A DNA stretch of 61,714 nt from an uncultured Holophagaceae bacterium. Lineage in GTDB: Bacteria; Acidobacteriota; Holophagae; Holophagales; Holophagaceae. The notes under the pieces are model-generated. The model was not told the DNA's origin, did not search any database, and worked only from the letters and a program-made list of their open reading frames with translations. Every line of letters starts with the position of its first letter. The stretch's first letter is position 1. Positions 1-61,714 of the stretch are shown here, piece after piece. Position numbers and translations under genes: made by a program. The stretch covers positions 1-61,714 of the forward strand of contig CAIOFF010000047.1 in assembly GCA_903857495.1 (NCBI GenBank), written 5' to 3'.

Positions 1-78
1 AGGCGCGAACACCAGCTCCTTCACCTCCCAGGGGGAGGACAACCCGAGCGCCATGGTGAAGAGGGTGTTGGTATCCAT
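1..78 (-). CDS. ISL3-family-like transposase, N-terminal fragment (runs off the left edge)
   Basis: Reading the minus strand from ATG at 78 gives 26 codons that continue past the window edge. The peptide contains LFTMALGLSSPWEV, which resembles the usual start of ISL3-type transposases (LFxxALGLxPPWxV). A purine-rich AGAGGG lies directly before the ATG, unusually close for a ribosome binding site. The catalytic domain is outside the window, so intactness cannot be judged. The family call rests on about 20 residues only. Confidence 0.5.
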   Translation of the reverse strand, partial: MDTNTLFTMALGLSSPWEVKELVFAP

Positions 79-202
79 CCCTCTATGATCGCAAACCCAT
101 CACCCAGGTAGTCCCTTACCCACACGATTCAGCGAGGAACCCTAAAAACCAAACTGCAGAGGCGATGAACGCAGCGCGCCGAGGCCGTAGGCGACACAAA
201 AA

Positions 203-308
203 ACCGATTAACCACCGATTAAAAGCTGATAAAGGAAAAGATGAAAACGGATGTTGGCAGTTATTTTTATCATGTCTTTATCGGCGTTTATCGGTGTTCA
301 TCGGTGGC
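203..308. repeat. modular interspersed repeat, left copy
   Basis: Positions 277-306 hold three head-to-tail 10-bp units (TTTATCGGCG, TTTATCGGTG, TTCATCGGTG) followed by GC. Positions 203-253 hold a degenerate set in the opposite orientation, with GATNAA-type cores at about 10-bp spacing, so the element is a loose inverted repeat. The AT-rich composition contrasts with the surrounding genes. The same three-unit array recurs at 61562-61593 in the same orientation. The rest of 79-395 shows no convincing gene. Confidence 0.6.
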
Positions 309-395
309 TGATTTGTCCTTTGCTTGAGCACCTGCTGAGGAGCGTGGCGGACAACCCCGTTGCCCTTTACTCCCGTTCCCGGCGACCCTGGAGGG

Positions 396-908
396 ATGCT
401 GCCCCTAACCACCGAGCGCCTCGTCATCCGTCCCTTCCAACTGGAGGACGCCCCGTTCATCCTCCGTCTGCTCAACGAGCCGTCCTTCATCGAGCACATC
501 GCGGACAAGGGCGTGCGCACCCTGGAGCAGGCCGCGGCCTACCTGGAGAGCGGCCCCCTGGCCAGCTACGCCGCCCACGGCCACGGGCTCTGGCTGGTCG
601 CGCACGGGCAGACCGGCACGGCCATGGGCATGTGCGGCCTCATCAAGCGGGACACGCTGCCCGAGGTGGATCTGGGCTACGCCTTCCTGCCCGAGTTCTG
701 GGGCCTGGGTTATGCCCTGGAGGCCGCCGAAGCCTGCGTAGCTTACGGGGCAGGCCTGGGACTGAAGGGCCTCCTGGCCATCGTGTCGCCGGGCAACAGC
801 GCCTCCCTCCGCCTGCTGGAGAAGGCCGGGTTCCTGCCCACCGGCCGCCAGGAGCTGACGCCGGGGGATCCCGTGGAGGTCCTGCGCAAGGACCTCGGAA
901 AGCCCTGA
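396..908 (+). CDS. GNAT-family N-acetyltransferase (RimJ/RimL type)
   Basis: The 170-residue protein begins LTTERLVIRPF, the typical first strand of RimJ/RimL-type acetyltransferases. It carries the middle segment DLGYAFLPEFWGLGYALEA, which matches the motif A region (xxGxGYAxEA) that binds acetyl-CoA pyrophosphate, and the late NSASLRLLEKAGF motif typical of the family. These enzymes move acetyl from acetyl-CoA to an amine, often a protein N-terminus; the acceptor here is unknown. A TTG at 360 would add 12 residues, but ATG at 396 fits the family start and follows GGAGGG. The next gene starts 41 bp downstream on the same strand. Confidence 0.8.
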   Translation: MLPLTTERLVIRPFQLEDAPFILRLLNEPSFIEHIADKGVRTLEQAAAYLESGPLASYAAHGHGLWLVAHGQTGTAMGMCGLIKRDTLPEVDLGYAFLPEFWGLGYALEAAEACVAYGAGLGLKGLLAIVSPGNSASLRLLEKAGFLPTGRQELTPGDPVEVLRKDLGKP

Positions 909-949
909 AGCGCTCTGTCCGCGCGGCGGCCAAGCCGTCATCATGGCCC

Positions 950-1762
950 ATGGCCATCCCAGAGTCCCCCGCGAGCCCAGCCCAGCCCCGGGCCGCCGCG
1001 CCCGCCTGGGCGCGCGCCCTGCACGCGCTGGCGACCCACCTGAGCCAGGACCTGGGCGGCGGGCCGCGGCCCTGGAAGCTCGCCACCCTGATCAACCTGC
1101 AGAAGGGCGGCACTGGGCTCTTCGTCCTGGGTCTCATGGCCGCCTTTGGCAGCTGGGGCAGCGCGGCCTGGACCTACCTGGCCCTGCACGGCACCTACGG
1201 ACTCTGCTGGCTGCTGAAGCACGCGGCCTTTCCCGATGCCCGCTGGAACGCCCGCGCCACCTGGGCCGGCGGCCTCCTTACGTGGCTGGCGGTGCTGGGT
1301 CCCTACTGGATCGCCCCGGTGCTCGTGGTGACGCCGATCCTGGGCCCCCGGCCCGAGCCCGCGCCCTGGCTGCTGGCCCTGGCCATCGCCATGCACACGG
1401 TGGGCCTGGCGCTCATGCTGGCGGCGGACGCCCAGAAGCACGCGGCCCTGGCGCGCGGTCCGGGCCTCATCAGCGATGGCCTCTTCCGCCGCGTGCGGCA
1501 CCCCAACTACCTGGGCGAGATGCTGCTCTACGCCGCCTATGCCCTCCTGGCCCGCCACTGGCTGCCCTGCCTGGTGCTGGCCTGGGTCTGGGGCCTGGTC
1601 TTCCTGCCGAACATCCTCCTGATCGAAGCCAGCCTCTCCCGCCATCCCGGCTGGGCCGCCTACAAAGCCCGCACCGGGTTCCTGCTCCCCAGGTTGTGGA
1701 GAAGTGGAACAACTCTCGCAGAGAACGCAGAGGGGGCTGAGGTTCGCAGAGGGCCGCGGTGA
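950..1762 (+). CDS. DUF1295/isoprenylcysteine methyltransferase-like membrane protein
   Basis: A 270-residue integral membrane protein with about six hydrophobic segments. The C-terminal half has RRVRHPNYLGEMLLY and a later LxxHPGWxxYKxRTGFLLP segment, the conserved core of the DUF1295 / steroid 5-alpha-reductase-like / ICMT-like superfamily. Members methylate or reduce lipid-like substrates; the substrate here cannot be told. ATG 950 was chosen because the upstream in-frame codons are not family-like. Unusually, the last 19 codons after the normal end (about residue 251) are encoded by an interspersed repeat with CGCAGAG units, so the natural C-terminus seems to have been replaced. Confidence 0.7.
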   Translation: MAIPESPASPAQPRAAAPAWARALHALATHLSQDLGGGPRPWKLATLINLQKGGTGLFVLGLMAAFGSWGSAAWTYLALHGTYGLCWLLKHAAFPDARWNARATWAGGLLTWLAVLGPYWIAPVLVVTPILGPRPEPAPWLLALAIAMHTVGLALMLAADAQKHAALARGPGLISDGLFRRVRHPNYLGEMLLYAAYALLARHWLPCLVLAWVWGLVFLPNILLIEASLSRHPGWAAYKARTGFLLPRLWRSGTTLAENAEGAEVRRGPR

Positions 1763-1860
1763 CACCTTCCGGGCCAAGGCCTCTATGCCCTGCCGGGGGC
1801 TTGCCCGAGTCCCTCAGCGCCCCTCCGTTCCAGCGTCTTTTCTCTGCGAGAGTGGTTGCT
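1709..1860. repeat. inverted interspersed repeat with 13-bp arms
   Basis: ACTCTCGCAGAGA at 1712-1724 is perfectly complementary to TCTCTGCGAGAGT at 1841-1853. Next to each arm are degenerate CGCAGAG-like units at 9-10 bp spacing (1717-1750 forward, about 1806-1845 reversed). The left arm lies inside the coding region of the membrane protein at 950-1762; the right arm is in the spacer before the thioredoxin-like gene. It looks like a non-coding repeat that inserted at the gene's 3' end. Confidence 0.55.
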
Positions 1861-1917
1861 CTGGTCCTTGCCTAATTCTGCTTCACAGTATGCTGGGCAC
1901 CTTGCCCTGGAGTCCCC

Positions 1918-2487
1918 ATGCCCCGTCCCGCCACGCTGCCTGTGATCGACTGGAAGGCCGTCTTCGAGTCCGGCCTGGACTATTCGGCCTGGCTGGGGAT
2001 CGCCGAGTCGGCGGAGCTGCGCGCCAAGATGGAGGCCCTGCGCCAGGCCCTGGTGCTGGAGCCGCAGGTGGTGGGCTTCCTGGGCGCCCTGCCCCGCCCG
2101 GTGCACGTGGTGGCCATCGCCGAGGACTGGTGCGGCGATGTGGTGCGCCATGTGCCCGTGCTGCAGCGGCTGGCCGAGGCCGCGCCGGCCTTGTCCGTGC
2201 GCTACCTCAGCCGGGAGCAGCACCCGGAGGTGTTCGTGCGGTTCCTCACCAACGGCGGCGAGGCCATCCCCAAGTTCATCTTCCTGAGCGACCGCTTCGT
2301 GGAGTGCGGCAGCTGGGGCCCCATGCCTGAGGCCTGCCGGGAGCTCATCAGCAGGGGCAAGGCCTGTGGCGACGTGGGCGTCGCCCGCAAGAAGGTTGCC
2401 GCCCTCTACGAGGCCGACAGCCACCGCCGGGAAGTCGTGCACGAGCTCACCCGGCTGATCGACATCGCCGTCACCCGCGAGCCCTGA
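1918..2487 (+). CDS. thioredoxin-family protein with a single active-site cysteine
   Basis: A 189-residue cytoplasmic protein without signal peptide. Residues 62-75 (VHVVAIAEDWCGDV) match the beta-strand and active-site start of thioredoxin folds, and IPKFIF near residue 120 supplies the cis-proline strand. The usual WCGPC is WCGDV here: only Cys72 remains, so two-cysteine disulfide exchange is not possible at this site. Proteins with this WCGD signature form a known thioredoxin-like group of unclear function. ATG 1918 follows GGAG. It is convergent with the response regulator gene that ends at 2525. Confidence 0.75.
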   Translation: MPRPATLPVIDWKAVFESGLDYSAWLGIAESAELRAKMEALRQALVLEPQVVGFLGALPRPVHVVAIAEDWCGDVVRHVPVLQRLAEAAPALSVRYLSREQHPEVFVRFLTNGGEAIPKFIFLSDRFVECGSWGPMPEACRELISRGKACGDVGVARKKVAALYEADSHRREVVHELTRLIDIAVTREP

Positions 2488-2524
2488 CCAGCCTGCCCCG
2501 CCGGGGGACCACAGCGACACCGGA

Positions 2525-3217
2525 TCAGGAATCTGCTTCCTGCAGGATCCGGATGAGGTCTGCCGTGCTGCGGGCTTCCAGCTTCTCCAGGCACCGCTGC
2601 CGGTAGAGCTTCACCGTGCGCAGGGCGAGACCCAGCTCTTTGCCAATCACCCGATTCAGCTTGCCGTGGGCGACCCGGACCGCGACATCGTGCTCCCGCG
2701 GGGTCAGGGCCGCGAGCCGTCGGGTCTGGGCCTGGGTTCGCTCCCGGAGGGACTGACGTTCCCGGCTCACCGCAAGCGCCTTCTCCACGGCCTCCAGCAA
2801 GGTCTCGGCCTCGATGGGCTTGATCAGGAAATCGAGGGCGCCGGCGCGGAAGGCTGTGACCGCCTCCTGGACCCCGCTGGCCCCACTCATGAGCAGCAGC
2901 GGTGTGTCGTCGAGAGCAGCCAATCGCCGCTGGGCCTCCAGACCATCCAGGTCCGGCATCATCACGTCAAGCAGGACACAGCTGGGTCCGGGGAGGGTGC
3001 GCCGCGGGACTTCGAGCTGCCGGAGGTAGTCCAGGGCTGAGGAGAAGCTGTCGCAGACATACCCTTCGAACTCCAGCAGCGTGGTGACAGCGGCCAGGAT
3101 CTCGGCGTCGTCGTCGATCAGGACGATGCGGCCCCGGAGGGCGCGCTGGGCCAGCTCTGCGGCAGGCCATCGCTCGGGTCCCCCCTTGGCTCGGGTGGTC
3201 GTAGGCCCCGGACTCAT
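2525..3217 (-). CDS. FixJ/NarL-type response regulator
   Basis: The 230-residue protein has an N-terminal receiver domain (about residues 28-150; acidic pocket DDD at 35-37, phospho-acceptor Asp84, Ser111, Lys133) and a C-terminal LuxR-type helix-turn-helix (about 168-228, starting LTPREHDV). Such regulators bind DNA when phosphorylated. Its ATG overlaps the TGA of the upstream histidine kinase (ATGA at 3214-3217), which implies translational coupling and makes that kinase the likely partner. An N-terminal extension of about 27 residues precedes the receiver domain. Target genes cannot be inferred. Confidence 0.9.
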   Translation of the reverse strand: MSPGPTTTRAKGGPERWPAAELAQRALRGRIVLIDDDAEILAAVTTLLEFEGYVCDSFSSALDYLRQLEVPRRTLPGPSCVLLDVMMPDLDGLEAQRRLAALDDTPLLLMSGASGVQEAVTAFRAGALDFLIKPIEAETLLEAVEKALAVSRERQSLRERTQAQTRRLAALTPREHDVAVRVAHGKLNRVIGKELGLALRTVKLYRQRCLEKLEARSTADLIRILQEADS

Positions 3218-4608
3218 GGCAGCGCCCCCCCGACCGCGCGAAGCGGCAGCCGGATGTCCACGCAGGCTCCACCCCCCTCGGCATTGCGGAGGGTCAGGCT
3301 CCCCTGGTGCTGCTGCAGGATGGCGGTGGCGATGGACAGGCCCAGCCCCAGACCATCGGGCTTGGTGGTGAAGTAGGGCGTCCCGATCCGATCGGCCTGC
3401 CCGGGGTCCAGACCCGGCCCCGAGTCCCGGATGCTCAGGACGGCCTTATCGGCTGACCGGTTCAGCTGGATCTGGATGAAGGGATCCGGGACGAGCTGCA
3501 CGGCCTCAAGGGCATTCCGGAGGACATTCAGCACCACCTGGGACAGCTGGATCGCGTCCCCCTGCACCAGCACCGGTGACCCTTCGGCCGCGAAGGCCAC
3601 CTGGACGCCCTGGTGTTGCAGGTCCGGCTCCACCATTTCGAGCATCTGCCGGGTGACCTTCTCCAGGTCCACGGGACCCTGGTGCGGCTCCGCTGGCCGG
3701 ATGAAGCTGCGGATGCGGCCGGTGACTTCGGAGAGGCGGCGGGTGTTGAGGATGATCTTGTCCAGCAGCTCAAGGCTCTGGACCCGGTCCAGACGGTCTG
3801 CGGCGGTGCCCCGCCGAGCCGCCTGGGCACTGGCCAGGATGGCCGTGAGAGGCTGGTTCAGCTCGTGGGCCAGGGACGCCGCCACCAGGCCGAAGCCCCG
3901 CTGGCGATCCAGGTGGGCCAGCTGGTTGCCGAGCAGCTGCCGCTCCTCCAGGCGCGCTTGCTTGCTGGCGGCGTCCAGCCACTGAGTGAGCGACCGCTCG
4001 AGGGCGAGGCCGATGAAGCCCACGTCCCCCGCCAGGCTGGCCAGCATCCCCAGCGTGTCCGTCAGGCCCGAGCTGTCCCGGGGGCAGTTGGGGACGCCGC
4101 CCCTGGGGAAGAACAGCTGCACCAGGACAAGGAAGACGCCAACCGACAGCAGCAGGTGGGAGCCAGCGATGGTCACAGCGCCCGCACTCTTCTGTTGGCG
4201 GGCGATGCGCCAGGCCCAGCCCACGACCTGCAACACGAGGACGAGTTCCACCAGGGGGACCAAGGCCAGCCGGTAGGTGCCGAGGGCATACACCTCGCGA
4301 CAGATCTCAAAGACCACCAGATAACCCAGACTGACCGCGGCCATCCAGCGGAACCGCCAGGGCACCCCCTGATCCAGGCGCAGCGCCTGGATGGAACTCA
4401 GCAGGCTGGTGAACTCCAGGAGGTTGACCATGGGTGCGTTGATCCAGGGCGGAATGAACGCAAAGAGCTCGGCCAAGAGCAGGGCCCCGGCCCCGAGCAG
4501 GCTGCCCAGGCACCAGAGCGCCACCACGGGCGAACGCAGCCGCGCCAGGACCACCCACATGAGGATGGGCATGAGTAGGTAGATCAGCCCCAGATTCAGG
4601 TTGGACAC
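3214..4608 (-). CDS. membrane sensor histidine kinase (second of a tandem pair)
   Basis: The 464-residue protein has about seven hydrophobic segments in its first 200 residues, then a HisKA domain with the phospho-acceptor His near residue 249 in HELNQPLTAIL, and a HATPase domain (RNALEAV N box, DSGPGLD G1 box, GLGLGLSIA G2 box). GTG at 4608 is preferred over an upstream ATG at 4647 because AAGGAGG (4614-4620) lies five bases before it and because that start leaves only a short overlap-free junction with the upstream kinase gene. It is a paralogue of the gene at 4637-6052. The sensed signal is unknown; the 7-segment input resembles no named sensor that I recognise. Confidence 0.88.
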   Translation of the reverse strand: MSNLNLGLIYLLMPILMWVVLARLRSPVVALWCLGSLLGAGALLLAELFAFIPPWINAPMVNLLEFTSLLSSIQALRLDQGVPWRFRWMAAVSLGYLVVFEICREVYALGTYRLALVPLVELVLVLQVVGWAWRIARQQKSAGAVTIAGSHLLLSVGVFLVLVQLFFPRGGVPNCPRDSSGLTDTLGMLASLAGDVGFIGLALERSLTQWLDAASKQARLEERQLLGNQLAHLDRQRGFGLVAASLAHELNQPLTAILASAQAARRGTAADRLDRVQSLELLDKIILNTRRLSEVTGRIRSFIRPAEPHQGPVDLEKVTRQMLEMVEPDLQHQGVQVAFAAEGSPVLVQGDAIQLSQVVLNVLRNALEAVQLVPDPFIQIQLNRSADKAVLSIRDSGPGLDPGQADRIGTPYFTTKPDGLGLGLSIATAILQQHQGSLTLRNAEGGGACVDIRLPLRAVGGALP

Positions 4609-4636
4609 GGCATCCTCCTTTCGGGGCTTCTCTCGT

Positions 4637-6052
4637 TCATGAGCCACCCTCAGCCAGGAGCGGCAGCCGGATGTCCACGCAGGCCCCGCCTCCCTCGGCG
4701 TTGCGGAGGGTCAGGCTCCCCTGGTGCTGCTGCAGGATGGCGGTGGAGATGGACAGGCCCAGCCCCAGACCCTGCTCCTTGGTGGTGAAGTAGGGCGTCC
4801 CGACCTGACCGGCCAGCGCGGGGTCCAGGCCCGGCCCCGAATCCCGGAGACACAGGGCGGCCTCGCTGGCCGACCGGGTGAGCATGATCTCAAGGGACCG
4901 GTCCGGGACGAGCTGCACGGCCTCGATGGCGTTCCGGAGGGCATTCAGCACCACCTGGGACAGCTGGACGGCGTCTCCCTGCACCAGGACCGGTTCCCCG
5001 GCCGCCGGGAAGGCCACCCGGACACCGTGGCGTCGCAGGTCGGGCTGCATGAGTTCGAGCATCTCGCGGGTGATCCGCACCAGATCCACGGGTGCCGACA
5101 GGGCCTGGCCCGGCCGGATGAAGCTGCGGATGCGGTCGGTGATGCCGGAGATGCGGCGGGTGTTGAGGATCACCTTGTCCAGCAGCTCGAGGCTCTGGAC
5201 TGAGTCCAGGCGCTTCGCCGCGGTGCCCCGCCGGGCCGCCTGGGCACTGGCCAGGATGGCTGTGAGCGGCTGGTTCAGCTCGTGGGCCAGGGTGGCCGCC
5301 ATCAAGCCCAGGCTCCGCTGACGATCCAGCTGGGCCAGCTGGTTGCTGAGGCGCAGGCTCTCCTCCATCCGGGCCTGGCTGGCGGCGGCTTCCAGGCGCT
5401 CACGGACCGACCTTTCGAGGATGATGCCGATGAACCCCACGTCGCTCACGAGGACGGTCAGCACACCCACAGAGCCCAGGAAACCGATGTGCAGCAGATG
5501 GAGCGTCGAGGCCTCGCCCCTGCCAGCGTCCCGGATCAGTTCCACCAGGTGGATGAACAGGCCGCCCGCCAGCAGCAGCTGGGATGCGGCGATGGCCATG
5601 GCCCCCTTGCTCCTCCTTTGGCGGGCGATGCGCCAGGCCCACCGCGCCACCTGGAGCACGAGGAGGAGCCACACGAGGGTGACGAATCCCGCGCGGAGGG
5701 TGGCATGGCCAAGCTCCTGCCGGAGGAACTCGTAGGCCAGCAGGAAGCCCAGGCTGGTCAGAGCCATTCCCAGGGGTCGCCAGGGGGCCCCCTGGTCCAG
5801 GCGCAGGGCCTGAACTCCGCTTAACAGGCCGCCGAGGGCGATGAGGTTGGCCAAGGGCAGGCCGGTCCACCCCGGGGTGCCTTGTCCGTGCCAGTCCAGG
5901 AGCAGCCCCCCGGCGAAGAGCAGGTTGCCCAGGCACCAGTAGGCTGCGGCATGGGAGCGCTGGTGCGCCAGCACCACCCAGGTGATGGCGGACATGATCA
6001 GGCAGATCAGGCCCAGGATCAGGTAGACCGGAGTGCCCTCCGACCCGATCAT
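4637..6052 (-). CDS. membrane sensor histidine kinase (first of a tandem pair)
   Basis: The 471-residue protein has the same architecture as its downstream neighbour: a hydrophobic multi-span input domain (about residues 1-215), HisKA with His near residue 257, and a HATPase domain (RNAIEAV, DSGPGLD, GLGLGLSIS). Two blocks are identical between the paralogues: about 24 residues around the phospho-acceptor His and about 26 residues at the C-terminus ending DIRLPL. The input domains differ much more. This suggests tandem duplication with a conserved output interface, so both kinases may feed the single regulator at 2525-3217. ATG 6052 has GGAGG eight bases upstream. Confidence 0.88.
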   Translation of the reverse strand: MIGSEGTPVYLILGLICLIMSAITWVVLAHQRSHAAAYWCLGNLLFAGGLLLDWHGQGTPGWTGLPLANLIALGGLLSGVQALRLDQGAPWRPLGMALTSLGFLLAYEFLRQELGHATLRAGFVTLVWLLLVLQVARWAWRIARQRRSKGAMAIAASQLLLAGGLFIHLVELIRDAGRGEASTLHLLHIGFLGSVGVLTVLVSDVGFIGIILERSVRERLEAAASQARMEESLRLSNQLAQLDRQRSLGLMAATLAHELNQPLTAILASAQAARRGTAAKRLDSVQSLELLDKVILNTRRISGITDRIRSFIRPGQALSAPVDLVRITREMLELMQPDLRRHGVRVAFPAAGEPVLVQGDAVQLSQVVLNALRNAIEAVQLVPDRSLEIMLTRSASEAALCLRDSGPGLDPALAGQVGTPYFTTKEQGLGLGLSISTAILQQHQGSLTLRNAEGGGACVDIRLPLLAEGGS

Positions 6053-6068
6053 CGCCCGCCTCCGGGTG

Positions 6069-6107
6069 CAGGCACCCCGAAAACCGCGGATTCTTTGGAG
6101 GTGCCTG
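6069..6107 (-). promoter_or_regulatory. leader hairpin before the kinase operon
   Basis: CAGGCACC at 6069-6076 pairs with GGTGCCTG at 6100-6107, an 8-bp stem ending 16 bases before the kinase start codon at 6052. A 10-bp palindrome, TTTCCGGAAA, lies further upstream at 6174-6183 and could be an operator. Neither matches a named motif that I can place. The remainder of 6108-6468 contains no gene that I can support. Confidence 0.25.
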
Positions 6108-6372
6108 GGGTCATCGTGGGGGAGCTCATGAGGACGTTCCCGTGTATCGTCACACCCCCTTCAGAGGACGCCCTTTCCGGAAAATCTAGACAAATTTCCG
6201 TCCGTCCGCAGAAGCACTTAGCACCTGCGCAGCATCTGCCCACCACGCGGTCCGCCGCGTCCCGCGTTTTCAACCCTCGAGAAGTCGAACCACAGGGCGG
6301 GGCAGAGGGGCCGGAGAAGCCCAGGAACGCGTGCCCTGGCCCAACGCTTCAGTCGGTCTGCACGTCAGCTTC

Positions 6373-6401
6373 CAGGAGGCCAGACCTCTGCCGGCCTCCT
6401 G
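6373..6401. other. stem-loop, 9-bp perfect arms
   Basis: CAGGAGGCC (6373-6381) is complementary to GGCCTCCTG (6393-6401) with an 11-base loop. No U-run follows on either strand, so it is not a standard intrinsic terminator. It lies downstream of the possible small gene at 6469-6732. Confidence 0.3.
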
Positions 6402-6468
6402 CGGGGGCTAAGCAATCACCGCAGCGACCCTGACCAGCGTGGACCTGCCATTGCCCGAGGGCGGGTCC

Positions 6469-6732
6469 TTAGGCGGCCGGGGATTTTCGTGTCCCGGCTC
6501 TCAGCTTGGGAACTCGGGGCGAACGGGGGTGTCCGCCGTTCCCGCGGGGAAGGTCCAGGCGGGAGGGCTCCGCGTCGAAGTCCACGAAGGAATCCAGGAT
6601 CTCCTGCAGGAACGCAGGCATCGGGAAGAACTCTGTCTGCGGATCCCGCGGCAGAGGCACCTGCTCCAAGGCCTCGTCCCAGGCCATCCAGGGATCCGCC
6701 GCCCCTTTTACCCGTGCTCCCGAGCTGGCCAT
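6469..6732 (-). CDS. possible small protein, unrecognised
   Basis: An 87-codon frame in an otherwise gene-free 790-bp gap. The middle part (MAWDEALEQVPLPRDP through FLQEILDSFVDFDAEP) has codon use like real genes here, with G/C-rich third positions and an acidic helical character, while both ends look less gene-like. ATG 6732 follows a G-rich stretch. It could be a real small acidic protein or a gene remnant. No family is recognised. Confidence 0.35.
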   Translation of the reverse strand: MASSGARVKGAADPWMAWDEALEQVPLPRDPQTEFFPMPAFLQEILDSFVDFDAEPSRLDLPRGNGGHPRSPRVPKLRAGTRKSPAA

Positions 6733-6842
6733 CCCATCCCCCCGCAGGCAGGTTGCCTGCCTCTGCCCTCCAGAGTAGCGACCGGGAGTGGTTCCGCCAT
6801 TGCACCAAGGGGCATCATTTTGGTGTCAGGACAAATTTTCCC

Positions 6843-7631
6843 TCAGCCCCGGCCCTCGACCATGCGGAACATCAGGATGGCCCCGGCGGCGGCGACGTTG
6901 AGGCTGTCCATGCCGGAGGCCATGGGGATGGCCACGGCGCGGTCGCAGCAGGCCAGCTGGGCCGCGTCGAGACCCGTGTCCTCGGGACCCATCACCAGGG
7001 CGCAGCGGGGCCCCGGGTGCCAGGCGCGGGCGTCCTCGGCCGTTGGAGTCAGGGCGGCGGCGACCACCTCGGTGCCGACTTCGGCCGCCTGCCAGTGCGC
7101 CAGCGGGGGCCAAGGATCTTCCGCATGCCAGACCGGGATGCGCCAGACCGCGCCCATGGAGACCCGCACGGTGCGGCGGCTCCAGAGGCCGGGGCCTGGT
7201 CCCGCCAGCACGCCGTCCAGCCCCAGGGCCGCGGCGCTGCGCAGCAGCAGACCCAGGTTCTCGCTGTCATAGAGGCGGGGCAGCACCAGCAGCCGGCGGG
7301 CCTGGGCCAGCTCCGCGAAGGGCGGCGGCGACGGCACCGCGGCGCAGGCCATGAGGCCGCGGTGGAACGGGAACCCGGCCAGCGAGGACAGCACCGAGGG
7401 TTCCGCCACCAGCAGCTCCGTGCCCGGCGGCAGCAGCGGTTGGACCGCCGCCGCCGCGGTCGTGGTGGCAGCCACGGAGATCACCTGCATCCGGCCCGCG
7501 CGGCCCGCGGCCAGCAGGTCCTCCACCAGGATGCGGCCCTCGGCGATGAAGCAGGTGCCGAAGCGGGGATGCTCCCGCGTCCCGGCGAAGCGCAGGTCGC
7601 GATAGGGTTCCCAGGGATCGAAGGCCGTCAT
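6843..7631 (-). CDS. TrmH/SpoU-family (SPOUT) RNA methyltransferase
   Basis: The 262-residue protein has an N-terminal substrate-binding region (about 1-105) and a C-terminal SPOUT domain with the three knot motifs: SENLGLLLRSAAALGLDGVL (motif 1), ALVMGPEDTGLD (motif 2) and IPMASGMDSLNVAAAGAI (motif 3). The family transfers methyl from S-adenosylmethionine to ribose 2'-OH groups in tRNA or rRNA. Motif 1 has SEN where most members have DPxN, and an Arg is retained in LLRS. The target RNA cannot be inferred. The gene stands alone, divergent from the lipoprotein gene at 7788/7836. Confidence 0.85.
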   Translation of the reverse strand: MTAFDPWEPYRDLRFAGTREHPRFGTCFIAEGRILVEDLLAAGRAGRMQVISVAATTTAAAAVQPLLPPGTELLVAEPSVLSSLAGFPFHRGLMACAAVPSPPPFAELAQARRLLVLPRLYDSENLGLLLRSAAALGLDGVLAGPGPGLWSRRTVRVSMGAVWRIPVWHAEDPWPPLAHWQAAEVGTEVVAAALTPTAEDARAWHPGPRCALVMGPEDTGLDAAQLACCDRAVAIPMASGMDSLNVAAAGAILMFRMVEGRG

Positions 7632-7711
7632 GGCTCCAGGTTACATGGGGGGTTTTTACCTGGGCCTTCTCAGGGGAAGGTCCCTCTTCTGTGCAATTAA
7701 ACCTAAAGGTC

Positions 7712-7740
7712 TATAAGGTATTGTCGAAATTCGACCTACC
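7712..7740 (+). promoter_or_regulatory. putative promoter and operator of the lipoprotein-ccs operon
   Basis: A -10-like TATAAG at 7712-7717 is followed by a 13-bp palindrome, GTCGAA-A-TTCGAC, at 7723-7735, itself loosely framed by GGTA and TACC. The placement just downstream of a possible -10 fits a repressor operator. No regulator is identified and no clear -35 was found. Confidence 0.3.
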
Positions 7741-7835
7741 CCCATCCGGCAAGGTCCGATACCCTGAAATGTCACCGAGGAAGCCCCTTGCCGAACCCAC
7801 CGATTTCTTCTCAACCCCCTCGCTCATCCTTTGAG

Positions 7836-8447
7836 ATGCGCGCCCTGCTGACCGGCGTCGGCCTGGCTCTTCTCGCCCTGGGCTGCCAGCGCGAACAGGT
7901 GGCCCACTACCGGGTCCCCAGGGAGGCTCCGAACGCCCCCAGCAATCCCCGCCCCGCCGCGCCTCCCCAGCCCATGGGTGAGCGCACGGGCGGCCCCTCT
8001 GATGTGCCGGCGCCGCCTGCCCCCTCGGGGAAGGCCGCGCTGAAGTGGTCCCTGCCCAAGGGCTGGACCTCGGAGCCCGGCGACGGCATGCGCTTCGCCA
8101 CCTTCAAGGCGCCCGTGGACGGCAAGCTGGAGGCCACGGTGGTGGTGCTGCCAGGGCCCGCGGGCGGCGAGCTGGCGAACGTCAACCGCTGGCGCGGCCA
8201 GATCACCCTGCCGCCCCTGGACGAGGCGGGCCTGGCCAAGGCCCGCACGGCCCTGAAGACCAAGGCCGGCCCGCTGAACGTCTACGACTTCAGCAGCGAG
8301 GGCAAGACCAAGAGCCGGATGGTGGCGGGCTACATCTCCACGCCGGACGGCAACACCTGGTTCCTGAAGATGACCGGCGACGCGGGTCCCGTGGCCAAGG
8401 CGAAGCCTGATTTCATGCACATCCTGGAGAGCCTCCACCTTGATTAA
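7836..8447 (+). CDS. predicted lipoprotein of unknown function
   Basis: From ATG 7836 the protein starts MRALLTGVGLALLALGC, a compact lipoprotein signal with lipobox LALGC, then a Pro-rich linker of about 60 residues and a globular domain of about 130 residues. A TTG at 7788, preceded by GAGGAAG, would extend it by 16 residues and is a serious alternative start. The gene overlaps the ResB gene by 8 bp, so it is probably co-translated with cytochrome c assembly genes. The globular domain (KWSLPKGW, VVVLPGPAGGELANVNRWRGQ) is seen beside other genes in this type of genome, but I cannot name a function. A role near haem delivery is only inferred from position. Confidence 0.75.
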   Translation: MRALLTGVGLALLALGCQREQVAHYRVPREAPNAPSNPRPAAPPQPMGERTGGPSDVPAPPAPSGKAALKWSLPKGWTSEPGDGMRFATFKAPVDGKLEATVVVLPGPAGGELANVNRWRGQITLPPLDEAGLAKARTALKTKAGPLNVYDFSSEGKTKSRMVAGYISTPDGNTWFLKMTGDAGPVAKAKPDFMHILESLHLD

Positions 8448-9597
8448 GCCACTCGCCCTCCAAACCTGGAAGTTCCTGAAGTCCATCCAGCTCACCATCG
8501 TCCTGCTGGCCCTGCTCATGGCCCTTGTGGTGCTCTGCACCCTGGCCCAGGTGGAGATGGGCACCGCCGGCGCCGTCAACGCCTACATGCGCAGCTTCAT
8601 CGTCTGGCGGCAGTTCGCGGCCCTGCCCTTCCCCATCCCGGTGTTCCCGGGCGCGGCCCTGGTGGGCCTGCTGCTCACCATCAACCTGACAGGCAAGACC
8701 CTCGAGCTGAAGCGCACCTGGGCCAAGTCCGGCCTGTGGCTGATCCATGCGGGTCTCGTGGTGCTGTTCGCGGGTGAGTTCGTGGCCGGCATGCTGCAGG
8801 TGGACACCAACATGTCCATTGAGGTCGGCCAGACCGTCAACTACGTCCAGAGCTACAAGAACATGGAGCTGGCGGTCATCGATGTCACCGATCCCACCTG
8901 GGACGAGGTCTACTCCATCCCCGACACCGAGCTCTCCCGGGGCGGGGCCATCCCCATCCCCGGCACCCCGCTCACCATGAATGTGAAGAAGTACTTTGCC
9001 AACGCCGAGCTCTCCAACCTCCCGGCCGGCCAGACCTCCATGGCCACGGCAGGCGTGGGCCCCAGTGTCCTCGTGGTCGAGCAGCCCACGGTCACCGCCG
9101 ATGGCGAGATGAACCAGGCCTCGGCCTTCGTGGAGCCCACTGCGGCCGGCCGCAGCTACGGGGTCTGGCTCGCCTCGGCGGCCATCGGCGCCCCCCAGTC
9201 CTTCACCCACGAGGGGCACACCTACCTCCTGACCATGCGCCTGCGCCGGCTCTACCTGCCCTACGCTTTCACCCTCAAGCAGTTCCGGCACGACGTCTAT
9301 CCCGGCACCGACATCCCCAAGAACTTCTCCAGCCTGGTCCAGGTGGTGAACCCCTCGCAGAAGGAATCCCGCGAGGTGCTCATCTACATGAACCAGCCCC
9401 TGCGCTATGAAGGCAAGACCTTCTACCAGGCGAGTTTTGGCAAGAACGACACGCTGTCCGTCCTTTCCGTGGTTGAAAATCCCGGCTGGCTTCTCCCGTA
9501 TGTGTCCTGCGTGCTGGTCTCGATCGGCCTGCTCGTGCACTTCGCCATCGTCCTCCGCCGTTCCCTCAAGCGGCGGCAGGACCAGAAGGAGGCCTGA
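8440..9597 (+). CDS. resB: ResB-like cytochrome c biogenesis protein (Ccs1)
   Basis: The 385-residue membrane protein has the ResB layout: transmembrane segments near residues 16-36, 68-87 and 97-118, a large extracytoplasmic domain (about 120-350), and a last membrane span near 355-375. It begins with the LKSIQLTIVLLALLMALVVLCTLAQ pattern typical of ResB. ResB and CcsA together form the system II synthase that moves haem outward and joins it to CXXCH motifs. The TTG start at 8440 overlaps the upstream stop and follows GGAGAG. The gene ends two bases before the CcsA gene. Confidence 0.88.
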   Translation: MIKPLALQTWKFLKSIQLTIVLLALLMALVVLCTLAQVEMGTAGAVNAYMRSFIVWRQFAALPFPIPVFPGAALVGLLLTINLTGKTLELKRTWAKSGLWLIHAGLVVLFAGEFVAGMLQVDTNMSIEVGQTVNYVQSYKNMELAVIDVTDPTWDEVYSIPDTELSRGGAIPIPGTPLTMNVKKYFANAELSNLPAGQTSMATAGVGPSVLVVEQPTVTADGEMNQASAFVEPTAAGRSYGVWLASAAIGAPQSFTHEGHTYLLTMRLRRLYLPYAFTLKQFRHDVYPGTDIPKNFSSLVQVVNPSQKESREVLIYMNQPLRYEGKTFYQASFGKNDTLSVLSVVENPGWLLPYVSCVLVSIGLLVHFAIVLRRSLKRRQDQKEA

Positions 9598-9599
9598 CC

Positions 9600-11372
9600 A
9601 TGAACTTCCTTACCAAGTACCTCTCCTGGATCGCGGGGGGCCTAGCCCTGGCCCTCGCCCTGACCTTCGCCCTGCCCTCCGGCAAGGTCCGCGGCTTTGA
9701 TGCCTCCGGCTTCGGCACCCTCCCCATCCTCGAGGGTGGCCGGGTCAAGCCCCTGGACTCCGTGGCCCGCAACTCCCTGCTGGTCATCCACAGCCGCCAG
9801 GGCTTCCGCCACGCCGGCCACAACGTGGGTCCGGACGAGTGGCTCCTGGACGTGCTGTTCCGGCCCCAGGTGGCCGACCAGCAGCCCATCTTCGTCATCG
9901 ATGACCTGGACGTGCTGGGCCTCATCGGCGCCAAGCAGACCACGGCCCGCAACTACTTCAGCTTCTCGGAGCTGGGCCCCCACCTGGACGAGATCCAGAA
10001 GCAGGCCGCCACGGCCCAGCCCATCGCGCCCCAGAAGCGCACCCGCTTCCAGAGTTCCGTCATCAACCTCTTCGAGCGGGTCTTCCTCTACTACAAGCTG
10101 CGCAACACCCTCCAGCTGGCCGGCTCGCCGGGCCTGGCCTGGGAGCTGCAGTCCCTGGGCAGCAAGGACGCCAACCTCCGCCACCAGGACCTCGTCCAGC
10201 TGGCGCACTTCCGCATCCTGCCGCCCACTGCTGGGGCGCCCCCCGAGGCCTGGCAGAGCGTGGGCCAGGCGCTCACCACCGCCAACATGGGCGGCCCCCT
10301 GCACCCTGGTCTGACGCCCCTGGCCAAGATGAATGCCGCCTACCTCAGCAACGACCCCGCCGGCTTCAACCAGGCTCTGGCCGACATGAATGGCCTGGTG
10401 AACACCCTCAAGCCCGACGCCCTCGGGCACTCCGGCCGCGAGGTGGTCTTCAACCGCTCCCAGCCCTTCTTCGTGGGCATGATCATCTTCCTGGCCTCTT
10501 TCATGGCCGCCTGCATCTCCTGGGTCTACAAGCCCGAGGTGCTGCGTCCCACGGCCTATGCCCTGCTGTTCTCCGGCGCCATCGTCCACACCCTGGGTCT
10601 CGCCGCCCGCATCATCCTCCAGGGCCGCCCCCCGGTCACCAACCTCTACTCCTCCGCCGTCTTCGTGGGCTGGGGCGTGGTCATCCTCGGCCTCCTCGTG
10701 GAGAAGATGTACCGCAAGGGCTTCGGCACCGCCATGGCCTCCATCTTCGGGTTCGCCTCGCTGATCGTGGCCCAGCACCTGGGTGAAGCCGGCGACACCA
10801 TGGAGATGATGCGCGCCGTGCTGGACTCCAACTTCTGGCTGGCCACCCACGTGGTGACCATCACCATCGGCTACTCCGGCACCTTCCTCGCCGGCGCCAT
10901 CGCCATCGCCTATGGCGTGCGCAAGCACATCGTCGCGGTCCAGGACATCGAGACGGACCGCGTCCTCGCGGACATGGCCTACGGCATCATCTGCTTCGCC
11001 CTGTTCTTCAGCTTTGTGGGCACCGTGCTGGGCGGCATCTGGGCCGACCAGTCATGGGGCCGCTTCTGGGGCTGGGATCCCAAGGAGAACGGCGCGCTGC
11101 TCATCGTGCTGTGGAACGCCATCATCCTGCACGCCCGCTGGGCCGGCTACGTGCGTGAGCGCGGCACCATGGTCATGGCGATCTTCGGCAACGTCATCAC
11201 CGCCCTCTCCTGGTTCGGCGTGAACATGCTCGGCGTGGGCCTCCACTCCTACGGCTTCATGGACCAGGCCTTCTGGGCCCTGACCGGCTTCTGTGCCAGC
11301 CAGCTCCTCCTCATGGCCGTCACCTACGCGCCGCCCCGGTTCTGGCTGCCCAGGAACGATTCGCACGCGTAA
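9600..11372 (+). CDS. ccsA: CcsA/CcsB-type cytochrome c assembly protein
   Basis: The 590-residue protein has one N-terminal span, an extracytoplasmic domain of about 250 residues, then about eight membrane spans (from about residue 285). Its tryptophan-rich haem-handling motif is WGRFWGWDPKE, with conserved His residues nearby (IVHTLG, THVVTI, LHSYGF). This is the CcsA half of system II, which handles haem for attachment by the ResB partner. The long soluble insert before the membrane core is common in Bacteroidetes and Acidobacteria-type members. It forms an operon with resB and the lipoprotein gene. Confidence 0.88.
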   Translation: MNFLTKYLSWIAGGLALALALTFALPSGKVRGFDASGFGTLPILEGGRVKPLDSVARNSLLVIHSRQGFRHAGHNVGPDEWLLDVLFRPQVADQQPIFVIDDLDVLGLIGAKQTTARNYFSFSELGPHLDEIQKQAATAQPIAPQKRTRFQSSVINLFERVFLYYKLRNTLQLAGSPGLAWELQSLGSKDANLRHQDLVQLAHFRILPPTAGAPPEAWQSVGQALTTANMGGPLHPGLTPLAKMNAAYLSNDPAGFNQALADMNGLVNTLKPDALGHSGREVVFNRSQPFFVGMIIFLASFMAACISWVYKPEVLRPTAYALLFSGAIVHTLGLAARIILQGRPPVTNLYSSAVFVGWGVVILGLLVEKMYRKGFGTAMASIFGFASLIVAQHLGEAGDTMEMMRAVLDSNFWLATHVVTITIGYSGTFLAGAIAIAYGVRKHIVAVQDIETDRVLADMAYGIICFALFFSFVGTVLGGIWADQSWGRFWGWDPKENGALLIVLWNAIILHARWAGYVRERGTMVMAIFGNVITALSWFGVNMLGVGLHSYGFMDQAFWALTGFCASQLLLMAVTYAPPRFWLPRNDSHA

Positions 11373-11390
11373 GCATTCCTTCTCTTCTGC

Positions 11391-11429
11391 TGAACAAGAG
11401 GCACCCGGTTTCCGGGTGCCTCTTGTTCA
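11391..11429. terminator. bidirectional terminator hairpin
   Basis: An 18-bp perfect stem: 11391-11408 pairs with 11412-11429 around a TTT loop. It sits between the convergent ccsA gene and the DUF1579-like gene. The stem is long and partly GC-rich; there is no long U-run, so termination is inferred from strength and position. Confidence 0.75.
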
Positions 11430-11440
11430 GGTGGGAACGA

Positions 11441-11923
11441 CTACTTGGTTTTCCGGGTCTGTGCCTCGAGGTAGATCGAGAAGGCCTCGGGCTTGGCGGG
11501 CGGAGCGATCTCGAACCTGACCGTGATCAGGCCCTCGGCCTTCTTCAGATAGCTCAGGCGGAAGCGCGGGCCGGTAGCCTGCTCGCTGGTGAACGCGACG
11601 CCCCCGGGCACCTCGGCCACCCCGTAGCGGATCACGTGGCCCTCGTTGTCCAGGTAGTGCGCCTTCAGCACGCCACCCTCGCTGAAGATGGTCATGAGAT
11701 CTTCGTGGCGCGAGGCGGGCCGGTCCCTGGTGGCGGCGATTTCCGCCTGGCTTCGGCGCACCAGTGCCTTGCCATCCAGCTCGAAGCGGAACGACGCCGC
11801 CCCCGAGCTCTGCCCCGGCAGCCCCCCGCCCTCCCCGGCCCACTCCCCCACCAGGAACCGCACCGGCCCGAACGCGTCCGCAACTGGCGGCGCCTGCGCC
11901 ACGAGGGAAGGCACCACCAGCAT
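11441..11923 (-). CDS. DUF1579-like secreted protein (5' end uncertain)
   Basis: The mature part begins near PVRFLVGEWAGEG, followed by LDGKALVRRSQAE and HEDLMTIFSEGG; this fits small beta-barrel proteins of the DUF1579-like or haem-binding-barrel-like group. The safe start is ATG 11923 (MLVVPSLVAQA), which gives only a short signal peptide. Just upstream, GAGGAGG followed by ATG at 11948 is out of frame by one base. If one base near 11945 were removed, that ATG would read MRRAATLAMLVVPSLVAQA, an ideal signal peptide. So a recent one-base insertion or a sequencing error is likely. Ligand and role are unknown. Confidence 0.6.
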   Translation of the reverse strand: MLVVPSLVAQAPPVADAFGPVRFLVGEWAGEGGGLPGQSSGAASFRFELDGKALVRRSQAEIAATRDRPASRHEDLMTIFSEGGVLKAHYLDNEGHVIRYGVAEVPGGVAFTSEQATGPRFRLSYLKKAEGLITVRFEIAPPAKPEAFSIYLEAQTRKTK

Positions 11924-12064
11924 TGCCAGCGTTGCGGCTCTCCTGCATCCTCCTCGATCCTTAGAGGAGGAACCTGTCGTGGCCCTCCCCTGGCCGCCCG
12001 ACCTGCGCTGAGCCCCCAAGCGGAACGCAAAGAATGAGATCACAAGGTCCCCCTCGAACACCAA

Positions 12065-12102
12065 GATCCCATGCCGAGCGAAGCGTCGCCAGGCATGGGA
12101 TC
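12065..12102. terminator. hairpin downstream of the cytochrome gene (REP-like)
   Basis: GATCCCATGCC (12065-12075) pairs perfectly with GGCATGGGATC (12092-12102). The loop contains a nested GCGA/TCGC stem, making a long hairpin. It lies 81 bp past the cytochrome stop codon and before the DUF1579-like gene on the same strand, so it may end cytochrome transcription. The nested structure also resembles REP-type repeats. Confidence 0.45.
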
Positions 12103-12182
12103 ACATCAGGGGATGAACGCGGAGGACTCCCGGGGAACAGGGGAATTCGGAGCGCTGTGAACCAGGTGGGAGCCTCTCCGAG

Positions 12183-14585
12183 TCACTCCTTCTTGAGCAG
12201 CCGCAGGGTCACCGTGTTGGAGTTGACGGCCCCCAGCTGATTTCTGACTGCCACATAGATCGAGGCATTGTTGTCAGAGCGAGCCACCACAAAGGAGTAG
12301 GTCGAGGCGGTCGCACCCGCCAAGGCCACCCCGTTCTTGAACCACTGGTAGCTCAGGGGAGCAGTGCCGGTCGCGACCACGGAGAATGTGGCGGTACTCC
12401 GGAGCTGCACCGAAAGGCTGGTGGGCTGGGTGGTGATCTGCGGGGGTGACAGGACGGTCATGGCTGCCGAACTGCTGGTGGCCGTCCCGACCGCATTGAC
12501 CAGAACGACATCAAAACCGGAGCCATTGTCGGCAAAGCTCGTCGCAGGAGTGGTGTAGCTGGCCGCGGTCGCGCCGGCGATGGCCACGCCGTTCTTGCGC
12601 CACTGGTAGGTAATCGGCGCCGTCCCAGTGGCCGTGACGGAGAAGGTGGCGGACTGGCCCGCGGCCACGGTCTGGCTGGCGGGCTGGGTCGTAATGCGGG
12701 GTGCCGAGCGGACAGTCAGAGTGGCGGGGCTGCTGGTCACGGACCCGGCGCTGTTGCTGACAACCACGGTGAAGAGGCTCCCTGAGTCGCTGGCCACCGT
12801 TGCGGCGGTGGTGTAGCTGGCGCCCGTCGCTCCGGGGATGGCCGACCCATTCTTCCGCCACTGGTAGGCCAGTGGGGCTGTGCCCGAGGCCGTGACGGAG
12901 AAGGTGGCGGACTGGCCTGCGGTCACGGTCTGGCTCGCCGGCTGGGTGGTCAGGGCTGGGAAGACCACGCTGGGCTGCACGGTGAGGGTGGCGGGCGCGC
13001 TGGTGACCGTCCCCACTGAGTTGACCAGGATGACCACAAACACCGAACCGCTGTCGCCGAGGGTCGTAACCGGCGTGGTGTAGCTGGCCGCGATCGCGCC
13101 GGTGATGGCCACGCCGTTCCTGCGCCACTGGTAGGCGATGGGCGCCGTCCCGGTGGCCACGACACTGAAGGTGGCTGTCTGGCCCGCGGTCACGGTCCGG
13201 CTCTGGGGCTGCGTGGTGATGGCGGGCGCACCCGTGCCGGGGAGAGCAGTTTCCACCACGGGCACGTTCTTCACAGGCCCTGAACCCACGGTGGCCGTGC
13301 GGGTGTTCCACTGGAACTGGTGAGGGAAGTTGGCCTGGGTCGGGTTTTGGAACCCCGTGTGGCAGACGCTGCAGGCGGACTGGACCTGGGGGGTGGAGCC
13401 CCCGTGCTCGCTGTTCCAGTCGGAGTAGCCGTCGCCATGGTTGGAGCTGTGGCAGGCTCCGCAGCTGCCGATGGTCTTCACCGCCGCCTTCGCCCCCTGG
13501 TACTTGATCGTGGTGTAGCTGTCGCCGGCTTCCCGGGAAGGCAACATGGCGTGGGGCGAGTTGTGGCAGGCCACGCAGGCCATCTGACCGTGCCCGTTAG
13601 CGTCCCGGAACCGGGTCGTCCCCGTGTCCACACCGGGAACGTTCGTGTGGCACTGGGTGCAGGCGGGCTCATCCGCCCAGGGCACCCGCCCCTTCACGAT
13701 GATGGTGGCGGCCACATTGGCCATGGAGCCGTGGCAGTTGGTGCAGGCACCCACGGAGTCGGTATGGGCCAGGGAGCGGTTGCACTTGGTGGTGGCCCCA
13801 GGATGGCAGTCGTAGCAGGAGGCACCGCGATTGGCATGGGAGGCATGAATCGCCTGAGACATGTAGCTGCCCGAAGAGCCGGGTCCGGTCTGCCCGAGCG
13901 CCGGGCTGCCGTGGCAGCTGGCGCAGAGCACGGGGGATCTGCTGCTGAGGTTGGTGCTGAACTTGGCATCGTGCTTCTGCATGATGTCCCTGAAGGGATT
14001 GGTGGTGCCATGGCACTTCGCGCAATTGATCTCATCGGAGGTGGGCACGATGATGTTGGTGGAGGCCACCGTGGCGCCGCTGCCATCCTTCACAGTGATG
14101 ATCCCGGTCTGGTAGGGGTTCCAGACTCCGGCATCGTTGATGGGCGTCACGGGAATGCCATCCACCGCGAAGCGTGAGCCCTGCACGACCATGGACCCGG
14201 ACAGCCCGTTCGAGATCATGGGATCGACCAGGTTGAGACCATGGTCAATGGCAGGACTGGCCCCGAACAGCTTGTAGGCGTTGGCCCAGAACTGACCAAA
14301 GCTGGCTTTGTTGGCGGAAGTGGTGTTGCCCAGGATGCTGTAGGCCACCGACAGTCCGCTGGTCACGATGACCGGCGGATTGCCGCGCTGAACCACCTGG
14401 GCCTTGACGTTGTTGTAGGGCGGCAGGATGACCGCCTGATCGTAGGTGGGATTCAGGCAGTGCATCCCCAGGTCATTCCAGGCGAACACCACATACTTGC
14501 TCGAGCCGGTGTTGTTCGGCAGGGTCGACTGCGCCATCAAGAACGCCGACCAGAGACAGGACAGAGCGATCACAAGCCTTTTCAT
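12183..14585 (-). CDS. secreted eight-haem cytochrome c with four Ig-like domains
   Basis: An 800-residue protein. Residues 1-19 form a signal peptide (cut after LMAQ or nearby). Residues 30-185 are a haem-free domain with the AWNDLGMHC motif. Eight CXXCH haem sites start at residues 188, 221, 257, 281, 309, 337, 375 and 405. From about 453 to 795 there are four Ig-like domains with the ITTQPxSxTVxAGQxATFSV...YQWRxNG pattern. The protein should be exported, loaded with haem by the CcsA/ResB system, and act outside the inner membrane in electron transfer. Fusion of a multihaem core to an Ig stalk suggests surface display or binding to a partner. AAGGAG precedes the ATG. Terminal electron partners cannot be told from sequence. 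Confidence 0.88.
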   Translation of the reverse strand: MKRLVIALSCLWSAFLMAQSTLPNNTGSSKYVVFAWNDLGMHCLNPTYDQAVILPPYNNVKAQVVQRGNPPVIVTSGLSVAYSILGNTTSANKASFGQFWANAYKLFGASPAIDHGLNLVDPMISNGLSGSMVVQGSRFAVDGIPVTPINDAGVWNPYQTGIITVKDGSGATVASTNIIVPTSDEINCAKCHGTTNPFRDIMQKHDAKFSTNLSSRSPVLCASCHGSPALGQTGPGSSGSYMSQAIHASHANRGASCYDCHPGATTKCNRSLAHTDSVGACTNCHGSMANVAATIIVKGRVPWADEPACTQCHTNVPGVDTGTTRFRDANGHGQMACVACHNSPHAMLPSREAGDSYTTIKYQGAKAAVKTIGSCGACHSSNHGDGYSDWNSEHGGSTPQVQSACSVCHTGFQNPTQANFPHQFQWNTRTATVGSGPVKNVPVVETALPGTGAPAITTQPQSRTVTAGQTATFSVVATGTAPIAYQWRRNGVAITGAIAASYTTPVTTLGDSGSVFVVILVNSVGTVTSAPATLTVQPSVVFPALTTQPASQTVTAGQSATFSVTASGTAPLAYQWRKNGSAIPGATGASYTTAATVASDSGSLFTVVVSNSAGSVTSSPATLTVRSAPRITTQPASQTVAAGQSATFSVTATGTAPITYQWRKNGVAIAGATAASYTTPATSFADNGSGFDVVLVNAVGTATSSSAAMTVLSPPQITTQPTSLSVQLRSTATFSVVATGTAPLSYQWFKNGVALAGATASTYSFVVARSDNNASIYVAVRNQLGAVNSNTVTLRLLKKE

Positions 14586-14863
14586 CGGCTTCTCCTTGGG
14601 ACAGGGGTTTCAACAGACCACGATGGGATCTATTGAATATCGACCGCTGCCCGGTAGGACACAATCGTGACAATGGGTTGTTATTCATAGATTAATTGGA
14701 TTAATATCTTTCAGACTAAAAGGTCTAGAACCAAGATAAAACCGGCCTTGGGCGACCGACGAGTACTCGTAAAGGACCCTGCTCAGAGGGGATTCCTGTT
14801 GAAGGGTAGGAATGCTGCCCTGTTCCCCTGGCGCATGGGATCAGCGGCAAGCGGGAGATTTCT

Positions 14864-16276
14864 TCAGGACAGCCTCGTCGTCCCCAGCAGGCCCTGGGGA
14901 TCCAGGTGGGCCTTGAGGGCGCCGCTGACGGCCTTGATCGGGCCGGGGGTGTAGGCCTCGTAGAACCGCTGGTTGTGGGGGCCCACACCGTGCTCGGCGC
15001 TGTAGCTGCCGTCGAAGCCACGCACCGCCAGGTCGTAGATGCGGGACTGCAGGGCCGGCACCAGCTCGGCGGCGGGGATCAGCGCGCCGACCTCGGTCCA
15101 CACCAGGTTCAGGTGGGTGCCGCCATCGCCCCAGTGGCCGAAGTCGCAGCAGCGCACGAAGGGGAACTCCGCGGCCAGCAGGGCCCGGGCGGCGGCGGTG
15201 AAGGCCGCCATGCGGCTGCGGGGCACGCTGATGTCGAAGGCCAGCACCTTTCCTTCGGCCCGCAGGCCCTCACTAATGTGGTGGCGGATGGCCCAGAAGT
15301 CCTCGGGCTTGCCCATGAAGACATCGGTGATGGCCTCGCCGGGCTCTGTCTCGAGGAAGGCCCCCAGCCGCTCCTCCAGCAGCGCCGGCAGGTCCAGGGC
15401 CGCGGCAGGCAGGGTCGAGGCCAGTTCTACGAGGACCGAATAGGCGGGCGGCGGCGCGGCGCCGAAGGGGTTCCGCAGCTGGTCGTGGTGCTTGAACACC
15501 GGTCCCATGGCCTCGGCGCTGATGGCCTCGAAGGCCGTGAACACATCCGCCAGATCCCGCTCCAGGGCGCGCAGCAGGGCCAGGGCGGCCTCCCCGGAGG
15601 CGCAGCCCACCAGGGCCGCAGCGCGCTGGCTGGGCACCGGCACCACCTGGACCACGGCCCCGGTGATGACGCCCAGCACGCCGCTGGTGCCCACGAACAG
15701 CTGCTTCGCATCCAGGCCGGTGTTGTTCTTGCGGAGCTGGTTCATGGCCTCCAGCACCGTGCCGTCGGCCAGGGCCACCTCGATGCCCAGGAGGTTGTGC
15801 CGCACGTCTCCGTACTTGAGCAGCCGCGTGCCGCCGGTGTTGGTGGCGATCATTCCGCCGAGGCTGGGATCCGCGCCCAGGTCGATGGGGAACATCAGCC
15901 CGTGCTCGGCCAGGGCCGCGTTCAGGGCGCTGAGCAGCACGCCGCTGTCCACCCGGGCGGTGCGGTTGACGGGATCGATCTCCAGGCGCCGGTTGAGGCG
16001 CTCCAGGCTCAGCACCGCCATCCGGCCGCTGGCATCGGGGGTGGAGGCCCCCACTAGGCCCGTGTTCGCCCCCTGGGGCACCACGGCCACGCCCGCGGCC
16101 CTGCAGGCGGCCAGGGTCGCCGCCACCTGCTCGGGCGTGGACGGACGCACCGCCAGCAGGGCCACGCCCTTGCCGTAGCGCCAGCCCTCCTGGTAGCGGA
16201 CAAGATCGTCCGGCTCCGTGAGCACGGCGTCATCGCCGAGCAGGCGGCGCAGTTCGGCGGCGAGGGGGCTCGTCAT
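14864..16276 (-). CDS. FAD-linked oxidase (GlcD / D-lactate dehydrogenase type)
   Basis: The 470-residue protein has the FAD-binding PCMH-type N-terminal domain (VRPSTPEQVAATLAACRAAGVAVVPQGANTGLVG, then GLMFPIDLGADPSLGGMIATNTGG) and the FAD-oxidase C-terminal domain with the metal and substrate residues in GHWGDGGTHLN and the terminal SAEHGVGPHN. Family members oxidise 2-hydroxy acids such as D-lactate, glycolate or D-2-hydroxyglutarate. The substrate is not decided by sequence alone. Its ATG overlaps the end of murD by 4 bp, so it is the last gene of the cell-wall operon; a link to cell-wall D-amino acid or D-lactate metabolism is possible but unproven. Confidence 0.85.
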   Translation of the reverse strand: MTSPLAAELRRLLGDDAVLTEPDDLVRYQEGWRYGKGVALLAVRPSTPEQVAATLAACRAAGVAVVPQGANTGLVGASTPDASGRMAVLSLERLNRRLEIDPVNRTARVDSGVLLSALNAALAEHGLMFPIDLGADPSLGGMIATNTGGTRLLKYGDVRHNLLGIEVALADGTVLEAMNQLRKNNTGLDAKQLFVGTSGVLGVITGAVVQVVPVPSQRAAALVGCASGEAALALLRALERDLADVFTAFEAISAEAMGPVFKHHDQLRNPFGAAPPPAYSVLVELASTLPAAALDLPALLEERLGAFLETEPGEAITDVFMGKPEDFWAIRHHISEGLRAEGKVLAFDISVPRSRMAAFTAAARALLAAEFPFVRCCDFGHWGDGGTHLNLVWTEVGALIPAAELVPALQSRIYDLAVRGFDGSYSAEHGVGPHNQRFYEAYTPGPIKAVSGALKAHLDPQGLLGTTRLS

Positions 16277-17601
16277 GAGGCGCTCCAGGTGTGGACCAGG
16301 GCTTCGAAGCGGTCGCCCCGCTGCTCGAAGTTGTCGAACTGATCGAAACTCGCGCAGGCCGGGCTGAGCAGCACCTGGTCGCCGGGCTGGGCCAGGGCCA
16401 GGGCCACGTGCACGGCGTCGTTGAAGACCGGCACCACTTCGTGCGGCAGGTCGCCCAGTTCCTTCGTGAGCTGTGGGATCGCCTCGCCCAGGAAGACCAG
16501 CCGCCGCAGCTTGCCCGCCAGGGCCGCGCGCAGGGGCTCGTAGCTGGTGCCCTTGTCCGTGCCGCCGAGCAGCAGCACCAGGGGCCCCGGCAGGGCGTGG
16601 ATGGCCGTCAGCGTGGCGTCCACGTTGGTGCCCTTGGAGTCGTTATAGGCCCGCACCCCGCCCTTCTCGCCGCAGAAGGCGAGGCGGTGGGCCAGGCCCG
16701 GATAGGTCCGCAGGCCCGCGCGAAGACCTTCCAGCGAGGCGCCGGCGTGACGGGCCAGGAGGCTCGCCGCCAGGGCGTTCTCGACGTTGTGATCCCCAGG
16801 GATGAGCAGCTCCGTGCGGCCGAGCAGAGCCTCGCCGTGGAGGAACAGCTGGCCCGACCCATCGCACCAGGCCTCGCAGGGCGACCAGCCAAAGCGGGCA
16901 GTCTGCCCGGCGCCGGGCGCGCCCTCCCACCACTCAGCGTGCGCCGCGGGCACCACCCGCAGGTCGTCCGCCGCCTGCCGCTCGAAGATGCGCAGCTTGG
17001 TCTGGCGGTAGGCCTCCATGGTGCCGTGGCGGGCCAGGTGGTCCGGGGTCAGGTTGAGGAAGGCCGCCGCTTCGGCATGAAAGGCCTGGACCGACTCCAG
17101 CTGGTAGCTGCTCAGCTCCACCACGAAGGTCGTGTCCGCAGACGCGGTCTGGGCCGCCTCCAGGACCGGCGTCCCGAGGTTGCCGCAGGCGGCGGCCGAG
17201 CGCCCCGCGGCCCTCAGCAGAAAGGCCGTCAGATCCGTGGTGGTGCTCTTCCCATTGGTGCCGGTGATGGCCAGCACCCGGCCACCGCCGGGCCGTGCGC
17301 GGATCACGCGGTGCGCCAGCTCCACCTCGCCGAGGACCGGTATGCCCCGGCGGAGCGCCTCCGCCACGAAGGGCGCCGTGCGGGGGATGCCGGGGCTGAT
17401 GACCAGCTCCTCACAGGCCTCCAGCAGGGCCAGCGGGTGGTCGCCCCAGATGCCAGCGACCCTGGCCATGGTCAGCTCGAGCTCGAGCTCCGGACCCGGC
17501 TCCGGACGCAGGTCCGTGAGCACCACGGAGCGGCCCTGCCCCGCGAGGAAACGGGCTGCCGCCAGTCCTGATCGTCCTGCCCCCATGACCACGGTGCGCA
17601 T
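16273..17601 (-). CDS. murD: UDP-N-acetylmuramoyl-L-alanine:D-glutamate ligase
   Basis: The 442-residue cytoplasmic Mur ligase adds D-glutamate to UDP-MurNAc-L-Ala using ATP. Visible features are an N-terminal Rossmann-like domain (VMGAGRSGLAAA), the ATP loop ITGTNGKSTTT near residue 113, the central ELSSYQLE and LNLTPDHLARH motifs, and the C-terminal YNDSKGTN and LLLGGTDKG motifs typical of MurD. It overlaps the following FAD oxidase gene by 4 bp. The plus-strand EAL gene separates it from mraY. Confidence 0.93.
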   Translation of the reverse strand: MRTVVMGAGRSGLAAARFLAGQGRSVVLTDLRPEPGPELELELTMARVAGIWGDHPLALLEACEELVISPGIPRTAPFVAEALRRGIPVLGEVELAHRVIRARPGGGRVLAITGTNGKSTTTDLTAFLLRAAGRSAAACGNLGTPVLEAAQTASADTTFVVELSSYQLESVQAFHAEAAAFLNLTPDHLARHGTMEAYRQTKLRIFERQAADDLRVVPAAHAEWWEGAPGAGQTARFGWSPCEAWCDGSGQLFLHGEALLGRTELLIPGDHNVENALAASLLARHAGASLEGLRAGLRTYPGLAHRLAFCGEKGGVRAYNDSKGTNVDATLTAIHALPGPLVLLLGGTDKGTSYEPLRAALAGKLRRLVFLGEAIPQLTKELGDLPHEVVPVFNDAVHVALALAQPGDQVLLSPACASFDQFDNFEQRGDRFEALVHTWSAS

Positions 17602-17711
17602 GCCGCCTCCTGTTCTAGCGTAGCCCGAATCCGGGATTCAGCCGCAGAGCGGGACGCGGCCCGGGACACCACGCTACACTTGACCAGGAGCCTTGCGCGA
17701 ACGGAGTCGAC

Positions 17712-18467
17712 ATGTCGAAGGGCATCCTGGAAACCATGCTGAGCGGGGAAGGCGTCATCGCCTCGCACGTGCAGCCTGTCTACCGCCTCCTCGACAACCG
17801 GCTGGTGGCGCGGGAATACCTGGCCCGGCACCTGGATGCCAACGGCATCGCGCATCCGGTGGGTCCCCTGCTGCAGGACCCCCGCCTCTCGCCGCAGGAC
17901 CGCCTGACCCTGGATCTCCTGTTCCTGGACTCCACCTTCCAGACCCTGGCCAGCGCGGGCGACGACACCTACCTCCACTTCGTGAACCTGGAGCCGGTCA
18001 GCCTCGAGGCCCCGGGCTTCTGGCAGAGCCTCCCCGCCTGGCTGGAGGCCCTGCCCTTCAGCCCCGAGCTGGTGGTCATGGAGTTCACGGAGTCCCAGGG
18101 TGTCCATGATCTGGAGGCCCTTCAGGCCTATGCGGGACGGCTGCGGGATCTGGGCCTGCGCGTGGCCGTGGACGACCTGGGCGCGGGCGTGGCCAGCCTC
18201 AGCCACATGGCCCAGCTGGCGCCGGACTTCATCAAGGCCGACCGCAGCCTCGTCCACAACGCGCACCGCCGACCCTACCAGGCGGCCCTGCTGAACGCCC
18301 TGGCCCACTTTGCCACGGCCATGCGCATCGGCTTCATCGCCGAGGGCATCGAGAACCTGGAAGAGCTGGAAGCGGTCATGGACGCGGGCGTGCCCTGGGG
18401 CCAGGGCTTCATCCTGGGCCAGCCGTGGCCCAGCCGGCCCCGCCCTATCGCAGCTTCAGCGAGCTGA
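17712..18467 (+). CDS. stand-alone EAL-domain protein (cyclic-di-GMP phosphodiesterase-like)
   Basis: The 251-residue protein is almost entirely an EAL domain with no membrane or sensor region. The key residues seem present: Glu35 in EYL (the usual EAL), Asn92, Glu124, Asp154-Asp155 in DDLGAG, Lys175, Glu211 and Gln231. Activity against cyclic di-GMP is therefore possible, although loop 6 (DDLGAG instead of DDFGTG) is altered. It is on the plus strand inside a minus-strand cell-wall operon, 110 bp from the murD start and overlapping the mraY 3' end by 23 bp. GGAG precedes the ATG. Confidence 0.85.
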   Translation: MSKGILETMLSGEGVIASHVQPVYRLLDNRLVAREYLARHLDANGIAHPVGPLLQDPRLSPQDRLTLDLLFLDSTFQTLASAGDDTYLHFVNLEPVSLEAPGFWQSLPAWLEALPFSPELVVMEFTESQGVHDLEALQAYAGRLRDLGLRVAVDDLGAGVASLSHMAQLAPDFIKADRSLVHNAHRRPYQAALLNALAHFATAMRIGFIAEGIENLEELEAVMDAGVPWGQGFILGQPWPSRPRPIAASAS

Positions 18468-19533
18468 GGGCCAGGATCGAGCAGACGATGGCGGTGATCC
18501 ACATGCGGATGACCACCTTGGTCTCCTGCAGCCCGCCCAGCTCCAGGTGGTGGTGGAAAGGCGCCATGCGGAAGATGCGCTTCCCCCCGCGCAGCTTGAA
18601 GCTGCCCACCTGCAGGATGACGCTCACGGCCTCGAGTACGAAGAGACCCCCGGCGATAACCAGCAGCAGCTCCTGCTTGATGATCACGGCCACCGTGCCC
18701 AGCGCGCCGCCCAGGGCCAGGGAGCCGGTGTCGCCCATGAAGATCTCGGCGGGATGGGCGTTGTACCAGAGGAAGCCCAGGCAGGCGCCCGCCATGGCGC
18801 CCATGAACACCGACAGCTCAGCGCCGCCGGACACGAAGGGCACGGCCAGGTAGGCCGCGATCTTCGCGTGGCCCACCACGTAGGCCAGGATCGCGTAGGT
18901 GATGGAGACGATCAGCGTCCCGCCGATGGCCAGGCCGTCCAGCCCGTCCGTGAGGTTCACAGCGTTGCTGGTGCCCACCATCACCAGCCAGATCCAGGGG
19001 ATGAGGAAGATGCCCACGTTGGGCCGGAAGTTCTTGAAGAAGGGCACGGACAGGTGGCTGGTGGCGGTGCCGCGCAGGCCGAAGTGCAGGATGAGCCAGG
19101 CCACCAGCAGCGAGATGCCCGTGAGCAGGGCCATCTTCTGCCAGCTGCTGAGCCCCAGGTTCTGCTTCTTGAGCAGCTTCTGCGCGTCATCGAAGGCCCC
19201 GACGAGGCCAAAGCCCAGGAGCGCCAGCAGCACCACCCAGATGGGACCGCTCTTGAGGTCGCACCACAGCACCGTGGACACCGTGATCACCAGCAGGATC
19301 AGGATGCCGCCCATGGTGGGCGTGCCCGCCTTCTTCTGGTGGTTCTCGGGGCCGACGTCGCGGATGTGCTGGCCCATCTTCAGCGCGGTCAGGGTGCGGA
19401 TCACCCAGGGCCCCAGCAGCAGGCTCAGCACCATGGCCGTGGCCGCGGCCATGGCCGTGCGGAACGTCACGTAGCGGAAGACCGAGAAGCCGGGGATCAG
19501 GTCGCGGAAAGGATGGAGAAGCCAGGGCAGCAT
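18445..19533 (-). CDS. mraY: phospho-N-acetylmuramoyl-pentapeptide transferase
   Basis: The 362-residue, roughly ten-span membrane enzyme joins UDP-MurNAc-pentapeptide to undecaprenyl phosphate, giving lipid I. Diagnostic motifs are TPTMGGIL, the GAFDDAQK Asp pair, NAVNLTDGLDGLA, EIFMGDTGSLALGG and the PFHHHLEL loop. It lies 42 bp after murF in the dcw cluster. Its 3' end overlaps the convergent EAL gene by 23 bp. Confidence 0.95.
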   Translation of the reverse strand: MLPWLLHPFRDLIPGFSVFRYVTFRTAMAAATAMVLSLLLGPWVIRTLTALKMGQHIRDVGPENHQKKAGTPTMGGILILLVITVSTVLWCDLKSGPIWVVLLALLGFGLVGAFDDAQKLLKKQNLGLSSWQKMALLTGISLLVAWLILHFGLRGTATSHLSVPFFKNFRPNVGIFLIPWIWLVMVGTSNAVNLTDGLDGLAIGGTLIVSITYAILAYVVGHAKIAAYLAVPFVSGGAELSVFMGAMAGACLGFLWYNAHPAEIFMGDTGSLALGGALGTVAVIIKQELLLVIAGGLFVLEAVSVILQVGSFKLRGGKRIFRMAPFHHHLELGGLQETKVVIRMWITAIVCSILALSSLKLR

Positions 19534-19575
19534 GGGAATCCGGAAGACAGGAACGGGGAACGCGAGGGGAAGGAC

Positions 19576-20931
19576 TCAGGGCCGGTGCGCGAGCAGCCAC
19601 TCGGCGGCGCGTTCCGCACGCCAGTACCGGCTGCCCTTCACCAGGATACGGGCTCCGGCGGGGATTGCGGAGAGTCCCGTGGCCTCGTCCCGCAGGGCCT
19701 CGAAGTCCGGGAAGGCCTGCACGCCGGGGCCGAAGCCCTCGGCAAGGTCCCGGGCGAAGTCGCCGTAGGCCCAGAGGCGGGACAGGCCTAGCGCCTTCAG
19801 CGCCGCGCCCGTGTCCTTGTGGATGCGGGGTGCGCTCTCGCCCAGCTCCCGGATGGAACCCAGCACGGCCACAGCCTCGCCGCCGGGCAGCTGCAGCAGG
19901 GACTTGGCGCAGGCCAGGATGGAATCCGGGCTGGCGTTGTAGGTCTCGTCCAGCAGGCAGCCGCCGCCGGCCAAGGCGTGCAGGCGGCCCCGGCCGGCCT
20001 CGGGAGCGACCGCCGCGAGCCCGCGGGCCACCTGGTCCGGGGCCGTGCCCAGGTGCAGCGCCAGGGCGGCGGCCAGGGCCGCGTTGCGGACCTGGTGCTC
20101 GCCGGGCAGGCGGAGGTGCAGGGCCAGCTCGCCCTTCGGTGTGTGCAGCACAAAGGCGCTGCCTGCGGCGCCCAGGGACGCCACCGCGTCCCAGTGATAG
20201 GCCTCGCCTGCCCCCACGGGCAGCGCCACCGCGTGGGCGGCCCAGGGCTGGTCGGCAATCCACCGGCACCAGGGATCCGCCGCCAGGTGAGCCCAGATGC
20301 CCCCGCGCCGCAGGCCTGCCACCAGCTCGCCCTTGGCCTGGGCGACACCCTGCTGGCCCGCGGGGAAGTTCTCCATGTGCGCGGTCCCCACCAGTGTGAT
20401 CAGACCCGCATCCAGGGGCGCGATCTCCGTGAGCCGCCGGATCTCGCCGGGCGTGCTCATGCCCAGCTCCAGAACCACGGAGGCCAGCCCCTCGGGCAGC
20501 GTGGCCAGGGCCTCGGGCAGGCCCAGGGTGTTGTTGCGGTTGCCCGGCGTCTTCCAGCCCCCCAGGGCCGCCGCCAGCAGCTCCTTGGTGCTGGTCTTGC
20601 CGACGCTGCCCGTGACCCCGACAACGGTCTTCGGCCGCACCGCCGCCAGCCGGGTCTGGCCCCAGCGCTGCAGCGCCGCCAGGGTGTCCGGCACCACGAG
20701 CTGCGGACAGTCCGTGGCCAGGGCATGATCCACCAGCAGGGCCGCGGCCCCCTTCTCCACGGCCTGGAGGGCGAAGTCGTGGCCGTCGCGCTCGGCGCGG
20801 AGCGCCACGAAGCAGGCGCCCGGCTGAAGGGTGCGGGTGTCCATGGAGAGTGTCGTCGGCATCACGGAGCCGTCGCCCTGCACCTCGGCTCCCAGCTGGG
20901 AAGCCGTCTGAAAGAGGGACCAGAGGCTCAT
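19576..20931 (-). CDS. murF: UDP-N-acetylmuramoyl-tripeptide:D-Ala-D-Ala ligase
   Basis: The 451-residue Mur ligase adds D-Ala-D-Ala to complete the muropeptide precursor. It has an N-terminal MurF-type domain (SMDTRTLQPGACFVAL), the ATP loop GVTGSVGKTS near residue 107, the NNTLGLPEALATL segment and the DETYNASPDS motif typical of MurF. The GKTS loop, not GKTT, is normal for this family. Its ATG overlaps the TGA of tsaC (ATGA at 20928-20931). Confidence 0.93.
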   Translation of the reverse strand: MSLWSLFQTASQLGAEVQGDGSVMPTTLSMDTRTLQPGACFVALRAERDGHDFALQAVEKGAAALLVDHALATDCPQLVVPDTLAALQRWGQTRLAAVRPKTVVGVTGSVGKTSTKELLAAALGGWKTPGNRNNTLGLPEALATLPEGLASVVLELGMSTPGEIRRLTEIAPLDAGLITLVGTAHMENFPAGQQGVAQAKGELVAGLRRGGIWAHLAADPWCRWIADQPWAAHAVALPVGAGEAYHWDAVASLGAAGSAFVLHTPKGELALHLRLPGEHQVRNAALAAALALHLGTAPDQVARGLAAVAPEAGRGRLHALAGGGCLLDETYNASPDSILACAKSLLQLPGGEAVAVLGSIRELGESAPRIHKDTGAALKALGLSRLWAYGDFARDLAEGFGPGVQAFPDFEALRDEATGLSAIPAGARILVKGSRYWRAERAAEWLLAHRP

Positions 20932-21920
20932 GCCATCTCCTTCGCCGAAGCCCGCCCCAGGCGGTCCCGCACGGCCAGCCAGGCCTCCTCACCCGGCGGC
21001 TGTTCCATGAGGATCTGCTCGAAGCCCGCGTCATCCAGCTCGTGGAGGAGGGCGTAGAGCCGGGTGCCCACCTGCTCCGGATCCAGCGGCAGCAGCACGC
21101 CGAGAATGCCCGCGGGCAGCGGCGGCAGGGTCCCGAGCGCCACGTAGGCGGTGCGGCCGCCCAGGCTGCGGATGCCGGTCCCGGGCGCCACCAGGCGCAG
21201 CTGCGCGCGCGGAGCGTAGTGCCGCTCGGCCATGCCCGGGGCGGCCTGGGTGGCGCCGGGCGCCACCGCGCCCTGCCACAGGTCCACGGGGCCGAGCAGC
21301 GCCTCCAGTTCCGCGGGCGGGATCGGGCCGGGACGCAGGATCCGGGGCCGGACCCCGGGCACGCTGAGGTCCAGGATCGTGGACTCCAGGCCCGAGCGGG
21401 TGGGGCCGCCGTCGAGGATGAGGTCCACCGCCTCGCCCAGGCTCGAGGCCACGTGGGCGGCGCAGGTGGGGGAGAGGTGCTGGCTGCGGTTGGCGCTGGG
21501 CGCGGCCAGGGGCCTGCCCACGGCCCGGATCAGGGCCAGCGCCACAGGATGGGCGGGGCAGCGCAGGGCCACGGAGGGACCCCCGGCGCGGACAATGGCG
21601 GGCACGGACTCCGCCGCAGGCAGCACCAGGGTCAGGGGACCGGGCCAGAAGCGCTCCGCCAGCCGCTGCGCCTCTTCGGGCCAGTGCGTGACGAGGGCCT
21701 GGGCCTGGGCCACGTCCGCCACGTGGAGGATCACGGGATTCGTCGCGGGGCGGCCCTTGGCGGCGTAGATCCGCGCCACGGCCTCGGGATTCAGGCCATC
21801 GGCGCCAAGGCCGTAGACCGTCTCCGTGGGGAAGGCCACCAGGCCGCCGGCCCGCAGCAGGTCCGCCGCCTCCTGCAGGGCGGGTGAATCGGCAAGGGGA
21901 ACGGGAAGGATGCGGGGCAT
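20928..21920 (-). CDS. tsaC: threonylcarbamoyl-AMP synthase (Sua5 type)
   Basis: The 330-residue protein makes threonylcarbamoyl-AMP from threonine, bicarbonate and ATP, the first step in tRNA t6A modification. The YrdC/Sua5 core is clear: GGLVAFPTETVYGLGAD, KGRPATNPVILHV, APSANRS and DGGPTRSGLESTILD. The extra C-terminal region after about residue 210 makes it the longer Sua5 form, not the short TsaC form. ATG 21920 is preferred to a TTG at 21956 because the protein then starts at the usual family position. Its place between the NTase-HEPN pair and murF, with a 4-bp overlap to murF, links an essential tRNA gene to cell-wall genes. Confidence 0.9.
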   Translation of the reverse strand: MPRILPVPLADSPALQEAADLLRAGGLVAFPTETVYGLGADGLNPEAVARIYAAKGRPATNPVILHVADVAQAQALVTHWPEEAQRLAERFWPGPLTLVLPAAESVPAIVRAGGPSVALRCPAHPVALALIRAVGRPLAAPSANRSQHLSPTCAAHVASSLGEAVDLILDGGPTRSGLESTILDLSVPGVRPRILRPGPIPPAELEALLGPVDLWQGAVAPGATQAAPGMAERHYAPRAQLRLVAPGTGIRSLGGRTAYVALGTLPPLPAGILGVLLPLDPEQVGTRLYALLHELDDAGFEQILMEQPPGEEAWLAVRDRLGRASAKEMA

Positions 21921-21992
21921 GGGCTCGAGCAGAGAGGAGGTTGGCGGGATCGCCAAGAGGGGCTGCTTCCATTCTGGGGGATCAGGACGACG

Positions 21993-22385
21993 TCAGGGCA
22001 CTCCAGGAAGCCCCAGTGCGGCCCGTACATGGCGGCGGAAGCCCCGGCAAAGCTGGAGGGCCTCTTTCGCCTGCTCCCGGTCAGCCGACTCGCCTGGGTA
22101 ACGGAACTCAACCACATACGCGCTGAGGATGGCAAGGTCCCGGCGGAATGGCTCCCAGAGAGGCTCTGCGGGAAGCAGCGCATCGAGCAGGGCCGGGAGG
22201 CTGTGGGTGCGGGTAGGAGGAACCCCGGCCTCGAGGAGCAGTGCCTTCAGATACTTCTCCGCGCACTGCTGGGCGTGGAAGCAGGCTGCGTCGAAGTTGG
22301 GAGCCCTTCTCGCCCGGAGCTCCCGCTGGGCTGTGGCGAAGTCCCCTTCGGCCTTCTCCGCCCATTCGGCGCTAAGAGACCGCAT
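21993..22385 (-). CDS. HEPN-domain protein, partner of an NTase
   Basis: The 130-residue, all-helical protein has the HEPN signature: ACFHAQQCAEKYLKALL near residue 34, TRTHSLPALL near 58 (Arg59, His61), and VEFRYPGE near 92. HEPN proteins paired with small nucleotidyltransferases often form toxin-antitoxin-like modules where the HEPN protein is the RNase. The classical RX4-6H catalytic motif is not clear here, so catalysis is uncertain. ATG 22385 follows a purine-rich GAGGGAAGG and overlaps the NTase stop by 14 bp. It lies inside the dcw cluster between murE and tsaC. Confidence 0.8.
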   Translation of the reverse strand: MRSLSAEWAEKAEGDFATAQRELRARRAPNFDAACFHAQQCAEKYLKALLLEAGVPPTRTHSLPALLDALLPAEPLWEPFRRDLAILSAYVVEFRYPGESADREQAKEALQLCRGFRRHVRAALGLPGVP

Positions 22386-22686
22386 AGAGAACCTTCCCTC
22401 GCTCCATGACCTCGCGCATGAAAGGGTCGCCCAGGGCAAGGCGGCCCTGCACCGTTTGCGAATTCCGCACCAGGATGTCCACGGGGAAGTCCGGTCGGAT
22501 GCGAGTCATCATCTCCGCCGCGACCCTTGGCGCCTTACCCTCAAAGGGCATGATGACCAGCAGGTCCACGTCTGAGCCTTCGTCTGGCACCCCATAGGCG
22601 TAAGACCCGAAGAGCACCACCTTCTCCGGGTGGAACCCCTCGACAATCCCATTGCAGAGGGCCTGGATTGCTTCCTGACGGACCAT
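22372..22686 (-). CDS. minimal nucleotidyltransferase (MNT type)
   Basis: A 104-residue protein with the nucleotidyltransferase core GSYAYGVPDEGSDVDLLV (Gly27-Ser28 and metal-binding Asp39, Asp41) and a third carboxylate at Asp70 in PVDILV. This is the compact MNT form found beside HEPN genes; in studied pairs the MNT protein neutralises the HEPN toxin by adding AMP to it. ATG 22686 is chosen because GGAAGGAAG precedes it; an earlier start would add a non-family tail. It lies 67 bp past murE and is coupled to the HEPN gene. Confidence 0.82.
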   Translation of the reverse strand: MVRQEAIQALCNGIVEGFHPEKVVLFGSYAYGVPDEGSDVDLLVIMPFEGKAPRVAAEMMTRIRPDFPVDILVRNSQTVQGRLALGDPFMREVMERGKVLYAVS

Positions 22687-22753
22687 GCGCTTCCTTCCAA
22701 GGCCATGATGAAACCCGCCCAGGGGAAGGGCAAGGCAATCCCTTGCCGCTCCT

Positions 22754-24214
22754 TTAATCCGCCCCACCCTTCAGCGCCGCTTCCACGGCGGCGCGGTCGC
22801 TGTAGGGGTGTTTCACGCCGTGGATCTCCTGGTAGGGCTCGTGGCCCTTGCCCGCCAGCAGCAGCAGGTCGCCGGGGCGGCAGTCCGCCAGGGCCGAGGC
22901 CACGGTGCGGCGGCGGTCGGCGTCCCGGTGGTAGCGCGCGGCATCGGCCCGCAGGGCCGCGGGGATGCCCGGGGCGGCGTCGTCCAGGATGCGCTCGGGG
23001 TCCTCGGTGCGGGGGTTGTCGCTGGTGTGCCAGAGCACGTCCGCGCCCGCGGCCACGGCCGCGGCCATGAGCGGCCGCTTGGTGCGGTCCCGGTCCCCGC
23101 CGCAGCCGAAGAGCACGTGCAGGCGGGCGCCCGGCGGCAGCAGACGGCGGCCTTCGGCCAGCAGCTTCTCCAGGGCATCCGGCGTGTGGGCGTAGTCCAC
23201 CATGACGCCGAAGGGCTGGCCGCAGTCCACCCGCTCCAGGCGGCCCGGGGCGCCGGTGACCGTGGGCACCACGGGGACCAGCTGGTTCAGGTCGAAGCCC
23301 GCCTCGGCGCAGGCCGCCAGGGCCGCCAGCAGGTTGTAGGCGTTGAAGCGGCCCAGGAGGGGGCTCTCCACGTCCCAGACGTTCAGGGGCGTCTCCAGGG
23401 TGAAGCGCGAGCCCGTGGGGCCCAGCTCCAGATCCGCGGCACGGTAGTCCGCCGGATGGTCGATGGCATAGCTATAGCACCCCGGCGCACCCAGGAGCCG
23501 CCGCCCGTAGCCGTCATCCGCGTTGGTCAGGAAGCGGTCGCTCTGGGTCCGGAGCCGGTCCTTGGCCTCGAAGTAGGCCTCCAGGGTGCCGTGGTAGTCC
23601 AGGTGGTCCTGGGTGAGGTTGGTGAAGAGACCCACCCGGAAGCGGGCGCCGTGGACCCGGCCCAGGCAGAGGGCGTGGCTGCTCACCTCCACCGCCGAGG
23701 CCACGTCGCCGGCCGCAATGCCGCGCGCCAGCCAGCGGTAGAAGGCGGTGCTCTCGGGCGTGGTGCGGACGGCTTCTTCTTCCACATTCCCGGCGGCGTT
23801 CAGCACGGTGCCGACGAGCCCGCAGCCCAGGCCCGCGCCCCGCAGGAGCTGGCGGATCAGGGTGGTGGTGGTGGTCTTGCCATTGGTCCCGGTGACGCCG
23901 AGGACGGCCAGGCGGCGATCCGGCTCGCCGTGCAGCCGACGGGCCAGGAGCGCCATCTGCAGCCGGGCCTCGCCGCCCAGCACGGCGCTGGCGACGCCTT
24001 CCGGCACCTCCAGCGGGGTCTCGGAGAGGATCGCCACGGCCCCCTGGGCCAGGGCCTGGGGCACGAAGGCAGCGCCATCAGCCTTCTCGCCGCGCAGGGC
24101 CAGGAAGGCCCACCCGGGGCGCACCTCGCGGCTGTCGCTGGTGAGGTCCAGCACCTCGACGTCGGGGCCCGCGCCCCGCTCGGCGAGACCTGCGATGAGC
24201 GCTTGCCACTTCAT
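22754..24214 (-). CDS. murE: UDP-N-acetylmuramoyl-tripeptide synthetase
   Basis: The 486-residue Mur ligase adds the third residue of the stem peptide. The ATP loop is GVTGTNGKTTTTT near residue 106; EVSSHAL and TNLTQDHLDYHGT form the central core. The motif DNPR near residue 400 is the usual marker for meso-diaminopimelate as the substrate, so this organism most likely has DAP-type peptidoglycan. Its ATG overlaps the ftsI stop (24211-24214). Confidence 0.94.
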   Translation of the reverse strand: MKWQALIAGLAERGAGPDVEVLDLTSDSREVRPGWAFLALRGEKADGAAFVPQALAQGAVAILSETPLEVPEGVASAVLGGEARLQMALLARRLHGEPDRRLAVLGVTGTNGKTTTTTLIRQLLRGAGLGCGLVGTVLNAAGNVEEEAVRTTPESTAFYRWLARGIAAGDVASAVEVSSHALCLGRVHGARFRVGLFTNLTQDHLDYHGTLEAYFEAKDRLRTQSDRFLTNADDGYGRRLLGAPGCYSYAIDHPADYRAADLELGPTGSRFTLETPLNVWDVESPLLGRFNAYNLLAALAACAEAGFDLNQLVPVVPTVTGAPGRLERVDCGQPFGVMVDYAHTPDALEKLLAEGRRLLPPGARLHVLFGCGGDRDRTKRPLMAAAVAAGADVLWHTSDNPRTEDPERILDDAAPGIPAALRADAARYHRDADRRRTVASALADCRPGDLLLLAGKGHEPYQEIHGVKHPYSDRAAVEAALKGGAD

Positions 24215-26352
24215 GGGTTCCCCGCCTTGAGCTTCACCACCGTCCCCGCTTCGAGCGCCGTGCCGGGTTCGGGACTCTGGGCCAGCACCCGGATGGCCTG
24301 CTGGCCGGGCATTGCCTCGATGCGGGGCACGCCCCCGACCAGCACCACCCGCTGGATGGCCGCCTTGAGGCTGAGGCCCTTGAGCTCGGGCACCCGGCCC
24401 CGCTCCACGTGCACCGCCGCCTCGTCCGTCTCGCTCACGGGCCAGTCGCGCAGAGAGAGCTTCAGGTCCGCCTCGCGGTCCAGGTCGGGCGTGGTCTGCC
24501 GGAACCGCTGGATGCCGTCGCCGATGCGCTTGAAGAGCGGCGCCGCCACGTCACCACCGGTGGTGTCGCCGCCCGGGTCATCCAGCATCACGAGGATGCC
24601 GAACTGGGGCTTGTCCACCGGGAAGAAGCCCATGAAGGATGCGAAGTGGCGCCGGGGATCGTATTTCCCGCCGATGAGCTTGCGGCTGGTGCCGGTCTTG
24701 CCGAAGGACTCCACGCCGTTGTCGAGTCTGGCCTTCTTGCCGGTGCCCTGGGTGATGACGCCCTTGAGGGCCTCCTTCATGAGGCTGGCGGTCTCCTCGC
24801 TCAGCACCTGGGCCTTCACCGTGGGCTTGAATTCCTTGAGCAGGAGGCCCTTGTCATTGAAGATGCGCTGCACGAGGATGGGCTGCATGAGCTTGCCGCC
24901 ATTGGCCAGGGCACAGCCCGCCATGAGGATCTGGAGCGGCGTGGTGCTGAGGCCGTAGCCGTAGGAGAAGGTGTACTGGGTGGGCGTGCTCCAGCGGTCC
25001 GGCGCGATCATGCGCCCGGGACTCTCGCCGGGGAAGTTCAGGCCCGTGGCCTCGCCGAAGCCGAACTTGCGCAGGTACTGGTAGTGCACCGCCGGATCCA
25101 GGCGGATGCCCAGCTTGGCTGCGCCGATGTTGGAGCTCTGCCAGAGGATCTCCTCGAAGGTGAGCACGCCGTGGCGGTGGGTATCGGTGATGGGCGGCAC
25201 CTTGGGGCTATACTGCCAGCGCCCCGCCAGACAGTCGATGCGCTCGCCGAGGTGGACCTTGCGCTCCTCCAGGGCGATGGCGGCGGTGAAGATCTTCATG
25301 GTGGAGCCGGGCTCGTAGACGTCCTCCAGGGGGTGGACCTTGCGGGCCGCCTTCTGACGCTCCTGCTCCCGGTGCAGCTCCTCGCGCTCGCCCGCGCTGA
25401 GCTCGCCCTCGCCGCGGTTGCGGAACTTCTTCGGCAGGATGTGGTTGGGATCGAAGGTGGGCGTACCCGCCATGGCGAGAATCTCGCCGGTCTGGGGATC
25501 CACCACGACCGCGTAGGCAGTGTGGGGCTTCGAGAGCCGCATGCCCTCTTCCAGCGCATCCTCCACGATGTGCTGGATGGAGGCGTCCAGGGCGAGCTGC
25601 AGGGAGGCCCCGTTGACGGGCACCTGGCTGTAGTTCTCCTGGAGGATGAGCAGCTTGCCATGGGCGTCCCGGGGAGCGATGAGCTCGCCCTTCAGGCCCG
25701 CCAGCTGCTTGTCGTAGGTCTGCTCGATGCCCAGCTGGCCCAGGCCGTCGATGTTGGTGAAGCCCAGGATCTGCGCGGCCAGGCTGCCCCGGGGATAGAA
25801 CCGGCGGCTCTCCGGCTGGAACTCGATGCCGTCCAGGTCCAGGGCGCGGATGGCGGCCACCTTGGTGGGCGGCAGGTGCCGCTCCAGGTAGACGAAGGTC
25901 TTCTTGCGCAGCAGCTTGTCGAGCACCTGCCCCTTGGTCTGCTCGAGGATCGGGGCCAGCTTCTCCGCCATCTCCGCGGCGGCCTTCTTGTTGGGCGTCC
26001 CCCACTGGCGCTCTTCGCCCCGGCCCGGCTTGTAGTCCGGGTAGAAGGCGCGGGGATCCACGAACAGGCTCTCCACCTTGATCGAGATGGCCAGTGGCTC
26101 GCCGCGGCGGTCCCGGAGCTCGCCCCGGATGGGCGGAATCGGCACCACGGTGGTGTGCTGCTGCTCGGCCTTGGCGTGGAACTTCCGGTGCTCCACGACC
26201 TGCAGCCAGATGAGCCGCAGCAGGATCAGCAGCGCCCAGAAGGCCATGCTGCCCAGGATCCAGGGCATGCGGCTGCCCAGCAGGTCCTGGGGTTCCTGCC
26301 GTCCCAGCAGGCGCCGGGAGGATCGGGGTTCAGTGGCGAAGCGAAGGAACAC
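24211..26352 (-). CDS. ftsI: class B penicillin-binding protein, FtsI/PBP3 type, with PASTA tail
   Basis: The 713-residue transpeptidase has one N-terminal membrane anchor (about residues 30-52), a dimerisation domain beginning IPPIRGELRDRRG, and a transpeptidase domain with STMK near residue 350, SSN near 409 and KTGT near 552. The last 70 residues (VPELKGLSLKAAIQRV through AGTVVKLK) form a PASTA-like domain. It crosslinks peptidoglycan at the division site. It lies between ftsL and murE in the dcw order. Confidence 0.93.
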   Translation of the reverse strand: MFLRFATEPRSSRRLLGRQEPQDLLGSRMPWILGSMAFWALLILLRLIWLQVVEHRKFHAKAEQQHTTVVPIPPIRGELRDRRGEPLAISIKVESLFVDPRAFYPDYKPGRGEERQWGTPNKKAAAEMAEKLAPILEQTKGQVLDKLLRKKTFVYLERHLPPTKVAAIRALDLDGIEFQPESRRFYPRGSLAAQILGFTNIDGLGQLGIEQTYDKQLAGLKGELIAPRDAHGKLLILQENYSQVPVNGASLQLALDASIQHIVEDALEEGMRLSKPHTAYAVVVDPQTGEILAMAGTPTFDPNHILPKKFRNRGEGELSAGEREELHREQERQKAARKVHPLEDVYEPGSTMKIFTAAIALEERKVHLGERIDCLAGRWQYSPKVPPITDTHRHGVLTFEEILWQSSNIGAAKLGIRLDPAVHYQYLRKFGFGEATGLNFPGESPGRMIAPDRWSTPTQYTFSYGYGLSTTPLQILMAGCALANGGKLMQPILVQRIFNDKGLLLKEFKPTVKAQVLSEETASLMKEALKGVITQGTGKKARLDNGVESFGKTGTSRKLIGGKYDPRRHFASFMGFFPVDKPQFGILVMLDDPGGDTTGGDVAAPLFKRIGDGIQRFRQTTPDLDREADLKLSLRDWPVSETDEAAVHVERGRVPELKGLSLKAAIQRVVLVGGVPRIEAMPGQQAIRVLAQSPEPGTALEAGTVVKLKAGNP

Positions 26353-26421
26353 GGTTGGGCCGGGGCTGGTGGGGGCGGGAACGAAGGACGACTCCTACAG
26401 CCTACCGCCCCGGGACCAGGG

Positions 26422-26790
26422 CTACAGCCCCTCGGACGACACGGGGCTCAGCTTGGCGATGCGCTGGTCCTCGGGCGTGAAGGCCCGCTGGATCAGATGG
26501 CCCTGCTTCCGGGGCGCGAGGCCCGCCTTGTCGGCGTAGACCTGAATCTCTTCGTCGCGCTGGTAGCGGCTGCGCTCGAGCATGAGCTTGCGGTGCAACT
26601 CCTCTTCCTTGTGGATGCGGTCCTTGATCTCGCCCATGGCGTAGCTCAGGCGGGTGCTCTGGATCTTCAGGTAGGCCAGGGTGGCCAGGGGCATGGCCAT
26701 GGCCAGCACCAGCAGCAGCACGCGCAGGATGCCCTCGCTCTCCACCGTGCGGGTCGGAGCGGAAGAGCCGGGCAGCGTTCCAATGACCAT
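26422..26790 (-). CDS. ftsL: FtsL-like division protein
   Basis: A 122-residue bitopic protein: a short cytoplasmic tail, one membrane span at about residues 20-40, then a coiled-coil-like stretch rich in Lys, Glu and Arg. Sequence identity in FtsL is always low, so the call depends on this layout and on its position between rsmH and ftsI, the standard ftsL slot. FtsL links with FtsB and FtsQ to activate the FtsWI synthase. Confidence 0.75.
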   Translation of the reverse strand: MVIGTLPGSSAPTRTVESEGILRVLLLVLAMAMPLATLAYLKIQSTRLSYAMGEIKDRIHKEEELHRKLMLERSRYQRDEEIQVYADKAGLAPRKQGHLIQRAFTPEDQRIAKLSPVSSEGL

Positions 26791-26801
26791 GGGGACCTCG
26801 C

Positions 26802-27767
26802 TCAGAGCAGGCGCTCCGCCACGCGGAGGCGGGCGGAACGGGAGGGGGGATTGACGGCGGCCTCGGCCTCGCTGGGCGCGATGCCACCGGGATGAATGAG
26901 CTTCACGAGCTTGGGCAGGACGACGGGGGAGGTGCGGCCGGGGCCGTCATAGACGCCCGCGAGGCGGCGCAGGGTCTGCTTGACGATGCGGTCCTCGAGG
27001 CTGTGGAAGCTGATGACCGCGAGCCGGCCCCCGGGCCGCAGGTGGGCCACAGCGGCCTCCAGGGAGGCGGCGAGGCGGTCGAGCTCGCCGTTCACGGCGA
27101 TGCGGATGGCCTGGAAGGTGCGGGTGGCGGGATCGCTGTGGCCCTTGCGCTTGGCGGGCTCGCGGGGGATCACGGTGTAGACGGCCCGGGCCAGGTCGCG
27201 GGTGGTCTCCAGCCGGTCCTCGTGCAGCGCCCGCAGGATCGCCCGGGCGATGGGGCGGCTGGCCCGCTCCTCGCCGTACTGGTAGATGGCATTCGCCAGG
27301 CTCTCGTCGGTCTGCTCGGCGATCCAGGCCCGGGCGGGCAGCCCGTGCTCGGGATCCATGCGCATGTCGAGGGGGCCTGTGTCGCGGAAGCTGAAGCCCC
27401 GCTCGGGGGTGCGCAGCTGCAGGGTGGACACGCCCAGGTCGGCCAGGATGGCGTCGAAGCCGCCCGGGGCCTGGGCCACCTGCCAGGCGAGAAACTGGGG
27501 CTCATCCCAGAGGTCCTCGTAGGCGCAGCCCATGATGGTGAGCCGGGCATCGGAGCCCAGGCGCTGCCGGGTGCGGGCGCGGGCCTCGGGATCGCGGTCC
27601 ACGCCCAGGTAGCGGGTCTCGGCGTCGGCCTGGGCCAGCAGGGCCTCGGCGTGGCCGCCCAGGCCCAGGGTGAGGTCCAGGACGCGCGCGGCGGAGGGCA
27701 GCACCAGGTGGTCCAGGACCTCCTGGAGCAGCACCGGCACATGGATGGGAGTGTCGAGGGCCGTCAT
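26802..27767 (-). CDS. rsmH: 16S rRNA (cytosine1402-N4)-methyltransferase
   Basis: A 321-residue SAM-dependent methylase. It begins HVPVLLQEVLDHLVL, followed by the SAM motif LDLTLGLGGHAEALL, the ILADLGVSTLQL motif, RGFSFRDTGPLDMRMD and the terminal SFHSLEDRIVK block that define MraW/RsmH. ATG 27767 was chosen over a start 29 codons earlier because it overlaps the mraZ stop (TGATG) and fits the family length. It acts on the ribosomal P site region. Confidence 0.94.
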   Translation of the reverse strand: MTALDTPIHVPVLLQEVLDHLVLPSAARVLDLTLGLGGHAEALLAQADAETRYLGVDRDPEARARTRQRLGSDARLTIMGCAYEDLWDEPQFLAWQVAQAPGGFDAILADLGVSTLQLRTPERGFSFRDTGPLDMRMDPEHGLPARAWIAEQTDESLANAIYQYGEERASRPIARAILRALHEDRLETTRDLARAVYTVIPREPAKRKGHSDPATRTFQAIRIAVNGELDRLAASLEAAVAHLRPGGRLAVISFHSLEDRIVKQTLRRLAGVYDGPGRTSPVVLPKLVKLIHPGGIAPSEAEAAVNPPSRSARLRVAERLL

Positions 27768-28231
27768 CAGATGCCCAGGTCCGCGAGCTGGGCCAGGTCC
27801 TCGGCGCCCAGGGGCTCGGCCGCGAGCCGCCGCTGGAAGCCGGCCTTGTTCCACAGGGCCAGATGATCCATCTGTCCCAGCACAGCCACTTCGCCCGTGA
27901 GCTGGGCCGCCTCGCGCAGGGTGGGCGGGATGACGAAGCGCCCCTGGGCATCCGGCTCCACTTCGCTCCCGAAGTAGGCGGTGGTCTCCAGGAACTTGCG
28001 CTTGGCGGGGCTGGTGGACGGCAGGGCCGCCAGGCGGGCCTCAATGGCCTCCCAGACGGGCATGGGGTAGAGCCGCGCCGAGCGTCCGTCCAGCGAGGTC
28101 AGGTAGTGCCGCAGGGCTCCGCCCCCCACGCCCTGGGCGTAGGTCTCAAGCTCGGCCTTGAAGGAGGAGGGGAGCTTGAGGCGTCCCTTTTCATCCACCG
28201 TGGCCGGTGTGTTCCCGCGAAGTCGCAGCAC
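27767..28231 (-). CDS. mraZ: MraZ transcriptional regulator
   Basis: The 154-residue protein has two SpoVT/AbrB-like repeats, seen as DEKGRLKLPSSFK and DAQGRFVIPPTLRE. MraZ forms a ring and binds direct repeats in front of its own operon, repressing the dcw genes in studied bacteria. Start codon is GTG at 28231, with AAAGG eight bases upstream. The stop overlaps rsmH by one base. The five-box operator at 28284-28330 is its probable target. Confidence 0.93.
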   Translation of the reverse strand: MLRLRGNTPATVDEKGRLKLPSSFKAELETYAQGVGGGALRHYLTSLDGRSARLYPMPVWEAIEARLAALPSTSPAKRKFLETTAYFGSEVEPDAQGRFVIPPTLREAAQLTGEVAVLGQMDHLALWNKAGFQRRLAAEPLGAEDLAQLADLGI

Positions 28232-28283
28232 CGGTGTGACCTTTCAAGCAGCAACCCAGAAGGAGCTTGAAGACCGATGCAGG

Positions 28284-28330
28284 ACCACTAATTCCCACTT
28301 CAATCCACTTTGTTCCACTGAGAACCACTT
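28284..28330 (-). promoter_or_regulatory. MraZ operator: five AGTGG boxes at 10-bp spacing
   Basis: On the minus strand AGTGG occurs five times, at 28329-28325, 28319-28315, 28309-28305, 28299-28295 and 28289-28285, each exactly 10 bp apart. MraZ boxes in other bacteria are GTG-containing direct repeats at one-turn spacing before mraZ, so this is a strong match. A TTGACT -35-like hexamer lies just upstream at 28358-28353, so the first box would overlap the -10 region. The rest of 28331-28573 holds no gene. Confidence 0.85.
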
Positions 28331-28512
28331 CAAAGTCTAGAAACATAACTGCAGTCAACAAGGGGGAATAAAAGCGAAAATGATGCAAGGGTCATGTCTG
28401 GGCAGGCGAGGCGGTGCCCGCTCCCGGCCGAGCCGGGGCTGGCTGAGTTCTGCCGGGCGCCGCCCGCGTGGCAGGCGATCAGCGCCGCAATGGGCCCGAG
28501 CGGACAGGATCA

Positions 28513-28547
28513 GGGCGGGCGGGACTGTGTTCAGCCCCTGCCCGCCC
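28513..28547. terminator. GC-rich hairpin after the signalling operon
   Basis: GGGCGGGC (28513-28520) pairs perfectly with GCCCGCCC (28540-28547), loop 19 bases. It lies 27 bp beyond the stop of the response regulator at 28574. No U-run follows, so the terminator call is tentative. Confidence 0.35.
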
Positions 28548-28573
28548 TTGATGCATCGTGCTGCGGCCGAGCG

Positions 28574-29848
28574 TCAGCGCGGCTTGGTCTCCGCCTCCTG
28601 GCGGAGCTGCTCCCAGATGTTCTTCAGCAGAGAGGTCGAGATCTTGCCCTTGCCCGACGCGGTGGCATAGTGCCCGGCAGGCAGCTTGGACTTGAGGGCC
28701 GCGACCCGCTGGGTCAATTCTCCCAGGTCCGCGCCCGGCAGGATGGCCACGAACAGTCCATCGCCCAGGCGGCAGAGCACTTCGTGGTCCTCCAGGTGCT
28801 TCTTGATGATGTCGGAGACCCGCTGCCCTTCTCCTGACCACATCGTCGAGCCCGCGACGAGCCGGAAGCCCAGGAGACCCACCGGGCGGCCGACCAGGGT
28901 GGCGAAGGCGCAGAAGTGCTCGAGGCTCGCGTAGAGGTAGGGCCGCGTGTAGGCGCCGCCGTTGGGGTCCTTGATGGAGCTGGGGTCCGCATCGAGGATC
29001 TGGGCGTCCTTCCGGCGCCTCAGCTCTGAGCGCTTGAGCAGGGAGCGCACCCGGGTCTTCAGCTCGGAGGCATCGAAGGGCTTGACCAGGTGCTCGTCGG
29101 CCTCGCTCTGCCAGATGCCCACCTGGAGCTCCAGGGCCCCGGATTCGCAGGTCAGCAGAATGGTCTGGTCGGCGGTGGTCACGTCGCTGCGCAGCCGGGA
29201 GACCAGGCTGCTGCCGGTGCCTTCCGTCAGGTCCTGGTCCAGGATCAGCAGGTCGGGCCGCTCCAGCCGCAGGCGCTCCACCAGCTGCTCGGGAGTCGCC
29301 ACGCCCTGGATGTCCCAGCCCTCGTCTGCCAGCAGGCCCTTCAAGTGACCGACCATGTAGCCCTGCGCATCGAGGATGAGGATGTGAGCGGGCGGCCCCT
29401 CCAGTTCCTCGGAGGGGGCATCCCCCGGCACGGCCGCATGGGCGTCCTGGAGCTGCCGCAGCAGCAGCAGGTTCCGCAGCCGGGTCTTCAGCTCCAGCAG
29501 GTGGGGCGGCTTGTTCAGGAAGTCGTCGGCGCCGGCCTGGTAGCCGCCGTCCTTGGCCTTGGCCCCCAGCATGGTCAGGAGGACCACGGGGATGTCCTGG
29601 GTGGCTGGGGTCGTCTTGATCAGGCGGCACAGGTCCAGCCCGCTCATGCCGGGCATGAACACGTCCAGGAGCACCATGTCCGGAGGATCGGCCTGAATCA
29701 GAATCCAGGCGGCATCCCCGTTTTCCACGGGCACGACCTGGTAGCCGATCATCCGCAGCTGGGCCTCGAGGTAGCGGCGGAAGACCACATCGTCATCCAC
29801 CACCATCACCCGCAGGGACTCCGTCACTTCACTCTGGTCTTCGTCCAT
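28574..29848 (-). CDS. tandem receiver response regulator with degenerate GGDEF domain
   Basis: The 424-residue protein has a canonical receiver domain (about 12-130; VVDDD, phospho-acceptor in LLDVFMP, KP pair), a second, less complete receiver (about 150-270; single Asp in LILDAQ, but LILDQD, LLTC and VKP kept), and a C-terminal GGDEF-like fold. The GGDEF signature reads LGDGL near residue 362, so diguanylate cyclase activity is very unlikely; it may bind nucleotides or act as a protein interaction domain. ATG 29848 follows GGAGAAG. It is the last gene of the hybrid kinase operon. Confidence 0.82.
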   Translation of the reverse strand: MDEDQSEVTESLRVMVVDDDVVFRRYLEAQLRMIGYQVVPVENGDAAWILIQADPPDMVLLDVFMPGMSGLDLCRLIKTTPATQDIPVVLLTMLGAKAKDGGYQAGADDFLNKPPHLLELKTRLRNLLLLRQLQDAHAAVPGDAPSEELEGPPAHILILDAQGYMVGHLKGLLADEGWDIQGVATPEQLVERLRLERPDLLILDQDLTEGTGSSLVSRLRSDVTTADQTILLTCESGALELQVGIWQSEADEHLVKPFDASELKTRVRSLLKRSELRRRKDAQILDADPSSIKDPNGGAYTRPYLYASLEHFCAFATLVGRPVGLLGFRLVAGSTMWSGEGQRVSDIIKKHLEDHEVLCRLGDGLFVAILPGADLGELTQRVAALKSKLPAGHYATASGKGKISTSLLKNIWEQLRQEAETKPR

Positions 29849-29916
29849 GGAACTTCTCCAACGGTGTGCTTGGAACTGGTCTTCAATCCTGAACAGATCT
29901 TGTCCGGGATCAAGAG

Positions 29917-32900
29917 CTAAGAAGTGGTAATAAAGCCGCGTACCGCTTGCCGGAACTGCTCGAAGTCGCGGATGAGGCCGGGCAGGCCGGTGCGGAAGGC
30001 CTTCAGGTCGCCGGCCAGGACCACCTGCTCCAGCGCCCGGACCCCAGCCAGCAGGGTCGCGGCACCGACGGTGGCGCTCGAACCCTTGAGGAGGTGGCAC
30101 TCTGTGGCCGCGGTCACCAGGTCGCCGGAGGCCAGGGCGGCCTGGAGGAGGGCCAGGTGCCGGGGAGTGTCCTCCAGGAAGCCCTGCAGCACCGCTCCTG
30201 CGGCCGCGCGGTTGCCCATCAGCCGCCCCAGGAACTCCGCCTCGCTGAAGACGGTCAGGGGTGCGGTGTCGGGGACGGGTGGAAGCGACGGCAGAGGCTG
30301 CTGCCGGGGGCCCGTACCGCTGGAGAGGTAGCGCTCCAGGACGTTCAGGAGGGCCTGGGGCTCCAGGGGCTTGGTCAGGTAGTCATCCATCCCCGCGTCG
30401 AGACAGAGCTGCCGGTCCTCCGCCATGGCGTGGGCCGTGAGGGCCACCACGACCACGTGGGGGTTCCGGACCCCCGCCAGGGGATTGCGGAGGGTGGCGG
30501 TGGCCTCCAGGCCATCCAGCTTGGGCATCTGGATGTCCATCAGGACCAGGTCGTAGTCGGCGTCCCGCAGCGCCTGGATGGCCTCCATGCCGTTGCAGGC
30601 CACCTGCACGCGGAGGTTCCACTGCTCGAGGATCGCCAGGGCCAGTTCCCGGTTCACGAGGTTGTCCTCCACCAGGAGGATGCTGGCGCCCTGGAAATCC
30701 CGGAGGCCCGGGGCGGCTTCCATCGGGCGGACCGGGGCGCTCTCCGCCCCGGGGGTCCCCAGCCGGAAGAGGGCCGTGAACCAGAACTCGGAGCCCTGCC
30801 CTTCCACGCTGGTCACGCCGATCTCGCCGCCCAGCAGGTCCGCCAGCTGCCGCGAGATGGCCAAGCCCAGACCTGTGCCGCCGGCCCGCCGCGTGGTGGA
30901 GGCATCCACCTGGCTGAAGCTCTGGAACAGCTTGCCCAGCTGGTGCTCGGGGATGCCGATGCCGGTGTCCCGCACCGCGAAGCGCACCAGGACGTTGGCC
31001 TCGTTGACACACTGGGCGCGGCCCTGCACCGTCACTTGGCCGGCATCCGTGAACTTCAGCGCATTGCCCACCAGGTTGACGAGCACCTGGCGCAGCCGCC
31101 GGGCGTCCCCCCAGAGGACGCGCGGCGTCCCCGGGTCCAGGGCCAGCTCGAAGCGGAGGCCCTTCTCCCTGGCTTTCGGCCCCATGGCGAAGCCCACCTC
31201 ATCCAGGAGCCCCTGCAGGTCGAACGCTTCTTCCTCCAGCTCCAGCTTGCCGGCCTCCACCTTGGAGAGGTCCAGGATGTCGTTGATGAGGCCCAGGAGC
31301 GAGTGGCCGCTGAGTCGGGCCAGCTCGGCGTAGTGGCGCTGCTGGTCATTCAGGCCCGAGTCCAGGAGGAGACCGACCATGCCCAGCACCCCGTTCATGG
31401 GAGTGCGGATCTCGTGGCTCATGTTCGCCAGGAACTCGCTCTTGGTCTGGCTGGCCGCCACGGCCAGGTCGCGGGCTTCCTGGACGGCCCGCTCCGCATC
31501 CTTGCGGTCGGTGATGTCCACCATGATGCCATTCCAGCGGGTGCCACCCCCCGGGAGCGCCGTGACGTCAGACTCGAACCGGAACCAGCGGAGCTGCTCA
31601 GCCAGCCAGACCCGGCCTTCCCACTCGAACGGCCCCGGCGCCTGGGTGGCCCGCGCCATGGCTTCCAGGACTCCGCCGAGGTCCTCGCGGTGGATCATCG
31701 AGAAGATCCCTGACGACAGTCGGAGGGCCTCGGCCTTCTCCAGAGCCAGGAGCTGGGCGAAGCGGTCGCTGACGTAGTCGAAGGTGAGGACTCCCGCGGG
31801 ATCGATGGTCGCGGTAAAGACCCCCACCGGAATCCGGGCGGTCAGCTCGTCGTAGCGATCCTTGCTCAGCTGCAGAGCCAGCTCGGCCGTCTTGCGCTCG
31901 CTGATGTCGGTGTCGATGCCCATGACGCGGGTGACCTCGCCCAGCGCATCCCAGGCCGTGATCTGTCCCGAGGAGAAGAGCCAGCGCCAGCTGCCATCCC
32001 GGTGCCGCATCCGCAGCTCGACCTTGTAGGCCGGAAGTTCCCCCTGGGCGTGCCGGCGGTAGGTCTCCCGGGCCTGTTCCAGGTCATCGGGGTGGACCAG
32101 CGAGCTCCAGGAGTCGTTCTTGTCTTCCAGATCCCCGTGCCGGTAGCCGAGCATGGCCAGCCACTGGTCGCTGAAGTAGGTCCGGTCCAGGGTCGTGTTC
32201 CAGTCCCAGAAGCCCATCTGCGAGGCGTCCAGGGCGATCCGGAGCTGTTCCCGGCTCTGCCTCAGCTCCTCTTCCATCGCCTTTCGCTCGCTGATGTCCG
32301 TGCGGATGGCGATGTAGGCGACTGGCTGCCCCAGCTCACCCTGGATGGGCACGAGGGTGGCCGCCAGCCAGTAGAGGTGGCCGTCCTTGGCCCGGTTGCA
32401 GAGCTCACCGTGCCAGACCTTGCCAGCGCGGATGGCGTCCCACATCGTCTTGTAGAACTCGGGGGGATGCTGGTCGGACTTGACCAGGCGGTGGTTGGCT
32501 CCGACCAGCTCTGCTCGTGCATACCCGCTTATTTCGCAGAACTTGTCATTCGCGTAGAGAATGACGCCCGTCGTGTCGGTGATGGTCACGATGGCATGCT
32601 CATCCAAGGCCATCTTCTGCTGTTCCAGCTCGAGCAGGGCCTTTCTCCGGTCCGCCAGCAGCTCGGCCATGAGCGTGGAAAGGCGGGCCAGGTCCGTGGT
32701 CTCCGAGCCGATTTCCTCCCGGCCCTGGGACCGCAACAGCGCGTTGGCCGTGATCCGCAGTGACTGCACAACCTGAGCCTGCCCTTCGGCGATCTGCTGG
32801 AGCCGTTCATTGGCCTGGATCAGCTCCTCGGAGCTGAGGTCGAGGCTCCGGATCCGCAGCCCCTGGTCCCGTTCGTGCTGCAGGTAGGTGCCCTCGACGC

Positions 32901-33069
32901 GCCCCAGGAACTCGCCGAAGCCCTTGAGGAGGCGCCGCACCGAATCGGGGACGGACGGATCGAGCCGCGCCTGGCTCAGCTCCTCCAACAGTCCCTCGAG
33001 CTCCTGCTGTTCCGGGAGCTTGAGCGCCCGCTTGAGTTGCCGCTGGAGGAGTCGCTGCACGCTCAACAC
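29917..33069 (-). CDS. soluble hybrid sensor kinase: PAS3-HisKA-HATPase-REC-Hpt
   Basis: The 1050-residue protein has no membrane span. After an N-terminal helical/coiled-coil region (1-145) come three PAS domains (about 150-270, 275-395 and 400-525, the first two ending with TDISERK), HisKA with His near residue 551 in SHEIRTP, HATPase (NALKFTD, DTGIGIP, GTGLGL), a receiver with Asp near 844 in [11 protein letters not shown], and an Hpt domain with His near 990 in HLLKGSS. This is a complete internal phosphorelay of the BarA/ArcB kind. The likely outputs are the regulators at both ends of the operon. It overlaps the FIST gene by 7 bp. Confidence 0.92.
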
Positions 33070-34208
33070 TCCCCGAGGCAGGTCACGGTCATGGTCTGGT
33101 TATGGAGCCGGCAGGCCCCGGGCGCGAGGGGCGCGAACTCGCCGTAGGAGTAGAACCCGGCCAGGGTCATGCCCTTCCCCAGTATCTCCCGGACCACCTC
33201 GAGCTCCTCCTCGACGGCGTCTCCCATGACGAGGCGCCGCCCGACGCAGCTCACCAGCAGGGCCAGCCCCTGACCTGTCATCGTCTGCCGCAGACTGCCG
33301 GCGAGGCGGGCCGCCACTTCAGCCCCGTCCACCAGATCGTCCTTGGAGGCGTGCATGAGCCGCAGGTAGCCGCCCGACTCGATCTCTCCGGCCAGGATCA
33401 GAGACCCTTCGGCCTCGTCCACGCCGAGGATGGTCCGGATGAGACCGAGCCGGCCCCGCTCCTCATCGAGGATCTCGAAGGGGAAGAGCAGCCCCGAGCT
33501 GGGCAGGTCCTTCGCATGGTCCCCCAGGTAGCGCTTGTAGATGTTCAGGGCGGGCTCGCCATCCAGCTCGTAGAGGATGTTCTCCTGGCAGCGGGTGACC
33601 TTGCGGGCGGGTCCAAAGGGGGTCCAGCCGCCGCGGGAACCGTGGGAGAGCACCAGCCCTTCTCCACCGAGGCCCACCGCCACCACCCCGTCTGGAGTGA
33701 TGCCCGAGGGTCCGAGGGTGAGGGTCTCCACGAAGGCGCCATCGTCCCCGGCCAGCCCTCCGGAGATGGGAACCTGTGCGCCGACCTCCGAGACCAGCCC
33801 GGCCAGGATGGCGCTGCCATTGACCCCGACCCCCTTGCCGAAGAGGAGGATGGCCCGCAGGCCGGGCCGCTTCAGGGCAGCGCCGAGGGCGGCGCCAGCG
33901 GCCTGACAGGCAGCCATGCTGGAAATGGTGGCCTCGGCGACCTGGAGGGTGATCTCGCCCTGGAAGCGCACGGCCGTGATCACGCAGGTCTGCTCGGAGC
34001 GGCCCTGGTCGCTGATCTCCCCGGCGGTGGAGCAGCCCACCAGCGCGGCGCGCGGAAAGGCCGCCTGCAGCTGGGCAAAGCGCCCGGGCTGGCGCAGCGC
34101 CCCGACACTGCCGAAGACCAGGACGAGCTGGGGCTCCAGTTCCGCCAACGCCAGGAGCTGCCCCCCCTCAAGGGGGACGGACTCCTGTACGATCTGGCGG
34201 CACTCCAT
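33063..34208 (-). CDS. FIST-domain sensor protein
   Basis: The 381-residue protein has a FIST N-terminal domain (about 25-215; LVLVFGSVGAL, LVGCSTAGEIS, GGLAGDDG) and a FIST C-terminal domain (about 225-370; DGEPALNIYKRYLG, MTLAGFYSYGEFAP). FIST proteins are input modules that bind small ligands, perhaps amino acids, and often sit beside signal transduction genes. There is no membrane segment. Its stop overlaps the hybrid kinase start, so it probably modulates that kinase. Confidence 0.9.
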   Translation of the reverse strand: MECRQIVQESVPLEGGQLLALAELEPQLVLVFGSVGALRQPGRFAQLQAAFPRAALVGCSTAGEISDQGRSEQTCVITAVRFQGEITLQVAEATISSMAACQAAGAALGAALKRPGLRAILLFGKGVGVNGSAILAGLVSEVGAQVPISGGLAGDDGAFVETLTLGPSGITPDGVVAVGLGGEGLVLSHGSRGGWTPFGPARKVTRCQENILYELDGEPALNIYKRYLGDHAKDLPSSGLLFPFEILDEERGRLGLIRTILGVDEAEGSLILAGEIESGGYLRLMHASKDDLVDGAEVAARLAGSLRQTMTGQGLALLVSCVGRRLVMGDAVEEELEVVREILGKGMTLAGFYSYGEFAPLAPGACRLHNQTMTVTCLGEC

Positions 34209-34247
34209 GGGTTTCCTTCCTCAAGACTGGAGCTTGTGATGCCCCGT

Positions 34248-35114
34248 TCAGCCAAACCGTTCCTGGCGAAGGCTTTCCAGCTTGCGCTCGAGGCGGAGGA
34301 TCCGGGCGCGCAGGCCCGGATACCGGCCCGCGGTCGCGGGGTTGTTCTCGGCCTCGATGGCCGTGCGGAAGAGGCCGATGTTCTGCTTGAGGACACTCTC
34401 CGCGACGGCGAACTCCGCCTCGGCATGGGGCCGGTCCTCCAGCTTGAAATACAGCTTGGACAGCAGGTAGGTCGCATGGATGGTCTGCTTCTTGGACTGG
34501 ACCCGATCCTTCAGGTAGAGGATCGCCTGGGGGTTGTGCTCATCGAAGACCCGCCGCACCCGCGCTATCCAGCCCTCGGCCCAGCGCTGGGCCGCCTCAA
34601 CCTCCGGGTCAAGCGCTTGCGCTTGGGCTTCCCGCGCTTCCGCTCCCGGGTCGTCGAGCCCGAGCAGGACCTGCTCCTGGCCGCTGAGCAGTCCGCGCAT
34701 CCGGGCCAGGGCCGCCTGCATGGCGGCCTCGTCGGGCCCCTGGTTGGCGACTTTCCGGAACCGGGCCTGGATGGCATCCACCAGCTCGGTCGGATGGAAG
34801 GGCTTGGTGAGGAAGTCATCGGCCCCGGAGGTCATGCCGCGACGCTGGGTGTCCCGGTCCGTCAGGGAGGTCAGGAAGATGAAGGGCACCCGGGCCAGGC
34901 GGGGAATCTGCTGGGCCGCGGCCAGCACGCCGAACCCGTCCAGGCCCGGCATCACGATGTCGCAGACCACCAGGTCCGGGAGTCGCTCCTGCAGCCGGGC
35001 CAAGCCCTCAGTCCCGTTTTCGGAAGACTCAGTCTCGAACCCCAGGGCCCCCAGGAGCAGCTCGGTGCTGAGGCGGATCGTCGGGTCGTCGTCGATGATG
35101 TGGATCCGCGGCAT
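34248..35114 (-). CDS. receiver-domain protein with helical C-terminal region
   Basis: A 288-residue protein. The receiver domain (1-120) has Asp8-Asp10, phospho-acceptor Asp52, Thr82 and Lys104. The rest (about 125-288) is charged and helical with no recognised DNA-binding or enzymatic motif; its repeats of LYFKLEDRPHAEAEFAVAE-type helices recall TPR-like packing. It is the first gene of the FIST-hybrid kinase operon. ATG 35114 follows TGAGG and is preferred to a TTG start 10 codons earlier. Confidence 0.83.
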   Translation of the reverse strand: MPRIHIIDDDPTIRLSTELLLGALGFETESSENGTEGLARLQERLPDLVVCDIVMPGLDGFGVLAAAQQIPRLARVPFIFLTSLTDRDTQRRGMTSGADDFLTKPFHPTELVDAIQARFRKVANQGPDEAAMQAALARMRGLLSGQEQVLLGLDDPGAEAREAQAQALDPEVEAAQRWAEGWIARVRRVFDEHNPQAILYLKDRVQSKKQTIHATYLLSKLYFKLEDRPHAEAEFAVAESVLKQNIGLFRTAIEAENNPATAGRYPGLRARILRLERKLESLRQERFG

Positions 35115-35210
35115 GGGCCTCAGAGCTCCAGGTGGAGATGGCAACGGGCCATGGGACCAGAATAGTCGAAAGCGCCTGCGCCTGGAGCAGACAGAGGCTG
35201 CCCAGATCCG

Positions 35211-35244
35211 TTGAATTATTTTTTTAAATAAAAAAATAATTCAA
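35211..35244. terminator. AT-only perfect palindrome, 16-bp stem
   Basis: Positions 35211-35226 are exactly complementary to 35229-35244 with an AA loop. Nearly all bases are A or T, in striking contrast with the GC-rich surroundings. It lies after the HIT gene (minus strand) and before the start of the signalling operon (minus strand). It could be a bidirectional terminator with A/T tracts or a promoter-associated, bendable site for that operon. Confidence 0.5.
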
Positions 35245-35291
35245 ATTAACAAACAGCATCCCGCCTCATGACTGAATTGAGGGGCTCTCGG

Positions 35292-35639
35292 CTAACGGCA
35301 GACCCGGCCGCCGAGGGGCTTGCCGCCAAGGACGTGGAAGTGCAGGTGGTAGACACCCTGCCCGCCTTCGACGCCGCAGTTGGTGGTGAGGCGCCAGCCG
35401 GCCTCTGCCACGCCGTGGTCCCGGGCCAGCTGGGCAGCCACACCGGGGATGCGGGCAGCGGCAACGGCAGTCGCGGGCGTCAGGTCGTTGAGGTTCTCGC
35501 AGTGGGCCTTCGGGATGAGCAGGAGGTGCACCGGCGCCTGGGGACTGATGTCCTTGAAGGCGAGCAGGGTATCGTCTTCATAGACGATGTCGGCAGGGAT
35601 CTCCTTCCGCACGATCTTGCAGAACAGACAGTCGCTCAT
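35292..35639 (-). CDS. HIT-family (Hint-like) nucleotide hydrolase
   Basis: The 115-residue protein has CLFCKIVRKEIPA at its start, VYEDDTLLAFKDI, and the catalytic histidine triad HLHFHVLGG near the end. Hint enzymes hydrolyse AMP-linked phosphoramidates; the physiological substrate is not known. ATG 35639 matches the family length; GGGAGG lies six bases upstream. It is divergent from trmL with only 12 bp between the two start codons. Confidence 0.93.
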   Translation of the reverse strand: MSDCLFCKIVRKEIPADIVYEDDTLLAFKDISPQAPVHLLLIPKAHCENLNDLTPATAVAAARIPGVAAQLARDHGVAEAGWRLTTNCGVEGGQGVYHLHFHVLGGKPLGGRVCR

Positions 35640-35651
35640 CGGGGACCTCCC

Positions 35652-36107
35652 ATGTTTCACCTCATTCTCTACCAGCCCGAGATTCCGCAGAATACCGGAA
35701 GCATCGGGCGGCTCTGCGTCAACAACAACGCCAAGCTCCACCTGATCCATCCCCTGGGCTTTGACACCTCAGACGCCCAGGTGCGGCGGGCCGGGCTGGA
35801 CTACTGGGAGAAGCTGGACCCGGTCCACTACCTGGACTGGGACGACTTCCTGGCCCGCAACCCCGCCAGCAACCTGTGGTTCTTCACCACCAAGGGCGCC
35901 CGGCGGCACACCCAGGTGCCCTGGGCCTACGGCGACGGCCTGGTCTTCGGCCGGGAGACCGTGGGGCTGCCCCCGGAGCTCCTCGAGGCCCACGCCGACC
36001 ACCTGGTGCGGATCCCCATGCTGGGGGACCACCACCGCAGTTTGAACCTTGCCCAGGCCGCAGCCGTTGGTCTTTACGAGGCGCTGAGGCAGACTGAAAG
36101 CTGGTAG
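35652..36107 (+). CDS. trmL: tRNA (cytidine/uridine-2'-O)-methyltransferase
   Basis: The 151-residue SPOUT enzyme methylates the wobble ribose of some leucine tRNAs in characterised bacteria. It begins [22 protein letters not shown], has [17 protein letters not shown] and [24 protein letters not shown], a full TrmL pattern. The start at 35652 is fixed by homology to the family start; a GGGGA lies just before. Its regulatory region must overlap the HIT gene on the other strand. Confidence 0.93.
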
Positions 36108-36123
36108 ACCCGAGGAGCCACCC

Positions 36124-36522
36124 ATGAGCCAAGCACCGATCCGCATCGTCATCGCCAAGCCGGGCCTGGACGGGCACGATCGGGGCGCGAAGGTGGTGGC
36201 CCGCGCCCTGCGGGATGCGGGCATGGAAGTGATCTACACCGGGCTGCGCCAGACGCCGGTGCAGATCGTTGCCGCCGTGGTGCAGGAGGACGCCCGCGTG
36301 CTCGGCATGAGCATCCTCAGCGGCGCCCACAACCAGATCTTTCCCGAGGTCATGCGGCTGCTGAAGGCCCAGGGCGCCGAGGACGTGCTGGTCTTCGCCG
36401 GCGGCATCATCCCCGACGAGGACATCCCCGCCCTCAAGGCCATCGGCATCCGGGAGATCTTCCAGCCGGGCACCAACACGGACGACATCGTCACCTTCAT
36501 CCGCCAAGCCATCCAGCACTGA
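36124..36522 (+). CDS. B12-binding subunit of methylmalonyl-CoA mutase type
   Basis: A 132-residue stand-alone cobalamin-binding domain. The DxHxxG motif is seen as DGHDRG (Asp16, His18, Gly21), His18 being the lower ligand of cobalt; MSILSGAH and [10 protein letters not shown] are the other family motifs. In the two-gene form of these mutases, the catalytic partner is encoded separately; it is not in this window. The gene follows trmL by 16 bp and precedes radA by 13 bp. Confidence 0.9.
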
Positions 36523-36535
36523 GGGGCAAGACCTC

Positions 36536-37900
36536 ATGGCCAAGGCCACGCCGCTGTTCGAGTGCACGGCCTGCGGAGCGCGCCATCCCAAGGCGCTCGG
36601 CAAGTGCACGGCCTGCGGGGCGTGGGACTCCGTGCAGGAAGTGCGCGGAACCCTGAAGCGGGACCTGCAGCGGGCCGGCTCGGCCTTCGCCCAGAGCCAC
36701 TACACCGGCCCCGTGGCGCTGCAGGACGTGGAAGTCTCGGATGCGCAGCGTCGCCCCACGGGCATCGTCGAGCTGGACCGGGTGCTCGGCGGCGGCGTGG
36801 TGCCGGGCATGGTGGTACTGCTCGGCGGCGAGCCCGGCATCGGCAAGTCCACCCTGCTGCTGCAGTGGGCCGCCACGGCCGAGGGCACGGTGCTCTACGC
36901 CAGCGGTGAGGAGAGCGAGCGCCAGATCAAGCTGCGGGCCCAGCGCCTCGGCGCGGAATACCCGGGCATCCACCTGCTGGCGGAGACCGATGTGCGCCGC
37001 ATCCTGGAGGAGGCCGAGCGCATGAAGCCCGGTCTGCTGCTGGTGGACAGCATCCAGACCCTCTTCGATCCGGACTTTGAGAGCAGCGCAGGCAGCGTGA
37101 GCCAGGTGCGTGGCTGCGCGGCCCTGCTCACCCGCTGGGCCAAGACCACGGGCACGCCCCTGGTGCTGGTGGGCCACGTCACCAAGGACGGCAGCCTCGC
37201 CGGTCCCAAGGTGCTGGAGCACCTGGTGGACACGGTGCTGGCCTTCGAGGGCGACCGCCACCACCACCACCGCCTGCTGCGCGCCCTGAAGAACCGCTTC
37301 GGCGCCGCCTTCGAGCTGGGCGTCTTCGCCATGACCGAGCGAGGCCTGGTGCCCGCCGAGGGCAATCCGTTCTTTCTCGACGCCGAGCCGCGCCCGGGCT
37401 GCGCCGCCACGGTGGTCCTGAGCGGCACCCGGCCCATGGTGGTGGAGATCCAGGCCCTCGTGGCCTCGGCGGGCCTGGGCATCCCCCGGCGCACGGCCCT
37501 GGGCATCGACGGCCAGCGGCTGGCCATGCTCTGCGCCGTGGCCGAGCGCCGCGGGGGCGTGCAGCTCCACGACCGGGACGTCTACCTGAACGTCGCCGGG
37601 GGTCTCGAGATTGAGGATCCAGCCGCGGACCTCGCCGTCATCGCCGCCCTCTGCAGCAGCGCCGGCGGCCGGCTGCTGGCCGAGAAGTGCCTCTTCATGG
37701 GCGAGGTGGGCCTCACCGGCGAAGTGCGGCCCGTGGCCCAGCTGCCCCTGCGCCTGCAGGAAGGCGCCCGGCTGGGCTTCAGCTGCGCCGCCGTGCCCCG
37801 CATCGGCCTCGAAGGCCGGAGCCCCCTGGACCTGTTCCCGGAAGTAAGCGTCGAGCGGCTGCGGGGCAAGGCCTGGCTCAAGGGTGTGGTGGAAGAGTAG
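36536..37900 (+). CDS. radA: DNA repair ATPase RadA (Sms)
   Basis: The 454-residue protein has a C4 zinc finger (CTACG...CTACG, residues 10-28), the Walker A motif GEPGIGKST near residue 98, the RadA-specific KNRFG motif near 256, and a C-terminal Lon-protease-like domain. RadA is a hexameric helicase that drives branch migration with RecA. It is the last gene of the trmL operon and is convergent with the PilZ gene, 9 bp away. Confidence 0.95.
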   Translation: MAKATPLFECTACGARHPKALGKCTACGAWDSVQEVRGTLKRDLQRAGSAFAQSHYTGPVALQDVEVSDAQRRPTGIVELDRVLGGGVVPGMVVLLGGEPGIGKSTLLLQWAATAEGTVLYASGEESERQIKLRAQRLGAEYPGIHLLAETDVRRILEEAERMKPGLLLVDSIQTLFDPDFESSAGSVSQVRGCAALLTRWAKTTGTPLVLVGHVTKDGSLAGPKVLEHLVDTVLAFEGDRHHHHRLLRALKNRFGAAFELGVFAMTERGLVPAEGNPFFLDAEPRPGCAATVVLSGTRPMVVEIQALVASAGLGIPRRTALGIDGQRLAMLCAVAERRGGVQLHDRDVYLNVAGGLEIEDPAADLAVIAALCSSAGGRLLAEKCLFMGEVGLTGEVRPVAQLPLRLQEGARLGFSCAAVPRIGLEGRSPLDLFPEVSVERLRGKAWLKGVVEE

Positions 37901-37909
37901 CGACCGGCG

Positions 37910-39271
37910 TCAGCCTCGGTCGGCGAGTCCCAGCAGCTCCTCCAGGCAGGGCAGCAGGACCTCCTTCAGGTCCAGGGGCTGCGCTGGCACCAGGACCAGG
38001 CGTGCCGCCTTGGCGGCCAGGGTGAGGCGGACATCGTCCTGCTTCTTCAACACCACCACCCGGGCCTGGTCCGCCAGACGGTTGCTGCGCATGGAATCGA
38101 GGATCTCCAGCGCCGTATTCTGTCCCACTTGCTGGTTCATCAGGAGGAGGTCCAGGGTCTCCTTGCGGGCCTTGTGGAGCGCCGGCAGCCAGCCCCGGGC
38201 CTCCTGGATGCCACGGAAACCCTCGGCATGGAGCCATGCCGCAAGGAACTCCCGCTCCAGGTCATCCTCCACCACCAGCAGGATCTGACGGCTGCAGCGC
38301 CGGAGGAGGAGCTGGGTCTCGGCCTCGGAGAGCACGACGGGGGGCGGTTCCGGGATCGGCAGAGGCGCTTCGGCGACGGGAGGGGGTTCCGGCGGCACTG
38401 CGGCTTCGGGGGCCACCCCGACCCCGGCGGCGCCCTCCTCGGCAGGATCCTCCTCTGTCCGTCTCCGTTTCCAGGTGAAACCCGGGACAGCCTTGGGCAC
38501 CCTGGCCGCCAGCAGCCGGTCGATGGCCTGGGCATCACTCCCTTTCAGACCGGTGAAGGCGAGACCGACCACCAGGCCTTCGGACCGGGTTCCGCCATGA
38601 GCGAGGACCCCCGTGAGGTCCACGAGGGGAATGCCGGGGATTTCTTTCAGGCGGAGGAGGCCCAGGTCCTTCCCGGGGCGCACCAGGGACGTTGACGGAG
38701 CAAGCTTCTTGTCCGTCCGGATGTCGATGGCCTTCTCCACGCGGAAGGCGCAGCCGCCCCGCCCGAGGTTGAGCAGCTTGCCGCTGAGCCCGGTGCCTTC
38801 AAAGAGGGACTCCAGCGCCAGGACCTGGGCCTTCTCCCGGAGGTTGAACCGCGCCCGGCCTCCCCCTCGCCGTTCCGCGTGGCTGATGCAATCCGGCAGC
38901 CGGAACTCGTTCTTCAGCGGACAGGGCCGACCCACGCACTCGGCCCTGGCCAGGAACCGCAGGCCGTCCAGGTTGAACCAGAACTCCGTCGGCATGCCCT
39001 TCCCGGGCTCCCGCGCGGGCTGCTTCCGCATCCGAATGGTGAACGTGCCCTTCCCCTCGCTGATCTGATCCAGGACGACGGGGTAGGGCGCGAGGGAATC
39101 CCCGGGCAGGTGCAGGAGCAGCTCCGAGCCCAGGCGGAACAGGCATTCAAGATAGGCCAGGATCTGCTCCGGATCCCGCAGCCCGGGGGTCCCATCCGTT
39201 GGAGTCGGCTTCTTGAACACGTCAAACCAGGCCAATGGGAGTCCCTCACCCGCCCCATATCGACCCGGCAT
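37910..39271 (-). CDS. PilZ-domain protein with a C-terminal pseudo-receiver
   Basis: The 453-residue protein has a YcgR-like N-terminal region (1-130), a PilZ domain with the cyclic-di-GMP residues Arg134, Arg135 and Arg139 in RRGGGR and the NLGRGG turn (168-173), an acidic Pro-rich linker (about 270-325), and a receiver-like C-terminus (about 335-453). In that receiver the phospho-acceptor Asp is replaced (LLLMNQQ) and the conserved Thr and Lys are missing, so it cannot use the usual phosphorylation. This combination suggests a cyclic-di-GMP effector with a fixed interaction module. A TTG start 12 codons later is also possible. Confidence 0.8.
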   Translation of the reverse strand: MPGRYGAGEGLPLAWFDVFKKPTPTDGTPGLRDPEQILAYLECLFRLGSELLLHLPGDSLAPYPVVLDQISEGKGTFTIRMRKQPAREPGKGMPTEFWFNLDGLRFLARAECVGRPCPLKNEFRLPDCISHAERRGGGRARFNLREKAQVLALESLFEGTGLSGKLLNLGRGGCAFRVEKAIDIRTDKKLAPSTSLVRPGKDLGLLRLKEIPGIPLVDLTGVLAHGGTRSEGLVVGLAFTGLKGSDAQAIDRLLAARVPKAVPGFTWKRRRTEEDPAEEGAAGVGVAPEAAVPPEPPPVAEAPLPIPEPPPVVLSEAETQLLLRRCSRQILLVVEDDLEREFLAAWLHAEGFRGIQEARGWLPALHKARKETLDLLLMNQQVGQNTALEILDSMRSNRLADQARVVVLKKQDDVRLTLAAKAARLVLVPAQPLDLKEVLLPCLEELLGLADRG

Positions 39272-39589
39272 GACCTAATTTAAGTTGTCTATTTACCGTA
39301 ATATCTCCTGTCAGGATGGTCGATTCCAGGAGGCAGCCGACACGGAGACCGGGGCCTGGCGCAGCCAGCACCTGGACCCGACCGGGGAAATCCCAGGAGA
39401 CCGCAGGGGGCACTGGACCAGGGGCCAGCGCCAGCTGCGGGATCCTGGCCCGACCTTGTCCAGCTTTTTTGTCAGCGCCCCTCGTCTGGGATTGGCTTGG
39501 CCCCCGAGCGCGCCACCCTCGCCATCCGTGGGGATGCTTCCAGGAATTATCCAGGTGCCGTAGGGCCTGGACTGACTTAGGCTCGTCTG

Positions 39590-40552
39590 ATGACGTGGAA
39601 GCCCTGCCCCCGCGTGGAGACAGAACTCCACACCCTGCCCCTCGATCCGCGCCAGGGCTACCTGCTCTCCCTGCTGGACGGCAGCCAGGATGTGCCCACC
39701 CTCGCGGCCATCCTGAACACAGAGGAAGCCGAGATTTCGGACATGCTGGCGGCCCTGGTGGCCTGCGGTGCGGTGGAACCCGAACAAGGCGGATCCCCGA
39801 CCCCCGCTCCGGACCAAGTGCCCGTGGGGCCTCCGGCGGAGGCCTGCGCAGAGGAGGCCACCCGGTCCCCGGAGTCCGCCACCCACCGCCAGCTGTTCGA
39901 GCAGCGCCTGCACGCCAAGCCCGTGGATGAGCGGGTTGCCTTGGCCCACCAGGCCCAGGAGCCAGAGCTGAGCGCCTTCTGCTTCGACCCTGCGCCCGAG
40001 GTCATCCGCGCCCTGCTGGAGAACCCGCGGGCCGGGCTGCTCCAGGCCCGCCTCATCGCCTCCCACCACCGCACCGCCGCCGGGCTGGAGGCCCTGGGAG
40101 CCCGGGCGGCCCTGGTCACGGACGCCGGCGTCCGCCGGGCCCTGCTCCAGAACCCACTGCTGCCTGCGGGACTCTTCCGCCGCCTCTGGTCACCCAAGCG
40201 TCTGCTGGAGCACTACCTGGTGGCCACCTCCCGCGAGGCACCCGAGCAGGTGCGCGCCATGGCCCGCGACCTCCTGCGCACCACGTTCAACCAGCGCACC
40301 GGTGAGGAGCGGGCCGAGTTCATCCTCACCACCGAAGGGCGCTGCCTGACGAGCCTGGTGGGCCTCACCCTGGATGGACACACCACCGCCCTGCTCTGCC
40401 GCCGCACCTATGTCTCCACCCTGCTCATCCAGAACATCGCCCGCTGGAGCGCCGCGCCGCCCGCCCTCATCGCCCACCTCCGCCGCCAGGAGGTGGTCAA
40501 GCGGAATCCCGTCCTGCGCCAGCTGCTGGACCGGCACCCGAACGCGAGCTGA
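39590..40552 (+). CDS. unrecognised protein with winged-helix-like N-terminus and helical repeats
   Basis: The 320-residue protein starts with a compact helical module (PLDPRQGYLLSLLDGSQDVPTLAAIL...LVACGAVEP) that resembles small winged-helix modules seen in many Myxococcota and Acidobacteria proteins. A Pro/Ala-rich linker (about 65-105) follows, then a long helical part with repeated short units such as ALLENPRAG and ALLQNPLLPAGL that recall LRV/HEAT-type repeats. There is no signal peptide or membrane span. I cannot assign a function. The 318-bp gap before it (39272-39589) has no supported gene. Confidence 0.7.
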   Translation: MTWKPCPRVETELHTLPLDPRQGYLLSLLDGSQDVPTLAAILNTEEAEISDMLAALVACGAVEPEQGGSPTPAPDQVPVGPPAEACAEEATRSPESATHRQLFEQRLHAKPVDERVALAHQAQEPELSAFCFDPAPEVIRALLENPRAGLLQARLIASHHRTAAGLEALGARAALVTDAGVRRALLQNPLLPAGLFRRLWSPKRLLEHYLVATSREAPEQVRAMARDLLRTTFNQRTGEERAEFILTTEGRCLTSLVGLTLDGHTTALLCRRTYVSTLLIQNIARWSAAPPALIAHLRRQEVVKRNPVLRQLLDRHPNAS

Positions 40553-40564
40553 GCAGGCCAGCCC

Positions 40565-41134
40565 CTACTGGGCCACGCAGGTGCCCACGGCCGCGGTGAA
40601 TCCCACAGCCGTCCCACCCGTGGCCAGGGTGTTCCCTGACACGAAGGTGATGGCCACCGGGGCATTCACGGCCACGGTGCCGGCCTTCAGCTGCAGGCAG
40701 ACCCGCGCGAGCGGCTGCCCGAAGCTCTGCATGCCAGACTTCTGGAAGACCGCCCCCTGAAGGGTGCCCTGGCCAGCGTCCTTGCCGACCAGGACCGGGG
40801 TGGTGGTTCCCAGGCTGAAGGCGAGGTTCTCCACCAGGCCCTGGGCTGAGGGCGGGGCCCAGGCCACCTTGGTGGCGTCCGTGGACAGGATGAACGCCAC
40901 CCCCTGACCACTCTGGCCCGTGGGGCCTGTCAGGTCCAGAACCAGCTTCCCGGCGGTGGAAAGACTCGAGTTCCGCAACCACCGGAACCCCGATCCGCCT
41001 GGGTCCGTGTAGCTCAGGCTCGTGGCATAGACCGGGCTCGGCGCGGGGGCGGGGCCCGAAGTGCCACCACCCCCGCCGCCACAGGCCAGGAGCGCCGCAA
41101 GCGCGAGGAGTCCGGGAAAAGTGAGCCGTCGCAT
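40565..41134 (-). CDS. lipoprotein with possible cohesin-like fold
   Basis: The 189-residue protein starts with a lipoprotein signal ending LLAC (lipidated Cys at about 18), then a Gly-rich spacer and one beta-rich domain (about 36-189). The pattern LDLTGPTGQSGQGVAFILSTDATKVAW... ARVCLQLKAG... AITFVSGNTLA resembles cohesin and related beta-sandwiches (internal strands with LxxVxFxLK and ITF). It starts 12 bp after the giant dockerin gene, with its ribosome binding site GGGAGAG overlapping the giant's stop codon, so the two are surely made together. The cohesin call is inference from pattern and context, not a proven match. Confidence 0.6.
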   Translation of the reverse strand: MRRLTFPGLLALAALLACGGGGGGTSGPAPAPSPVYATSLSYTDPGGSGFRWLRNSSLSTAGKLVLDLTGPTGQSGQGVAFILSTDATKVAWAPPSAQGLVENLAFSLGTTTPVLVGKDAGQGTLQGAVFQKSGMQSFGQPLARVCLQLKAGTVAVNAPVAITFVSGNTLATGGTAVGFTAAVGTCVAQ

Positions 41135-41146
41135 CGTGAGCTCTCC

Positions 41147-44100
41147 CTAGATCCCGGCCAGCAGCAGGGCCAGGTCGGCATCATCCACGAAGCCGTCCCC
41201 GTTGAGGTCGGCAGGCGAGTTCGCGACAGGCACGCCCGGTGCATAGAACGTGAAGAAGCTCGCCAGGTCCAGGACGTTGACCACCCCATCGCCATTGAAG
41301 TCCTGGGTCCTCACGCTCACCGTGAGCCCAGCCGCCGCACTGCTGACACTCCCTGCCGTGCCGGTCACCACCACCCGGTATTGGGTGCCGGTCATGGCAG
41401 CGGTCGCGCCCGTGATCGACAGCATCGCGGTGGTGGCGCCCGAGTAGAGCCCGCCATTCGTGACGTTGCTGAAGGCGCCGCCGCTGCTCACCTGCCACTG
41501 GTAGCTGAGGCCCGTGCCCGTCGCCGTGACGCTGAAGGTCGCATTCCCGCCCACCGTCACCGTCGCATTGCCCGGCTGGGCCGTGATGGCCGGCGCCGTG
41601 TTCACGGTCAGCGTGGCCGCGCTGGACGTGGCGGCAGGGGCGGCAGGGCTGGACACCACGACCTGGTATTGATAGCCGCTCATGGCCACCGTGGCGCCGC
41701 TGAGGCTCAGCACCGCCGTGGTGGCGCCCGAGTAGAGCCCCCCATTCGTGATGTTGGCGAAGGCCCCGCCGCTGCTCACCTGCCACTGGTAGCTGAGACC
41801 CGTGCCCGTCGCCGTGACGCTGAAGGTGACATTCCCGCCCACCGTCACCGTCGCGTTGCCCGGCTGGGCCGTGATGGCTGGCGCCGTGTTCACCGTCAGC
41901 GTGGCTGCGCTGGACGTGACCGCCGGGCCGACGGTTCCGGACACCACCACCTGGTATTGAGAGCCGCTCATGGCCGCGGTGGTGCCGCTGAGACTCAGCG
42001 TCGCCGTGGTGGCGCCCGAGTAGAGCCCCCCATTCGTGACGTTGCTGAAGGCACCACCGCTGCTCACCTGCCACTGGTAGCTGAGGCCTGTCCCCGTTGC
42101 CGTGACCGCGAAGCTGGCACTGCCCCCCGCGGGCACCGTGGCATTGGCGGGCTGCGCAGTGATGGCCGGCGCTGTGTTCACCGTCAGCGTGGCTGCGCTG
42201 GACGTGGCCGCCGGAGCGACGGCGCCGGACACCACCACCTGGTATTGATAGCCGTTCATGGCCGCCGGGGCGCTGCTGAGGCCCAGCGTCGCCGTGGTGG
42301 CGCCCGAGTAGAGCCCCCCATTCGTGACGTTGCTGAAGGCGCCGCCGCTGCTCGCCTGCCACTGGTAGCTGAGGCCCGTCCCGCTTGCCGTGACCGTGAA
42401 GCTGGCACTGCCGCCCGCGGGCACCGTGGCATTGGCGGGCTGCGCCGTGATGGCCGGCGGCGTGTTCACCGTCAGCGTGGCGGCGCTGGACGTGACCGCC
42501 GGGGCGACGTTGCCGGTCACCACCACCTGGTACTGAGTGCCGCTCATTCCCGCCGTGGCACCGGTAAGGCTAAGCGTCGCCGTGGTGGCGCCCGAGGTGC
42601 CCCCGCCATTCGTGAGGTTGGCAAAGGCGCCGCCGCTGCTCACCTGCCACTGGTAGCTGAGGCCCGTCCCGCTTGCCGTGACCGTGAAGCTGGCGTTGCC
42701 CCCCGCGGACACCGTCGCATTGGCGGGCTGCGCCGTGATGGCCGGCGCCGTGTTCACGGTCAGCGTGGCAGTGCTGGACGTGACCGCCGGGGCGACGTTG
42801 CCGGTCACCACCACCTGATACTGGGTGCCGCTCATTCCCGCCGTGGCACCGGCGATGCTCAGCGACGCCGTGGTGGCGCCCGAGTAGACCCCGCCATCCG
42901 TGAGGTTGGCAAAGGCGCCGCCGCTGCTCGCCTGCCACTGGTAGGTGAGGGCCGTGCCTATCGCTGTGACGCTGAAGGTGGCATTCCCCCCCGCCGTCAC
43001 CGCGGCACTGGCGGGCTGGCCTGTGATGCTCGGCGCCGTGTTCACCGTCAGCGTGGCTGCGCTGGACGTGACCGCCGGGGCGACGATGCCGGTCACCACC
43101 ACCTGGTACTGGGTGCCGCTCATCCCCAGCGTGGCGCCTGTGATGGAGAGTGTCGCCGTCGTGGCGCCCGAGGTGACCCCGCCGTTGGTGAGGTTGACAA
43201 AGCCTCCACCGCTGTTTGCCTGCCACTGGTAGGTGAGGGCCGAGCCGGTGGCCGTGACCGTGAAGCTCGTATTGCCGCCCGCAGTCACCAATGCATTGAC
43301 TGGCTGGGCCAGGATGGCCGGTGCCGTGTTCACCGTCAGCGTGGCTGCGCTGGACGTGACCGCCGGGGCGATATTGCCGGTCACCACCACCTGGTACTGG
43401 GTGCCGTTCATGCCCGCCGTGGCGCCGGTGAGGTTCAGCGTCGCCGTGGTGGCGCCCGAGTAGACCCCGCCGTTCGTGAGGTTGGCAAAGGGCCCGCCGC
43501 TGCTGACCTGCCACTGGTAGCTGAGGGCCGTGCCCGTGGCCGTGACGCTGAAGCTGGCACTGCCCCCCGCCGCCACCGCGGCATTGACCGGCTGGGCCGT
43601 AATAGCCGGCGCCGTGGTGACCGTCAGCGTGGCGATGCTGGACGTGGCGGCTGGGGCGAGGTTGCCGGTCACCACCACCTGGTACTGGTAGCCGCTCATC
43701 CCCAGCGTGGCGCTGGTGATGTTCAGGGTCGATGTGGTGGCACCCGAGTAGACCCCGCCATTCACAATATTGGCGAAGGCGGCGCCGTTGCTGACCTGCC
43801 ACTGGTAGCTGAGGGCCGAGCCGGTGGCCGTGACCGTGAAGCTGGTATGGCCGGCCGCGGGCACCGTGGCATTGGCAGGCTGGCCTGTGATGGCCGGCGC
43901 CGAGTTCACCGTCAGGGTGGCCGGGCTGGACGTGACGGCTGGGGCGACGGTGCCCGTCACCATCACCTGATATTGGTTGCCGCTCAGGCCCACCCCGGGG
44001 CTGGTGAGGCTCAGCGTCGCCGAGGTGGCGCCCGAGTAGACCCCGCCATTCACGACGTTGGAGAAGGCCCCGCCGCTGCTCACCTGCCACTGGTAGCTGA

Positions 44101-47100
44101 GGCCCGTGCCGGTGGCCGTGACCGTAAAGCTGGTGTTGCCCCCCACGGACACCGCGGCATTGCCCGGCTGGGCCGTGATGGCCGGCGCTGTGTTCACCGT
44201 CAGCGCGGCTGCGCTGGACGTGACGGCTGGGGCGACGGTGCCGGTCACCACCACCTGGTAGGTGTACCCACTCATGGCCGCGGTGGCGCCTGTGAGGGTG
44301 AGTGTCCCCGTCGTGGCGCCCGAGTAGACCCCACCGTTGGCGAGGTTGGCGAAGGCACCTCCGCTGCTCACCTGCCACTGGTAGCTGAGCCCCGTGCCTG
44401 TGGCTGTGATGCTGAAGCTGGCGTTGCCCCCGGCGGTCACCGTGGCGTTGACGGGCTGGGCCGTGATGGCGGGCGCCGTGTTCACGGTCAGCGTGGCGGC
44501 GCTGGAGGTGGCGGCTGGGGCGACGGTGCCGGACACGACCACCTGGTAGGAGTAGCCACTCATGGCCGCGGTGGCGCCTGTGAGGGTGAGGGTCGCCGCG
44601 GTGGCGCCCGAGTAGACCCCGCCGTTCGCGAGGTTGGCGAAGGCTCCGCCACTGCTGACCTGCCACTGGTAGCTGAGGCCCGTGCCTGTCGCCGTGACGC
44701 TGAAGGTCGCATTCCCGCCCACCGTCACCGTCGCATTGCCCGGCTGGGCCGTGATGGCCGGAGGCGTGACGACGGTCAGCGTGGCGGCGCTCGAGGTGGC
44801 GGCGGGCGCGATGACGCCGCCCACGATGACCTGATACTGGTAGCCGGTCATGGCCAGCGTGGCGCCGGTGATGGACAAGCTGGCCGTGGTGGCGCCGTTG
44901 TAGACCCCACCGTTGCTGACATTGGCAAAGCCGGAGCCGGTGTTCACCTGCCACTGATAGGAGGTCGCCGCTGTCGCGGTCACCGAGAAGCCGGTGTTCC
45001 CGCCAGCCGCCACGGTTGCGTTGGCCGGCTGGGCGGTGATGCCAGGTGCCGCCCCCACCGACAGCGTGACCGGGGAGGAATAGGTCGAAGCGGCTGGCGA
45101 CCCGCAACCCAGCACCTGGACCTCGTAGACGTAGCCATTCATGGGCGCGGTGGCGCCGGTGATGGTCAGGGTCGCGGAGGTGGCGCCACTGTAAACCCCG
45201 ACGTTGTTTACGTTCGTGAACCCTGAGCCCGTGTTCACCTTCCATTGGTAAGCCAGGTTCGAGCTGGCCGTGACGCTGAAGGTGGTGTTCGCCCCCGCCG
45301 CAATCGCCCGGTCCCCGGGCTGGCTGCTGATGGCGGGCGTGCAGATGACGGTCAGCGTCGCCACATTGGAGGTGACCGGGGCCCCCACCGTACCCGTCAC
45401 GATGACTCGATACTGATAGCCACTCATGGAGGGGCCAACCCAGATCGACAGCGCGGAAGTGGTGATCCCCCCATAATTCTGCTGGTCGCTGATGTTCCCC
45501 CACCCCAGGCCGGTGTTGATTTGCCACTGGTAGCTGAGGCCATAGCCGGTGGCAGTCACCGTGAAGATGGAACTGGCCTGGTGGTTGAAGGTGCTGCCGG
45601 CGTCAACGGGCTGGACGGTGATGGCCGCCGGATCCTTGACAGCCAGGGTCACGGTGCTTGACGTGGTGGTGAGCGACAGCGCGCCAGTGGCGATCAGTCG
45701 GTAGCTGGTGCCGTCCATGCCCGAGGTAGCCCCAGTGATGCTCAGGCTGGTCGTCGTCGCGCCGGAATAGACGCTGCCATCGGCGACATCGGTCCAGGCT
45801 CCCGCCCCGAGCTTCGACTGCCAGCGAGTGCTGCTGGCGCCGGTCACCGTGGCCGTGAAGGTGGCGTTGGCCCCCGTGGCGATGGTGGCGTTGGCGGGCT
45901 GGCTGGTGAAGGCCGGGGCGGTCACCACGGTCAGAGTTGCCGCGGCGGAAGTGAGCGACTGCGGATTGGCCGCGGCAGAACCGGTCAGGACGATCTGATA
46001 CTGGTAGCCGTTCATGCCAAGGGTGGCGCCGGTGAGCGTCAGGGTGGCCGTGGTCGCGCCGCTGGTGGCCCCGCCATTGCTGAGGTTGGTGAAGCCCGCA
46101 CCGGTGTTCACCTGCCACTGGTAGGAGACCACCGCCGTGGCGCTGACGGAAAAGGTGGCCGTTCCCGCCGCGGCAACCGTCACGTTCGCGGGCTGCATCT
46201 GGATGCTGGGCGAGGGCGGCGTGGCCACGGTCAGCCTGGCGGCACTGGAGGTGATCGTGGGCGAGGAGGCCCCCGCGGCGCCCGTCACGATGACCCGGTA
46301 GAGCCAGCCGTTCATGCCGGCGGTGATGCCGGTGAGGCTCAGCGAGGCGGCGGTGGCCCCGGAGTAGACCGCGTCGTTCACGAGGTTGGTGAAGCCCCCG
46401 CCGCTGTCCACCTGCCACTGGTAGCCGAGGGCGGAGGTGGCCTGCACCGTGAAGGTGGTGCCCAGGCCGATATAGGCGGCGGTGTCCACGGGCTGGAGCA
46501 GGATGGCGGGGTCAAGGATCGGTCCCGTGGACTGCCAGACCCCGCGCCCATAGGTGGCGGCGCGGATGAAGCTGGCATCGGGGGCGATGTAGAAATCGGG
46601 AACCCCGACCATGGGCAGGCCCACCCCGTAGCGAGACCAGGTCGCCCCCGAGTTCGTGGAGGCGTAGATCCCGAAGTCCGTGCCAGCCAGCAGGGTGGTG
46701 TTGTTGGTGGGGTCGTTCTGGATGATGTGGACCGGCCCCCCGAAGTTCACGCCATTGCCTGAGGGGAAGCCGGCGCCCTCGATGTTCTGCCAGCTGGTCC
46801 CCCCATCGGCGGAGCGCCAGAGGTGCTGGATGGTGGGCCCCCAGCCTGCGTAGGCCGACGCGGCGTAGAGGATGCTGTCGTTGGTGGTGTCGAACCAGAC
46901 GTAGCTGAGGGCGACCTCCACGCCGCCGGCCGCGTAGACAGCGCCCTTGTCGGTCCAGGTGGCGCCGCCGTCAGCGCTGATCCAGCAGTGGGTCGCATCG
47001 ACGATGGCCAGCTTGTTGGGATCCAGCGAGGACGAGTTGAAGTTCCGGATGTAGGGGGACGGGTAGCTGCTGGGAAAGCCGCCCATGCCGCAGGCGACCC

Positions 47101-49129
47101 AGGACTGGCCGAAGTTGGTGGACTTGTGCAGCTTGTAGCTGGTGGCGGTGTAGGCCGTGTTGCCGGTGGCGTCGGCCCGGCCCGGTTCCACCCGCGTGTG
47201 GAAAGGAGCGCCTCCGGTGAGGTCGATGCCAGTGTTCCCATTGTGGAAGGTGCCCCCGCCATCGGTGCTGTAGCCCAGGTTGGCGCTGTAGCCCGAGGCG
47301 ATCATCTTGTCGCCATCCAGCTTGTGAATCAGGGTCCCGAAGCCATCCCCCGTGGCGTAGGCCTCGTCGAACTGGCCACTGGTGGCCAGCGTGGCACCGG
47401 TTCTCCGGCGGGTGCTGTTGTCCTGGAGGCCGATGGTCACCCGGTCGTTGGAACCCAAGGGATTGGGGGCCGTGGTCGAGCCCAGGTGATAGACCAGATG
47501 CGTGCTCAGGCCTTCGTTGTGCCGGTTGTCCACGAAGGTGTTGTCCGTGAGGGGCGGGTTGCCGGTCTGCCGGATGGGCGGGGTGACGCGGAAGGGGTCC
47601 CAGAACACCGACAGGCCCCCATCGGTCCCGACGTAGAGGGTGGACCCATCCGGAGACCAGACGGCCGCGTGCTTATCGGCATGGGAGTAGACGGGCAGGC
47701 CCGCCCAGGTATACCAGCCGGTCAGCCAGGTCCAGGTGGAACCCCCATCACTGGACCGGTAGAAGCCCAGGTTGCTGCCTGTGAACACCTTGGTGGTGGC
47801 GACAGAGGTCCCGGTCGGGCTCACGGCCAGGCACTGGTTGTACTCGCCCTGGTCCCCGTCAGAGGCGCCGGCACTCTTGAACAGCGTGGCGGGGGAGGTG
47901 GCGTCGGGCACCAGGGTGTAGTTGCGCCCGCCGTCCGTGCTGAGGAAGACGCCCTTGAACATGGTCCGGCCGGGCGTGATCTGGGCGATGCCCCACACGT
48001 TGAGGTTGCCTGCGGCCTTGTTGCTCTTCAGGGTGATGCGGCCGATGTTGGCCACCGAGGTCGGGCTGGTGCCGGAGATCGTGGCCTGGTTCCAGGTGGC
48101 GCCGCCGTCGGAGGAGTACCAGGCGGTGCCGGTGTTCGTCGAAGCCGTGATCTGGAGGCTGGCCACCAGGTTCTGGGACGAGTTGCCCACCTGCTCCACG
48201 GACCAGATGCGGTCGCCATAGCCGTTGGGACCCAGCACCCGGTTCCCCACCGCACCGCTGCCGAAGGAGGCGCCGCCATCCGTGGACCGGAAGAGCCCGG
48301 CGTTGCCACCGGCGAGGACCGTGGTCTCGTCCACGGGAAGGATGCACGAGATGTAGTCCGAGGCGTAGAGACCGCAGAGGTTGGCCTTGGAGGTCTCGGT
48401 CCAGCTCGTGCCGCCGTCGCTGCTCCGGTAGAAGCCCTTGCCGTAGCTGGCCGCGAAATCGCCGGAGCCGATGAACAGGGTGCTGCCGCTGGGCGACAGG
48501 GCGACTGCTCCCAGGGGGATGTTCCCCGTGGAGGAGGCCATGGGCAGAGAGTCGGTCAGGGGTGTCCAGGTCCAGGTGCCGTTGGCGTTGGGCCCGTCCG
48601 CGGTGCCGGTCTTCCAGAGCCCGCCATTGGAAGAGGCCAGGTACAGGGTCTTGCCGTCCGGGGAGATCGCCAGGCCGTTGGGGGCGATGCGGCCTGAGTC
48701 GATGTCTGGATTCGAGAGGCCGGAATAGGTGGAGACCCCCTTGGTGGGCCCCAGGCAGGACCAGGTCGCCGCGTTCGAGGCCTGGATGGCAGCCCACTCG
48801 GCGCCCTTGCCCTGCGGCTTCGGGAAGGAGGCCGCGAACCGCTGCAGGTGCTCCGCGGCCACCTGCTTCTTGATGGCCTGGTGCTCCGGCGTGGGCTGGC
48901 CGCCCCGCCACGCGAGCTCGTCCAGGTGCCGCTCGAGCTGGCGGTCTTCAAAGGGCGGGGCCCGGAAGCCTTCGGGGCGCCGCTTGGGGGGCGGGATGAA
49001 CCGGGCCTCCCGGGATTCCTGCGCCGAGGCCAGGGCAAACAGGCAGCCCGCGCCCAGCAGGGCGAGCAGGCGCAGGAGGGGAGGACGTCCCCACCGGTTA
49101 CCGGGACAGACCCGGCGGCCACCGGACAT
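41147..49129 (-). CDS. giant secreted protein: Asp-box propellers, 18 Ig-like repeats, dockerin
   Basis: From ATG 49129 (TGAGG upstream; a GTG at 49144 is possible) the protein is 2660 residues. Residues 1-36 are a signal peptide ending ALASA. Residues about 95-870 hold ten or so SxDGGxxW Asp-boxes typical of sortilin/sialidase-type beta-propellers. Residues about 873-2605 are 18 Ig-like domains; the core ones have an exact 96-residue period with PAITAQPxNATV...YQWQVSSGG. The last 55 residues have two DxNxDG calcium loops (DFNGDGVVNVLD and DLNGDGFVDDAD), a type I dockerin. It is expected to be extracellular and to bind glycans or other proteins. No catalytic residue could be assigned. Confidence 0.85.
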   Translation of the reverse strand: MSGGRRVCPGNRWGRPPLLRLLALLGAGCLFALASAQESREARFIPPPKRRPEGFRAPPFEDRQLERHLDELAWRGGQPTPEHQAIKKQVAAEHLQRFAASFPKPQGKGAEWAAIQASNAATWSCLGPTKGVSTYSGLSNPDIDSGRIAPNGLAISPDGKTLYLASSNGGLWKTGTADGPNANGTWTWTPLTDSLPMASSTGNIPLGAVALSPSGSTLFIGSGDFAASYGKGFYRSSDGGTSWTETSKANLCGLYASDYISCILPVDETTVLAGGNAGLFRSTDGGASFGSGAVGNRVLGPNGYGDRIWSVEQVGNSSQNLVASLQITASTNTGTAWYSSDGGATWNQATISGTSPTSVANIGRITLKSNKAAGNLNVWGIAQITPGRTMFKGVFLSTDGGRNYTLVPDATSPATLFKSAGASDGDQGEYNQCLAVSPTGTSVATTKVFTGSNLGFYRSSDGGSTWTWLTGWYTWAGLPVYSHADKHAAVWSPDGSTLYVGTDGGLSVFWDPFRVTPPIRQTGNPPLTDNTFVDNRHNEGLSTHLVYHLGSTTAPNPLGSNDRVTIGLQDNSTRRRTGATLATSGQFDEAYATGDGFGTLIHKLDGDKMIASGYSANLGYSTDGGGTFHNGNTGIDLTGGAPFHTRVEPGRADATGNTAYTATSYKLHKSTNFGQSWVACGMGGFPSSYPSPYIRNFNSSSLDPNKLAIVDATHCWISADGGATWTDKGAVYAAGGVEVALSYVWFDTTNDSILYAASAYAGWGPTIQHLWRSADGGTSWQNIEGAGFPSGNGVNFGGPVHIIQNDPTNNTTLLAGTDFGIYASTNSGATWSRYGVGLPMVGVPDFYIAPDASFIRAATYGRGVWQSTGPILDPAILLQPVDTAAYIGLGTTFTVQATSALGYQWQVDSGGGFTNLVNDAVYSGATAASLSLTGITAGMNGWLYRVIVTGAAGASSPTITSSAARLTVATPPSPSIQMQPANVTVAAAGTATFSVSATAVVSYQWQVNTGAGFTNLSNGGATSGATTATLTLTGATLGMNGYQYQIVLTGSAAANPQSLTSAAATLTVVTAPAFTSQPANATIATGANATFTATVTGASSTRWQSKLGAGAWTDVADGSVYSGATTTSLSITGATSGMDGTSYRLIATGALSLTTTSSTVTLAVKDPAAITVQPVDAGSTFNHQASSIFTVTATGYGLSYQWQINTGLGWGNISDQQNYGGITTSALSIWVGPSMSGYQYRVIVTGTVGAPVTSNVATLTVICTPAISSQPGDRAIAAGANTTFSVTASSNLAYQWKVNTGSGFTNVNNVGVYSGATSATLTITGATAPMNGYVYEVQVLGCGSPAASTYSSPVTLSVGAAPGITAQPANATVAAGGNTGFSVTATAATSYQWQVNTGSGFANVSNGGVYNGATTASLSITGATLAMTGYQYQVIVGGVIAPAATSSAATLTVVTPPAITAQPGNATVTVGGNATFSVTATGTGLSYQWQVSSGGAFANLANGGVYSGATAATLTLTGATAAMSGYSYQVVVSGTVAPAATSSAATLTVNTAPAITAQPVNATVTAGGNASFSITATGTGLSYQWQVSSGGAFANLANGGVYSGATTGTLTLTGATAAMSGYTYQVVVTGTVAPAVTSSAAALTVNTAPAITAQPGNAAVSVGGNTSFTVTATGTGLSYQWQVSSGGAFSNVVNGGVYSGATSATLSLTSPGVGLSGNQYQVMVTGTVAPAVTSSPATLTVNSAPAITGQPANATVPAAGHTSFTVTATGSALSYQWQVSNGAAFANIVNGGVYSGATTSTLNITSATLGMSGYQYQVVVTGNLAPAATSSIATLTVTTAPAITAQPVNAAVAAGGSASFSVTATGTALSYQWQVSSGGPFANLTNGGVYSGATTATLNLTGATAGMNGTQYQVVVTGNIAPAVTSSAATLTVNTAPAILAQPVNALVTAGGNTSFTVTATGSALTYQWQANSGGGFVNLTNGGVTSGATTATLSITGATLGMSGTQYQVVVTGIVAPAVTSSAATLTVNTAPSITGQPASAAVTAGGNATFSVTAIGTALTYQWQASSGGAFANLTDGGVYSGATTASLSIAGATAGMSGTQYQVVVTGNVAPAVTSSTATLTVNTAPAITAQPANATVSAGGNASFTVTASGTGLSYQWQVSSGGAFANLTNGGGTSGATTATLSLTGATAGMSGTQYQVVVTGNVAPAVTSSAATLTVNTPPAITAQPANATVPAGGSASFTVTASGTGLSYQWQASSGGAFSNVTNGGLYSGATTATLGLSSAPAAMNGYQYQVVVSGAVAPAATSSAATLTVNTAPAITAQPANATVPAGGSASFAVTATGTGLSYQWQVSSGGAFSNVTNGGLYSGATTATLSLSGTTAAMSGSQYQVVVSGTVGPAVTSSAATLTVNTAPAITAQPGNATVTVGGNVTFSVTATGTGLSYQWQVSSGGAFANITNGGLYSGATTAVLSLSGATVAMSGYQYQVVVSSPAAPAATSSAATLTVNTAPAITAQPGNATVTVGGNATFSVTATGTGLSYQWQVSSGGAFSNVTNGGLYSGATTAMLSITGATAAMTGTQYRVVVTGTAGSVSSAAAGLTVSVRTQDFNGDGVVNVLDLASFFTFYAPGVPVANSPADLNGDGFVDDADLALLLAGI
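41312..46510 (-). repeat. 18 tandem Ig-encoding repeats, 288-bp period
   Basis: The DNA repeats with a period of 288 bp over most of its length, seen from the spacing of the GCCGTGATGGCCGGC segments (about 41584, 41872, 42160, 42448). Repeats nearest the 3' end are the most similar; those at the 5' end (about 44800-46500) are more divergent and vary in length. This pattern suggests duplication or gene conversion among the distal units. Confidence 0.9.
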
Positions 49130-49263
49130 GCAGACCTCAGACACAGGGGACGGAGGACCGCCCTGTAGGTCCTATCGGCAGGGGTTGACCCCCGGTAAAG
49201 AACCGAGATCACAAGTTGCCAAGGTCTGTTGATCCAGACCTGGCCGCCACCCAGCTTCAGCCC

Positions 49264-50991
49264 TCAGGCGTAGAGCCGCTGCAGACCCGGATCCTGGGTC
49301 AGCTCCTCGATGAGGTCGCGGACGCTGATGAGGTCCCGGAGCTTGGCGCCGTTGCTGCCGGTGAAGAAGAGGCCGTTTTCCTGGTCGCCCTGCATGGCGT
49401 CCGCCAGGCGGTCGGCGATGCAGTAGCCCACAGCGGCGGCGCCCTTGCCGTGGCCGCAGGGGGACAGGCAGTTGCTGACGCAGCGGATGGCGGGCGCGGT
49501 GCCGGCCTCGATGCGCCGCTGGAGGCTGGTCCGCACGCCCCGGGCGGGCAGGCCCACCGGGGACTTCATGAGGCCGATGTCCTCCGCCTTGGCGCGGAGG
49601 ATGACCTCCTTGAAGATCGGGGAGGCGTCGCACTCGAAGGTGCCGATGAAGCGGGTGCCCATCTGGACGCCCGAGGCGCCGAGGCCCAGGAAGCGCTGGA
49701 TGTCCGCGTGGTCCCAGACCCCGCCGGCCACCAGCACGGGGAAGTCGCCCCAGTTGTCCCGCTCCGCGAGGATCGACGGCAGGATGTTCTCCAGCGTGTG
49801 GGCCGGGTCCAGGCAGCCATCGTGGCTGAAGCCCTGGTGGCCGCCGCTCTCGGGGCCTTCCAGCACCACCGCGTCGGGCAGGCGGCTGTACTTCCGCTGC
49901 CACTGCTTGCAGATCAGGTTCAGGGCCCGGGCGGAGGACACGATGGGCACCAGGGCCACATCCGCATCACCCACGTAGCCCGGCAGGGCCAGGGGCAGGC
50001 CGGCGCCGGACACGATCATCTGGGCGCCGCCGGCGAGGCTGGCTTGCACGGCGGCTTCGTAGCCCTCGATGGCGCAGAGGATGTTCACGCCCACGGCGCC
50101 GCGGCCCTCGGCGCGCTCCCGGGCGGCGCGGAGGATCCACTCCAGGGCCTTGGGGGGGTTCAGCGAGTCGGTGCCGTCGGGACGGCCCAGGCGCATCTTG
50201 GGGTTGGCCGAGCCGTGGTAGCCCGTGCCGATGGCCGAGACCAGACCGACGCAGCCGGTCTCGGCCACGGCCCCGGCGAGGCCCTCCCAGGAGATACCCA
50301 CGCCCATGCCGCCCTGCTGGATGGGATAGGCCAGGTCCAGGTTGCGGATCTTCAGGCGCGGCAGGGTGCAGGCGCCGGTGCGGATGAAGGACTGGGCCAT
50401 GGAGTCGAGGCCGGCCATGAGGCGGGCCCGGAAGGCGGCCAGCGGCGAGGAATCCAGCATGGAAGGCGTGCGGGGCTGCAAGCCGAAGGCGCCATCCGCC
50501 ATGGCCTGCCGGGCCTCGGCGTCTGTGTCGGCGGTGGCCATCACGGGGAGGCCCAGGGAGCGCAGGGTGGCCACGATGCCAGCCCGGGCCAGCAGGGCCG
50601 AGGCGCCTCCGGCCTTGGCCTGGGCGGCCTGCTCGGCATTCTCGACGGCGACGATGCGGGGGAGGTTGGCGTGGCGGAGCATGGCCAGGGAGGGCGGCAG
50701 CTCGGCGGTGTGCAGCAGGAAGGCCACACCGGCCTCGCGGGCGGTGGCCATGACGCTGTCAGCGCTGTCGCGGAGGCCCCGCAGGTCCAGGCCGATCTTT
50801 CCGCCCTCGCGCATGGAGGCCTTGAGCTCCTGGAGCCGCTCCCGAAGCCGGGCGGCGTCCGGGAAGGCCTCGGTGCGGGTCAGGGCCCAGCCTCCGGCCC
50901 GGAGGAACGCAGCCTGGAAATCCAGCGAGCCCGGAGCCTGCCACCCCTGGAGGGTGGGCACAGTCGCGGTCTTGGGGAAGAACTCAGTCAT
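49264..50991 (-). CDS. nitronate monooxygenase-like flavin enzyme with extra N-terminal half
   Basis: The 575-residue protein has a C-terminal FMN TIM barrel (from about residue 215) with IQQGGMGVGIS, the VLEGPESGGHQG flavin-binding segment and VLVAGGVWDHADIQRFLGLGASGVQMGTRF, typical of NPD/NMO proteins. The usual length is 320-370 residues. The first 205 residues look like a degenerate second barrel: RIVAVENAEQAAQAKAGGASALLA and ATADTDAEARQAMADGAFGLQP mirror two segments of the C-terminal barrel. The substrate is not known. Function as a nitronate oxidase or an enoyl-type reductase are both possible. Confidence 0.82.
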   Translation of the reverse strand: MTEFFPKTATVPTLQGWQAPGSLDFQAAFLRAGGWALTRTEAFPDAARLRERLQELKASMREGGKIGLDLRGLRDSADSVMATAREAGVAFLLHTAELPPSLAMLRHANLPRIVAVENAEQAAQAKAGGASALLARAGIVATLRSLGLPVMATADTDAEARQAMADGAFGLQPRTPSMLDSSPLAAFRARLMAGLDSMAQSFIRTGACTLPRLKIRNLDLAYPIQQGGMGVGISWEGLAGAVAETGCVGLVSAIGTGYHGSANPKMRLGRPDGTDSLNPPKALEWILRAARERAEGRGAVGVNILCAIEGYEAAVQASLAGGAQMIVSGAGLPLALPGYVGDADVALVPIVSSARALNLICKQWQRKYSRLPDAVVLEGPESGGHQGFSHDGCLDPAHTLENILPSILAERDNWGDFPVLVAGGVWDHADIQRFLGLGASGVQMGTRFIGTFECDASPIFKEVILRAKAEDIGLMKSPVGLPARGVRTSLQRRIEAGTAPAIRCVSNCLSPCGHGKGAAAVGYCIADRLADAMQGDQENGLFFTGSNGAKLRDLISVRDLIEELTQDPGLQRLYA

Positions 50992-51105
50992 TCGGCGCTC
51001 CAGCGGGGGAGGGGAATCGGTCCAGGTTCAGGGATTCCCTGGGCCTGGATTCCTGCCGTGGAACCCGGGCTTTTTACCCTAGGTAAGAATACCCGATTTT
51101 TTCCC

Positions 51106-51138
51106 CATAGGAATCTTGAAGAATTCAAGATTCCTATG
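51106..51138. terminator. hairpin between ilvC and the flavin enzyme gene
   Basis: CATAGGAATCTTGAA (51106-51120) is perfectly complementary to 51124-51138, loop GAA. It lies 25 bp after the ilvC stop codon. No U-run follows on the minus strand, so it may end ilv transcription by hairpin strength or may protect the RNA end. Confidence 0.55.
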
Positions 51139-51162
51139 CCTGGCGAGCCGAAAATTCGAGCT

Positions 51163-52191
<1,029 letters not shown>

Positions 52192-52220
52192 TCAGGGTCG
52201 GATGACAGGGGGAAGAAGAT

Positions 52221-52766
52221 TCAGACGGACATGGTCCCGGTGCTGCCGGGGGCCACGACGGCCGCGGCGGCAAGCCGGTTGGTGGCTTCGGAGCGCAGGC
52301 CGCGGGCCATGGCGACGGCGCCGGTGCGGCCCAGCTCCAGGATTCCGAAGGGGCGCAGGCTGTCGACCAGGGCCTCGATCTTGCCGAGGCTGCCGGTGCA
52401 CTCGATGACGACGCTGTCATCGGCGATGTCCACCACGTTGGCGCGGAAGACCTGCACGAGCTGGAGCACCTCGGAGCGCCCCTGGGCGGTGGAGACCCGC
52501 AGCAGGGCCAGGTCCCGGACCACGTTGCGGCCGTGACCGAGCTGCTGGACCTCGAGGACGTTCACCAGCTTGCGGAGGTGTTCCACAGCCCGACGGGCCG
52601 TGGCCTCGTCCGTGTCCACCACCACGGTCATCCGCGAGACGTGGACACGCTCCGTGGGACCCACGGTCAGGGAGTGGATGTTGAAGCCGCGGCGGCGGAA
52701 CAGCATCGCCACCCGGGTCAGGACGCCGGGTTCATCATCGGTGTAGATCACGAGCACATGGGACAT
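52221..52766 (-). CDS. ilvN: acetolactate synthase small subunit
   Basis: The 181-residue regulatory subunit starts with an ACT domain (HVLVIYTDDEPGVLTRVAMLFRRRGFNIHSLTVGPTE) and ends with the small-subunit C-terminal domain (VHVFRANVVDIADDSVVIECTG-like region). The ACT domain normally binds valine for feedback inhibition. ATG 52766 follows GGAG; an earlier in-frame TTG is less likely. It lies between ilvB and ilvC. Confidence 0.94.
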   Translation of the reverse strand: MSHVLVIYTDDEPGVLTRVAMLFRRRGFNIHSLTVGPTERVHVSRMTVVVDTDEATARRAVEHLRKLVNVLEVQQLGHGRNVVRDLALLRVSTAQGRSEVLQLVQVFRANVVDIADDSVVIECTGSLGKIEALVDSLRPFGILELGRTGAVAMARGLRSEATNRLAAAAVVAPGSTGTMSV

Positions 52767-52799
52767 GGGTTCTCCATCCTTCCTTGGCAAGTCGGGCGG

Positions 52800-54518
52800 C
52801 TAGACCGGATCGGCGCCGGTCTCGGCGATGGGGCTGGGCGAGGGACGCCGGATCATGTCGTGGAGCGCCGCGCCGGCGGCCACCATGGGATAGACGGCGT
52901 CCTCCTGCTCGACCTTGAACTCGATCAGGGCGGTGCCCGGCTGCTGGCGGGCCCGGGCCACGGCGGCCTCCAGATCCGACCGCTTCTCCACCCGCTCGCC
53001 GTGGATGCCGAAGGCTCCGGCCAGCTTGACGAAGTCCGGGGACAGGATGGGCGTGGCGGCGTAGCGGCCCTCGTAGAACAGGGCCTGCCACTGGCGGACC
53101 ATGCCCAGGTAGCCATTGTTGATGATGGCGATGTTGACCTTCACGCCTTCCTGCACAGCGGTCATGAGCTCGGCGAAGGTCATCTGGAAGCCGCCGTCGC
53201 CGGCCACCACCCAGATCTCGGCCTCGGGCCGGGCCAGCTTGGCGCCGATGGCCGCCGGCAGGGCGAAGCCCATGGTGCCCGCACCACCGCTGGTGATGAG
53301 GCTGCGCTCGCCGTCGTGATGGTAATACTGGGCCTCCCACATCTGGTGCTGGCCGACATCCGTCACCACCACCGCCTCGCCCTTGGTGATCTTCCAGAGG
53401 TCGTGCATGACGTGGGCCGCGTAGAGGTGGCCGTCATCGGGCAGGTTCTTGATGTCGCGGACGGCCGAGTCGCCCCGCCAGGATCTGATGCGCTCCAGCC
53501 AGGGCGTGTGGTCCGCCGCCTTCACCGAGGGCAGCAGGGCCTGCAGCACCTGCTTGAGGTCGCCGCCCAGGGGCACGTCCACCGGCACGAGCTTGTTGAT
53601 CTCGCTGGCGTCGATGTCCACGTGGATCTTCAGGGCATTGGGGGCGTATTCCTTGAGCCGGCCTGTGACCCGGTCGTCGAAGCGCATGCCGAGGGCGATA
53701 AGCAGGTCCGCCTCCTGGATGGCCTGGTTGACCCAGGACTCCCCGTGCATGCCCATCATGCCCAGGCTCAGCACATGGGAGGCCGGCACCGCGCCCAGGC
53801 CGAGCAGGGTCTCGGCGAAGGGGATCTGGGCCAGCTCGGCCAGGGCGAGCACCTCGGCCCGGGCTCCTGAGAGCTGGATGCCGTGACCCGCGAGGATGAC
53901 GGGGCGCTTGGCCGCGTTGATCATCACCAGGGCCCGGTCCAGGTCCACCTGCGACGGGGAGGGCGGGATGTGGCGCAGGTGGCGCGTGGGCGCCGCGCCT
54001 TCCCAGTCCAGGGTCGCCCGGCCCTGCTGGGCGTCCTTGGTGATGTCCACCAGCACGGGGCCGGGCCGGCCGCTGGAGGCGACGGCAAAGGCTTCGCGGA
54101 TGGCGGGGGCAATGTCCTCGGCGCGGGTCACCAGGTAGTTGTGCTTGGTGATGGGCAGGGTGATGCCGGTGATGTCGACTTCCTGGAAGGCGTCGGTGCC
54201 CAGTAGGCCCGAGCCCACCTGGCCCGTGATGGCCACCAGGGGGATGGAGTCCAGCATGGCCGTGGCCAGGCCGGTCACCAGGTTGGTGGCGCCGGGACCC
54301 GAGGTCGCGACCACCACGCCGGTGCGCCCGGAGGCGCGGGCGAAGCCATCCGCCATGTGCACGGCGCTCTGTTCGTGGCGCACGAGCACGTGCCGGATGG
54401 GGTACTCCGTCATGGCGTCGTAGGTAGGCAGGATGGCGCCGCCGGGGTAGCCGAAGACGGTCTCCACGCCCTCCCGCAGCAGGCACTCCCAGATGATCTG
54501 TGCGCCGGTCCTATCCAT
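52800..54518 (-). CDS. ilvB: acetolactate synthase large subunit
   Basis: The 572-residue thiamine-diphosphate enzyme condenses two pyruvates, or pyruvate with 2-oxobutyrate. The N-terminal domain has VFGYPGGAILP and RHEQSAVHMADGFARASG; the C-terminal TPP motif is GDGGFQMT followed by the NN pair in AIINNGYLG. An FAD-binding middle domain is present. ATG 54518 follows AGGAGAG; an earlier start six codons upstream would include that site. A 25-codon leader frame ends just before this ribosome binding site. Confidence 0.95.
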   Translation of the reverse strand: MDRTGAQIIWECLLREGVETVFGYPGGAILPTYDAMTEYPIRHVLVRHEQSAVHMADGFARASGRTGVVVATSGPGATNLVTGLATAMLDSIPLVAITGQVGSGLLGTDAFQEVDITGITLPITKHNYLVTRAEDIAPAIREAFAVASSGRPGPVLVDITKDAQQGRATLDWEGAAPTRHLRHIPPSPSQVDLDRALVMINAAKRPVILAGHGIQLSGARAEVLALAELAQIPFAETLLGLGAVPASHVLSLGMMGMHGESWVNQAIQEADLLIALGMRFDDRVTGRLKEYAPNALKIHVDIDASEINKLVPVDVPLGGDLKQVLQALLPSVKAADHTPWLERIRSWRGDSAVRDIKNLPDDGHLYAAHVMHDLWKITKGEAVVVTDVGQHQMWEAQYYHHDGERSLITSGGAGTMGFALPAAIGAKLARPEAEIWVVAGDGGFQMTFAELMTAVQEGVKVNIAIINNGYLGMVRQWQALFYEGRYAATPILSPDFVKLAGAFGIHGERVEKRSDLEAAVARARQQPGTALIEFKVEQEDAVYPMVAAGAALHDMIRRPSPSPIAETGADPV

Positions 54519-54532
54519 GGTGTCGCTCTCCT

Positions 54533-54610
54533 TCACTGGCTGATTCGGGCGGGGTCGAGGCTGCTATGGCTCCGGGGAGCGGGGGGGCTCGCGGGGTTGG
54601 CTGGGCTCAT
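54533..54610 (-). CDS. possible 25-codon leader frame before ilvB
   Basis: ATG 54610 to TGA 54533, giving a Pro/Ser/Ala-rich peptide of 25 residues that ends directly before the ilvB ribosome binding site. It contains only one Leu and one Ile, so it is not a classical branched-chain attenuator peptide. No clear ribosome binding site precedes it. It may be chance. Confidence 0.2.
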   Translation of the reverse strand: MSPANPASPPAPRSHSSLDPARISQ

Positions 54611-54642
54611 GGCGGTCTTCAAGGGTAATCGGTAGAGGGGTC

Positions 54643-54676
54643 CAGGAAAAGAAGGCCCCGCTCGGGGTGCGGGGCC
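54643..54676 (-). terminator. intrinsic terminator after leuB
   Basis: On the minus strand GGCCCCGC pairs with GCGGGGCC (54654-54661 and 54669-54676), loop seven bases, followed by TTCTTTTCC. It lies 30 bp after the leuB stop and 125 bp before ilvB. It could stop leuAB transcription or, if leaky, set the ratio between leuAB and ilvBNC. Confidence 0.75.
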
Positions 54677-54705
54677 GAGGTCGGGAAGCTCCCGAGCGAT
54701 CGGCC

Positions 54706-55803
54706 CTAGGTGGGCAGCACCTCAGGCAGGCCTGGCTTCACCAGAACCTTGGCCAGGGCGGCGCGGATGACCGCGCCCAGAGAGGCGGTGCCCTGGGGAT
54801 GGGTGGCGCCCTTCAGGTCCGAGGTGCCATGGCCCGCGTGCAGGGTGCGGTCCACAGCGGCCTCCAGGGCCAGAGCCTCCTCCGTGAGGCCCAGCGCGTG
54901 GCGGAGCAGCATGGCGGCGGAGAGGATGGTGCCGATGGGGTTGGCCAGGTCCCGGCCCGCGATGTCCGGGGCCGAGCCGTGGATGGGCTCAAAGAGGCCC
55001 ACGGTGCCGCCGAGGCTGGCGGAGGGCAGCAGCCCCAGGGACCCGGCCAGCACCGCCGCCTCGTCGCTGAGGATGTCGCCGAAGAGGTTCTCAGTGAGCA
55101 CCACGTCAAAGTCCCGGGGCCGGGCCACCAGGGCCATGGCGAAGCTGTCCACGTAGGCGTGCTGGACCGCCACCTCGGGATAGTCCGCCGCCACCTCGTT
55201 GACCACCTCCCGCCAGAGGCGCGAGGTCTCCAGGACGTTAGCCTTGTCCACGGAGACCAGCTTCCGGCGGCGGTGCTGGGCCAGATCGAAGGCCACGCGG
55301 GCCACGCGGAGGATCTCTTCCCGGCTGTAGGGCAGCGTGTTCACGGCCCGCTCAGGGCTGTACTGGCGCGGCTCACCGAAGTAGAGCCCGCCGGACAGCT
55401 CCCGCACGATCATCATGTCCGTGCCCCGGACGACCTCGGGGCGCACGGGCGAGGCGTCCTCCAGCGCCGGGTGCACCTTCACCGGGCGGAGGTTCGCGTA
55501 GAGGCCCAGGCCCTGGCGCAGCCGCAGCAGGCCTGACTCCGGACGCTGGTCGCGCGGGTGCTTGTCCCAGGCCGGGCCGCCCACGGCGCCCAGCAGCACC
55601 GCCGCAGCGCCATGGCAGAGCTCGAGGGTCCGGGCGGGGAGCGGGTCGCCGCAGGCATCCACCGCGGCACCCCCGATCAGGGCCTCCTCGAAGCTGAACT
55701 GGTGACCGTAGAGGTCCGCCACGGCCTGGAGGCAGGCAACGGCTTCCCGGGTGACCTCGGGGCCGACTCCGTCTCCGGGGAGGACGACAATCCTTGCTTC
55801 CAT
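54706..55803 (-). CDS. leuB: 3-isopropylmalate dehydrogenase
   Basis: The 365-residue enzyme oxidises and decarboxylates 3-isopropylmalate with NAD and a divalent metal. Family motifs are [11 protein letters not shown] at the start, [10 protein letters not shown], the substrate motif around [14 protein letters not shown], and [13 protein letters not shown] near the end. ATG 55803 follows AAGGAG; a start nine codons earlier has no such site. It lies 29 bp after leuA. Confidence 0.95.
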
Positions 55804-55832
55804 GCGCACTCCTTGAACACGTTCAGGCATTC

Positions 55833-57380
55833 TCAGACCCCCGCCTCGGCGGCCTGCGGCTTCCTGGCCCGCCGGGCGAAGAGGGCCTTGTTGACTGCGT
55901 TGAGGTAGGCCCGCAGGCTGGCTTCCACCACGTCGGTGCTGGCGCCCTTGCCGCCGTGGGGCTGGCCCTCGAAGTCCACCTGCACGAAGACCTCGCCGAC
56001 GGCGTCGGCCCCGCGCGAGACCGAGTGGAGCCGGTAGTCCAGCAGCCGGCCGCTCAGGCCCGTGAGCTTGTCCACCGCGGCGAAGACCGCGTTGACGGGG
56101 CCGTCGCCCATGGCGGTCTCGGTGGCCTCACCGGCCTCCGTGGCCAGAGTGACCAGGGCCGTGGCGAACATGGCCGTGCCCGCCGTGGCCTGCAGGGCCC
56201 GCAGCTTGAAGACCTCGGGGATGTGGGTGAGCCCGTCCTGCACGATGGCCAGCAGGTCCTCGTCGAAGATCTCCTTCTTCTGGTCGCTGAGCTTCGTGAA
56301 CAGCTTGTAGGCCTTGTCCAGCCCCACCCGGTCGAGGTTGTAGCCCAACTCCTCGAAGCGCTTGGCCAGAGCGTGCCGCCCGGAGTGCTTGCCGAGGACC
56401 AGGCTGCTGCGCCGCACGCCCACGGACTCGGGCGTCATGATCTCGTAGGTCGACTGGTGGCTGAGCATGCCGTGCTGGTGGATGCCGCTCTCGTGGGCGA
56501 AGGCGTTGCGCCCCACGATGGCCTTGTTGGCCTGGACCTCGTGGCCGGTGATGTTGGCGAGGGTCTGGCTGGCCCGGTAGAGCAGCTCCTTCCGGACCCC
56601 GGTCTCGTAGGGCAGCGCGTCGCGCCGCACAGACAGGGCCATCACCACTTCCTCGAGGGCCGCGTTGCCCGCCCGCTCGCCGATGCCGTTGATGGTGCAC
56701 TCCACCTGCCGCGCGCCGGCCATCACCGCGGCCAGGGAGTTCGCGGCGGCCAGGCCCAGGTCGTTGTGGCAGTGGACACTGATGGTGGCCTGATCGATGC
56801 CGGGGACATACGTCCGGAGGTGGGTGATCAGGCGTCCGTATTCGTCCGGCACCGTGTAGCCCACGGTGTCAGGGATGTTCAGCACCGTGGCGCCGGCCTC
56901 CAGGGCGACTTTGCAGACCTCCACCAGGAAGTCCCAGTCGCTGCGGGTGGCGTCCTCGGCGGAGAACTCCACGTCCGGGGTGAAGGACTTGGCCAGCGCC
57001 ACGCCCTCGCGGATCATCTGCAGGGCCTCTGCCCGGGTCTTCTGCAGCTTGTAGTCCAGATGGATGTCCGAGGTGGCCAGGAAGGTGTGGATCCGGGGAC
57101 GCTCGGCCTCCTTGAGCGCCTCCCAGGCCCGCTCGATGTCCCGGGGGATGGCCCGGCAGAGCGCGGCGATGACCGGCCCGCGGCACTCCCGGGCGATGGC
57201 CTGCACCGCGGCGAAGTCGTCCTCAGAGGCCACGGGGAAGCCGGCCTCGATGACGTCCACCTGCAGGGCCTCCAGCTGGCGGGCCATCTGCAGCTTCTCT
57301 TCCAGGTTCATGCTGCAGCCCGGAGACTGCTCACCGTCCCGGAGGGTCGTGTCGAAGATGGCGATCCGCTGGGCACCCAT
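55833..57380 (-). CDS. leuA: 2-isopropylmalate synthase
   Basis: The 515-residue enzyme condenses 2-oxoisovalerate with acetyl-CoA, the committed step of leucine synthesis. The TIM barrel begins [14 protein letters not shown], with [10 protein letters not shown], and [10 protein letters not shown]; the C-terminal LeuA dimer domain (about 390-505) normally binds leucine for feedback inhibition. The start is 141 bp from the divergent lysR gene. Homocitrate or citramalate synthases are close relatives, but the neighbouring leuB, leuC and leuD support leuA. Confidence 0.94.
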
Positions 57381-57521
57381 AGGTCTGGTGGTCTCCCCGG
57401 TCCGGCAAGTAACGGACGGATCAATTCAAGTTAACCGAACCGAGCCATGAAAATAGTTAATATTTTTTATGATTCCATTAGTTTTGCTTAAGTCGTTAGA
57501 CTCGAACGTTCGGGAGTCGGC
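57381..57521. promoter_or_regulatory. divergent leuA-lysR control region
   Basis: The 141-bp spacer is AT-rich in its centre (57440-57490). CGAACGTTCG (57503-57512) is a perfect palindrome framed by GACTC (57499-57503) and GAGTC (57514-57518), just before the lysR ribosome binding site. LysR-type proteins usually bind such inverted repeats in the divergent spacer, so this is the most likely autoregulatory site. The exact promoters are not resolved. Confidence 0.5.
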
Positions 57522-58457
57522 ATGGAGCTGGGTCAGCTGGAGACATTCCTCATGATTGCGCGGGAGAAGAGCTTCTCCCGGGCGGCGGAGCGCCTCTTCC
57601 GGACCCAGCCTGCCATCAGCCTCGCCCTCAAGCGGCTGGAAGAAGAGCTGGGCGAAGTCCTGGTGGACCGCACCACCAAGGGCGGCACCCTGACCAACGC
57701 CGGCCAGACCCTGCTGCCCCTCGCCCTGCGCATGCTGGACCTGCGCCAGCAGATCACGGACACCTTCGGCACCCTCAAGGGCCTGCAGCAGGGCCGACTG
57801 AGCATCGGCGCCAACGAGAGCATGTCCGAGTTTCTGCTGCCCCGCATGCTGCTGGACTACCAGCAGGCCCATCCCGACATCAAGCTCAAGGCCTACCGCC
57901 TGAGCTCGGAGCACATCCCCGCCGAGATCGCCGAACACCGGCTGGACGTCGGCTTCGTCTCCTACGACCCCCTCCAGCCCGAGCTGCGCAGCGAGGTGGT
58001 CTTCCGCGACCACATGGTGCTGGTGGTGCCTCCCGACCATCGGCTGGCTACCCGGCGTGTCATCGACCTCAAGGTGCTGGGCGAGGAGACCTTCATCGCC
58101 CACAACTCCCTCACGCCCACCCGGGCCTCGATCACCGACCTGTTCGCCCGGAACGGGGTGCCCCTGCGCATCACCATGGAGCTGGGCACCCTCTCCACCA
58201 TGCAGGACTTCGTCGCCCAGGGCGCGGGGCTGGCCATCATGCCCCGCATGACCGTGGCCCCCGCCATCGCCGCAGGTCGGCTGGTGGAAGTCCCGGTGCG
58301 GCAGCTCAAGCTGGAGAAGCTCATCCGCATGGTCTACCGCCGGGAAGAGGCCCTCTCCCACGCGGCCCGGGCTTTCATCCACCTCGTCCAATCCAGTGAC
58401 TTCACCCCCCTGGCCTTCCCGGTCCGGGCCAAATCCAACCAAAGGAGCCGCCCATGA
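57522..58457 (+). CDS. LysR-type regulator of leucine biosynthesis
   Basis: The 311-residue protein has the N-terminal winged helix-turn-helix ([43 protein letters not shown]) and a periplasmic-binding-like effector domain (about 90-300). It is divergent from leuA and overlaps leuC by 4 bp (ATGA), so it is part of a lysR-leuC-leuD operon. It probably senses a pathway intermediate, perhaps 2-isopropylmalate as in some LysR regulators of leucine genes; this is inference from context. GGGAG precedes the ATG. Confidence 0.9.
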
Positions 58458-59872
58458 GTTCTGGCCCCCGCACCCTCTACGACAAGCTCTGGGAAGCCCA
58501 CCTGGTGGAGACCCGGCCGGACGGCACCAGCCTCCTCTACATCGACCGCCACCTGGTCCATGAGGTGACCAGCCCCCAGGCCTTCGAGGGCCTGCGCCTG
58601 GCGGAGCGCCCCCTGCGCCGCCCGGAGGCCATCCTCGCGGTGATCGACCACAACATCTCCACCCAGAACCGGACGGACGGCAGCTTCGAGGAGACCAGCC
58701 GCCTGCAGGTGGAGGCGCTGGTGGAGAACGTCCAGGCCTTCCAGGTGCCCTACATCCCCCTCCTGGATGACCGGCAGGGCATCGTCCACGTCATCGGCCC
58801 CGAGCAGGGCTTCACCCTGCCCGGCAGCACCGTGGTCTGCGGCGACAGCCACACCAGCACCCACGGGGCTTTCGGGGCCCTGGCCTTCGGCATCGGCACC
58901 AGCGAGGTGGAGCACGTCTTCGCCACTCAGACCCTGCCCCAGCGGCACTCGAAGAACATGCGGGTGCGCTTCGAGGGCACGCTTCCCGAGGGTCTCGGTG
59001 CCAAGGACCTGGCCCTCTTCCTCATCGGCCAGATCGGCACCGCCGGCGGCACGGGCCACGTCATCGAGTTTGCCGGTTCCGCGGTCGGGGCGCTCTCCAT
59101 GGAGGGCCGCATGACCCTCTGCAACATGAGCATCGAGGCCGGCGCCCGCGCGGGCCTGGTGGCCCCGGACGAGACCACCTTCGCCTATGTGGCCGGCCGA
59201 CCCATGGCCCCGGCTGGCCCCCACTGGGAGCAGGCCCTGGCCAACTGGCGGAGCCTCCCCACCGACGAGGGCGCCACCTTCGACCAGGACTACACCTTCG
59301 ATGTCAGCGGCCTGGCGCCGCAGGTCACCTGGGGCACGAACCCCGAGGCCGTGGTGGACATCACCGGCCGGGTGCCGGACCCCGGGGCCGCCGCCGACCC
59401 CGCCAAGCAGGAGGCCATGCGCCTCGCGCTCGACTACATGGGCCTGCAGCCCGGCACGCCCATGGAGGAGGTGCCCGTGCAGGTCGTGTTCATCGGCTCC
59501 TGCACCAACGGCCGCATCGAGGACCTGCGCGCCGCAGCCCAGGTGGCCCGGGGCCGCAAGGTCGCGCCGGGCGTGCGCGCCCTGGTGGTGCCCGGCTCCG
59601 GCCTGGTCAAGCGCCAGGCCGAGGCCGAGGGTCTGGATCGCGTCTTCCTTGAGGCCGGCTTCGAGTGGCGCCTGCCCGGCTGCAGCATGTGCCTGGGCAT
59701 GAACGATGACCGCGTCGGTCCCGGCGAGCGCAGCGCCAGCACCAGCAACCGCAACTTCGAGGGCCGCCAGGGCCGGGGCGCCCGCACCCACCTGGTCAGC
59801 CCCGCCATGGCCGCCGCCGCCGCAGTCACGGGCCACTTCACCGATGTCCGCCGCCTCCTGGAGGTCCGATGA
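58454..59872 (+). CDS. leuC: 3-isopropylmalate dehydratase large subunit
   Basis: The 472-residue aconitase-family subunit isomerises 2-isopropylmalate to 3-isopropylmalate. The three Fe-S cluster cysteines are seen in GSCTNGR and in [32 protein letters not shown] is the other hallmark. The length is the classic bacterial LeuC type. It overlaps lysR by 4 bp and leuD by 4 bp. Confidence 0.96.
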
Positions 59873-60453
59873 AACCCTTCACGACCCTGACCGGTGTTGC
59901 CGCCCCGCTGCTCCGGGCCAACATCGACACGGACCTGCTCATCCCCAAGCAGTTCCTCAAGACCATTGTCCGCACGGGCCTGGGGCGCCACCTCTTCTTC
60001 GAGCTGCGCTATGACGACCAGGGCCAGGAGCGCCCGGACTTCGTCTTGAACCGCCCCGAGTATCGCCAGACCGTGATCCTCCTCGGCGGGCCCAACTTCG
60101 GCTGCGGCTCCAGCCGCGAGCACGCCCCCTGGGCCCTGCTCGACTTCGGCATCCGCTGCGTCATCGCCCCCAGCTTCGCCGACATCTTCTACAACAACTG
60201 CTTCGCCAACGGCATCCTCCCCATCACGCTGCCCCTGGCCGCCGTGGAGGACCTCGCCACAGAAGGCTCCCTCACCGTGGACCTGCCCACCCAGACCGTG
60301 TCCGGCGGCGGCCGCAGCTACCGCTTCGACCTCGAGCCCGCCCGGAAGACCACACTGCTGGAAGGCCTCGACGCCATCGGCGTCAGCCTCGCCAGCCTGC
60401 CCGCCATCGAAGCCTACGAAGCCAAGCGCGCCAAGGCGACGCCCTGGCTGTAG
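59869..60453 (+). CDS. leuD: 3-isopropylmalate dehydratase small subunit
   Basis: The 194-residue swivel domain subunit completes the LeuCD enzyme. Motifs are [15 protein letters not shown] near the start, [15 protein letters not shown] and [20 protein letters not shown]. Its ATG overlaps the leuC stop. With leuA, leuB and the ilv genes, the window encodes nearly the full valine/leucine pathway; ilvD and ilvE are not present here. Confidence 0.96.
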
Positions 60454-60552
60454 AAGCCCACCAGATGAACCACAAGAATGGCGAAGCTCTCGGCTGAGGC
60501 AGTCCTCTGTGGTGTTCTGGCGGTAGGCTGGAGGTCTTCACCAGGGATCACC

Positions 60553-61428
60553 ATGAAGTCGATGACTGCCTTTGCCGAGATCGTCCAGCCGCTGGAGGCG
60601 GGGCAGCTCCGGATGACGCTGCGCAGTGTGAACAGCAAGGCCCTGGACCTGTCGCTGAGGCTGCCGCCGGCGCTGTTTCCCCTGGAGGCCGCCCTGCGCG
60701 CCAAGGTCCGGGAGGCGGCCCAGCGGGGCAAGCTCGACCTCACGGTGGAAGTCCAGGACGAGCCCTCCCTGGAGCCCCGCCTGAACCGGGCCCTGCTGCG
60801 CTCTGCGGCCAAGGCCTGGCAGGAGGACGCCGAGTGGCTGCACCTGCCGCCGCTCACCGCGGACGCCTTCTTCCGCCTGCCCGGCGCCTGGCTGGCCCCG
60901 GACTCGAACCTAGCTGAGCGCCTGGAGGCGAAGCTGCTGGAGGGCATGGCCCGGCTGCTCGCCACCTGGAACGAAGGACGGCAGCGGGAGGCCGAGCGCC
61001 TGCGCCCCTTCTTCACCGAAGGCCTTACGCGCCTGCAGGAGCTGCGGGACCGGCTGCAGGCCGAAGCCGAGGCCCAGGCTCTGGAGCTGCCCGGACTCTA
61101 CCGCCAGCGCATCGAGCAGCTGCTCGAGGACGCGCGCCAGTCCGGCCAGCTGCCCGCGGAGCGCCTGCTGGCCGAGGCCGGCGTGCTGGCCGAGCGGCAG
61201 GATGTCCGCGAGGAGCTGATCCGCCTCTCGGCCCACCTGGAGGACTTCGCCGAGCGTCTGGCGAAGGACCGCCTCGAGGGCAAGGCCGTGGACGTCTGGT
61301 GCCAGGAAGTGCTGCGGGAGCTGAACACCACCGGCAGCAAGTGCAAGCGCATCGCCATGACCCGCGCCGTCATGGAAGCCAAGGGCGCCCTCGACCAGAT
61401 CCGGGAGCAGGCCGCGAACCTGGAGTAG
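60553..61428 (+). CDS. yicC: YicC-family endoribonuclease
   Basis: The 291-residue protein begins MKSMTAFAE (family MxSMTGFG) and RSVNSKALDLSLRLP, with the C-terminal DUF1732 block EGKAVDVWCQEVLRELNTTGSKC and KGALDQIREQAANLE. YicC proteins are stress-related endoribonucleases in studied bacteria. ATG 60553 follows AGGGAT; an upstream in-frame start would add 25 non-family residues. It stands alone after leuD. Confidence 0.9.
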   Translation: MKSMTAFAEIVQPLEAGQLRMTLRSVNSKALDLSLRLPPALFPLEAALRAKVREAAQRGKLDLTVEVQDEPSLEPRLNRALLRSAAKAWQEDAEWLHLPPLTADAFFRLPGAWLAPDSNLAERLEAKLLEGMARLLATWNEGRQREAERLRPFFTEGLTRLQELRDRLQAEAEAQALELPGLYRQRIEQLLEDARQSGQLPAERLLAEAGVLAERQDVREELIRLSAHLEDFAERLAKDRLEGKAVDVWCQEVLRELNTTGSKCKRIAMTRAVMEAKGALDQIREQAANLE

Positions 61429-61476
61429 CGCTGAGTTTGGAAAAGACAATAGATCCAACGCGATATTTCATTTTGT

Positions 61477-61504
61477 CTCGCGTATCGGCGCAGCCGATAC
61501 CGAG
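61477..61504. terminator. hairpin after yicC, possibly part of the repeat
   Basis: GTATCGGC (61482-61489) pairs with GCCGATAC (61493-61500) around GCA, extended by CTCG/CGAG with one bulged base. It is 49 bp past the yicC stop. No U-run follows. It adjoins the modular repeat and has a looser counterpart beside the left copy (about 181-200), so it may belong to the repeat, not to the gene. Confidence 0.45.
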
Positions 61505-61534
61505 AAGACGCTATGAAAAGCAATTAAGTGAGTG

Positions 61535-61714
61535 CCTTCGTGGGGCGTCCTTCATCATGCTTTCATCGGTGTTTATCGGTGTTCATCGGTGGCAAAAAAA
61601 GGTCTCCTGATTATCGGCCAGACTCCGCTAAAAAGACGCTCCACGAAGGACACGAAGACGCCCTGCGGGCGCAGGAGGCACACGAATGCGCCCGGTCTCA
61701 CCCCGGGCATCCCC
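61535..61714. repeat. modular interspersed repeat, right copy
   Basis: Three 10-bp units (TTCATCGGTG, TTTATCGGTG, TTCATCGGTG) occupy 61562-61591, followed by GC, as at 277-308. They are enclosed by inverted 15-bp arms with one mismatch (61535-61549 and 61635-61649). Beyond the right arm come CACGAAGGACACGAAG and a CCTGC/GCAGG hairpin. The whole is non-coding. It runs to the window edge. Confidence 0.6.

Follow-up and report, generated by a model that had tools for sequence, protein, structure and literature searches.

A putative cohesin–dockerin gene pair for tethering exported proteins to a lipoprotein in Holophagaceae

The window analysed here is a 61,714-nucleotide stretch (contig CAIOFF010000047.1 of assembly GCA_903857495.1) from an uncultured Holophagaceae bacterium that is placed in the same genus as Geothrix fermentans (Acidobacteriota). 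On its reverse strand, two consecutive genes encode a giant exported protein and a small lipoprotein. The open reading frame of the giant (41,147–49,144) comprises 2665 residues when counted from a GTG codon; the start at 49,129 given in an earlier sequence-only reading is indeed an in-frame ATG, from which the protein would have 2660 residues, but the frame reaches the GTG at 49,144 five codons earlier. The N-terminus resembles a signal peptide and precedes an Asp-box or sortilin-type propeller region with approximate boundaries at residues 110 and 870 (46,535–48,817), where a pattern count finds 11 Asp-box-like motifs between residues 241 and 829 and the Pfam family Sortilin-Vps10 matches the protein with 52.1 bits against a cut-off of 33. 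Next, a stalk extends over approximately residues 880–2612 (41,309–46,507), and the 18 Ig-like repeats previously assigned to it are borne out by 18 Ig-type tryptophan positions between residues 908 and 2548, spaced 94–100 residues apart, as well as by the Pfam family Ig_3, which matches the giant in 16 stretches (E 6.5e-73).

Finally, the giant ends in a type I dockerin (PF00404, Dockerin_1; residues 2614–2661, 41,162–41,305). This stretch scores 26.6 bits against the dockerin model, over the cut-off of 22.9, and the same dockerin reaches 30.8 bits in a whole-genome PF00404 search. Both of the DxNxDG calcium loops read there earlier are found in the translation, DFNGDG starting at residue 2615 and DLNGDG at residue 2646, and paired D.[ND].DG motifs at most 60 residues apart occurred in none of 2000 shuffles of the giant. 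Helices are predicted behind the loops (residues 20–29 and 51–67 of the one-chain model described below, pLDDT 61–82). A dockerin profile compared with PDB sequences found dockerins as its best matches (2jnk and 2ozn, E 1.5e-8, the latter of which we take to be the complex of the Clostridium perfringens cohesin and dockerin modules) and matched calmodulins too, and the NCBIfam model NF041540 for GC-type dockerin domain-anchored proteins gave 13.7 bits on the giant, under its cut-off of 29. By family match the tail is classed as a type I dockerin, which would be expected to bind calcium.

The second gene (40,565–41,134) encodes a lipoprotein of 189 residues, and its tight coupling to the first is evident at the junction (41,135–41,149), where a ribosome-site-like GGGAGAG stretch starts on the last base of the giant's TAG stop and the lipoprotein ATG follows 12 bases past the TAG, both genes sharing one reading frame. 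The lipoprotein signal sequence proposed earlier can be recognised by eye as a signal peptide with the lipobox LLAC and Cys18, followed by a poly-Gly/Pro linker, and the folded part is a single domain of about 140 residues (approximately residues 47–189, 40,568–40,996), as delimited by an AlphaFold2 model and its alignment to cohesins. When 118 matches to the lipoprotein were searched with a lipobox pattern, 110 retained a mature part of 140 residues or more. In some anchors (L110, L111, L182, L189, L190) additional sequence or repeats separate the lipobox from the domain of cohesin fold and bring the total to 268–426 residues, as if the tether length varied. A comparison of the poly-Gly stretch behind the lipobox in this family and in other lipoproteins was discarded, as no more than 17 members of the family fitted the pattern used.

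The sequence-only reading had also ascribed a cohesin-like pattern to the lipoprotein, and this holds in the predicted fold but is not demonstrable from the sequence. The lipoprotein has no match in Pfam at E ≤ 10, and so none to the cohesin model PF00963, nor in NCBIfam at E ≤ 1, and no cohesin is listed by Pfam for any of 73 of its relatives. Profile–profile comparison is negative as well, as hhalign of the lipoprotein profile against 19 and then against 10 PF00963 cohesins from the same class gave probabilities of 0.7% and 3.0%, and the sole match of the profile among PDB sequences is an unrelated protein (2edm, E 0.22). In the genome of the window (3.7 Mb, 70 contigs) PF00963 has no match at E ≤ 0.001, and its one match at E ≤ 1 lies on a different contig from the pair. 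The structural comparison, in contrast, points almost exclusively to cohesins. The AlphaFold2 model, computed from the window lipoprotein and 38 relatives, is a jelly-roll beta sandwich (pLDDT 93.8, pTM 0.89) that superposes on solved cohesins. A Foldseek search of the PDB places 5nrm first (E 3.1e-6); all 28 matches at E ≤ 0.001, and indeed the first 48, are cohesin or cellulosome/GH84-module entries, and an unrelated enzyme appears in row 49. Among the 50 matches listed by VIA-align, 49 are of this kind and 46 titles name cohesin, covering type I, II, III, C. perfringens and Archaeoglobus cohesins. The highest Z of 12.4 is shared by 2jh2 (rmsd 2.6, 124 residues, about 10% identity) and 4u3s, the aligned stretch runs from model residue 17 or 18 to 159, and the lone exception is 5fx8 (Z 9.0, rmsd 6.8). 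As the profile test for PF00963 is negative, the label of cohesin rests on fold and context, and the lipoprotein is, going by its model, a cohesin by fold and not by sequence.

Two further candidates for cohesins were rejected. Weak PF00963 matches near pairs in G012 (E 0.039) and G015 (E 0.24) fall in a third, downstream gene, and they were not counted as cohesins because this gene, in the G012 copy that was scanned, encodes a metalloprotease-like lipoprotein. A second cohesin in the extra N-terminal part of the lipoprotein at G000:C48 was also considered, but the relatives L182 and L192 have other, unclassified sequence there. A lipoprotein-like protein of 1080–1380 residues lies near the pair at L113 (12,675–15,905), L131 (1635–4889), L154 (12,587–15,877) and L105 (737–4864) and is absent from the window; an M12/M66-type metallopeptidase region was found in three of the four copies scanned, which do not include L131, and of 114 loci 13 have the C-terminal motif of this protein in the same orientation.

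The gene pair is widespread in the family. Of 93 genomes of the class, at least 67 have a match to the lipoprotein, with counts taken over 118 listed matches down to E 1.7e-6, weaker ones covering mostly the signal peptide and lipobox only. Within Holophagaceae, at least 66 of 77 genomes match by our count, and in 65 the similarity reaches past the signal peptide (best E ≤ 1.8e-10); a profile search adds one further genome (G043). When PF00404 is taken as a starting point independent of the lipoprotein search, the conservation anticipated for the pair is clearly seen: 65 of 79 family dockerin hits (97 rows minus 18 from the sister family f2) are followed by the lipoprotein in the same orientation and no more than 1500 bases downstream, and for 50 of these the distance is at most 127 bases. 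The sister family itself has, among the matches listed, no lipoprotein beyond one marginal match. In the genome of the window two dockerins score over the cut-off, and the second (G000:C48) likewise has a lipoprotein relative behind it; a weak third match lies on contig C20 (17.3 bits). The pair is found in isolates such as Geothrix terrae, G. campi, G. oryzisoli, G. fuzhouensis, G. paludis and G. rubra, and also in the cultured strain G. fermentans DSM 14018 (L176). In a phylum sample of 396 genomes, 39 have a lipoprotein match, 37 of which belong to Holophagaceae and two (G192, G323) lie elsewhere; both the profile A1 and the profile A3 used for the phylum search were built from chosen members. 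Three loci (L199, L205, L207) occur in records titled Proteobacteria, which either transfer or the mis-binning of contigs could explain.

The open reading frames of 132 loci were all scored with a dockerin model whose 62 training loci are inside the counts, which gave 110 dockerin and 123 lipoprotein frames, some being fragments or near-duplicates; three training loci for which a visibly wrong upstream end had been chosen (G008, G009, G010) were left out of this model and of the correlation given below. A dockerin frame ends upstream of 93 of the 123 lipoproteins, and the lipoprotein lies downstream of 92 of the 110 dockerin frames. In six cases the order is swapped, with the dockerin directly downstream of the lipoprotein (G049:C301, G049:C299, G075:C284, G051:C30 and two in G072). 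By our reading, 17 more lipoproteins adjoin a diverged dockerin-like end of the M4-protease type, and one (G075:C442) adjoins a dockerin-like end that has no model score. The last six lipoproteins are either partial or at a contig edge (G062:C240, G036:C237 and a fragment in G075:C346) or stand where no dockerin is visible (G080:C55, G075:C435 and G076:C183, the last with a clearly unrelated gene upstream). With swapped order allowed, 12 of the 110 dockerin frames have no lipoprotein neighbour; two are at contig ends, three are weak or not C-terminal, and seven are real (G064:C149, the second in G059:C12, G063:C185, G062:C222, G064:C19, G068:C106 and G082:C159). The three dockerin frames at L093, L090 and L091 resemble one another, lack a lipoprotein and have one and the same unrelated gene, some 640–650 codons long, behind them.

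The proteins ending in dockerins are diverse. A Pfam scan of 40 of 73 non-redundant cargoes, for which 25 of 48 families are listed, shows Sortilin-Vps10 in 23, Dockerin_1 at E ≤ 0.001 in 21 and Ig families in 18–20 proteins, together with peptidases of families C10, C1 and M4 (four proteins each) and M6 (two), and there is no glycoside hydrolase among the best 25 of the 48 families. A second set of ten cargoes, partly overlapping the first, adds further M4 proteases and two pro-kumamolisin proteins. Pfam recognises a dockerin in only one of 13 M4-type ends (E 0.23); compared as profiles, these ends match dockerins with a probability of 95.6% (E 1.1e-8), by which they are classed as diverged dockerins. 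At L058, L059, L065, L070, L066 and L067, lipoprotein and M4-protease genes with diverged dockerin ends alternate about 3 kb apart. While the heads of the cargoes differ, from propellers to several peptidase families, the dockerin-like tail is common to them and is therefore the part that the neighbouring lipoprotein should bind.

Taken together, the two genes very probably constitute a dedicated, non-cellulosomal cohesin–dockerin pair that would tether an exoprotein to a lipid anchor. The giant would be exported with its propeller head on an Ig stalk, and its C-terminal dockerin would plug in a calcium-dependent manner into the lone cohesin-fold domain that the lipoprotein carries. The lipidated Cys18 would fix the latter in the envelope, most likely in the outer membrane, and the propeller would be displayed at the tip of the stalk. 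Across Holophagaceae, the same module pair, as one cargo and one anchor, may tether many unrelated exoproteins. Binding, calcium dependence, export route and surface location are what we infer for the pair, and a search for the type II secretion secretin gave matches under the cut-off only.

A question that follows is whether each anchor is private to its cargo. The distances among dockerins and among their lipoproteins are correlated (Mantel r 0.757 for 90 pairs from 62 genomes), and partner swaps within genomes, confined to the 23 of the 62 genomes with at least two of the pairs, lower the correlation in all of 2000 trials (mean r 0.525, maximum 0.682). The dockerin and the lipoprotein of a pair thus travel and diverge together, but as linked genes co-diversify without binding, the correlation is no proof of contact. 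It is conceivable, if rather unlikely, that the module pair is real and not private, with any dockerin docking on any such lipoprotein or on an unrecognised scaffold. The frequent presence of several pairs in one genome would accord with this, as would the dockerins without a neighbouring lipoprotein and the genuine PF00963 cohesin that shares an open reading frame with a dockerin in G048 and in G052, while the drop in correlation upon swapping and the adjacency retained by the swapped-order pairs argue, indirectly, for private partners.

A different job for the lipoprotein as a co-expressed envelope partner, such as a periplasmic chaperone, an export or maturation factor or a protease inhibitor that merely shares a cohesin-like jelly roll, seems improbable. 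Such a role would be in keeping with the lack of sequence similarity to cohesins and with the many proteases among the cargoes, which might need a maturation partner. Likewise, a model of the dockerin, linker and lipoprotein fused as one chain (with the in-frame TAG read as Q) yielded no confident interface; its pTM is 0.63, the dockerin is placed weakly, and an interface error is not part of the output. Against it, the structural ranking between Z 12.4 and about 9 consists of cohesins apart from a single unrelated row, the dockerin-like end recurs behind cargo heads from unrelated families, and the link between dockerin and lipoprotein survives a swapped gene order. That the adjacency reflects chance or simple operon inheritance, with the tail a partnerless calcium-binding stabiliser, is hardly credible: EF-hand loops are common and the dockerin profile does match calmodulins, but its best matches are dockerins, and 65 of 79 paired dockerins plus six swapped-order cases are far from chance.

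Cohesin–dockerin pairs are best known from cellulosomes. The proposed tether shares the dockerin–cohesin logic with these, yet PF00963 reveals no multi-cohesin scaffoldin in the genome of the window at E ≤ 0.001, and the cargoes, judged by the 25 families listed of 48, are propellers, Ig proteins and peptidases. The sister family f2 (G001, G002, G005, G006, G007) is more cellulosome-like and has dockerins along with PF00963 cohesins, several of them in frames of about 3800–5300 codons. Two close relatives combine a genuine PF00963 cohesin with a dockerin inside a single open reading frame, of 1749 codons at L095 (G048:C243) and 1574 codons at L096 (G052:C403). The C. perfringens secreted glycosidases contain a non-cellulosomal cohesin (2jh2) that ties with 4u3s as the best structural match to the lipoprotein model, but there, according to the titles of 2vo8 and 2w1n, the enzyme carries the cohesin as one of its own modules, whereas here it would be a separate lipid anchor.

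Non-cellulosomal pairs have been described before (PMC9705933, PMC9012536, PMC10553843, PMC6461901). Among the closest parallels to the window pair are ORF2375 and ORF2376 of Archaeoglobus fulgidus, a dockerin and a single cohesin on separate, consecutively numbered frames outside any cellulosome, for which strong and specific binding has been measured (PMC9705933). The A. fulgidus cohesin structure 2xdh matches the lipoprotein model with a Z of 10.0; in contrast to the archaeal pair, the anchor here is a bacterial lipoprotein, its cohesin is unrecognisable by sequence, and the pair recurs family-wide with many cargoes. The planctosome proposed for freshwater Planctomycetes is likewise non-cellulosomal and would hold peptidases at the envelope, but its hypothetical anchor and adaptor proteins have domains that libraries recognise, its tether would be a lamin tail, and one-to-one lipoprotein gene pairs are not described in the available text (PMC6461901). 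For ANME archaea and their sulfate-reducing partners, adhesion or anchoring has been suggested for non-cellulosomal cohesin and dockerin proteins; these were found with library domain models, those of ANME include scaffoldin-like proteins bearing as many as five cohesins, and the available portions of the papers describe no dedicated lipoprotein per cargo (PMC9012536, PMC10553843). A literature search that did not extend to the non-cellulosomal module survey of Peer and others showed, among the papers listed, none on cohesin lipoproteins from Geothrix or Holophaga, and in the literature searched the word dockerin stood beside either genus only in a supplement legend of PMC5900883. What appears to be new here, judging from the predicted fold, is a cohesin-fold family that sequence libraries miss, arranged in gene pairs of one cargo and one anchor.

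The single pair in the window belongs to a family-wide system with many cargoes. A bolder reading, which we regard as evenly poised, is that these form a general system of outer-surface display through private cohesin–dockerin channels, orthogonal to one another within a cell, in which every exoprotein has its own anchor from a missed cohesin-fold family, and a second, strongly diverged dockerin class serves on M4 proteases. More generally, this Gram-negative acidobacterial family appears to use cohesin–dockerin pairs one-to-one to keep very different secreted proteins on lipid anchors, with a cohesin that escapes sequence libraries. Should this hold, cohesin partners of dockerin tails elsewhere may likewise have gone unnoticed and could be traced through neighbouring genes and fold, and the several pairs per genome would be ready-made orthogonal binding modules. 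The tether would also account for the retention of giant exoproteins and proteases by these cells.
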